From: Dehalococcoidia bacterium
Lineage (GTDB): Bacteria > Chloroflexota > Dehalococcoidia > Tepidiformales > Tepidiformaceae
NCBI GenBank assembly: GCA_023382755.1
Contig: JAHDWR010000004.1
Location: 1 to 38,773, forward strand
DNA length: 38,773 bases
Direction of reading: 5' to 3'
The notes under the pieces were generated by a model. The model made no database searches. It worked only from the letters and a program-made list of their open reading frames with translations, and had not been told where the DNA came from. The position numbers were made by a program, and so were the translations under genes. Positions 1-38,773 of the stretch are shown here, one piece after another. Numbering within the stretch: position 1 is the stretch's first letter; every line of letters starts with the position of its first letter.

Positions 1-215
1 GACTCGGCGGATGGCCCCCCGGCAGGCACAGCCGCAGGACGCACACAAACCAGCATGGGCAACCGGCTGACAAAGGTGGTCCAGGTGCCAGGGGTTCGCA
101 CCCCCTTTGCTCTTCCACGTCGTCCCTTCTGGAACGAACCAGCGCCCCTCCGCGGGGTGCCGCGTGCTGCCGTCCGCTCCCCTCCGGGGAGAACAGGCAA
201 AGGGAGTAACTCGTC

Positions 216-2063
216 ATGTGTGGAATCGTTGGATACGCGGGCGCAGGGCCCGCGATCCCGGTCCTGCTACGCGCGCTGAAGGACCTGGAATACCGCGGCT
301 ATGACTCGGCCGGCATCGCCGTCCTCGACCCCGCAAGCACCGGGATCCATATCACGAAGCGCCAGGGAAAGATCAGCAACCTCGAATCGGCACTCCATGG
401 GACAGCGAGTGAGGCGACCACCGGGATCGGGCACACCCGCTGGGCCACCCACGGCAAGCCGAGCGACCAGAACGCGCACCCGCACCTCAGCTGCAACGGC
501 GAGGTCGTGGTCATCCACAACGGCATCGTCGAAAACTATGCGGGGCTCCGGGCCGGCCTCATCGCCGCCGGGCATCGTTTCGAGAGCGAGACCGACACCG
601 AAACGATCGCTCACCTGATGGAGGACCGCCTGAAAGCGGGTGATACCCTCCTCGAGGCGCTGCGCCAGACCGCGCTACGGCTCGAGGGCTCCCAGGCGAT
701 CGTGGCCATGGCCGCCAGCGAGCCCGGGACCATGGTCGCCGCCCGCGTGGGTAATGCGGGGGGTGTGGTGATTGGCTATGGAGCTGGCGAAATGATGCTC
801 GCCAGCGACCTCGCCGCCGTCCTTCCCCTGACCCAGGACATCGCCTTCCTCGCCGACCAGCAGTTGGCGCGAGTGGACCGGGCCGGGGCGGACTTCATCG
901 ATGCAGCCGGGAATCCGGTCGAAGTCGTCCGGCGGAAGGTGCCTATCGACCCGGTGAGCGCTCTCAAGGGCGAGCACCAGCACTTCATGCTCAAGGAGAT
1001 CATGGAGCAGCCCGAAGCACTCTCCGACACGATCTGGAGCCTTGGGACGCTTGCCCCGGCCGAACTCTACTTCGACGACCTGGGGCCCGCGCTCGATCGG
1101 CTGGCCCAGGTCGAGCGCGTCGTCCTCATCGGTATGGGCACGAGCTTGCACGCGGCGATGCTTGGGCAGCGGTACATCGAAGCCTTTGCCCGCATCCCGG
1201 CCGAGACCGACAACGCCAGCGAGTTTCGCTATCGCGACCCCGTGCTGGGCCCGGGCACACTCGTGATCTCCGTCAGCCAGTCGGGCGAGACGGTCGACGT
1301 GCTCGAAGCGATGGCCGTGGCGAAGGCGAAGGGAGCGCTGCAGGTGACCATCTGCAACACGGAAGGCGCCCAGACGACGCGCGTGGCGCATGGCACGGTG
1401 TACACCCGCGCGGGGCTGGAGCGAGGCGTGGCGAGCACCAAGTGCTTCACGGCATCGGTGGTTGCCCTCTACCTGCTCGCCCTGAAACTGGGGCTGGCCA
1501 GGGGGGCCATTGCCCCGGGCGAACTGCAGGAACGCATGCAGGAGGTGGCGCGTGTCCCCGAAGCGGTTGCGAGGGTGCTCAGGCAGGCGCCAATCTACCG
1601 GCGCATGGCGAAGCGGTTCGCGACCACGCAACACCTGCTGTTCCTTGGCCGGGGACTCGCCTTCCCGGCGGCGATGGAGGGGGCGCTGAAAATGAAGGAA
1701 ATCAGCTATATCCATGCGGAAGGCTACGCCGCCGGAGAGATGAAGCACGGGCCCATCGCGCTCATCGATGCCAACTTTCCGACCATCGCCATCGCCACGC
1801 GCCATGCGTTGCGATCGAAGATCGTGTCGAATATCGAGCAGGTGCAGGCCCGCGGCGGCGAGGTCACCGCGGTGGTAACAGAGGGTGACGACGAGATTGC
1901 CAGACTCGCCGACGCCACGATCGCGGTGCCGGAGGTGTCGGCTTTGCTCGAACCGGTGGTTGCGTCCATCCCCCTGCAGTTGCTCTCGTATTACGTGGCT
2001 GTGCAGCGCGGGTGCGATGTCGATCAGCCACGAAATCTGGCAAAGACCGTAACGGTCGAGTAA
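216..2063 (+). CDS. glmS: Glutamine--fructose-6-phosphate aminotransferase (isomerizing)
   Basis: Protein starts MCGIVGYAG (N-terminal Cys glutaminase) and carries two SIS domains; C-terminus ends DQPRNLAKTVTVE, typical of GlmS. Confidence 0.97.
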   Translation: MCGIVGYAGAGPAIPVLLRALKDLEYRGYDSAGIAVLDPASTGIHITKRQGKISNLESALHGTASEATTGIGHTRWATHGKPSDQNAHPHLSCNGEVVVIHNGIVENYAGLRAGLIAAGHRFESETDTETIAHLMEDRLKAGDTLLEALRQTALRLEGSQAIVAMAASEPGTMVAARVGNAGGVVIGYGAGEMMLASDLAAVLPLTQDIAFLADQQLARVDRAGADFIDAAGNPVEVVRRKVPIDPVSALKGEHQHFMLKEIMEQPEALSDTIWSLGTLAPAELYFDDLGPALDRLAQVERVVLIGMGTSLHAAMLGQRYIEAFARIPAETDNASEFRYRDPVLGPGTLVISVSQSGETVDVLEAMAVAKAKGALQVTICNTEGAQTTRVAHGTVYTRAGLERGVASTKCFTASVVALYLLALKLGLARGAIAPGELQERMQEVARVPEAVARVLRQAPIYRRMAKRFATTQHLLFLGRGLAFPAAMEGALKMKEISYIHAEGYAAGEMKHGPIALIDANFPTIAIATRHALRSKIVSNIEQVQARGGEVTAVVTEGDDEIARLADATIAVPEVSALLEPVVASIPLQLLSYYVAVQRGCDVDQPRNLAKTVTVE

Positions 2064-2189
2064 CGGGACCGATGGGGATGGCATGTTCGGACCGAAGGGA
2101 GGGGCGCATGTTGCGCCGCAACCGGTCTATAATCGGGCGACCGAAGCCATCGGTCTGCACTATGCGCGGTGCGCGGAGGTATAGGCAGA

Positions 2190-4484
2190 TTGGTTAGCAT
2201 TACGCGTTCGGTAGTGTGGTTCTCCGAAGTTGGCCGGGAAGATCTCGGCCTCGTCGGCGGCAAAGGCGCCAACCTGGGAGAGCTCACCCGGGCATCCATC
2301 CCCGTCCCCCCGGGATTCGTTGTCACGGCTGACACGTACTTCCGCTTCATCGAACAGGCCGGCCTCGAACCGGTCATCAGGAAAGAGCTGTTCAACCTCG
2401 ACGTCCATGACTCGAAGACCCTGAACGACCGGGCGGCGAACATCCGCCGGCGAATCATCGAAGCGCCCATGCCGCCCCGCCTGGCCGAAGAGATCCGGGA
2501 AGCCTACCGGGAACTCGGAGACGGCCCGGTCGCGGTCCGAAGCTCGGCAACCGCCGAGGACCTGCCCGACGCGAGCTTTGCCGGCCAGCAGAGCACCTAC
2601 CTCAATGTCGTCGGCGCCGACAACGTCGTCCGGGCCGTACAGGCCTGCTGGGCGTCGCTGTTCGAAGGGCGTGCCATCTTCTACCGCGAGGAAGCGGGCT
2701 ATGACCACATGAAGGTCGGGCTCGCAGTACCCGTTCAGCGCATGGTGCAATCGGAAAAGTCCGGCGTTATGTTTACCGTCGAACCCGTGACCTCCGACGC
2801 GTCGCGGATCACGATCGAGGCGGTCTACGGCCTTGGCGAGGGCATCGTCTCCGGCGAGATCTCCCCCGACCTGTACATGGTCCACAAGGAATCCTTGCAG
2901 ATCCTCGACAAAACGCTGACCCCGCAGGACCAGATGATCGCCCGGGCCGTCGACTCGGATGGGAGCCACGAAGGGGCGAACGCCTGGCTGCCAGTCCCCG
3001 AGCACCTGCGCGAAACGCAAAAACTAACGGACGAACAGATCCGCGAACTCGCCCGCATCGGCCGCTCCGTCGAGGACCACTACGGCTCCCACCAGGACAT
3101 CGAGTGGGCGTACGAGGGCGGGAAGTTCTACCTGACACAGGCGCGCCCGGTGACCACGATGCGGGCCGGCCACGACGAGGAAGACGACATGGGCGACCAC
3201 GAGGTCGCGCCCGTATTGCTGACCGGCCAGCCTGCCAGCCCTGGCGTGGGCATCGGCGTGGTGCGAGTCGTGCACGATCCGCACGACATCGACATCGTCC
3301 AGCCGGGCGATGTGCTGGTCGCCGAGATGACAACGCCCGACTTTGTGCCGGCCATGAAACGCGCTTCGGCCATCATCACCGAGCGCGGCGGTCGAACGTG
3401 CCATGCGGCCATCGTGAGCCGGGAACTCGGGATTCCCTGCGTCGTTGGCGCCGGGGGCGCCACGACGGGCCTGGGCGAAGACCGCCTGGTGACGGTCGAT
3501 GGGTCGGCCGGCAAGGTCTACGAAGGCCGGGCCGAATCGCGGCTGGCCTGGTTCGAACGCCAGAAGGAGCGGTACGCCCGCTCATCCGGGCTGAAGACGA
3601 CGACCAGGCTGTACGTGAACCTGGCCGAACCGGAACTCGCGGACCGCATCTCGCAGCGGAGTGTCGATGGCGTGGGGCTGCTGCGCGCCGAGTTCATCGT
3701 CGCGCAGATTGGCACTCACCCCCGTACCTTCATCCAGGAAGGACACCCGGGGGAGTACACGCGCCAGATCTTCGAAGGGCTGCGCGAGTTCTGCCGGGCG
3801 TTCAACCCTCGGCCGGTGGTGTACCGCCTGACCGACTTCAAGACGAATGAATACGCCAACCTGCGGGGCGGCGCGGAATTCGAAGCCAACGAAGAGAACC
3901 CGATGATCGGGTACCGGGGCGCCAGCCGGTACATCCGCGAGCCGGACATCTTCCGGCTCGAGGTAGAGGCCATCAAGCAGGTCCGCGCGGAGTTCAAGAA
4001 CCTCTACGTCATGGTCCCGTTTGTCCGCACGCCCGCCGAGTTGAAAGGCGTGAAGCAGCTCCTGGCCGAGGAGGGGCTGGTGCGCAGCGACGAGTTCAAG
4101 CTCTGGATGATGGTTGAGGTCCCCTCGAACGTCATCATCCTCGACAAGTTCATCGACGTCGGGATCGACGGCATTTCGATCGGGTCGAACGACCTGACCC
4201 AGCTGGTGCTCGGCATCGACCGGGATAGCGAGGCTCTCGCCGACACCTTCGACGAGCGCGACGATGCGGTGATGGCGGCTATCCAGACTGCCGTGGCGGT
4301 GGCGAGGCGCCGGGGCATCACGGTGTCCATTTGCGGTCAGGCGCCGAGCGTCTACCCGGAAGTGACGGAAAAGCTCGTCGAATGGGGCATCACCAGCGTC
4401 AGCGTCAGCCCCGACATGCTTGACCGCACACGGGAGATCATCGCGAACGCGGAAGTGAAGCTCGGCCGGGCTCCCGCCGGGTAG
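2190..4484 (+). CDS. ppsA: Phosphoenolpyruvate synthase (pyruvate, water dikinase)
   Basis: GGKGANLGEL, VRSSATAEDLPDASFAGQQ and the phospho-His motif GGRTCHAAIVSRELGIPCVVG. TTG start at 2190 follows GGAGGT at 2174; the ORF extends upstream to 2169. Confidence 0.94.
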   Translation: MVSITRSVVWFSEVGREDLGLVGGKGANLGELTRASIPVPPGFVVTADTYFRFIEQAGLEPVIRKELFNLDVHDSKTLNDRAANIRRRIIEAPMPPRLAEEIREAYRELGDGPVAVRSSATAEDLPDASFAGQQSTYLNVVGADNVVRAVQACWASLFEGRAIFYREEAGYDHMKVGLAVPVQRMVQSEKSGVMFTVEPVTSDASRITIEAVYGLGEGIVSGEISPDLYMVHKESLQILDKTLTPQDQMIARAVDSDGSHEGANAWLPVPEHLRETQKLTDEQIRELARIGRSVEDHYGSHQDIEWAYEGGKFYLTQARPVTTMRAGHDEEDDMGDHEVAPVLLTGQPASPGVGIGVVRVVHDPHDIDIVQPGDVLVAEMTTPDFVPAMKRASAIITERGGRTCHAAIVSRELGIPCVVGAGGATTGLGEDRLVTVDGSAGKVYEGRAESRLAWFERQKERYARSSGLKTTTRLYVNLAEPELADRISQRSVDGVGLLRAEFIVAQIGTHPRTFIQEGHPGEYTRQIFEGLREFCRAFNPRPVVYRLTDFKTNEYANLRGGAEFEANEENPMIGYRGASRYIREPDIFRLEVEAIKQVRAEFKNLYVMVPFVRTPAELKGVKQLLAEEGLVRSDEFKLWMMVEVPSNVIILDKFIDVGIDGISIGSNDLTQLVLGIDRDSEALADTFDERDDAVMAAIQTAVAVARRRGITVSICGQAPSVYPEVTEKLVEWGITSVSVSPDMLDRTREIIANAEVKLGRAPAG

Positions 4485-4500
4485 TCCGCCGGGAGCCCGG
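4466..4500. terminator. Bidirectional hairpin between convergent ppsA and the 4509 gene
   Basis: Perfect 11-bp arms CCGGGCTCCCG / CGGGAGCCCGG flanking the ppsA stop codon; no clear T-tract. Confidence 0.5.
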
Positions 4501-4508
4501 GTGGCTGT

Positions 4509-4820
4509 TCAGGCGGCCGCGCGTACCGTTTTGGTCTCGGCGGCATCCTGTTCGATTGCCTCGTCCCGGTCGCGCAGGTGGGCGACGTTCGGGCTCAAGA
4601 CAAAGCGCGCGTACGTATCGGAGTGGCGGAACGCCCGCAGCGCATGGCGCGATTCCCAGGTACAGAAGATGGCATAGCGGCCGCTCGAGGGGATCCGCAC
4701 GCGTGCGTGCGCGGCGAGGCCATCGAATTCGCTGATGCCCAGGCGCAGCGATTCGACGTAGTAGTGCGCCTGTTGTTCCGTCATACCGGTCACATCGAAG
4801 GTGATCGTCTGGATGTACAT
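4509..4820 (-). CDS. Small alpha/beta-barrel (antibiotic biosynthesis monooxygenase-like) protein
   Basis: ORF from MYIQTITFDVTGMTEQQAHYYVESLR; GGAGGAGAAAC precedes ATG at 4820. Fold assignment is by resemblance only. Confidence 0.6.
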   Translation of the reverse strand: MYIQTITFDVTGMTEQQAHYYVESLRLGISEFDGLAAHARVRIPSSGRYAIFCTWESRHALRAFRHSDTYARFVLSPNVAHLRDRDEAIEQDAAETKTVRAAA

Positions 4821-4976
4821 GTTTCTCCTCCGGGCGGTGCCGTCACTGCCCTGGAGACAGCGTTTCACCCGGGCAGGCCGCGCTCCATCGCCCAGTTCAC
4901 ACTCCGCTCGCGGCTATGAATGGTGGCTCACACTGGCCCCGACATTCCTTGTCCGAAAGCGGCCTAGAATCACGAT

Positions 4977-6029
4977 GTGGACCTGCATGCGGTACGCCGG
5001 CGGCTCGAAGGGAATGAACAGCGCCTGAGTCCCTTCGCCGCGCGGAGCTCGACATCCCGCGGCCGCGGCCGCCCCGAGGCCCCTTCGCCTGTCCGCACCG
5101 ATTTCCAGCGCGACCGCGACCGGATCTTGCACACGAAGGCGTTCCGCCGCCTGAAGCACAAGACGCAGGTTTTTATCGCGCCGGCCCAGGACCACTATGT
5201 CACCCGCCTCACGCATACCCTCGAAGTTGCCCAGGTTGCCCGCACCATCACCCGAGCGCTGAATCTGAACGAAGACCTCGCGGAGGCGGCGGCACTCGGG
5301 CACGACATCGGACACGGACCCTTCGGGCACGCCGGCGAGGAGGCGCTCGCCGAATGCCTGCCCGAGGGTTTCCGTCACAACTACCAGTCGGTGCGGGTGC
5401 TGGACAAACTGGAGAATGGCGGCAAGGGCCTGAACCTGACGTTCGAGGTCCTCGAGGCTATCGAGAAGAGTTCGAAAGCCCGGGAGGATATCTTCGCTGA
5501 AGGCTGGGGCGTCCCCGGGACGCTCGAGGGACAGGTGGTGAAGACGGCCGACGCCATCGCGTATGTGAATCACGACATCCTCGACGCCATCCGCGCCGGC
5601 CTGCTCACGGAGGACGACCTCCCGTCGGCGGCACGAAGCGCGCTCGGGGAGAGCCACGCCGAGCGCCTGAACACCCTCATCTGCGACGCCATCGAGGCGA
5701 GTTGGGCCGCGACCGGGGCGGGCAGCGACCCGGTCATCCAGTTCAGCCCTCGCATCCACGCGGCTGCGAACGAGCTGCGGGAGTTCATGTTCCGGCGGGT
5801 CTACCTGTACGACTCGACCCGGCAGGAGGCGGAACGCGGAAAGCGGATCGTGCTCTTCCTGTTTCGCCACTTCGTCGCCAACCCCGCTGGGATCTCCACC
5901 GACTATTCGCTTCCGGACGACCCCGTCGAACGGCGCGCCGCGGACTACGTGAGCGGCATGACCGACCGCTACGCGATCCGGCTCGCCACGGAGTTGGGGT
6001 GCGCGGAGGCCGAGGGGTGGCACGTCTGA
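4977..6029 (+). CDS. dgt: Deoxyguanosinetriphosphate triphosphohydrolase-like HD protein
   Basis: DRDRILHTKAFRRLKHKTQVF, TRLTHTLEVAQVAR and GHDIGHGPFGHAGE (HD motif). Confidence 0.92.
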   Translation: MDLHAVRRRLEGNEQRLSPFAARSSTSRGRGRPEAPSPVRTDFQRDRDRILHTKAFRRLKHKTQVFIAPAQDHYVTRLTHTLEVAQVARTITRALNLNEDLAEAAALGHDIGHGPFGHAGEEALAECLPEGFRHNYQSVRVLDKLENGGKGLNLTFEVLEAIEKSSKAREDIFAEGWGVPGTLEGQVVKTADAIAYVNHDILDAIRAGLLTEDDLPSAARSALGESHAERLNTLICDAIEASWAATGAGSDPVIQFSPRIHAAANELREFMFRRVYLYDSTRQEAERGKRIVLFLFRHFVANPAGISTDYSLPDDPVERRAADYVSGMTDRYAIRLATELGCAEAEGWHV

Positions 6030-6121
6030 ACACCCGACGCCGTTACTTGACCAAATCATTATGTAGCGTGCGTGCGGATTGCTGGTAGGTAAGGGCCGCC
6101 AGATACTCGGACGTACCCGCC

Positions 6122-7681
6122 ATGAGTGAACGCTACGGACAGTATCCGGACGATGAGCCTGTCATCGGCGCAACGTATCCACCGCCACCCCAGCCGCCGG
6201 CTGAAGAGGTGTACATCGGTGCACCCGCCGCCGGCGCCTACCAGGACGAGGACCAGGACTGGGATGGCAGCGACGAGTACGACGACGAATACGATGACTA
6301 CGAAGAGCCGTACTTCGATTACGACGACCCTCCTCCGGCGCGTCAGCCGATGTTCTACGTGTTCGTCGCCCTGGCCGCCCTGGTCGGTGGCATCGTGGTG
6401 TTCCTGCTCTTCAGCATTGTGAGCGGGGGAGACGATGGCGGCAGCGGCGGCTCCACCCGGTTCGAGGTACAGGTCGATTCGCCACCCCGCGACAAACGCG
6501 TCAACATCGGTCAGCCCGAGGACGTCATCGTGCAGGCCACGGCTACCGAGCCGATCGTGCGATTCGAACTCTTCGTCGGGGATCGCTCCGTCGACTTTGT
6601 CGATGTTTCCGAGACTCCCGAGGACAACCGCTACCGTTCGACACTCCGCCTGCTGCTCGACCAGAAAGGCACCTACGAGTTCTTCGTCCGGGTGACCGCG
6701 TCGTCGGGGGCGACCAGGGACTCCGACAAAGTACGCATCATCGCGGTTGAACCCGTGGGTGAGCGGCCGCAAAGCATCAAGGGAACCGTGGTGGCCGATG
6801 CGACGCTCCGTGGGGGCCCGGGAGAAGACTTCGCCGAGACCGGGACCCTCAAGGCCGGTGAGGAGATAACCATTGTCGGGAAAAGCCGTTCCCTCGAGTG
6901 GTTGCTGGTCGAAGCCGGGGGCCAGGAGCCTCGCTGGGCGCGCAGGAGCGCCATCGACCCGCTCGACACGCTGGACCTCGTCCCAACCCGCGACGTGACG
7001 CCCACTCCAGGCCCGACCTCGACCAATACGCCCGAACCCTCGCCTTCGCCGTCGCCCAGCGTGAGCCCTTCACCGAGCCCGAACTCTCCCGACTTCGTGC
7101 CGACGAACGCCGTGCTCATCGATGGGGGCGCGGTACTCCGCATTACGGTATCGAACGTCAGCAACAACGCCTACAACGGCCCCGTTGTGGTGGCAGTTGG
7201 CGGCGGCGACGTGCCACAGCAGGAACTCGTCGTCGAAGCAGCCATGGCGGCGAATGGAGGCGCCACCACGCTGGAGTTCGAGGTGGACCCCCCGATCACC
7301 GTCCAGGGCAAGCGTGCCGTCGTGACGGTCGACCCCAAGGACGCGATCAAGGAGCTGCGCGAGGACAACAACGTGGCGACGTTCGTCCTGTTGCCGCCGC
7401 AGGAGTCCCCGGAAATCGTGATCGCCTCCGCCGACGTGCTCGCCGACCGCATCTCCGTTGTCATCCGGAACACCGGGGGCGCATTGAGTGCCACCAACGT
7501 GACCGTGCGGGTGACGCTGGAGAGCCAGACCATCAGCAACTCCATCACGATTGCCCTCGCGAAGGACCAGTCATCGCCGGCCATCGAGGTGGCCCGGCCG
7601 GCCGGTACGGGGACGGCTACCGTCGAAGTCCTCATCGGTGGGCAGGTCCAGGCATCCACCCAGGTCCAGCTCGGTCCGTGA
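6122..7681 (+). CDS. Single-pass membrane protein with acidic cytoplasmic tail, SH3-like domain, Pro/Ser/Thr linker and CARDB-like repeats
   Basis: Asp/Glu/Tyr-rich N-terminus, TM segment FYVFVALAALVGGIVVFLLF, linker PTPGPTSTNTPEPSPSPSPSVSPSPSPNSP, and beta-rich repeats with ELREDNNVATF (CARDB-like). Confidence 0.75.
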   Translation: MSERYGQYPDDEPVIGATYPPPPQPPAEEVYIGAPAAGAYQDEDQDWDGSDEYDDEYDDYEEPYFDYDDPPPARQPMFYVFVALAALVGGIVVFLLFSIVSGGDDGGSGGSTRFEVQVDSPPRDKRVNIGQPEDVIVQATATEPIVRFELFVGDRSVDFVDVSETPEDNRYRSTLRLLLDQKGTYEFFVRVTASSGATRDSDKVRIIAVEPVGERPQSIKGTVVADATLRGGPGEDFAETGTLKAGEEITIVGKSRSLEWLLVEAGGQEPRWARRSAIDPLDTLDLVPTRDVTPTPGPTSTNTPEPSPSPSPSVSPSPSPNSPDFVPTNAVLIDGGAVLRITVSNVSNNAYNGPVVVAVGGGDVPQQELVVEAAMAANGGATTLEFEVDPPITVQGKRAVVTVDPKDAIKELREDNNVATFVLLPPQESPEIVIASADVLADRISVVIRNTGGALSATNVTVRVTLESQTISNSITIALAKDQSSPAIEVARPAGTGTATVEVLIGGQVQASTQVQLGP

Positions 7682-7762
7682 CGTAACCCGGGAGCCTCCG
7701 TTCAGACGTCCCGGGGCCGTCGCGGTTGCGTCACCTCATGTCGGTGTCTGCCCGTAGGATGA

Positions 7763-9613
7763 GTGGCAATGGACGTGGTGGAAGCAGTCAAGCGCCAGGT
7801 AGACCTCGCCGAGTATGTGGGCCGGGTGACGCAGCTCCAGAAGTCGGGCCGAAGCCTCAAAGGACTCTGCCCCTTCCACACGGAGAAGACCCCGTCGTTC
7901 TACGTGTTCCCCGACAAGGGGACGTGGCGATGCTTCGGAAGCTGCGGCGAAGGCGGCGACCTCTTCTCGTTCGTCCAGAAGCGTGAAAGCCTGGACTTCA
8001 AAGCCGCTCTCCGCCTCCTCGCCACGGAAGCCGGCATCCAGCTCACGGCCGAGGACGGACGCCGCCGCAGCCATTCGGAGCGACTCTCGGCCCTGATGTC
8101 CGCCGCGGTCGACCACTACGAGCGCTGCCTCGAGTCCGACGAGGGAAGAGCCGCCCGCGAGTACCTCACGGACCGGCGAGGCCTCAAGCCTGCCACCATC
8201 CAGGCGTGGCACCTCGGCTGGGCGCCCGAGGGCTGGCGCGGCCTGCGCGACTTCCTGCGCAACCGCGGCTACGAGGACCGCGACATGCTCGAAGCCGGAC
8301 TGCTGGTGGAGGGCGAGGCCGGGCGCGAACCGTATGACCGGTTCAGGGGCCGCGTGATTGTCCCGATCGCCAACGAGCGCGGCGAGTTCGTGGCCATGGG
8401 TGGCCGGGGCCTCCACGGCGAGGAACCGAAGTACCTCAACTCTCCCCAGACCGAGCTGTTCGACAAGGGCCGCACCCTCTTCGGGCTCGACCACACGGCA
8501 GGAGGCATTCGCGATTCGGGCACCGTCGTCGTCGTCGAAGGCTACATGGACGTCATCGGGCCCTGGCAGGCAGGGTTCACCAACCTCGTCGCCACCATGG
8601 GCACCTCGCTCACCGAGGCGCACGCGCGGCTCCTGCGGCGGTTCGCCCGAAGGATTGTCCTGGCGATGGACCCCGACGCCGCCGGGCTCGCGGCTGCGGA
8701 GCGTGCCGGGGGACTCTTCCTGGGCCTCGATACGCCCGAACGAATGGCGCAGGCCGCTCGCTCGGCCGACACGCTGGCGGGTGCCGTCGATGTCGATCTC
8801 CGCGTGGCTCCACTGCCCCCGGGGCAAGACCCCGACGAAATCGCGCGCGACGCTCCAGAGACCTGGAGATCGGCGGTCGAGGATTCCTTGCCCTTCGCCG
8901 AGTTCCTCCTGAAGCGCATCATGGGCCCCGAGCGGCCGGGCTCACCCATGGAGGCCCGCGCGGTTGTCGATCGGCTCCGTCCGGTGCTCGTGGCCGTGCG
9001 GGACCCGGTCGAGCGGGCCATGTATGTCCAGCGCGTCGCGCGACACCTGGGTGTGAGCGAGGAGGCGGTACTGGAACGGGTGCGCGCGTTTTCGCCCGGC
9101 CGCCTGCCCCGGCCGGCCGGACGCCCCGCGGAGACTCCGGTGACCGCTGAGGACGTGCTCCTCGCGATCCTCCTGCGCTACCCCCACCTCCGCCTGCAGT
9201 ACCGGAGCTATCCGGACTCGCTGTTCAGCGGTGCGGTCAATCGGGAAGTCTTCCGCCGCTGGTTGCACAGCGAAGACTTCTCGGTGCCGGCGGAGGACGA
9301 CCCGGTCGGCGATAGGGCCAGGGCATTGATCGTGCGCCGCCTGCCGCCACTCTCCGACACCGAGGCGCGCCAGGCTGCCGACGAAAAGGTTCGCGAGATC
9401 CTGAAGGAGCGCATCATCCAGCACCAGGCCGCGCGGTCGGAGGAACTGGCCGACGCCGAACGCTCGGTCGGGGCGAACCGGCTGGCCGAGATCGCGCTCA
9501 ACGTTTGGCGCGGCGGCATGCCCGCCGATGAGGACCGGGAGCTAGCCGAAGCGCTCATCGAGGAACTGCAGCTTGGGCTGAGCATCCACCGCCGCGAAGT
9601 GCCCCAGGCCTGA
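7763..9613 (+). CDS. dnaG: DNA primase
   Basis: CHC2 zinc finger (LCPFHTEKTPSF...WRCFGSCGEGGD) and TOPRIM motifs (VVVVEGYMDVI, LAMDPDAAG). Confidence 0.96.
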   Translation: MAMDVVEAVKRQVDLAEYVGRVTQLQKSGRSLKGLCPFHTEKTPSFYVFPDKGTWRCFGSCGEGGDLFSFVQKRESLDFKAALRLLATEAGIQLTAEDGRRRSHSERLSALMSAAVDHYERCLESDEGRAAREYLTDRRGLKPATIQAWHLGWAPEGWRGLRDFLRNRGYEDRDMLEAGLLVEGEAGREPYDRFRGRVIVPIANERGEFVAMGGRGLHGEEPKYLNSPQTELFDKGRTLFGLDHTAGGIRDSGTVVVVEGYMDVIGPWQAGFTNLVATMGTSLTEAHARLLRRFARRIVLAMDPDAAGLAAAERAGGLFLGLDTPERMAQAARSADTLAGAVDVDLRVAPLPPGQDPDEIARDAPETWRSAVEDSLPFAEFLLKRIMGPERPGSPMEARAVVDRLRPVLVAVRDPVERAMYVQRVARHLGVSEEAVLERVRAFSPGRLPRPAGRPAETPVTAEDVLLAILLRYPHLRLQYRSYPDSLFSGAVNREVFRRWLHSEDFSVPAEDDPVGDRARALIVRRLPPLSDTEARQAADEKVREILKERIIQHQAARSEELADAERSVGANRLAEIALNVWRGGMPADEDRELAEALIEELQLGLSIHRREVPQA

Positions 9614-9683
9614 TAAGTCACTTAGCACGCACTTTTTACAATCGGCATCGAGTCTAAGCAGTGTGGAACATACGTCCACGGTA

Positions 9684-9713
9684 TTGACACCGTCCGTCCA
9701 CCCCGGTTATTAC
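9684..9713 (+). promoter_or_regulatory. Sigma70-type promoter for the small ORF at 9758
   Basis: TTGACA at 9684-9689 and TATTAC at 9708-9713 (18-bp spacer). Confidence 0.5.
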
Positions 9714-9757
9714 ATACCGGCCGGTCGGCAAACGGCCGGATAAAGCGGGAGGTGCCT

Positions 9758-9850
9758 ATGGCTAGGCTCCGGACGCTCCTCGTAGTTGGTGCCCTGGCGG
9801 CGGTGGCGGTCGTTTCGACGGCTGTCCCGGCCCTCACCATCAGCTGGTAA
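9758..9850 (+). CDS. 30-aa signal-peptide/TM-like small protein MARLRTLLVVGALAAVAVVSTAVPALTISW
   Basis: ATG preceded by GGGAGGT (9747-9753); ends TAA at 9848-9850; flanked by a promoter-like sequence and a strong terminator. Too short for the ORF track. Confidence 0.6.
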   Translation: MARLRTLLVVGALAAVAVVSTAVPALTISW

Positions 9851-9864
9851 CGGGAGCAATCACC

Positions 9865-9900
9865 AAAGGGAAGGCGGGCCGCAAGGCCCGCTTTCTCTTT
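9865..9900. terminator. Strong bidirectional intrinsic terminator
   Basis: AAAGGGAAGGCGGGCC-GCAA-GGCCCGCTTTCTCTTT: about a 16-bp stem (two G-U pairs), GNRA loop, T-rich 3' side. Confidence 0.88.
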
Positions 9901-9919
9901 GCCTCCGCTGGCGCATGGT

Positions 9920-10453
9920 TCAGGAGACGGCTTCTTCCGTGGCAACCTGCCCTAAGCGGCGATAGAGCATCTCCGCATCGATGAGCCGGGCAACCGTGCC
10001 CGCCAGGCGCATCGCTTCCGCCGGTGCGGCGCCTCCATCGATCGCGGCCTTCCCAAGGACCGCCTGCCGGCGCTGCAGGTAGCTATCGAGCACGGTTCGT
10101 GCCGCGGGGTGGTCCGCCGCGGTCCGCCACAGATCGGCGAAGAGCGATGCATGCTCCGTATCGCCGGGAAGGCCGAAGTAGCGCAGCGCGGCGGAAAGTG
10201 TGTCCGGTGAGCCCGCCAGGGACTCCGCCACCCGGTCGAGCCTGCGTTCCGCCTGATCCATCAGGCCGTTGAGGACGCCGAAATAGAGGTCGAGCTTGGT
10301 AGGAAAGTTCGCGTAAACGGCGCCCTTCGACAGGTCCACCGAGGCGGCAATCGCATCGATCGAGGCGCCATCGTATCCGCGGGTGGCGAATGCCGCCGTA
10401 GCAGCCTTCAGCAAAGCGGCGCGGGTCCTAGCCCGCCGCTCTTCCTGGCGCAT
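9920..10453 (-). CDS. TetR/AcrR family transcriptional regulator
   Basis: MRQEERRARTRAALLKAATAAFATRGYDGASIDAIAASVDLSKGAVYANFPTKLDLYFGV; typical N-terminal HTH. The upstream part of the 807-bp ORF is spurious. Confidence 0.88.
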   Translation of the reverse strand: MRQEERRARTRAALLKAATAAFATRGYDGASIDAIAASVDLSKGAVYANFPTKLDLYFGVLNGLMDQAERRLDRVAESLAGSPDTLSAALRYFGLPGDTEHASLFADLWRTAADHPAARTVLDSYLQRRQAVLGKAAIDGGAAPAEAMRLAGTVARLIDAEMLYRRLGQVATEEAVS

Positions 10454-11852
10454 CCTGATCCTGCCTCCAGGCAGGAAGATAGAGCGGCCGCCTGGTCGCG
10501 CCGTGTTCTTCCTCCCGCCACCGTGGGAACGCTGCTTCGAAGGCCTCGACAACCTTTGGGTCGAACTGCGTTCCCGTGCAGCGCAGTATCTCAGCGAGCG
10601 CTGCGTCTGGCGACTGGCCCTCACGGTATGGGCGGTCGGAGATGATCGCGTCGTACGTATCGCAGATAGCGAAGATGCGCGCGCCGAGCGGGATGTCTTC
10701 TCCCTTGAGCTTGCGCGGGTAGCCATCGCCGTCCCAGCGTTCGTGATGGGCCAGGACGATTTTCGCGGCCGGGCGGAGATAGGGAACCTGGGCGAGGATC
10801 CGGTACCCGAGCGCCGGGTGCCTGCGCATGAACTCCCACTCCTCTTCGGTGAGCTTCGCCGGTTTCAGCAGGATCGCATCGGGTACACCGATCTTGCCGA
10901 CATCGTGCATCAGCGCACCGCGGTACACCGTCAGCAGCTCTTCCTCGTCCTTGATGCCGAGCATCTTCGCGATATCCAGCGAATGCTGCGCGACGCGCAC
11001 GGAGTGGCCGCGTGTCTCCTGGTCGCGCACGTCAAGTGCCGTCACGAGCGATTCGAGAGTACCCGTGTAGGCGTCCTTCAGTTCGTTCGACATGTCGCGG
11101 ATTTCCACGAATGCGCTCTGGAGTTGTTCGTTCGAGCGTTCGAGCCGCATGACGTTTTCTCGCGTGCGGTCGACGAACTGGGCGATGGAGTAGCGGCTGA
11201 GGAGTAGCGGAAGGGCAAGGACCAGGATCGCTGCGATGCCGAGTTGCCCGTAGACCACCGCGAGTCCGCCCCCGACGACGCCGAGGACCAGGTAGTGCGG
11301 CAACAGCCAACCGAAGTTTTCCCGGTAGCTGGCCTTGAGCGAACGTCCCGACGTCAACGCGATAATCGCGGATACCGACCAGGCATCGACCGTGAACAGG
11401 ATGGCCGCCCCGCTGACGCCCCCGAAGAAGGCCCAGAAGGGGCGTTCGATGGCGTGTTGAGCTCCCGTCATATCAACGGAGGAAAGGAAGACGGCTGCGA
11501 GGAACGCCGCGAGGACTTCGTGGCCAAAGTTGAACGCCAGTTTCCGCTTGTTCCGGCTGGCCACGGCATACCCGGTCATGGCGACGCACGCGGCGGCAAG
11601 GACACCGCCCGGAGGCCCGAACAGCATCGCGGCGAGGAGCGTGCCTACGAACGAGATCGATACGCGGCCGTCGAAATAGAGGCGGACGGAAAGCCCTTCG
11701 CTAAGGGCCGCGAGCAACACCACGGCGCCAAGTGCGAAGGGTTCCTCAATCCGTTCGAGGACGAAGGCGGCCGCGAACGCAACCACGCCGGCAGCGCACA
11801 TCACGCCGATGAAGGCGCTTTCGCGCGTGTTGGAGCCCGTTCGACTCTTCAT
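10428..11852 (-). CDS. Multi-TM HD-GYP domain protein (putative cyclic-di-GMP phosphodiesterase)
   Basis: N-terminal hydrophobic segments, then HSVRVAQHS, LMHDVGKIGVPDAIL and HHERWDGDGYP. Confidence 0.9.
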   Translation of the reverse strand: MKSRTGSNTRESAFIGVMCAAGVVAFAAAFVLERIEEPFALGAVVLLAALSEGLSVRLYFDGRVSISFVGTLLAAMLFGPPGGVLAAACVAMTGYAVASRNKRKLAFNFGHEVLAAFLAAVFLSSVDMTGAQHAIERPFWAFFGGVSGAAILFTVDAWSVSAIIALTSGRSLKASYRENFGWLLPHYLVLGVVGGGLAVVYGQLGIAAILVLALPLLLSRYSIAQFVDRTRENVMRLERSNEQLQSAFVEIRDMSNELKDAYTGTLESLVTALDVRDQETRGHSVRVAQHSLDIAKMLGIKDEEELLTVYRGALMHDVGKIGVPDAILLKPAKLTEEEWEFMRRHPALGYRILAQVPYLRPAAKIVLAHHERWDGDGYPRKLKGEDIPLGARIFAICDTYDAIISDRPYREGQSPDAALAEILRCTGTQFDPKVVEAFEAAFPRWREEEHGATRRPLYLPAWRQDQDAPGRAAG

Positions 11853-12152
11853 TTCACCTTACTTATCGGCGCGCTTCGCGGAATTGACAGCGGGAACGGG
11901 CGCCTACGTTGCGATTTGGTGGCAAAACCCGGCGCAACTGCCGCTGCGCCCGGGAGAAAGTGAACGCCAGGAACAGCCAGCCGGACACCCTTCGCGTGGG
12001 CCTCCGCAGATTCAGGCGGAGCCCGTGTTGGAGGCCCCCGGCCGTCCTTCCCCGGTATGCCCGGGGACCAAAGTGACAAACGTGACAACTGAGTGACTGC
12101 TCAGCGCGTGGGGTCACCTCGGCCCGGGCTGCAACCCGGTAGACTGCCGCGC

Positions 12153-13352
12153 ATGCCGAAACCGCTGACTGGAATCCGTGTCCTGGACTTCACCCGATAC
12201 CAACAGGGGCCCTTCGCCACCGTGATACTTGCCGACTTCGGGGCAGAGGTGATCAAGGTCGAAGAGCCGGCTGGCGACTATGGCCGCCGCATGTGGCGAG
12301 AGCCCGACGGCTTCTCGGCATTCTGGGAAGCGCTCGACCGGGGAAAGAAATCCGTGTGTATCGACCTCAGGACATCCGAGGGCCAAGATCTGGCGCTCCG
12401 GCTCGGCGAGGGCTGCGATGTCGTGGTCGAAAACTTCCGTCCGGGGACGATGGAGCGCTGGGGCCTCGGGTACGAAGCGTTCGCCGCAAGGAACCCCCGG
12501 ATCATCTACGCCCAGGCGACCGGCTGGGGGACGAAAGGCCCGATGGCGGACCTGCCTTCGTTCGACCAGATCTCCCAGGCGTACAGCGGCTTCGCGCAGC
12601 ACTCCGGCGGCGGGCCCGGCTCGCGCCCGGAGGTCCCGTATCCCGGCATCGCCGACCAGACTGGCGGGATGAACCTGGCCCTCGGGATCATGACTGCCCT
12701 CTTTGTGCGCGAACGGACCGGAATCGGCCAGAAGGTCGAGGTGTCGCTCCTGGGCACACAACTGGCGCTCCAGGCTCCCGAGCTGTTGCACTACCTCCAC
12801 TTCGGCGAAGAGCGGCCGCGCGAGTTCCGGGCCTCGCCCACCGTCGGCCACTACCAGTGCAGCGACGGGAAGTGGGTGATGGTGGTCGGGATCGACCAGA
12901 AGTTCTGGCCCCGCCTCCTGGCCGCGCTGGGGCGGACCGAGCTTGCCGATGACCCCCGCTTCGCCCGTGGCTACGGGCGCTGGGTCAACCGGCGAGACCT
13001 GGAGCCACTGATCGAAGCGGCATTCGCCTCGGGCACGTCTCAACACTGGCTGGAGCGGCTGCGCGAGGCCGATGTCCCGGCATCGCTCGTCCTTGACTAT
13101 GCCGCGCTTTCGCGGGAAGAACAGCCGGCCGCCAATGGTTATGTCGTGGAACATGACCATCCCCGGTTTGGGCGGCAACGGATCATCGGGCTGCACATCC
13201 AGCTCAGCGAGACTCCCGGCGAACCCGGCGCGCCCGCGCCGCTGCTGGGGGAACACACGCGCGAGACCCTGCTCGCACTGGGACTCACCTCCTCCGAGGT
13301 CGAGGCACTCGAACGGCGCGGCGTTGTGGGGTCCGGCGGGACTACGGTGTGA
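12153..13352 (+). CDS. CaiB/BaiF family III CoA-transferase
   Basis: GIRVLDFTRYQQGPFATVILADFGAEVIKVEEP; catalytic-Asp region PGIADQTGGMNLALG; RTGIGQKVEVSLL. Confidence 0.92.
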   Translation: MPKPLTGIRVLDFTRYQQGPFATVILADFGAEVIKVEEPAGDYGRRMWREPDGFSAFWEALDRGKKSVCIDLRTSEGQDLALRLGEGCDVVVENFRPGTMERWGLGYEAFAARNPRIIYAQATGWGTKGPMADLPSFDQISQAYSGFAQHSGGGPGSRPEVPYPGIADQTGGMNLALGIMTALFVRERTGIGQKVEVSLLGTQLALQAPELLHYLHFGEERPREFRASPTVGHYQCSDGKWVMVVGIDQKFWPRLLAALGRTELADDPRFARGYGRWVNRRDLEPLIEAAFASGTSQHWLERLREADVPASLVLDYAALSREEQPAANGYVVEHDHPRFGRQRIIGLHIQLSETPGEPGAPAPLLGEHTRETLLALGLTSSEVEALERRGVVGSGGTTV

Positions 13353-14562
13353 GGTCGCCTGTCGCCGGACCGCGGGCCCCCGCGAAGGCGAACCCGAGAG
13401 TAGACAGGGCCGTCCGAATCTCGGCCGCCGTTGTGGATTCCCCGGAACCTGATTGGAGGCGTTCTGCCGCCTGGTCGAGCGCGTGCAGGGCGCCGGGGGC
13501 GTCGAAGTCCGCATCCATCGCTTCGCGGAACGCACGCAACACCGGACCATCCGGGGGCGCGGCGCCGGCGTCCTCCCGGGTCGAGACAGCCTTCAACCGG
13601 GAATACCGGCCGGCGAGCGCATCGAGGTCGCCCTCGTGGTAGTTCGCATCGGACCTGAGGTGGTTGCTGAGCAGGTAGAGGCGGAGGTGGTCGGGCTCGT
13701 AGGTGGCCATGAGGTGCCGGGCGAGGACCAGGTTGCCGAGCGACTTGCTCATCTTGACGCCATCGAGCTGCAGCATGCCGTTATGGAGCCACCATCCGCA
13801 GAACGGCTCGACTCCGTAGGCGCACTCCGCCTGGGCGATCTCATTTTCGTGGTGCGGGTAGATCAGGTCGTGCCCGCCGCCGTGGATGTCGATCTGCTGG
13901 CCGAGGTGCCGTACCGACATCGCGGTGCACTCGATACTCCAGCCGGGCCGCCCTGGCCCCCAGGGGCTCTCCCATCTGGGGTCGCCCGGGTCGACCTGCT
14001 GCCAGAGCAGGAAGTCGAGCGGGCCGCGCTTCTTATGGGCGCGTTTCGACTCCGGGTTCTCGAGCTTGCCGAGTTCCTCGAGCGCGAGACCGTTGAGACG
14101 GCCGTAGCGCGCGAACGTCCCGGCTTCGAAGAAGACATCGCCGTCCGCCGCGTACGCGTGTCCGCGCTCGACGAGTCTGGCGGTCGTCTCGATGATCTCC
14201 GGGATGTGGTCCGTGGCAAACGGGTAGGCCGATGGTCGCAGCACGTTCAGGCGGTCAAGGTCGTTCCGGAAAATGGCATCGTTCTCATCGCGGATCTCGG
14301 GGATGGGACGTCCGCCCTGGCGCTTCGACACCATGATCATGTCGTCGTCGATGTCGGTGACGTTCTGGACGTACTTGACGTCGTAGCCAAGGGACAGGAG
14401 GTAGCGGCGGAGCGTATCGAACTGGACATACGAGAAAGCGTGGCCGAGGTGGGTGACGTCGTAGGGGGTGACCCCGCAGACGTACATCGAGACACGGCCG
14501 GGCGAAACTGGCCGGAACTCTCGGGTTTCCTGGCCAAGCGACGAAAACAGACGAAGGGACAA
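13342..14562 (-). CDS. Class I cysteinyl-tRNA synthetase / MshC-family ligase (short form, about 406 aa)
   Basis: MYVCGVTPYDVTHLGHAFSYVQFD, GWSIECTAMSV, HGGGHDLIYPHHENEIAQAE, KMSKS. TTG start chosen at 14562 (MSLRLFSSLGQETREF); the ORF extends to 14775. Confidence 0.85.
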   Translation of the reverse strand: MSLRLFSSLGQETREFRPVSPGRVSMYVCGVTPYDVTHLGHAFSYVQFDTLRRYLLSLGYDVKYVQNVTDIDDDMIMVSKRQGGRPIPEIRDENDAIFRNDLDRLNVLRPSAYPFATDHIPEIIETTARLVERGHAYAADGDVFFEAGTFARYGRLNGLALEELGKLENPESKRAHKKRGPLDFLLWQQVDPGDPRWESPWGPGRPGWSIECTAMSVRHLGQQIDIHGGGHDLIYPHHENEIAQAECAYGVEPFCGWWLHNGMLQLDGVKMSKSLGNLVLARHLMATYEPDHLRLYLLSNHLRSDANYHEGDLDALAGRYSRLKAVSTREDAGAAPPDGPVLRAFREAMDADFDAPGALHALDQAAERLQSGSGESTTAAEIRTALSTLGFAFAGARGPATGDLTP

Positions 14563-14743
14563 CGGGCGGCTCCGCGCGAGACTGCATGTAGCGTAGCAGA
14601 GGGGTGGGACCCGTGTGGCTGCCGCTGGAGCCCGGCCGAATGGGGAACCAGGGACAGACCCAGGAGGCCCTCCGCAGGCTTCGCTCTCCCTCGCATACTT
14701 GGGCCAGCGGCGGCCCCGTGGCGCGCCGAAGAAGGGCCTGCCC

Positions 14744-16117
14744 ATGGCCGCCTCCGAGGTGCGGACACCCGGCAAGATCCGGTTCAGCTATGGATTCGCG
14801 TCTGTCGCCGGGAATGCCGTCTCCCAGACGTGGTCGCTCTGGCTTGTCTACTTCTACGCGCCCCCATCCGACGCCACCATCGCGACGCGCGTCTCCGACG
14901 CCTGGGGGATCGATGCGCGCGTACTGCTCGGCGTGACCCTCACCGTGGCGCGCCTGATCGAAGCCTTCGACGACCCGCTCATCGGCTACTGGACCGACCG
15001 GACGAAGTCGCGGTGGGGCCGGCGGCTGCCATTCATCGTGATCTTCACGCCCTTCTGGGCGTGCCTCTTCGTCTTCTTCTTCCTGCCGCCGGTCGGCCAC
15101 GCAAGTTTGGTTAACCTGACCTACCTCTTCTTTCTTGCGATGGCGTTCTACATGCTCAGCAACCTCTCCGGCGCCGCGCAGGAAGCGCTCCTGCCAACCA
15201 TCGCCCGCCACCCGGATGACCGGATCTCGGTGGCGACCTGGCAGCTCGTGTTCGGCGTTGTCGGGGCGATTGTGGGCCTCTCGGTGAGCTCGCTCGTGGT
15301 CGAGCAGTTCGGGTTTGCCACGATGGCCATCACGGTCGCGTTCATCGCATTTGCCGTGAGGTACGGCGCGATGATCGTGATCTGGCCGTACGCGCGGGCC
15401 GACGCAACCCCGTCCACGCCCGGGTTCCGGCGGGCGGTCCGGGACACGTTTTCGAACCCCCAGTTCCTTGCCTACCTCCCGAGCTTCGTGTTGTTCCAGA
15501 CCGGGCTGCAGATGCTCACGGCCGTGCTGCCGTTCTACGTCGATACGGTACTCGCCGACTCCACGGTGTTTGGGTTGAAGGGCTCGGAGAACACCGGAGC
15601 GTTCACATTCATGCTGACCGCGGCCGTAATCACCGGCATCCTGGCGGCCATCCCGGTGTATCGGCGTCTCGCCCACCGCTTCGGTAAGGCCCGGGCCTAC
15701 CGGGTGGCCATGCTCTGGTCGGCGGCGGCATTCCCGCTGCTGTTCTTCGCGGGGTTCGTGCCAGCGCTGCCGGCATTGGCCCAGGCGATCGGGGCGATCC
15801 TCCTGTGCGGGATGGCCACCGCCGGCGTGTTCCTGTTCCCCAATATCCTCACCGCGGACATCGTGGATTACGACGCGGGGCGGACGCACACCCGCCGCGA
15901 AGCGATGTTCTACGGCACCCAGAACATGGTCGAGAAGGCCTCGACCGCCCTTTCGCCCCTGGTCTTCGCGGCGATCCTCCTCGCGGGCGATACAGGCGAA
16001 AACCCGCTCGGCATCCGGCTGGTCGGGCCGGTGGCGGGGATGCTCGTGCTCGTAGCCTGGGTGAGCTTCCGGAAGTATTCGCTCGCTCCGGACGTCCCGA
16101 CTCCCGGCGCTGGCTGA
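14744..16117 (+). CDS. MFS transporter, GPH (MelB-like) type
   Basis: RLIEAFDDPLIGYWTDRTKSRWGRRLPFI signature; about 12 hydrophobic segments; DIVDYDAGRTHTRREAMFYG. Confidence 0.88.
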   Translation: MAASEVRTPGKIRFSYGFASVAGNAVSQTWSLWLVYFYAPPSDATIATRVSDAWGIDARVLLGVTLTVARLIEAFDDPLIGYWTDRTKSRWGRRLPFIVIFTPFWACLFVFFFLPPVGHASLVNLTYLFFLAMAFYMLSNLSGAAQEALLPTIARHPDDRISVATWQLVFGVVGAIVGLSVSSLVVEQFGFATMAITVAFIAFAVRYGAMIVIWPYARADATPSTPGFRRAVRDTFSNPQFLAYLPSFVLFQTGLQMLTAVLPFYVDTVLADSTVFGLKGSENTGAFTFMLTAAVITGILAAIPVYRRLAHRFGKARAYRVAMLWSAAAFPLLFFAGFVPALPALAQAIGAILLCGMATAGVFLFPNILTADIVDYDAGRTHTRREAMFYGTQNMVEKASTALSPLVFAAILLAGDTGENPLGIRLVGPVAGMLVLVAWVSFRKYSLAPDVPTPGAG

Positions 16118-16123
16118 TGACCG

Positions 16124-17251
16124 TCACGCCTCGACGGCGGCGAGCAGCGATTGGATCGTCCCTGCGAACGCCCCAAATTCCTTTGCGCGCGCGGCCGGGT
16201 CCCGCGGGGGACGAGCTTCTCTCGACCGCGTATGTCCGAACAGCCGGGTGATGGTCACCCGCTGCACGGCCCGCGGGGGCAGGTTTTGAGCGAGCCGCAG
16301 CGTCTCGGTGAACGGGATGAGCCGATCGGAGCGGCCGTGCATGAGCACGAGCGGCAGCCGCAGCTCATCGAGGCCGGTGCTGCTGGCCAGCAACGGGTAC
16401 CGGTCGACGGCGGCACGCGCCATCTGCCTCGCCAGTTCGGCAGCCGGCTGCCGCGCGGCCGCTTTGTCAGACGAGCGAGGAGCGAGCAGGTCCCAGAGAT
16501 GGTGCGCACCGGGACTGAGCTGCGCCCGAAGGCTGGCGTTCAGGCTGTCGTAGACGGCCGTGCGTGCCATGGCGCCGTTCTGGCCGGCCGTGCGGACAAG
16601 GATGTGCAGCGCCTCGGCGGCTTGCGCCCGGTCAGCTGGCGAGCCGAAGTCGGCTCCCTCCAGCATTGGCAGCAAATTGGCGCCCATGATCCACCGCCCG
16701 TACGGCTCCGGGTCATACCGGTAGCGCTGGCCGGCCCACTCATGTTCACCGCCCACCATCGCGGCGAGCGTCCGTTCGATGTCCCAGTATCCGCCCATGG
16801 CGGCCACGGCCTTCAGGCGTGCCTGCTCCTCGGCGGCGACACTGAATGCCCAGCGGCCCGCCACGCTGAAGCCGATTAGCCCGATGCGTTGCCGGTCGGC
16901 GGCGGTCTGCGCCGCAAGGCCGGAGAGGCCCGCCAGCACCGCCGGCAGCGTCTCCCCGGGGTCCACCTTCAAGTCGCGCCACGCCGAGACCTCAGGGGCG
17001 ATCGCGTAATGCCCCGCCGCCGCAAGCGACCGCGCCATCCGCCGTAGCGCATCGTGGTGTCGCCCCGGGACCGTTATGCCGTGCAGCAAGACCCACCCGG
17101 GCCGGCCCCGGGGCCAGCCGGCGGGCGCGAAGATCGTGGCGTTGCGGCGGTCGTGGCCCGATTCCACCAGGCACTCTCGCTCGTGGGCGAGGTCCTGGCC
17201 AGGATGCGCGAAACGCCAGAGGAAGCGGGCAGTGTTGGTTCGGCTGGTCAT
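16124..17251 (-). CDS. Alpha/beta hydrolase (dienelactone-hydrolase-like)
   Basis: VLLHGITVPGRHH, GLIGFSVAGRWAF (nucleophile elbow), LVLMHGRSDRLIPF, FGHT. Confidence 0.75.
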   Translation of the reverse strand: MTSRTNTARFLWRFAHPGQDLAHERECLVESGHDRRNATIFAPAGWPRGRPGWVLLHGITVPGRHHDALRRMARSLAAAGHYAIAPEVSAWRDLKVDPGETLPAVLAGLSGLAAQTAADRQRIGLIGFSVAGRWAFSVAAEEQARLKAVAAMGGYWDIERTLAAMVGGEHEWAGQRYRYDPEPYGRWIMGANLLPMLEGADFGSPADRAQAAEALHILVRTAGQNGAMARTAVYDSLNASLRAQLSPGAHHLWDLLAPRSSDKAAARQPAAELARQMARAAVDRYPLLASSTGLDELRLPLVLMHGRSDRLIPFTETLRLAQNLPPRAVQRVTITRLFGHTRSREARPPRDPAARAKEFGAFAGTIQSLLAAVEA

Positions 17252-17393
17252 GGCTCGGCCGCGCGGAGAAGTTGGCGCAAAGCATTGCCGTGGGCGGTGC
17301 CGCCTGCAACGGCCGTTCGGCACCGCCCGGCGTGCCCATGCGCTCCCGGAAGTGTGCGGAGGCGGCGATCGCCGGTTACGCTATCGCTCCGCA

Positions 17394-18521
17394 ATGGACA
17401 CGCCTCCAGGCACGCTCGCCGACCTCCTCGTCATCGACTTCTCGGACTCCGCCGCCGGCGCCTGGTGCTCTCGCATGCTTGCCGACTTCGGCGCGACCGT
17501 CATTGTCGTCGAACCTCCAGGGGGGCACCCGCTGCGAAGCGAACCCCCGTTCGACGCGGCGGGCCGGAGCATCGCGGCGGAGTATCTCCTCGCGAACAAG
17601 CGGAGCCTGGTCCTGGACCTGGAGACCCGCGACGGGAGGCTGGCGGCGCTCGGCCTCGCCCGGCGCGCTAGCGTCGTCATCAGCAGCTTCGCGCCGGCCG
17701 AGCTGGCCAGGCGCGGCCTCGACTATGGCTCAATCGATAGGCCTGACCTGGTCATGGCTCACGTCACCATGCACGGCATGTCGGGCCCGCTCGCCCATGT
17801 ACCCGGTGACGAGCTCACCGTCGCGGCCCGTTCCGGCTGGGCGTATATCAATGGCGATGCGCATCGCGAACCGCTCCGCCCCTCCGGTCACCAGGTCGCC
17901 TTCTGCACGGGCGTGGCGGCCTATGCGGCGGTGGTCGCCGCCATACTTCACCGTGACCGCCGCCGGGGCGAGGGCCAGGAAGTCGATATCGCCGCCCTTG
18001 ACGTCATGGTCTCGACCTACGCACCCGCACTGCTCCGCGCCCAGTACACCGGAAGCCCCCTCGGGCGGCGCGACAGTGCCGACGTCACGGCCGGACCGGT
18101 GCCAGTCGCCGACGGGCATTTCGCGTTGACCATCAGCAGGGCGCATTTCTGGCGGGACGCGATGCAACTCCTCGGCCTGGACGACCTGGCCGAAGACCCC
18201 CGCTTCGAATCGTCCTGGAACCGGGCAGCGCTCAAGGATCAGTATGTCGACCGCGTCCAGCATGCCATGTCGGGGTGGCGGAAGCGGGACCTCTTCGATG
18301 AGCTCGCGGCCCGCCGGGTCGTTGCCGGCCCTGTGCTGACCATGGCCGAGCTGGCTGATAACGAGCACCTGAGGGAACGGGCCTTCTGGTCCGAGCTTCC
18401 CGGGAGCGATGGCTCTGCGCGTTTCCCCGGCCCGGCGTTCCGGATGTCCGGCTCGCCCTGGCGCCTTCGTTCGGGCGCGCCAGCGCTTGGGGAGCTTGTT
18501 GGCGAGGTAGCCCCGCCATGA
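17394..18521 (+). CDS. Family III CoA-transferase homologue lacking the catalytic Asp (putative non-catalytic subunit)
   Basis: LLVIDFSDSAAGAWCSRMLADFGATVIVVEPP; RRRGEGQEVDIAALD; Asp position occupied by F/C (HQVAFCTGVAAY). Confidence 0.85.
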   Translation: MDTPPGTLADLLVIDFSDSAAGAWCSRMLADFGATVIVVEPPGGHPLRSEPPFDAAGRSIAAEYLLANKRSLVLDLETRDGRLAALGLARRASVVISSFAPAELARRGLDYGSIDRPDLVMAHVTMHGMSGPLAHVPGDELTVAARSGWAYINGDAHREPLRPSGHQVAFCTGVAAYAAVVAAILHRDRRRGEGQEVDIAALDVMVSTYAPALLRAQYTGSPLGRRDSADVTAGPVPVADGHFALTISRAHFWRDAMQLLGLDDLAEDPRFESSWNRAALKDQYVDRVQHAMSGWRKRDLFDELAARRVVAGPVLTMAELADNEHLRERAFWSELPGSDGSARFPGPAFRMSGSPWRLRSGAPALGELVGEVAPP

Positions 18522-19768
18522 GTGGGCCTCTCCTGGGCTACCGCGGCGTGGTGCTGACCCAGGCCTGGGCCGGGGCGTTTTGCACCGAACTCCTCGGGCT
18601 CATGGGCGCCGACATCATCCAGGTGGAGGTGCGCAAGCGCCCGGATAGCTGGCGTGGCAGCTACGACGCGCCACTCCCTACTCGCCTCGGGGAGGTCGAA
18701 GCCGCCCGGCACCCCTGGAACTGCAACCCGCTCTACAACTCCGTGAACCTCAACAAAAGGTGCGTGACGCTCGACTTGCAGGCCGATGGCGGGATGGCGA
18801 CGTTCCGGAAGCTCCTGCGTCACGCGGACTTCGTGGCCGAAAACTTCTCGCCCCGCGTCCTCGGCAACCTCGGCATCGGTTACGAACAGATGACCGCGAT
18901 CAATCCCGGGGTCATCCTCTGCAGCCTCTCGGCCTACGGTCACAGCGGCCCGTGGGAGAATGTGCCGGGCATCGGCGGGACCATCGAGCCAACATCCGGC
19001 ATGTCGGCGCTTCTGGGTTACCCGGACGGGCCGCCCCTCAATTCGGGCCAGATGTACCCGGATGCCGTCGCCGGCCTGAACGCGGTGGCAGCCATCGTGA
19101 CCGCTCTCCGGCACCGTGAGCGCACCGGCCGCGGACAGTACATCGACCTTTCCATGCAAGAGGCCAACCTCGCGTTCGTTGGCGACGCTGCACTCGAGTA
19201 CTTGCGCACGGGGCGGGAGCGCACGCGCGCGGGAAACCGCCACCCGGCCTACGCCCCGCACGGCATCTACCCGTCCGCAGGGGTCGACCGCTGGGTCGCG
19301 ATCTCCTGTCACGACGACCAGAGGTGGACGCAGCTCGCCACGATCCTGGCGATCCCGTCCGATGTGGTGGCCGCGCGAGCGTCGATCGCGGCGAGGAAGG
19401 CGGACGAAGGCATGCTGGACGCCGTGATTGCGGCGGCAACACGCTCGTGGGAGCGGGATGCGCTCGTCCAACGGCTCCTCGATGCGGGCATTTGCGCGGC
19501 GCCCGTACTCGACGGGCTGGAAGTCGCCGCGGACCCGGGGCTCAGGGAGCGGGGTGTCGTGGTCGAGGTCGAACATCCAGAGGCTGGCAGTTGGCCGCAG
19601 GCCGCGGCGCCCTGGCGTTTCTCCAGGAGTGGGATGGCCCCGGTGCGGCCCGCTCCCCTCCTGGGACAACACAGTTTCGAAGTCTTTTCGGAACTCCTTG
19701 GAATGACGCGGGACGAGTACGAAACACTGGTGGACACGGGCGTCTCGGGGACCGGCCCGCCCGGATAG
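18518..19768 (+). CDS. Family III CoA-transferase (putative catalytic subunit)
   Basis: CTELLGLMGADIIQVEV, FVAENFSPRVLGNLGIGYE, SGQMYPDAVAGLNAVAAIV (Asp present), RTGRGQYIDLSMQEA; overlaps the upstream gene by 4 bp (ATGA). Confidence 0.9.
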   Translation: MSGPLLGYRGVVLTQAWAGAFCTELLGLMGADIIQVEVRKRPDSWRGSYDAPLPTRLGEVEAARHPWNCNPLYNSVNLNKRCVTLDLQADGGMATFRKLLRHADFVAENFSPRVLGNLGIGYEQMTAINPGVILCSLSAYGHSGPWENVPGIGGTIEPTSGMSALLGYPDGPPLNSGQMYPDAVAGLNAVAAIVTALRHRERTGRGQYIDLSMQEANLAFVGDAALEYLRTGRERTRAGNRHPAYAPHGIYPSAGVDRWVAISCHDDQRWTQLATILAIPSDVVAARASIAARKADEGMLDAVIAAATRSWERDALVQRLLDAGICAAPVLDGLEVAADPGLRERGVVVEVEHPEAGSWPQAAAPWRFSRSGMAPVRPAPLLGQHSFEVFSELLGMTRDEYETLVDTGVSGTGPPG

Positions 19769-19779
19769 GAGCACACTGT

Positions 19780-20631
19780 ATGGCAGGCTACACGCAGATC
19801 CGCTATGAGCTGAACGACCACATCGGGGTCATCTCACTCGCTCGCCCGTCGGTCCGCAATGCGCAGAGTCGCATCCTGATCGAGGAGCTGGATGACGCCT
19901 TCGGCAATGCCGGGGCCGACCCCTCCGTGCGCGTGATTGTGCTTCGTGGCGATGGCGACCACTTTTCAGGTGGCCACGACCTCGGCAGTCCCGAGGAGCT
20001 CGCGGACCGGCAGGCCCGGCCCGCAGAGGAGGGGCTCCGGGGACGGTACACGCGGTCGTGGGACCTGAACATCGCGCCAACGCTCCGCTGGCGGAACGTA
20101 CCGAAGCCAACCATTGCCGCAGTGCAGGGCTACTGCATCTTTGCCGGCTGGATGATCGCCTCGGCCTGCGATGTCGTCGTCGCAGCCGACGACGCACTCT
20201 TCCTGCCCACGAACTTCCAGTACTTCTCGGTGCCGTGGGACCTCCACCCGCGCAAGGCCAAAGCCATCCTGTTCGAAAGCAGGCTGATCGACGCCCGGGA
20301 GGCCGAGGCGCTGGACTTCGTCAGCTGGGTGGTACCCCGGGAGCGGCTGGACGCGGAAGTCCTGGACTACGCCGCGCGCGTCGCGGAAAACGACCCGTTC
20401 CAGCTTCGGATGATCAAGCTGGCCATCAACCAGGCCCAGGAAGCCCAGGGGTTCACGGGACACCTGTACGGCGCCCACGCGCTCCACATGCTCTCTTCCA
20501 CTGGAGAAAGCGACCCGGGCTATGTGCTGCAAAAGCCCGACGGAAGGCGCCGGCCGATGGTCCAGCGCGCGTTCGAGAACTATGAGCGCCGGCTGGCGAA
20601 GCGCGACGGCGCCGGGGCCGACCCCGGCTGA
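19780..20631 (+). CDS. Enoyl-CoA hydratase/isomerase (crotonase) family protein, divergent active site
   Basis: HIGVISLARPSVRNAQS, VIVLRGDGDHFSGGHDL, KPTIAAVQGYCIFAGWMIASACDVVVAADDALF. Confidence 0.87.
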   Translation: MAGYTQIRYELNDHIGVISLARPSVRNAQSRILIEELDDAFGNAGADPSVRVIVLRGDGDHFSGGHDLGSPEELADRQARPAEEGLRGRYTRSWDLNIAPTLRWRNVPKPTIAAVQGYCIFAGWMIASACDVVVAADDALFLPTNFQYFSVPWDLHPRKAKAILFESRLIDAREAEALDFVSWVVPRERLDAEVLDYAARVAENDPFQLRMIKLAINQAQEAQGFTGHLYGAHALHMLSSTGESDPGYVLQKPDGRRRPMVQRAFENYERRLAKRDGAGADPG

Positions 20632-20640
20632 TCGGACGGC

Positions 20641-20669
20641 GAAGGGGGCGCCCAGCGGGCACCCCCTTC
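20641..20669. terminator. Hairpin between convergent crotonase and sucC genes
   Basis: GAAGGGGG-C-GCCC-AGC-GGGC-A-CCCCCTTC; one C/A mismatch; no T-tract. Confidence 0.5.
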
Positions 20670-20696
20670 GCGAAGTCGACCACATCCCGCTGACGA

Positions 20697-21959
20697 TCAG
20701 GCAGCGCTGGCAGCCGCCTCAACCGCCTTCTTCGCGGCTTCGAACAGGCCGCTCGCCCGGATGAGCGGCAGCCCGGACTCTTCGACCAGCTTCTCACCCT
20801 CCGCCAGGTTCGTGCCGATCAGCCGCATGACCACCGGGACATCGATCTTCATTTGCCTGTGCGCATCGATGACGCCCTGGGCGATGATGTCGACCCGGGC
20901 CATCCCACCGAAAATGTTCACCAGGATCGCCTTGACCGACGGGTCTTCGAGGATCACCTGCAGCGCGCTGACCACCCGCTGGGGGTCGTTCACGGTGCCG
21001 ATGTCGAGGAAGTTGGCCGGCTCGCCGCCCGCCAGCTTAATGGTGTCCATCGTCGCCATGGCAAGGCCGGCGCCGTTCACGACACAGCCGATATTGCCAT
21101 CGAGCTTGATGAAGTTCGCAACCCCGAGTTCTTGCGCCTTGATTTCGAGCGGGTCTTCCTCGTCCTTGTCGCGCAGCGCTTCCAGGTCCTTGTGGCGGAA
21201 GAGGGCATTGTCGTCGATGGTCAATTTCGCATCGACCGCAACAACGCGGCCATCGGCGGTGAGGGCGAGCGGGTTGATTTCGACGAGGCTGGCGTCGGTC
21301 GCCATGAGCGTCTTGTAGAGGCCCTCGGCCACCTTCGCGAACTGGTCTGCCTGGGTGCCAGCGAACCCGAGCCGGGCGGCCAGCAGACGGCCGACGTACG
21401 GTTCGAAACCGGCGGTTGGGTTGACCGGCACGCGGACGATTGCGTCGGGGTTGTTGTGGGCGACCACCTCGATCTCCTGGCCACCCTCGGCCGAGGCCAT
21501 GATGAGCGCGGAGCCCTGCATGCCATCGATGATGGCGGCGAGGTAGTACTCCTTCGCGATATCGGTCTGTTCGGCGACCAGGACGTGCTTGACGAGCTTG
21601 CCTTCCGGGCCGGTCTGGATCGAGACGAGGTGCTTCCCGAGGATGGCTGCCGCTGCCTGTTCGGCCTCTTCGGGCGTATCGGCGAGGCGGACGCCGCCGA
21701 CACGTTCGCCCTTCACCTGGCCCGAATGGTTGGCGGGGTCGGTGGTGAGCTTCTGGAACATGGCCGCGGTCTCGTTCTCGGCCACCAGGCGGCCTTTGCC
21801 GCGCCCACCGGCGTGGATTTGTGCTTTGACGACGACCTTGCCGCCGAGTTCGGTGGCGATGGCCCTGGCTTCGGCCGGGGTGGAGGCGACGCGGCCGCGC
21901 GTCGTGGCCACACCGTTCTGGGCCAGGAGGTCTCGCGCCTGGTATTCGTGCAGTTTCAT
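20697..21959 (-). CDS. sucC: Succinyl-CoA synthetase (ADP-forming) subunit beta
   Basis: MKLHEYQARDLLAQNGV, KAQIHAGGRGKGRL, GNIGCVVNGAGLAMATMD, ILVNIFGGMARVDIIAQGV. Confidence 0.95.
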   Translation of the reverse strand: MKLHEYQARDLLAQNGVATTRGRVASTPAEARAIATELGGKVVVKAQIHAGGRGKGRLVAENETAAMFQKLTTDPANHSGQVKGERVGGVRLADTPEEAEQAAAAILGKHLVSIQTGPEGKLVKHVLVAEQTDIAKEYYLAAIIDGMQGSALIMASAEGGQEIEVVAHNNPDAIVRVPVNPTAGFEPYVGRLLAARLGFAGTQADQFAKVAEGLYKTLMATDASLVEINPLALTADGRVVAVDAKLTIDDNALFRHKDLEALRDKDEEDPLEIKAQELGVANFIKLDGNIGCVVNGAGLAMATMDTIKLAGGEPANFLDIGTVNDPQRVVSALQVILEDPSVKAILVNIFGGMARVDIIAQGVIDAHRQMKIDVPVVMRLIGTNLAEGEKLVEESGLPLIRASGLFEAAKKAVEAAASAA

Positions 21960-22024
21960 GGGGAGCTCCGGAAGAGGTTGCGCGCGCGATCGTAGCGCCG
22001 GGCGGCGCTAGCCGATAGGGAAGT

Positions 22025-22112
22025 TGGCGGAGAGGGGGAGATTCGAACTCCCGGTGACTTGAGCCACGGCCGTTTTCAAGACGGCTGCATTAAACCACTC
22101 TGCCACCTCTCC
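22025..22112 (-). tRNA. tRNA-Ser, anticodon TGA
   Basis: Reverse complement GGAGAGGTGGCAGAGTGGTTTAATGCAGCCGTCTTGAAAACGG...GGGAGTTCGAATCTCCCCCTCTCCGCCA; long variable arm; CCA encoded. Confidence 0.93.
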
Positions 22113-22188
22113 ACCTCCGATTCTCGAATGTGGCGATGGCCCCGGCAAGGTGCGCATCGCGTTTGGTCACGCGTCTACAGGGACGTGT

Positions 22189-22227
22189 GCCGCCTTAGCA
22201 CTCTTGACACACGAGTGCTAAGGCGGC
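22189..22227 (+). promoter_or_regulatory. CIRCE element (HrcA operator) with TTGACA in the spacer
   Basis: Perfect TTAGCACTC-N9-GAGTGCTAA (22195-22221), arms extended to 15 bp (GCCGCCTTAGCACTC/GAGTGCTAAGGCGGC). Confidence 0.93.
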
Positions 22228-22277
22228 CACCATACTTAGCAATCAGCCCAATCGCGGCCGACTGTTCGAGGTGACTC

Positions 22278-22583
22278 TTGCCCACGTACGAGTACCACTG
22301 CCCTGGCTGCAAAGCCACCTACGAGCTCCGCCAGGGTTTCGATGCCGAAACGACACACATCTGCGAGGAGTGCGGCAAGAGCACGGCCAAGCGTGTGCTC
22401 CATGCTCCCCCCGTCGTTTTCAAAGGCAGTGGCTGGTATGTCACCGATAGCCGCAACAAGTCGTCGGCGATAAGCGACACGACCAGCGAGCCGCAGCCGG
22501 ACAGCGCCCCGGCCGGGACAGCAGCGCCACCGGCTTCCAACCCCGCGCCAATGCCATCGTCGGAAACCCCGGCCGCTTCGTGA
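22278..22583 (+). CDS. FmdB-family zinc-ribbon protein
   Basis: MPTYEYHCPGCKATYELRQ...HICEECGKSTAKRVLHAPPVVFKGSGWYVTD; TTG start; low-complexity Pro/Ala/Ser tail. Confidence 0.9.
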   Translation: MPTYEYHCPGCKATYELRQGFDAETTHICEECGKSTAKRVLHAPPVVFKGSGWYVTDSRNKSSAISDTTSEPQPDSAPAGTAAPPASNPAPMPSSETPAAS

Positions 22584-22653
22584 ACCGCTTCACACAGACG
22601 CTCTGACCCGAAGGCTGTTCGGGCGCCGGGCTCGCGCCTATACTCCTCGCCAT

Positions 22654-23268
22654 ATGGCCCGCCCTGCTCAGCCTCGCCGGGCAGCCGAACGAGCGGAGAA
22701 CGCGAACGGCACCCGGCATCGCATCCTCGATGCCGCCCGCGAACTCTTCGCCAACCACGGCTACGCTGGCACGTCAGTCCGCATGATCGCGCGTCACTGC
22801 GGTATCTCGGACCCCGCGATCCACTACCACTTCCGCTCGAAGTCCGAGATTTACCAGGCGCTCCTCGTCGAGCCGGATTACGACACCACACCGCCGGCCG
22901 GCGGTGCCGACCGGCAGGCCGTTGCTGCCTTCATGGAGCAACGGTTCTGGTGGTGGGCCCAGGACGCCGGGTTCATCCGTTTGCTGCTGCGCGAGCAACT
23001 GCTCGGACGGCCCGAGCCAATCCGCTACCTCGTAGAATCGGAACGGCGCTATCTGGCCGAACTCACCGAAGTTGCACGGTCCGCCTTCGGTGAGGGAGCG
23101 TCCACCGTCGCCGACCTCAGCTGGCATCTCCTGGCGGGCGCACTCTGGGATGTGGTGCTGGCCTATGGCGCCGATGCTCCGGACATCATCCGGCAGGACT
23201 ACTTCCGGGTACGTATCCGGCGGCTCATCGAGATCGCCCTGGATGCGGGTGAGCGGTACGGCCCATGA
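22654..23268 (+). CDS. TetR/AcrR family transcriptional regulator
   Basis: TRHRILDAARELFANHGYAGTSVRMIARHCGISDPAIHYHFRSKSEIYQALL. Confidence 0.92.
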   Translation: MARPAQPRRAAERAENANGTRHRILDAARELFANHGYAGTSVRMIARHCGISDPAIHYHFRSKSEIYQALLVEPDYDTTPPAGGADRQAVAAFMEQRFWWWAQDAGFIRLLLREQLLGRPEPIRYLVESERRYLAELTEVARSAFGEGASTVADLSWHLLAGALWDVVLAYGADAPDIIRQDYFRVRIRRLIEIALDAGERYGP

Positions 23269-23900
23269 AGGCACAGCCGGGGGAGATCGACGGACTCCCG
23301 CCCCACCCGCACCGGGGGCGCGACGAAACGCGGTCGCGCATTTTGCGTGCCGCCCTCGAACTCTTCGCGCGCGACGGCTTCGATACCACCACAGTGAAGT
23401 CCATTGCCGCCCGCTGTGGGGTCACCGACGCGGCGATCTTCTACTACTTCCCCAGCAAGCGGCACCTCCTCGATGCGCTCTGGCAGGTCCCGGCGGGCCG
23501 CAACATCCGCGCCCTGCAGCCAGCCGCACAAATGACCGAAGAACACCTCAGGGAACTCACCGACGAAACACTGAACTTCATCGCTGACAACCACGAGGTC
23601 ATGCGCTTGATGAGCTGCGAGGCGCTCGCCGGCGACGACACCGCCTCCGCTCTCCAGCAAGAGTCACGGGCCGTATGGCGGCGAACGATCCATGCACACT
23701 TCACCGCCGCCTTCGATGCCGACACGGCCGATGTCGCGACCGATGCCCTGCACGCGCTCATCCACGGCGTCACCATGCGAGCGATCATGGAATCGGGAGA
23801 CGGGATGGGTGGCCTCTGCCGCCATCCCGGCTTTCGCGATCGGCTCTTCCAGCGCGCCCGGCTCGTCGTGCCGCTCACGCCCCCCAACTGCGCCTCCTGA
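23265..23900 (+). CDS. TetR/AcrR family transcriptional regulator
   Basis: TRSRILRAALELFARDGFDTTTVKSIAARCGVTDAAIFYYFPSKRHLLDAL; ATGA overlap with the previous gene. Confidence 0.92.
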   Translation: MKAQPGEIDGLPPHPHRGRDETRSRILRAALELFARDGFDTTTVKSIAARCGVTDAAIFYYFPSKRHLLDALWQVPAGRNIRALQPAAQMTEEHLRELTDETLNFIADNHEVMRLMSCEALAGDDTASALQQESRAVWRRTIHAHFTAAFDADTADVATDALHALIHGVTMRAIMESGDGMGGLCRHPGFRDRLFQRARLVVPLTPPNCAS

Positions 23901-24364
23901 TGCGCGTCGTCGTGCAGCGCGTCCGCTCGGCATCGGTCGAAGTCGCCGGTGCGCGCGTGGCAGCGATTGGGCCCGGGCTCGTGGTGCTCGCCGGCATTGC
24001 CCTCGATGACACGCTCGAGTCGGTGGACCGCATGGCCGGAAAGGTCGCGGGCCTGCGCGTCTTCGAGGACGACCTGGGGCGGATGAACCGCTCTCCGCTC
24101 GAGGCGGGCGCCGAGGTGTTGTGCATCAGCCAGTTCACACTGCTCGGCGATGTGCGCCGTGGTCGGCGGCCGTCGTTCGACCGTGCGGCGCCGGGCCCGA
24201 CCGCGCTGCCCCTCTACGAGCACTTTTGCGAGGCGATCGAAAGCACCGGCCTGCGTTGCGCGCGTGGTGTGTTCGGCGCCGAGATGGCGGTCAGCCTCGT
24301 GAATGACGGACCCGTGACCCTGGTGATCGACTCTGTCGACCTCGATCAGCCCCGCCGCGCTTGA
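23900..24364 (+). CDS. dtd: D-aminoacyl-tRNA deacylase
   Basis: MRVVVQRVRSASVEV, CISQFTLLGDVRRGRRPSFDRAA, FGAEMAVSLVNDGPVTLVID; TGATG junction. Confidence 0.93.
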   Translation: MRVVVQRVRSASVEVAGARVAAIGPGLVVLAGIALDDTLESVDRMAGKVAGLRVFEDDLGRMNRSPLEAGAEVLCISQFTLLGDVRRGRRPSFDRAAPGPTALPLYEHFCEAIESTGLRCARGVFGAEMAVSLVNDGPVTLVIDSVDLDQPRRA

Positions 24365-24420
24365 CCGCAATGCAGGGCGAGCCGCAACGTTCATCCACAC
24401 CCCGCACCTGGAGCCCGCAC

Positions 24421-26121
24421 ATGCGCATGAGCAAGCTGATGCTGAAGACGCTCCGCGAACCGCCGTCCGAGGCGGAACTCGCGAGCCACAAACTCCTGCT
24501 TCGCGCCGGGCTTGTCACGCCGTTCGCCGCTGGCTTGTACTCGTTCACACCCGTTGGCTGGCGTGTTCTGCGCCGCATCGAGGCAATCATCCGCGAGGAG
24601 ATGGACCTGAGCGGCGCCCAGGAGGTCCACCTCCCGGCCCTCAACCCCATCGAAATGTGGGAGCAGACAGGGCGGGCCGAGGCCATGGGACAGACCTTGT
24701 TCCGGCTCGCCGACCGTAAGGAACGCGGCTTCGTCCTGGGCCCTACGCACGAAGAAGGCATGAGCCTTCTCGCCTCCCGGCACATCCAGAGTTACCGCGA
24801 CCTGCCGGTCACCCTCTACCAGATTCAGACGAAGTTCCGCGATGAGCCGCGCCCCCGGGGCGGGCTCGTCCGCCTCCGCGAATTCACCATGAAGGATGCA
24901 TACAGCTTCGACACGGGCTGGGACACGCTCGATGCAAGTTACGACGCCGCCTTCGATGCCTACGTCCGCATCTTCCGCCGCGCGGGCGTACCGGTGATTC
25001 CAGTGGCCGCCGACTCCGGGGCCATCGGCGGGAAGGACAGCCAGGAGTTCGTCTTCCTGACCGATGACGGGGAGGATGAGGTGCTGCTCTGTCCCGGCTG
25101 TGGATACGCGGCCAACGCCGAGAAGGCAGAGTTCACGCCGCCGCCGGCTGTCGGGGGCGAACCATTGCCGATGGAACGCGTGCATACGCCTGGCCAGCGC
25201 ACCATCGCCGACCTCGCGCGTTTCCTGGCCATCGAGCCGCGCCAGACGGTCAAGGCCGTCTTTTACAAGGCCGATGGAAAGCCCGTGTTCGTCGCCATCC
25301 GGGGAGACCTGGACGTGAACGAGGTGAAGCTGAAGAACGCCCTCAAAGCGAAGGACGTCGAGCCCATGGACGAGGCGATGGTCCGCGCACTCGGGCTGGT
25401 GGCGGGGTCGGCGTCGGCGGTGGGGTTGAAGGGGATGCCCATCGTCGCCGACCCGAGCGCCGTCCAAGCGCCGAACCTGGCCGCCGGGGCGAATGAGGCC
25501 GACTACCACCTCGTGAACACGAACCATGGACGCGACTGGACCGCGGACGTGGTCGCTGAAGTCGCGCTTGCCCGCCGCGGAGACGCTTGCGCCACCTGCG
25601 GCACCGCACTCGATGTGCGCCGGGGGATGGAGATGGGCCATGTCTTCAAACTCGGGACCATCTACTCCGAAGCTATTGGCGTGCACTACCTGGACGAGTC
25701 GGGAGACCGGAAGCCCTGCGTGATGGGGTGCTACGGCATCGGCGTCGAGCGGATGCTCGCGGCCGTCATCGAAGCGAACCACGACGACAATGGCATCACC
25801 TGGCCCCCGGACGTCAGCCCCTATGACGTGCATATCGTAGCCCTCAACCTGGACCAGCCGGCGGTCACTGAGACACTCGCCAGGCTCGAAGGACGGCTCG
25901 GTGAGCAGCGGCTCTCGCTCCTCATTGACGACCGCGAGGACTCCGCGGGGATCAAGTTCAAGGATGCCGACCTCCTGGGCATGCCCGTCCGGATTACGGT
26001 GAGCCCGCGCGCGCTGGAAAAGGGCGGCGTCGAGCTTCGCGACCGGCGTTCGGGCGAAACGCGGGTGGTCTCGTTGGACGCTGTGGCCGCGGAGGCGCGG
26101 GCAATACTCGACCGGGCCTGA
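24421..26121 (+). CDS. proS: Prolyl-tRNA synthetase (bacterial type with insertion/editing domain)
   Basis: MRMSKLMLKTLREPPSEAELASHKLLLRAG, LGPTHEEGM, RDEPRPRGGLVRLREFTMKDAYSFD, CVMGCYGIGVERM. ORF extends to 24361. Confidence 0.95.
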   Translation: MRMSKLMLKTLREPPSEAELASHKLLLRAGLVTPFAAGLYSFTPVGWRVLRRIEAIIREEMDLSGAQEVHLPALNPIEMWEQTGRAEAMGQTLFRLADRKERGFVLGPTHEEGMSLLASRHIQSYRDLPVTLYQIQTKFRDEPRPRGGLVRLREFTMKDAYSFDTGWDTLDASYDAAFDAYVRIFRRAGVPVIPVAADSGAIGGKDSQEFVFLTDDGEDEVLLCPGCGYAANAEKAEFTPPPAVGGEPLPMERVHTPGQRTIADLARFLAIEPRQTVKAVFYKADGKPVFVAIRGDLDVNEVKLKNALKAKDVEPMDEAMVRALGLVAGSASAVGLKGMPIVADPSAVQAPNLAAGANEADYHLVNTNHGRDWTADVVAEVALARRGDACATCGTALDVRRGMEMGHVFKLGTIYSEAIGVHYLDESGDRKPCVMGCYGIGVERMLAAVIEANHDDNGITWPPDVSPYDVHIVALNLDQPAVTETLARLEGRLGEQRLSLLIDDREDSAGIKFKDADLLGMPVRITVSPRALEKGGVELRDRRSGETRVVSLDAVAAEARAILDRA

Positions 26122-26199
26122 GGCCCGCAGCACCGTCCCCCGTATACTGGAGTCACCTTCGCGTCCCATCGGGCGCCCATGCCTTCTCCGGAGGTTTCG

Positions 26200-27906
26200 A
26201 TGTCTGACCGGAACGCTACCCAACCGAGCCTCTTCTCGCCCGAGGCGCTGACGCAGCTTTCGCGCGCGGTGCATGCGTGGGAGGAGGGGCCGCTGGCGAA
26301 GACGTTGCAGCGCCAGCCCGAGCGCGATGAGTCGTTCGCGACGAGTTCCCAGCCGGTGGAGCGGCTTTACACGCCGCTCGATATCGCCGGGTTCGATTAC
26401 CTGCGCGATCTCGGCTTTCCGGGGGAATACCCGTTCACCCGCGGGGTTCAGCCCACCATGTACCGTGGGCGCCACTGGACGATGCGCCAGTACGCCGGCT
26501 TCGGCACTGCCGAAGAGTCGAACCAGAAGTTCCGCTACCTGCTGAGCCAGGGCCAGACGGGCCTCTCCGTCGCGTTCGACCTGCCCAGCCAGCTGGGCTA
26601 TGACTCGGATGACCCGATGGCCATCGCCGAGGTCGGCCAGGTCGGCGTCGCGATCGACTCGCTCTACGACATGGAAACGCTCTTCGACGGAATCCCCATG
26701 GACCGGGTGTCCACGAGCATGACCATAAACGCTCCAGCGGCCGTGATGCTGGCGATGTACGTGGTCGCCGGGGAGAAACAGGGCGTGAGCGCCGAAAAGC
26801 TCAACGGCACGGTCCAGAACGACGTGTTGAAGGAGTATGTCGCCCGGGGCACGTACATCTTCCCGCCCGGGCCGAGCGTGAGGCTGGCGGCCGATATCAT
26901 GGCGTACTGCGCCAGGAATGTCCCGCAGTGGAACACCATCAGCGTGAGCGGGTATCACATCCGTGACGCGGGCGCGACCGCCGCCCAGGAGATCGGCTTT
27001 TCGTTCGCCAACGCCCGCGCCTACATGGATGCCGCCCTCGAGCGCGGGCTCGCGGTGGATGAGTTCGCCCCGCGCATCAGCTGGATCTTCAACACCCACA
27101 ACAACTTCTTCGAGGAGATCGCGAAGTACCGTGCCCTGCGGCGTCTCTGGGCGCGCCTCCTGAAGGAGCAGTACGGCGCGCAGGATGCTCGCTCGATGAT
27201 GCTGCGCACGCATACGCAGACCGGCGGGAGCACACTGGTGGCGCAGCAGCCCGAGAACAACATCGTGCGCGCGGCCATCCAGTCGCTGGCGGCGGTCATC
27301 GGCGGTGTCCAGAGCATCGCGCTGAGCTGCTTCGATGAAGCCCTTGCGCTGCCGACCGACGAGGCCCAGCGCATCGCCTTGCGCACCCAGCAGATCATCG
27401 CCCACGAAACCGGCGTCGCCGACACGGTTGACCCGCTCGCCGGTAGCTACTTCATCGAACACCTGACGAACGCGCTGGAGCGCCAGGCGGAAGAGTTCAT
27501 GGACCAGATCGCGAAGATGGGGGGCTCCGTGGCCGCCATCGAATCGGGCTGGATGCAGACCCAGATCGCCGAAGCGAGCTGGCGGTTCCAGCGCGACGTC
27601 GACGCCGGCCGCGAGATAGTGGTCGGCGTGAACGAGTACCAGGATGGCGGCCAGCAGCGTCCATCCATCTTCTCGGTCGATAAGCGGCTCGTGGAGCACC
27701 AGCTCAAGCGGCTGGCGCACCACCGGCAGGAACGCGATGGCGCCGCTGTCGCGGCGACGCTGGAAACGTTGAAAGACACCTGCCGCGGGGACGGAAACCT
27801 GATGCCCCCGATCATCGAGTGCGTCCGGTCCTACGCCACCCTCGGCGAGATCTGCGGGGCGATGCGCGAAGTCTTCGGTGAATACCAGGCGCCGACCGTC
27901 ATCTAG
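26200..27906 (+). CDS. Methylmalonyl-CoA mutase large (catalytic) subunit, no C-terminal B12-binding domain
   Basis: GVQPTMYRGRHWTMRQYAGFGTAEESN, GLSVAFDLPSQLGYDSDDP, TVQNDVLKEYVARGTYIFPP, SGYHIRDAGATAAQE; ends at about 568 aa. GGAGG precedes ATG at 26200. Confidence 0.93.
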   Translation: MSDRNATQPSLFSPEALTQLSRAVHAWEEGPLAKTLQRQPERDESFATSSQPVERLYTPLDIAGFDYLRDLGFPGEYPFTRGVQPTMYRGRHWTMRQYAGFGTAEESNQKFRYLLSQGQTGLSVAFDLPSQLGYDSDDPMAIAEVGQVGVAIDSLYDMETLFDGIPMDRVSTSMTINAPAAVMLAMYVVAGEKQGVSAEKLNGTVQNDVLKEYVARGTYIFPPGPSVRLAADIMAYCARNVPQWNTISVSGYHIRDAGATAAQEIGFSFANARAYMDAALERGLAVDEFAPRISWIFNTHNNFFEEIAKYRALRRLWARLLKEQYGAQDARSMMLRTHTQTGGSTLVAQQPENNIVRAAIQSLAAVIGGVQSIALSCFDEALALPTDEAQRIALRTQQIIAHETGVADTVDPLAGSYFIEHLTNALERQAEEFMDQIAKMGGSVAAIESGWMQTQIAEASWRFQRDVDAGREIVVGVNEYQDGGQQRPSIFSVDKRLVEHQLKRLAHHRQERDGAAVAATLETLKDTCRGDGNLMPPIIECVRSYATLGEICGAMREVFGEYQAPTVI

Positions 27907-27990
27907 AGGCGAGCCGCGGCCGCGCTCGCGGGACCGGGTCGGCGAGGGCTATGCTGCCCCGGCAGTACTTCGAGTGTTTGGGAGGTAGCC

Positions 27991-28581
27991 CTGGACATCC
28001 AGCGGGTTCGGTTGGTCCTTCGCCCATGGCTCCTGCCCGGGAAACCGGTGCTCAACGCCCTGCGACGGTGGCGGCGGCGCGTGGTCTACCTCCGCGATGG
28101 CATCGAGGGCATCGCAATGGAACTGCGGCGGACCACCGACTGCGCTCCACTCCTGCGAGAGTATGGCGCGGCGGTGGGCGAGCGGGCGACGATCCATGGC
28201 CCGCTCCACGTGATGAACGCCGCGGGCGACTTCTCGAACCTGACCATTGGGCACGATGTCTACATCGGTACCGACGTCCTGGTTGACCTGGCCGACCGGG
28301 TGACCATTGGAGATTATGTCTCGCTCGGGATGCGCTCGAACCTGATCACGAGCTTCGATGTCGGTGCCGGCCCCCTGAAGGCGCGCCGGCCGCGGAAGCA
28401 GGGGGCCATCGCGATTGGCGCAGCCACCTACATCGGCACCAGCGTAACCGTGCTCCACGGCGTCACGATCGGGGAGCAGGCGACGATTGGTGCGCATTGC
28501 CTGATCCGCAAGGACGTTCCGCCCGGCGCGACCATGATCTCGGAGCAGGCGCGGGAATTCGAGGCGGGCGACAGGGCCTAG
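27991..28581 (+). CDS. Left-handed beta-helix hexapeptide-repeat acyltransferase-like protein
   Basis: Hexapeptide repeats (LTIGHDVYIGTDVLVDLADRVTIGDYVSLG..., IAIGAATYIGTSVTVLHGVTIGEQATIGAHCLIRKDVPPGA). CTG start at 27991 follows GGAGGTAGCC; track start is TTG 28012. Confidence 0.8.
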   Translation: MDIQRVRLVLRPWLLPGKPVLNALRRWRRRVVYLRDGIEGIAMELRRTTDCAPLLREYGAAVGERATIHGPLHVMNAAGDFSNLTIGHDVYIGTDVLVDLADRVTIGDYVSLGMRSNLITSFDVGAGPLKARRPRKQGAIAIGAATYIGTSVTVLHGVTIGEQATIGAHCLIRKDVPPGATMISEQAREFEAGDRA

Positions 28582-28943
28582 GGGCGGCCGCGCAGGAGGT
28601 CTTCGAACGCGGAGATGATGGCCCGCGCGGTTTCGCGGCTTTCGGCGCGCCCGAGGAGCAGGACGGACAGGGCCTCGACAGCCTCCGCCAACTCCGGGTC
28701 GGATGCCCGCAGCGCCTCGTGCGCTGCTTCGGGCGATGGCGCGGCTCCCCAGTGCGGGCGTACCGCCTCCGTGACGAGCGCTCCACCCAGCACTTCCACG
28801 CGGCGCTCGGCAGGGATGCCGGCCGCATCGAGGATGCCGCAGACCAGCGCGCTCAGCTGGTCGACCGATACGTCCGGCGCGCCGGTGAGCATCCTGGCGA
28901 GTGCGCCGGCGCGTGCCTGTCCATGGCGAGTTGTGTGTTCCAT
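28578..28943 (-). CDS. Hypothetical protein (121 aa)
   Basis: Continuous ORF MEHTTRHGQARAGALARML...ISAFEDLLRGRP; helical composition; no family recognised. Confidence 0.5.
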   Translation of the reverse strand: MEHTTRHGQARAGALARMLTGAPDVSVDQLSALVCGILDAAGIPAERRVEVLGGALVTEAVRPHWGAAPSPEAAHEALRASDPELAEAVEALSVLLLGRAESRETARAIISAFEDLLRGRP

Positions 28944-29053
28944 GGCTGCCCCGAAAGTCGTTCCGGCTCTCATCCTAGCACCATCCGAACAAGGGATATA
29001 GTCCTTTAGCAATTGCGCACCGAACGGGTTCCATACCCGGATGGTACGCCCCG

Positions 29054-29076
29054 ATCGCGACAAATCGTGTCGCGAT
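29054..29076 (-). terminator. Perfect palindromic hairpin at the ligD stop codon
   Basis: ATCGCGACA-AATCG-TGTCGCGAT; no T-tract, so terminator versus operator is unresolved. Confidence 0.4.
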
Positions 29077-31766
29077 TAGAGGCCCAGGAGTGCGTGCAGG
29101 TCTTGCTTCGCATCGAAGATCCCCTGCCATGCGTCCCCACGCTCGCGCAGGAGCTCGGGGACCGTCGCCATGGTGAACTGCCGCGGGCTGCTGGACGCCA
29201 CCTCGGGCCAACGCAGTGGCATCGAGACCGGAGCCCCGGGCTTTGCGCGCGGCGAAAAGGCCACCGCAAGGTTCTTGTGCCGCGCGTTCTGGTTCGCGTC
29301 CAGGAACACCTTCCCCGTGCGGCGGCCGGTCGACCATTCCATCGTCACGTCCTTCGGCCTGCGCGAAAGCAACTCGAGGCAAATGGTGTTCGCCGCCGCC
29401 CGCACGATGCTGAAGTCGAACTGCCGCACGAGCGGGATGAAGACGTGGAGGCCGGTCGCGCCAGAGGTCTTGATGAATCCGGTGAGCCCGAGCGAATCCA
29501 GGATCTCCTTGAGGTGGAGCGCGACCTCGGCAGTCCGCCCGAATGCTGCTTCGTTTGGCTGTGGCTCGTCTCCCGGGCGCTCCGTGCCCGCATAGATGTA
29601 GGGGTCGAGGTCGAAGAGCATGAAGTCGGGGTAGTTGAGCACCGACTCTTCCAGCCGGGCTGCCGACCCCGTGAATGTGGCGGGCAGCCGGGCTCCATCC
29701 GGTGCGGAGACGATGCGGGAAAGCGTGGCGTGCCATTCGAGGTCGGCGACCTGGCAGAGCCAGAGCAAGGTCGGCAGGTTGTTGCAGAGGAGTGCCTGCT
29801 GGTCTCGCGACTCGCCGTCGGAGTACATCTCGACGGTCTCGACGAACGGAGGGAGGTCGGACTCCCAATGCTTCTGGTAGAACTTTGGGCCTTCGATGCC
29901 ATCGGGGAAGCGCAGGAGCGTCAGCGGTCGGTCGGCAATGTGGTGCCGGAGGAACGGGAAGACCTCGGCGGCGTAGCGGAGGAGGTCGCGCTTCGTGTAT
30001 GCCCGGGGCGAACCCGGGGCGGGCCAGAGGACTTTGTCCAGGTTGGTGAGCGGGATGCTCCAGCCCGGGCCCTCGATGGCCCCCCGCTGCTTCAGGCGAT
30101 CGAGCTGGGCGCTGACACCGGCCTCGTCCGGCCGGGCCGTGCTGGATGCCGGGACCGCGGAAGCGACGCGCCCGGAGTCATCGACCAGACCCTTGAACAC
30201 GGGCGCGCGCAGCACTCCGGCGGATGTCCGGTTCGCGTACTCGACCAGGAGGCGGAGCCGAGGCTCCACCCAGTGTGCGGAGCGGTCGTCGGGGGTTGGC
30301 CCGGAGAACGGCGAGTCCGTGTGGGGGATGGCATCGAGCTGCGCGCGGATCGACGCGGCTTCGGCATCGGTGAATCCGCCGCCCACCTTGCCCCGGTACT
30401 GGAGCTGCCCATCGGCCCACTCGCCGATGATGAGCCCGCCGAAGCTTCCCCGGCGGTGGCCCGTGCCCGCGGTCCAGCCCCCGATGGCGAAGGTGTCACG
30501 GTCCAGCGCCTTGCGTTTCAACCAGGCGGTGCTTCGCCTGGCCGCTTCGTAGCGGCTGTCATCGCGCTTGGCGATGATGCCCTCGAACCCGGCCCCTACG
30601 GCTGCTTCGAAGGCATCATCCTGCGAGGCCGGGATCGTGGTTACCTGTGAAAGCCGGGCCGTGGGCAACAACACCCGCGCGAGGACCTCCCGCCGGTCGC
30701 GGAGCGGGACGCGCTCCAGGCTGAAACCGTCCAGGTGGACGATGTCGAAGACGAAGAACACCACCGGGATATCCCGTTCGGCGGCGGCGATGTCTGCCGG
30801 GTCCTGGAGGTTCATCCGCTGCTGGAGCAGTTCGAACGACGGCCTGCCGCTCGGGTCTATGGCGACGATCTCGCCATCGAGGGCCGCGTTCGCAGCCGGC
30901 TGCAAGCGAAGGGACGAGACGATACCGGGATATCCAGCGGTGATGTCGTGCCCTCCGCGGGACCGCAGTTCCACCGCCGCACCGTCGAGGTACGCGATGG
31001 CGCGGATGCCGTCGAGTTTCGGCTCGAACGAATACCCGGAGTCAGCCGGGATCGGGGCCGCGGCCGCCAGCATGGGGCCGATGTGACCGAGCGCGGCGGG
31101 CCGGGCTCCCGGCAGGCTCGCCGGACTGAAGGACCAGTCCCTGGTTGGCCCGGAGATAGCCCCTCCCGCCGCTCGAAGGTCGGCAAGCGTGCTGCCCGAT
31201 GCCACGGAATGCTCGTCTTCGAGCAGGCCGTCCGCCTCCTGGATGGCCGCGTCGCGGTGCTTCAGCATCAGCCATTGGCTGCCATCGTCCTTCGTGCGGA
31301 CCAGCGCCCACGAACCTTTGAGCTTCTTCCCCCTGAAGGTGAGCGACACTTTTCCCGAGGCGATCTCGCGGCGAAGTTGGGCCTCGGCCCCTGCCCGGTC
31401 ACCCCAGAACACGTGGCCCTTGTCGTCCGGCGAGAACGTGCCTGCATCCCAGATGAGGCTGGGGCCGGCGCCGTACTCCCCCTTCGGGATGACGCCTTCG
31501 AAACCCGCATACTCAAGCGGATGGTCTTCGGTGCGGGCAGCGAAACGTCGCTCCGCGGGGTCCGCGGACGGGCCTTTCGGCAAGGCCCAGCACTTCAGCC
31601 CGCCGTCGAGTTCGAGGCGGATGTCGTAGTGGAGGCGCGAGGCCGCGTGCTTATGGACCACGAACCGGAGCGGCCCGGCAGCCTCCGGCGCCATGGCGCC
31701 GTCCGGTTCGGGAGTGCGGCGGAAGTCGCGTTTTCGGCGGTACTCGTCCAGCCCGTCGGCAGGCAT
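29076..31766 (-). CDS. ligD: ATP-dependent DNA ligase LigD (phosphoesterase-ligase-polymerase)
   Basis: PE: FVVHKHAASRLHYDIRLELDGG...EDHPLEY; LIG: FEPKLDGIRAIAY; POL: LTNLDKVLWP, LLRFPDGIEGPKFYQKHW, LFDLDPYIYAG. Confidence 0.95.
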   Translation of the reverse strand: MPADGLDEYRRKRDFRRTPEPDGAMAPEAAGPLRFVVHKHAASRLHYDIRLELDGGLKCWALPKGPSADPAERRFAARTEDHPLEYAGFEGVIPKGEYGAGPSLIWDAGTFSPDDKGHVFWGDRAGAEAQLRREIASGKVSLTFRGKKLKGSWALVRTKDDGSQWLMLKHRDAAIQEADGLLEDEHSVASGSTLADLRAAGGAISGPTRDWSFSPASLPGARPAALGHIGPMLAAAAPIPADSGYSFEPKLDGIRAIAYLDGAAVELRSRGGHDITAGYPGIVSSLRLQPAANAALDGEIVAIDPSGRPSFELLQQRMNLQDPADIAAAERDIPVVFFVFDIVHLDGFSLERVPLRDRREVLARVLLPTARLSQVTTIPASQDDAFEAAVGAGFEGIIAKRDDSRYEAARRSTAWLKRKALDRDTFAIGGWTAGTGHRRGSFGGLIIGEWADGQLQYRGKVGGGFTDAEAASIRAQLDAIPHTDSPFSGPTPDDRSAHWVEPRLRLLVEYANRTSAGVLRAPVFKGLVDDSGRVASAVPASSTARPDEAGVSAQLDRLKQRGAIEGPGWSIPLTNLDKVLWPAPGSPRAYTKRDLLRYAAEVFPFLRHHIADRPLTLLRFPDGIEGPKFYQKHWESDLPPFVETVEMYSDGESRDQQALLCNNLPTLLWLCQVADLEWHATLSRIVSAPDGARLPATFTGSAARLEESVLNYPDFMLFDLDPYIYAGTERPGDEPQPNEAAFGRTAEVALHLKEILDSLGLTGFIKTSGATGLHVFIPLVRQFDFSIVRAAANTICLELLSRRPKDVTMEWSTGRRTGKVFLDANQNARHKNLAVAFSPRAKPGAPVSMPLRWPEVASSSPRQFTMATVPELLRERGDAWQGIFDAKQDLHALLGL

Positions 31767-31768
31767 CG

Positions 31769-32614
31769 TCAGGGTGCGACGGGTGTCTTTTTCCGGCCGC
31801 GAACGGCTGGTTGCGCCGTGAGTTCGGGTTCGGGAGCCGCCGCCTTGCGCTTCTTCGCTGCCTCCACGCTCGCCTTGAGCGCAGCCATCAGGTCAACCGC
31901 CGGGCTTGCCGCGGCGGGTTCGGCCGGCGCCACGTACTCGTGCCCCTCGAGTTTCGCCTCGATGATGGACATCAGTGCGTCGCGATACTCGTCGCGGTAG
32001 GCCGCGGGATCGAACGGTTCGTGGAGCAGGTCGATGAGGGCGTAGGCGACCTTCATCTCGGCATCGGAGACGGCCAGTTCCTGCGGCTCAGACTCGGGCT
32101 TGCGGATCTCGTCGGCAAAGTAGAGGGTTTCGAGGACGAGGCCGCCGTCTTTGGGGCGCAGCGCGCAAAGGCGCTCCTTGGTGCGGATGGCGATCTTGGC
32201 CACCGCGCTCAGCCGTTTCTCCTCAAGCGCCTTCACGAGCAGGGCAAACGGCTTGCGCCCGAGTTCTTCGGGTTCAACGTAGTAGCCCTTCTCGTAGTAG
32301 ATCGGGTCGATCTCGTGGGCATCGACGAACGCTGTCAGCGAGATCGTATGCTTGCTGGGGATCGGCAGCTTCTCCAGGTCCGACTCGTCGATCAGGACGA
32401 AGCGATCCTTGCCGTACTCGTACCCTTTCACGATCTCGTCGGGTTCAAGGTCCTTTCCGTCGGTGGAGCAGCGTTTGACCAGCCGGATCGGACTGTTGTC
32501 GGCAGCGTGCAGCTGCCGGAACGTGATGTCCTGGCTTTCTGTGGCGGTGAAGAGGCGGACCGGGATGCTGACCATCCCGAAGCTGATTGTGCCTCGCCAG
32601 ATAGCGCGTGCCAT
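31769..32614 (-). CDS. ku: Ku family NHEJ protein
   Basis: MARAIWRGTISFGMVSIPVRLFTATESQDITFRQLH; YEKGYYVEPEE; basic C-terminal tail. ORF extends spuriously to 32803. Confidence 0.95.
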   Translation of the reverse strand: MARAIWRGTISFGMVSIPVRLFTATESQDITFRQLHAADNSPIRLVKRCSTDGKDLEPDEIVKGYEYGKDRFVLIDESDLEKLPIPSKHTISLTAFVDAHEIDPIYYEKGYYVEPEELGRKPFALLVKALEEKRLSAVAKIAIRTKERLCALRPKDGGLVLETLYFADEIRKPESEPQELAVSDAEMKVAYALIDLLHEPFDPAAYRDEYRDALMSIIEAKLEGHEYVAPAEPAAASPAVDLMAALKASVEAAKKRKAAAPEPELTAQPAVRGRKKTPVAP

Positions 32615-32771
32615 TGGGGCCTCCGTCGCGCGGGGGTGCGCGGCCCGGTGGTGAGTCCGGGCTTGACAATATAGCAGACCGAGCGTGAAGGCATGCGCGC
32701 GTCGTGCGACCGGCCCGGGCATCGAGCCATCCGCGATGTGGTGTAATGCGGTCGGACAGAAGGAGCCGCAC

Positions 32772-33653
32772 GTGGCCGATACCATCCATCCGGACCATCG
32801 CATCTTCGTGAGCTACATCGACAAGTCCCGCGAGTACTACGCCGCCCAGGGATACACCAACCCCTACCGGTGGGCTTACCACCAGGACGCGCCGTTCGCG
32901 CCGCTCCGAAAACCGCTCGCCACAGCGCGCATCGGGCTCGTCACCACCGCCAGCATCGTCGAGAGCGAGGTCGAACCCGCGCCGTTCACGCTCCCGAAAG
33001 TGGTGTTTTCGGCGCCCACCGATCCGCCGCCCGGACGCCTCTACACGCAGCACCGGTCGTGGGACAAGGTCGCGACCCACACGGACGACCTGGACTCGTA
33101 CCTCCCGATCCACCGCCTCCAGGAGGCCGCTGCCGCGGGCAGGATCGGGTCGCTTTCGCCCCGGTACTACGGGCTGCCGACCGAGTACAGCCAGCGCAAG
33201 ACCAACGAGGTTGACGCTCCGGAGCTGCTGAGGCTGTGCCGGGAGGACGGCGTTGACGCGGTACTCCTCGTCGCCCTCTGACCGGTCTGTCACCAGACCG
33301 TGAGTCTGGCAGCCCGGCATCTCGAACAGGCGGGAGTCCCGACGGTCGTGCTCGGTTCGGCACGGGACATCGTCGAGCAGTGCGGCGTGCCACGGTTCCT
33401 CTTCACCGATTTCCCGCTCGGGAACCCATGCGGAGCTCCCTACGATCTCCCGATGCAGTCGGCCATCGTGGCCATGGCATTCGACCTGCTCGAGTCCGCC
33501 CGGGCCCCGCGGACGACCGTCCAGACGCCGTTCCGATGGCACACGGACGCGTGGCGAACACAATTCATGCACGTGGAAGGCCAGGACCCCGAGGAGCTAC
33601 TGCGCCTCGGAGAGGAACGGCGGGCGCAGCAGGCGGCCAGCCGCGCCCCGTGA
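32772..33653 (+). CDS. GrdB-like (glycine/sarcosine/betaine/D-proline reductase selenoprotein B family) selenoprotein, UGA at 33279-33281 read as Sec
   Basis: GTG start after AGGAG. Frame continues across UGA: ...DGVDAVLLVAL-U-PVCHQTVSLAARHLEQAGVPTVVLGSARDIVEQCGVPRFLFTDFPLGNPCGAPYD... to TGA at 33653. Both flanking ORFs (32772-33281, 33300-33653) are in the same frame. Confidence 0.87.
33293..33309 (+). promoter_or_regulatory. Candidate bacterial SECIS element
   Basis: CCAGAC-CGTGA-GTCTGG: 6-bp stem with pentaloop, G at loop position 2, loop begins about 17 nt after UGA. Confidence 0.65.
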
Positions 33654-33668
33654 CTCCGCGCCACGAAG

Positions 33669-36104
33669 TCAGGCGCTCTCGTCCTTTTGCTCCACGGCGG
33701 CACTCAACTCCTCGAGGGCGACCGTGACCTGCTGGAACACCGTCCCGACGGGGTAATTGCCAAGCCCATCCTGCACGCCGGCCGGGACACCCGTGAGGAG
33801 TTCGATCGCCTCTTCGGCGCGGTCCGCGGCCCAGATGTGGAACCGCCCTTCGCGGACAGCGTCCACCACATCGGGACGCAGCGTCAGGTGCACAACGTTC
33901 GGCGCCGGGATCACCACGCCCTGGGTGCCCGTAAGCCCCCGGGCCGCGCAGACATCGAAGAACCCCTCGACCTTCTCAGTCACGCCTCCGACCGCCTGGA
34001 TGCGTCCGAACTGGTCGACCGAGCCGGTCACAGCGATGTCCTGGCGAATCGGCAAGCCCGCCAGGGCGCAAAGGATGACGATGAGCTCCGCGCAGGACGC
34101 ACTGTCGCCCTCTACTTCGTCGTAGCTCTGCTCGAACGTGAGGCTGGCGGTGAACGTGAGCGGCCGTTCGCGGCCGAATGTACCGGTCAGGTAGCCGTTG
34201 AGGACCAGCACACCCTTGCTGTGGATGGCGCCGCTGCGCTCGACCTCCCGTTCGATGGCGATGACTCCACGGCGGCCCACGCCGGTCTGGCAGCTGATCC
34301 GCATTGGCGTGCCGAACGCGTGTGCGCCCACCTGGTACACCGCGAGCCCGTTGACCTGGCCGGCCACCAGGCCCTCAGTCTCCACGCGCCGGACGCCTTC
34401 GATGATCATCTCCCGAAGACGATCGGGGATCATGCTCGCCCGCCCCCGCCGGCCTTCGAGGGCGCTCAGGACGTGCGCGAGGTCGATCGTGGCGGAGCCA
34501 TTGCTCGATGCGAGGTGGGCTGCCTCCTGGCACAGGTCGCTGATTTCGCCGAAACGCGTGCTCAGCCGGTCCTGCCGGCCCGCGAGGCGCGTGCTGAACC
34601 GCAGGAGTTCCGCGAGCGCATCACGCGTGTACGGCCGCATCCCGCATTCGTCGGCAATGCGCCGGACGAACTGGACCTGCGCGCCAATCCCTTCGGAGTC
34701 CAAGGGTGCGTCCGGCTCGAAATCGGCACGCACCTTAAAGAGCCGGCCGAACTCGGGGTCGAGCATTTCGACCAGCGCCATCGTCAACGGCTCACCGATG
34801 AGGACCACCTTCCCCGCGAACGGTACCCCCTCGGGGCTGAGGTTCACGGCCGGCATCGGCGTCAACAGATCGCCGATGCCCTCCACGCGGAGCTCGCGCG
34901 TCTTCAGGGTACGTTTCAGCATCAGCCATGCCCGCGGGTCGAACAGCACGTCTTCGAGCTGGAGGAGGAGGTAGCCGCCGTTCGCCCTGTGGAGCGCGCC
35001 CGGCCGGATGTGGCTGAAGTCCGTCGTCAACGACCCGAAATGCGCTTCGTAGTCGATCCGCCCCAGGAGGTTGTGATAGGTCGGGTTGCGCTCTTCCACC
35101 ACGGGCGCGCCCTGGCCCCCCTCGGATTGCGACACCAGCAGGTTCACGCCATAGCGGCGCAGGAGCGCCTCTCGTTCGGCCGTGACCTCGGCGATGAGGT
35201 GGGCTGGCAACTGGCTGAGGGCGACCTGGGTGAGCTGCTTCAGCTGGGCCAGGTTCGCCATGATGTCATCCTGGATAGACTTCAGGTGAGCCCCAAGGTC
35301 ATACGGACCGTAGCGTTCGGTCAGCTCTTCGATGATGTGGGCGACGACGAACCTCGCCACATCCTCGTCCAGCCGGGTTACCGCCTCGCGTGCGGACGCG
35401 TCGATCTTGCGGAGGTCGCGCATGGCTTGCTCGATCAGGCCCTCGACAAACTCGCCGCGCTTTTCGATCTGCTCGCGCAGGTCCTGCGGCAGGCCCGACA
35501 GCACCTCCGGGGTGAGCGGCCGGCCGTCGCGCCCGAGCGGCACCATCACGAAGCCCATCGGCGTCAAGTTGACGGCGAAGCCCTGGCTGGAGGCCGCGCG
35601 CTGCATGTCGTCGACGGTTTTTTCCCGCGCCTTGTCGAGTGGCTCCAGGACCTCCTTTACTCGCTCCTGGTAGGAGTCGCTTTCGAATGCCTGCGGGATC
35701 TCCTTCCGGCACGCTTCGGCAAGGCGGGCGAGGTCGCGCTGCAACCGCGCACCGAGCCCCGCGGGGAGCGCGGCCGCCCGGGGATGCGCCGGGTCGGTGA
35801 AGTTGTGCAGGTACACCCAGTCCCGGCCCCTTGGCGCGCCGGCCGCCGCCGCGTTGACGAGCTGGTGGGCGGCGGTGGTCCGGCCCGATCCCGGCAGCCC
35901 GGAGATGGCCACGTTATAGCCCTCAGCGGCGATCCCGAGCCCGAAGGCTATCGCCTCCTGAGCGCGATCCTGGCCTGTCAGGCGATCGAGCGGCGCCACG
36001 CCGGCGGTCGATTCGGGGAGCAGCGCAAGGTCGAGAGCCGCCCTGAGCCGCTCGTGATGCAGTTCCACCGCTTGGCCGCCCTGGCGGGGTTCGACTGACT
36101 CCAT
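33669..36104 (-). CDS. Lon-family AAA+ ATP-dependent protease (LonB/LonC-like)
   Basis: Walker A-like SGLPGSGRTT; S16 protease motif EGDSASCAELIVILCALAGLPIRQDIAVTGSVDQFGRIQAVGGVTEKVEGFF (Ser/Lys dyad). Confidence 0.92.
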   Translation of the reverse strand: MESVEPRQGGQAVELHHERLRAALDLALLPESTAGVAPLDRLTGQDRAQEAIAFGLGIAAEGYNVAISGLPGSGRTTAAHQLVNAAAAGAPRGRDWVYLHNFTDPAHPRAAALPAGLGARLQRDLARLAEACRKEIPQAFESDSYQERVKEVLEPLDKAREKTVDDMQRAASSQGFAVNLTPMGFVMVPLGRDGRPLTPEVLSGLPQDLREQIEKRGEFVEGLIEQAMRDLRKIDASAREAVTRLDEDVARFVVAHIIEELTERYGPYDLGAHLKSIQDDIMANLAQLKQLTQVALSQLPAHLIAEVTAEREALLRRYGVNLLVSQSEGGQGAPVVEERNPTYHNLLGRIDYEAHFGSLTTDFSHIRPGALHRANGGYLLLQLEDVLFDPRAWLMLKRTLKTRELRVEGIGDLLTPMPAVNLSPEGVPFAGKVVLIGEPLTMALVEMLDPEFGRLFKVRADFEPDAPLDSEGIGAQVQFVRRIADECGMRPYTRDALAELLRFSTRLAGRQDRLSTRFGEISDLCQEAAHLASSNGSATIDLAHVLSALEGRRGRASMIPDRLREMIIEGVRRVETEGLVAGQVNGLAVYQVGAHAFGTPMRISCQTGVGRRGVIAIEREVERSGAIHSKGVLVLNGYLTGTFGRERPLTFTASLTFEQSYDEVEGDSASCAELIVILCALAGLPIRQDIAVTGSVDQFGRIQAVGGVTEKVEGFFDVCAARGLTGTQGVVIPAPNVVHLTLRPDVVDAVREGRFHIWAADRAEEAIELLTGVPAGVQDGLGNYPVGTVFQQVTVALEELSAAVEQKDESA

Positions 36105-36185
36105 TGGTCCCTCCCAGGTTGAACCGCGCTGAACCGGGCGCGCCCAAAGGATAGCGCGGCGACGGCGGCTGGGGGCGAAACGGGG

Positions 36186-36214
36186 TTGACACGTCCGGGA
36201 AATCTGATTATTGT
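36186..36214 (+). promoter_or_regulatory. Sigma70-type promoter for the TetR gene with overlapping palindrome
   Basis: TTGACA at 36186, 17-bp spacer, TATTGT at 36209; TATT-GTG-AATA palindrome at 36209-36219. Confidence 0.6.
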
Positions 36215-36244
36215 GAATAGCAACTCACTTCTCACTGCGGTCCG

Positions 36245-37018
36245 ATGCGACAACGAGCACCCAAGCGACCCGCCGCCGAACGCAAGCGACTCATCCTCGA
36301 AAGCGCCCAGAGCGTGTTCGCCGAATCAGGCTACGCCAACTCCGGCACCGAGCAGGTCGCGCGCGCGGCGGGTGTATCGGCGTCGGCCCTCTACCGCTAC
36401 TTTCCCAGCAAGCGCGAACTCTACCTGGCGACCCTCCGCAACGCCGGCCCGCGGCTACAGGCGCTCTGGGCGGAACGGGCGCAGCGCTCCTCCGACCCGC
36501 TCGAAGCCATCCGCCTGCTCGGGCAGGAGTACTACGACCACCTCCAGGGCCGGTCATCCTATGCCCGCCTCTGGTTTCAGGCCCTTGGCGATGCCGACGA
36601 CCCCGACGTGCGCGACGCCATCTCCGCGAACTTCACGGGCATGGTCGACGTCATCGCCGGGCTGATCGCCACGGCGCAGGCTCGCGGCCTCGCGCGCAAA
36701 GACATCGACCCGCGCATCGCTGCGTGGCACTTCATGGCAATCGGCTTCACGTTCGACCTCGTTCACCACCTCGCGCTCGACGGTGAGCTGGACCGCGCGC
36801 GGGTCGAAGCGTGGGGCCACCTGTACATCGATTCCCTTCGCGAGGCACCCCATGCACCTTCGAACGACGAAAGCATCCCTGCACAAGGACGAGCGCTGCC
36901 TGTGCGGCAACCTGGTCGCGCGGATCGCCCCGGGAGGGGTGGAGATCCTCTGCCGCAGGTGCCGGCGAGTACACCAGATCCCGTGGGAGAGGCCCACGGA
37001 GGAGGCGCCGATGGCTGA
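36245..37018 (+). CDS. TetR/AcrR family transcriptional regulator (C-terminal ~55 aa doubtful)
   Basis: RKRLILESAQSVFAESGYANSGTEQVARAAGVSASALYRYFPSKRELYLATL; tail after about SLREA overlaps the next ORF. Confidence 0.88.
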   Translation: MRQRAPKRPAAERKRLILESAQSVFAESGYANSGTEQVARAAGVSASALYRYFPSKRELYLATLRNAGPRLQALWAERAQRSSDPLEAIRLLGQEYYDHLQGRSSYARLWFQALGDADDPDVRDAISANFTGMVDVIAGLIATAQARGLARKDIDPRIAAWHFMAIGFTFDLVHHLALDGELDRARVEAWGHLYIDSLREAPHAPSNDESIPAQGRALPVRQPGRADRPGRGGDPLPQVPASTPDPVGEAHGGGADG

Positions 37019-37037
37019 CGCCCGCATGCGCCGCTAA
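36852..37037 (+). CDS. Small Com-like zinc-ribbon protein (61 aa)
   Basis: MHLRTTKASLHKDERCLCGNLVARIAPGGVEILCRRCRRVHQIPW: CxC-G-N...CxxC with spacing resembling phage Mu Com-like proteins. Confidence 0.6.
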   Translation: MHLRTTKASLHKDERCLCGNLVARIAPGGVEILCRRCRRVHQIPWERPTEEAPMADARMRR

Positions 37038-37068
37038 CCAGCACCTGGAGGCCAGAGGTCGTGAACCC

Positions 37069-37111
37069 AGAGCCCGGAAGGACCGCACTCCTCGCGGTCT
37101 GCCCGGGCTCT
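37069..37111 (+). terminator. Compound hairpin in the intergenic region before 37144
   Basis: Outer stem AGAGCCCGG/CCGGGCTCT enclosing GACCGC/GCGGTC; weak T content after. Confidence 0.5.
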
Positions 37112-37143
37112 TCGCATTTCCACACAACACTCAGGAGGGATGG

Positions 37144-37650
37144 ATGGACAGCTCGCAACTCGACCCGAAAACCCGGGAGGACATGATCCGCCGGGCCTGG
37201 TATGCCCACGACGCCCGCTGGTTCGCGGCGGTGGCCGCCGAGTACGGGATGGAGGTGGCGAACCGCCTCAACCGGGCCGCGGTCCGAGCGGTGGGCCAGA
37301 TAGAGGCGGGGCGCCTGGCGCGCGCGCTCGGCAAGCAGCGCGCTGAAAGTGTGGAGGAGTTCCTCGAATTCCTGCAGAGCGGCCTCGACCTCTACGTTGC
37401 GCCGCCGTTGATGGAAATGGAGCTCCGCAAAATCGATGAGCGGAGCTACGAAGTCACCGTGAACGACTGTTTCGTCCACACCAACATCGCGAAGGCAGGG
37501 ATCACCGGCACGTATGAGTGCGCGGTCTGGGACCGCGTCCAGGGATATCACGAAGCACTCGGACAGTCGCTCGAGCAGGGGCAGCTGCCAGCAACAACCT
37601 GCGTGAGAGCGCGCGGCCAGGAGTGCCGCCGGGTCCTCACCATCAAATAA
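37144..37650 (+). CDS. DUF6125-like / L-2-amino-thiazoline-4-carboxylate hydrolase-like protein
   Basis: MDSSQLDPKTREDMIRRAWYAHDARWFAAVAAEYGMEVANRLNRAAVRAVGQIEAGRLARAL...NDCFVHTNIAKAGITGTYECAVWDRV; AGGAGGG upstream. Family by recollection. Confidence 0.6.
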   Translation: MDSSQLDPKTREDMIRRAWYAHDARWFAAVAAEYGMEVANRLNRAAVRAVGQIEAGRLARALGKQRAESVEEFLEFLQSGLDLYVAPPLMEMELRKIDERSYEVTVNDCFVHTNIAKAGITGTYECAVWDRVQGYHEALGQSLEQGQLPATTCVRARGQECRRVLTIK

Positions 37651-37664
37651 CCAGGAGTAAGACG

Positions 37665-38773
37665 TTGGACCACGATTCGACCAAACAGTACGAGCCACTC
37701 CGCCAGGCGGTCCGGCATTACGTTACCGAGGAGGTGATCCCGCTTGAGCGCGAACACGGGCTCACCTGGAACGTCGCTCCGCCGAAGGACCTTCGACGCA
37801 AGGTTCGCCTCCGCGCGAAGGAGCTGGGACTGTACGCCCCGGAGATGCCTGAGGCGGTTGGCGGGGCGGGGCTGCCCTTCCTGGGGCGGTGCATCATGGA
37901 GATGGAACTCCACTCCCACGACACCGTCTTCTTCGAGGATGTGCTCGGGGGCGGGGGTGGCCCGACACCCATCCTCCTCGCCGGCACCCAGGCCCAGCAG
38001 GACCGCTTCCTCGCCCCCCTGATGGCGGGCGAGACCACCACCTGCTTTGCGCTCTCGGAACCGGACGCGGGCTCCGACGCGAGCAACCTCCGCACGCGGG
38101 CAGTCCCCGCCGAGGGTGGATTCATCGTCGATGGCACCAAGAACATCGTGAGCAACGGTCCCCACGCCGACTTCGGGATTGTCTTCGCGATGGCGATGGG
38201 CGCGGACGGCCCGGCCGGCGTGACGGCCTTGCTGATCGACAGCGCAACCCCGGGCTACGACAACTCCCGCAACCACACCTGCATGGGCTTCACGGGCTTC
38301 CAGGGAGAGATCGCGTTGACCGATGTCCGCGTCGGCGCGGACGCGGTGCTGGGCGAGGTCGGCAAGGGCTTTGCCCTGGCCATGGACTGGATCAACGCGA
38401 ACCGCATCCGGACGGCCGCCATGGCGACGGGCATCGCCCGGCGTGCCCTGGCGCGGAGTTCGGCATACGCGATGCAACGCACGCAGTTTGGCGCGCCGAT
38501 CGCCAGCTTCCAGGCGATCCAGCTCAAACTGGCCGATATGGCCACAGAGCTCTATGCGGCCGAGTCAATCGTCGAGCGGTCGGCGTGGATGAAGGACCAG
38601 GGACAGGACATCCGGAAGGTCTCCGCGATGACCAAGCTCTACGCTTCGGAGCTGGTGAACCGGCATGCCTACGAAGCAGTCCAGATCCATGGCGGGGTGG
38701 GCTGCCTGGAAGAGACGGGCATCGAGCGAATCTACCGGATGGTGCGCATCCTCACGATCCTGGAGGGCACGTC
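37665..38773 (+). CDS. Acyl-CoA dehydrogenase (3'-truncated by the window edge)
   Basis: TTG start after CAGGAG; TTCFALSEPDAGSDASNLRTRA, GTKNIVSNG, RTQFGAPIASFQAIQLKLADM, IHGGVGCLEETGIERIYRMVRILTILEGT. Absent from the ORF track because it has no stop. Confidence 0.93.
   Translation, partial: MDHDSTKQYEPLRQAVRHYVTEEVIPLEREHGLTWNVAPPKDLRRKVRLRAKELGLYAPEMPEAVGGAGLPFLGRCIMEMELHSHDTVFFEDVLGGGGGPTPILLAGTQAQQDRFLAPLMAGETTTCFALSEPDAGSDASNLRTRAVPAEGGFIVDGTKNIVSNGPHADFGIVFAMAMGADGPAGVTALLIDSATPGYDNSRNHTCMGFTGFQGEIALTDVRVGADAVLGEVGKGFALAMDWINANRIRTAAMATGIARRALARSSAYAMQRTQFGAPIASFQAIQLKLADMATELYAAESIVERSAWMKDQGQDIRKVSAMTKLYASELVNRHAYEAVQIHGGVGCLEETGIERIYRMVRILTILEGT

Follow-up and report, generated by a model that had tools for sequence, protein, structure and literature searches.

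A conserved micropeptide gene behind dnaG in the Tepidiformaceae, with a membrane HD-GYP protein as candidate partner

Streptococcal SHPs are signal-peptide-like pheromone precursors with a short C-terminal active peptide, SgrS/SgrT is a dual-function small RNA in which a short structured RNA carries a small conserved open reading frame (ORF), and the TnaC and erm leaders are very short ORFs with critical C-terminal residues. The mature enterococcal peptides iCF10 and cCF10 comprise 7–8 residues (PMC7117660). The unit described here resembles the prgQ/iCF10 pheromone precursors in pairing a tiny ORF with a short hydrophobic C-terminal peptide as the putative active part, and its predicted mature product, of the VPALTISW type, would match iCF10/cCF10 in size (7–8 residues; PMC7117660). 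It differs from prgQ and SHP in that the candidate partner is a membrane HD-GYP protein and in that the tail is, in some lineages, encoded on its own with no leader ahead of it; no Rgg/PrgX-type cytoplasmic peptide-binding regulator lies beside the unit, its neighbours being dnaG and genes for a TetR regulator and the HD-GYP protein. Like SR1/SR1P, a dual-function sRNA (PMC8501984), it carries a conserved small ORF on a short, structured transcript, but, in contrast to SR1/SR1P and SgrS/SgrT, the ORF makes up half of the RNA.

The unit lies in a 38,773-nt stretch of contig JAHDWR010000004.1 (hereafter the window), in the gap between dnaG and the TetR gene. The initial annotation had read this gap as an ordered set of promoter, hairpin, ribosome site, ORF and terminator, and each of these elements was found in place, as listed below with the two genes that follow.

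9684..9689, + strand: −35 element TTGACA, of which TTGAC is invariant in 22 of 22 aligned copies
9708..9713, + strand: −10 element TATTAC, as read from the sequence, 18 nt from the −35 element
9717..9739, + strand: leader hairpin CCGGCCG-N9-CGGCCGG, with stem sequences that differ between copies
9745..9756, + strand: 12-nt ribosome-binding segment GCGGGAGGTGCC, with GGGAGGT at 9747–9753
9758..9850 including the stop codon, + strand: micropeptide ORF MARLRTLLVVGALAAVAVVSTAVPALTISW, supported by ortholog searches, dN/dS and column conservation
9865..9900, + strand: bidirectional intrinsic terminator with a 16-bp stem and a GCAA loop
9920..10429, − strand: gene for a TetR-family regulator, overlapping the end of the HD-GYP gene
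10428..11852, − strand: convergent gene for a membrane HD-GYP protein (candidate partner) with a multi-spanning N-terminus and an HD_5 domain

The ORF starts with ATG at 9758, runs for 30 codons to 9847 and ends with TAA at 9848–9850. Judging from the −10 element, the predicted transcript would begin at about 9719, placing the leader hairpin at or within a few bases of its 5′ end, and the terminator hairpin is common to the unit and the convergent TetR gene. The RNA from 9715 to 9900 folds more stably than 200 of 200 shuffles (z −4.1). A simple promoter scanner reported no + strand promoter at the unit, because TATTAC scores only 4/6 and ends in C, and it registered the terminator only on the − strand. 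No Rfam family exceeded its gathering score for the unit RNA, and the micropeptide had no above-cut-off match in Pfam or NCBIfam; Pfam SteA-like_C and LPAM and NCBIfam YnaM were discarded with scores far under cut-off.

The whole unit was found in 21 of the 38 family genomes and in 12 of their 18 genera; samples of the class and of the phylum, each comprising about 400 genomes, yielded no recognisable unit outside the family. Searching 41 genomes with the 30-residue peptide matched all four other genomes of the same genus (E 4e-12 to 8e-10) and several further genera, with length and C-terminus unchanged. A peptide profile built from ten orthologs gave E values below 1e-11 in 16 of the 38 family genomes; with G041, in which a diverged long peptide (E 0.027) has its own ribosome site and −35 element and adjoins an HD-GYP gene, the long form is present in 17 genomes. 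The profile found no further full-length match in samples of the class (198 genomes) or phylum (399 genomes), and weak matches in other families were inside long ORFs or partial. One genome (G013, locus L091 on contig G013:C275) carries two whole units in tandem, each complete from promoter to terminator and encoding identical peptides. A second match to the DNA of the ribosome site and ORF start was observed in G004 (L025, G004:C304:1812-1860; 82% over 49 nt); it is promoterless and frame shifted, and may be a degenerate partial copy or a chance match.

The signals around the ORF are conserved as well. RNAalifold detected no consensus pair in a MAFFT alignment of the leaders because stem and loop lengths vary; the leader model, spanning the −35 element to the start codon, was therefore built from sequence only, without base pairs, and hairpins were checked copy by copy. 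This model recovered 20 genomes at about E 1e-5 or better (to 4e-21), with the next match reaching only 6e-3, and a search of 394 genomes of the class agreed with the family result. A phylum-level match (G724, E 1.5e-4) fell within a long purE-like ORF and was rejected as chance, and other TTGACAC...GGAGGTG matches within the family lacked the GCGGGAGGTGC context of the unit. Most copies retain the 18-nt spacing between −35 and −10, the latter being TATTAC(AT) in most and TAnnAn or weaker in diverged ones. A hairpin stands between promoter and ribosome site in all 22 copies (shuffle z −0.4 to −4.8), with weak values (−0.4 to −1.8) in genus g13 and a few others. GGGAGGTGC is identical in 18 of the 22 copies, and GGGAGGTGCC precedes none of the ORFs of at least 100 aa in 198 kb of neighbouring DNA; the ribosome site of the unit is thus not simply the house ribosome site. 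Nearly all copies have a strong hairpin 3′ of the ORF, with a weaker U tract in G007 and G017. The promoter spacer (window 9685–9700 and orthologs) is partly conserved, and in several genera a TGACA-N6-TGTCA palindrome, a possible operator, extends across the −35 element.

The initial annotation had proposed a search for the ORF and its synteny in relatives, with dN/dS. The ORF proved conserved, with dN/dS mostly 0.06–0.27 among the nearer long-form pairs and differences mostly at third positions (3, 1 and 16 at first, second and third codon positions when the window is compared with G003), which indicates purifying selection on the peptide itself; ratios for distant pairs are not low (0.5–1.3), and those with G012 and G041 reach 0.3–1.3, with synonymous sites saturating. 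The unit thus combines purifying selection with expression signals of its own, as in conserved small-protein genes, and it is near certain that the micropeptide ORF is a real, previously unannotated gene. Conservation, synteny and dN/dS likewise agree with the earlier view of a stand-alone mini-gene after dnaG with a signal-peptide-like or single-pass product.

The C-terminal 11 residues of the long peptide follow the pattern S-x-A-x-P-x-L-x-I-x-W, in which alternate positions are conserved. Column entropies for 13 distinct long peptides, anchored on the tryptophan and read from the C-terminus, are W 0.00, 1.73, I 0.62, 1.82, L 0.39, 1.74, P 0.77, 1.00, A 0.77, 2.35 and S 0.39, with W present in 13 of 13. 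This alternation suggests that the tail follows a hydrophobic helix in extended conformation and that one of its faces is read. The tryptophan is also retained where the stop codon has shifted (SWG in G009, TWED in G007), which places selection on the residue and not on TGGTAA. A regulatory or dual-function small RNA that works through its hairpin, ribosome site and terminator, with the ORF in a subsidiary role, would account for the strong folding of the unit RNA and for the 12-nt GCGGGAGGTGCC segment and hairpin outlasting the ORF core; against it stand the low dN/dS of the nearer long forms and the tryptophan kept beside a moved stop, both of which show selection at the peptide level, and the lack of an Rfam match, and we consider it distinctly improbable.

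The long forms have the features of a Sec signal peptide precursor, namely a basic n-region, a hydrophobic core and small residues at −3 and −1 (S-x-A in most). The release of LTISW after VPA, as first proposed, was not supported across orthologs, where the −1 residue would be A, M, T or F. S20-x-A22, just upstream of VPA, is nearly invariant, with exceptions in G013 (V for A, −1) and G009 (Q for S, −3), and a predicted cleavage behind S-x-A, leaving VPALTISW, fits better.

Direct inspection of the DNA downstream of dnaG, in genomes that have dnaG and lack a match to the peptide profile, revealed four genera in which the promoter, hairpin and ribosome site of the unit are followed by an ORF of only 6–9 residues: MRSVNW (G021), MLRTIQW with a GTG start (G014), MAKIIRW (G017) and MARNITWED (G007). 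Common to all four are a basic residue close to the start, a terminal or almost terminal [IV]xW (in neighbouring genes 1.2% of residues are tryptophan) and a terminator-like hairpin behind the ORF, which in G007 and G017 is weaker. A GGGAGC(AA)-like stretch was observed right behind the stop codon (window 9851–9860) in many copies, including short forms. In the DnaG tree the short forms occupy separate places, requiring four long/short changes by parsimony, and their union in one clade is rejected (AU p 0.00056); this count is to be read with the closeness of G014 and G007 and the long branch of G017. The hydrophobic core was therefore lost at least two times, probably three or four, with [IV]xW retained, if the long form is ancestral, as we infer because its spread is wider. 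The features of a Sec signal peptide are missing from the four short forms, and no export or membrane segment is present there, so delivery must differ in them.

These short forms bear on three further readings. In the first, the product would be a small membrane protein that crosses the membrane once (N-in, C-out), stays uncleaved and by its helix modulates a membrane partner (HD-GYP or other), the short forms being reduced remnants. Its basic N-terminus, Kyte-Doolittle 19-residue maxima of 1.8–2.4 in all long forms and strongly conserved A, L and G of the helix are in line with such a protein; four lineages, however, lack the whole helix and keep the remaining unit and the tail, whose alternating conservation suggests an extended reading, making this alternative unlikely, if worth keeping in view. 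In the second, a terminal [IV]xW would slow termination on the nascent chain or minigene and the translated RNA would regulate, the upstream peptide being irrelevant. As in the TnaC and erm leaders, the ORF is very short with critical C-terminal residues, and long and short forms share only the residues near the stop and the basic residue near the start. An attenuator leader, however, has a regulated gene in cis downstream, and what follows in most copies (exceptions G014 and G021) is a terminator and then a convergent TetR or HD-GYP gene, leaving no downstream gene to attenuate; the long forms also conserve helix residues, and in G009 and G007 the tryptophan is 1–2 residues off the stop codon, so that we regard this effect as very improbable. 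The least supported reading, a type I toxin whose antitoxin is an antisense RNA, would fit the size and hydrophobicity of the product and the single tandem duplication, in G013, which recall membrane type I toxins (PMC8309996); Ibs, Ldr and ZorO are likewise small, hydrophobic and terminator-bounded. The unit differs from these in that antisense promoter-like sites are missing from all 22 units (by consensus scan only), in its single copy per genome at a conserved place across most of the family, in cationic residues that are N-terminal, unlike those of typical toxins, and in the persistence of forms of 6–9 residues without a hydrophobic stretch; a toxin thus seems highly improbable.

The usual gene order in most genera is dGTPase, SH3/CARDB protein, dnaG, unit, (TetR), HD-GYP, CoA transferase and cysS. 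The cysS gene comes straight after dnaG in G009, G011, genus g7 and those g12 genomes that were sampled, which suggests that the unit, the HD-GYP gene and the CoA transferase gene entered between dnaG and cysS as a block. G018 keeps the CoA transferase and has lost unit and HD-GYP gene together, as one block. No TetR match adjoins the unit or the HD-GYP gene in G007, G012, G017 and G041, and the TetR regulator is therefore probably dispensable. The HD-GYP protein matches Pfam HD_5 (E 2.3e-38), with MASE9 below cut-off (E 8e-4). Searches with its membrane part showed that, of the 36 genomes whose assemblies include dnaG, 21 have both the unit and the HD-GYP gene (G013 being counted from an HD-GYP fragment) and 15 have neither, with none discordant; the two discordant genomes (G008 and G053) are assemblies without dnaG. 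The Fisher test gives p 2e-10 with kinship ignored, and the three independent contrasts on supported branches are all concordant, a number too small for significance. The pair is also kept where its members are apart, in G014 and G021, in which the unit adjoins dnaG and the HD-GYP gene is on another contig or about 100 kb off, and where both sit together away from dnaG, in G041. The co-occurrence partly reflects ancestral linkage and is suggestive of a partnership without being proof, because linked genes are lost together.

We tentatively favour, while rating it at somewhat less than an even chance, a reading in which the peptide is usually delivered to the membrane by its signal-peptide-like segment, acts through its C-terminal tail and has the HD-GYP receptor as its likely partner. 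Transcription from a sigma-70 promoter would give a product of about 180 nt that opens with a stem-loop and closes with a terminator; this RNA, whose ribosome site is very strong, would be expected to yield abundant peptide. In most genera, delivery of the C-terminal tail would fall to residues 6–19 as a signal-peptide-like segment or membrane helix, S-x-A-x-P-x-L-x-I-x-W would be read in extended form, and signal peptidase might cut behind S-x-A to give VPALTISW. If activity resides in the tail, and in [IV]xW most of all, lineages without the helix would for that reason still encode it as an ORF of 6–9 codons. The likeliest partner would be the multi-spanning HD-GYP protein encoded alongside, a predicted c-di-GMP phosphodiesterase for which the peptide would serve as an input. 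A more specific proposal, which we hold to be doubtful, makes the tail peptide the ligand that the MASE9-like membrane domain of the HD-GYP protein binds; c-di-GMP signalling would then be under peptide control, and the precursors that several lineages have reduced to 6–9 codon ORFs would encode the active peptide directly.

Too short for gene callers, this unannotated gene has been kept in 12 genera, and in four of them, with only 6–9 codons, it ranks with the shortest ORFs for which genome comparison indicates selection. The repeated loss of the hydrophobic core with the tail kept points to the active residues without experiment. To our knowledge, no ligand is known for the MASE9-like membrane sensor domain; if the HD-GYP link holds, the peptide would be a suggested input for it, in a group where any cultivable member would allow this to be tested. 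Elsewhere in the window, at 22197–22222, a TTGACA lies within an inverted repeat (TAGCACTC...GAGTGCTA) that resembles the CIRCE/HrcA heat-shock operator.
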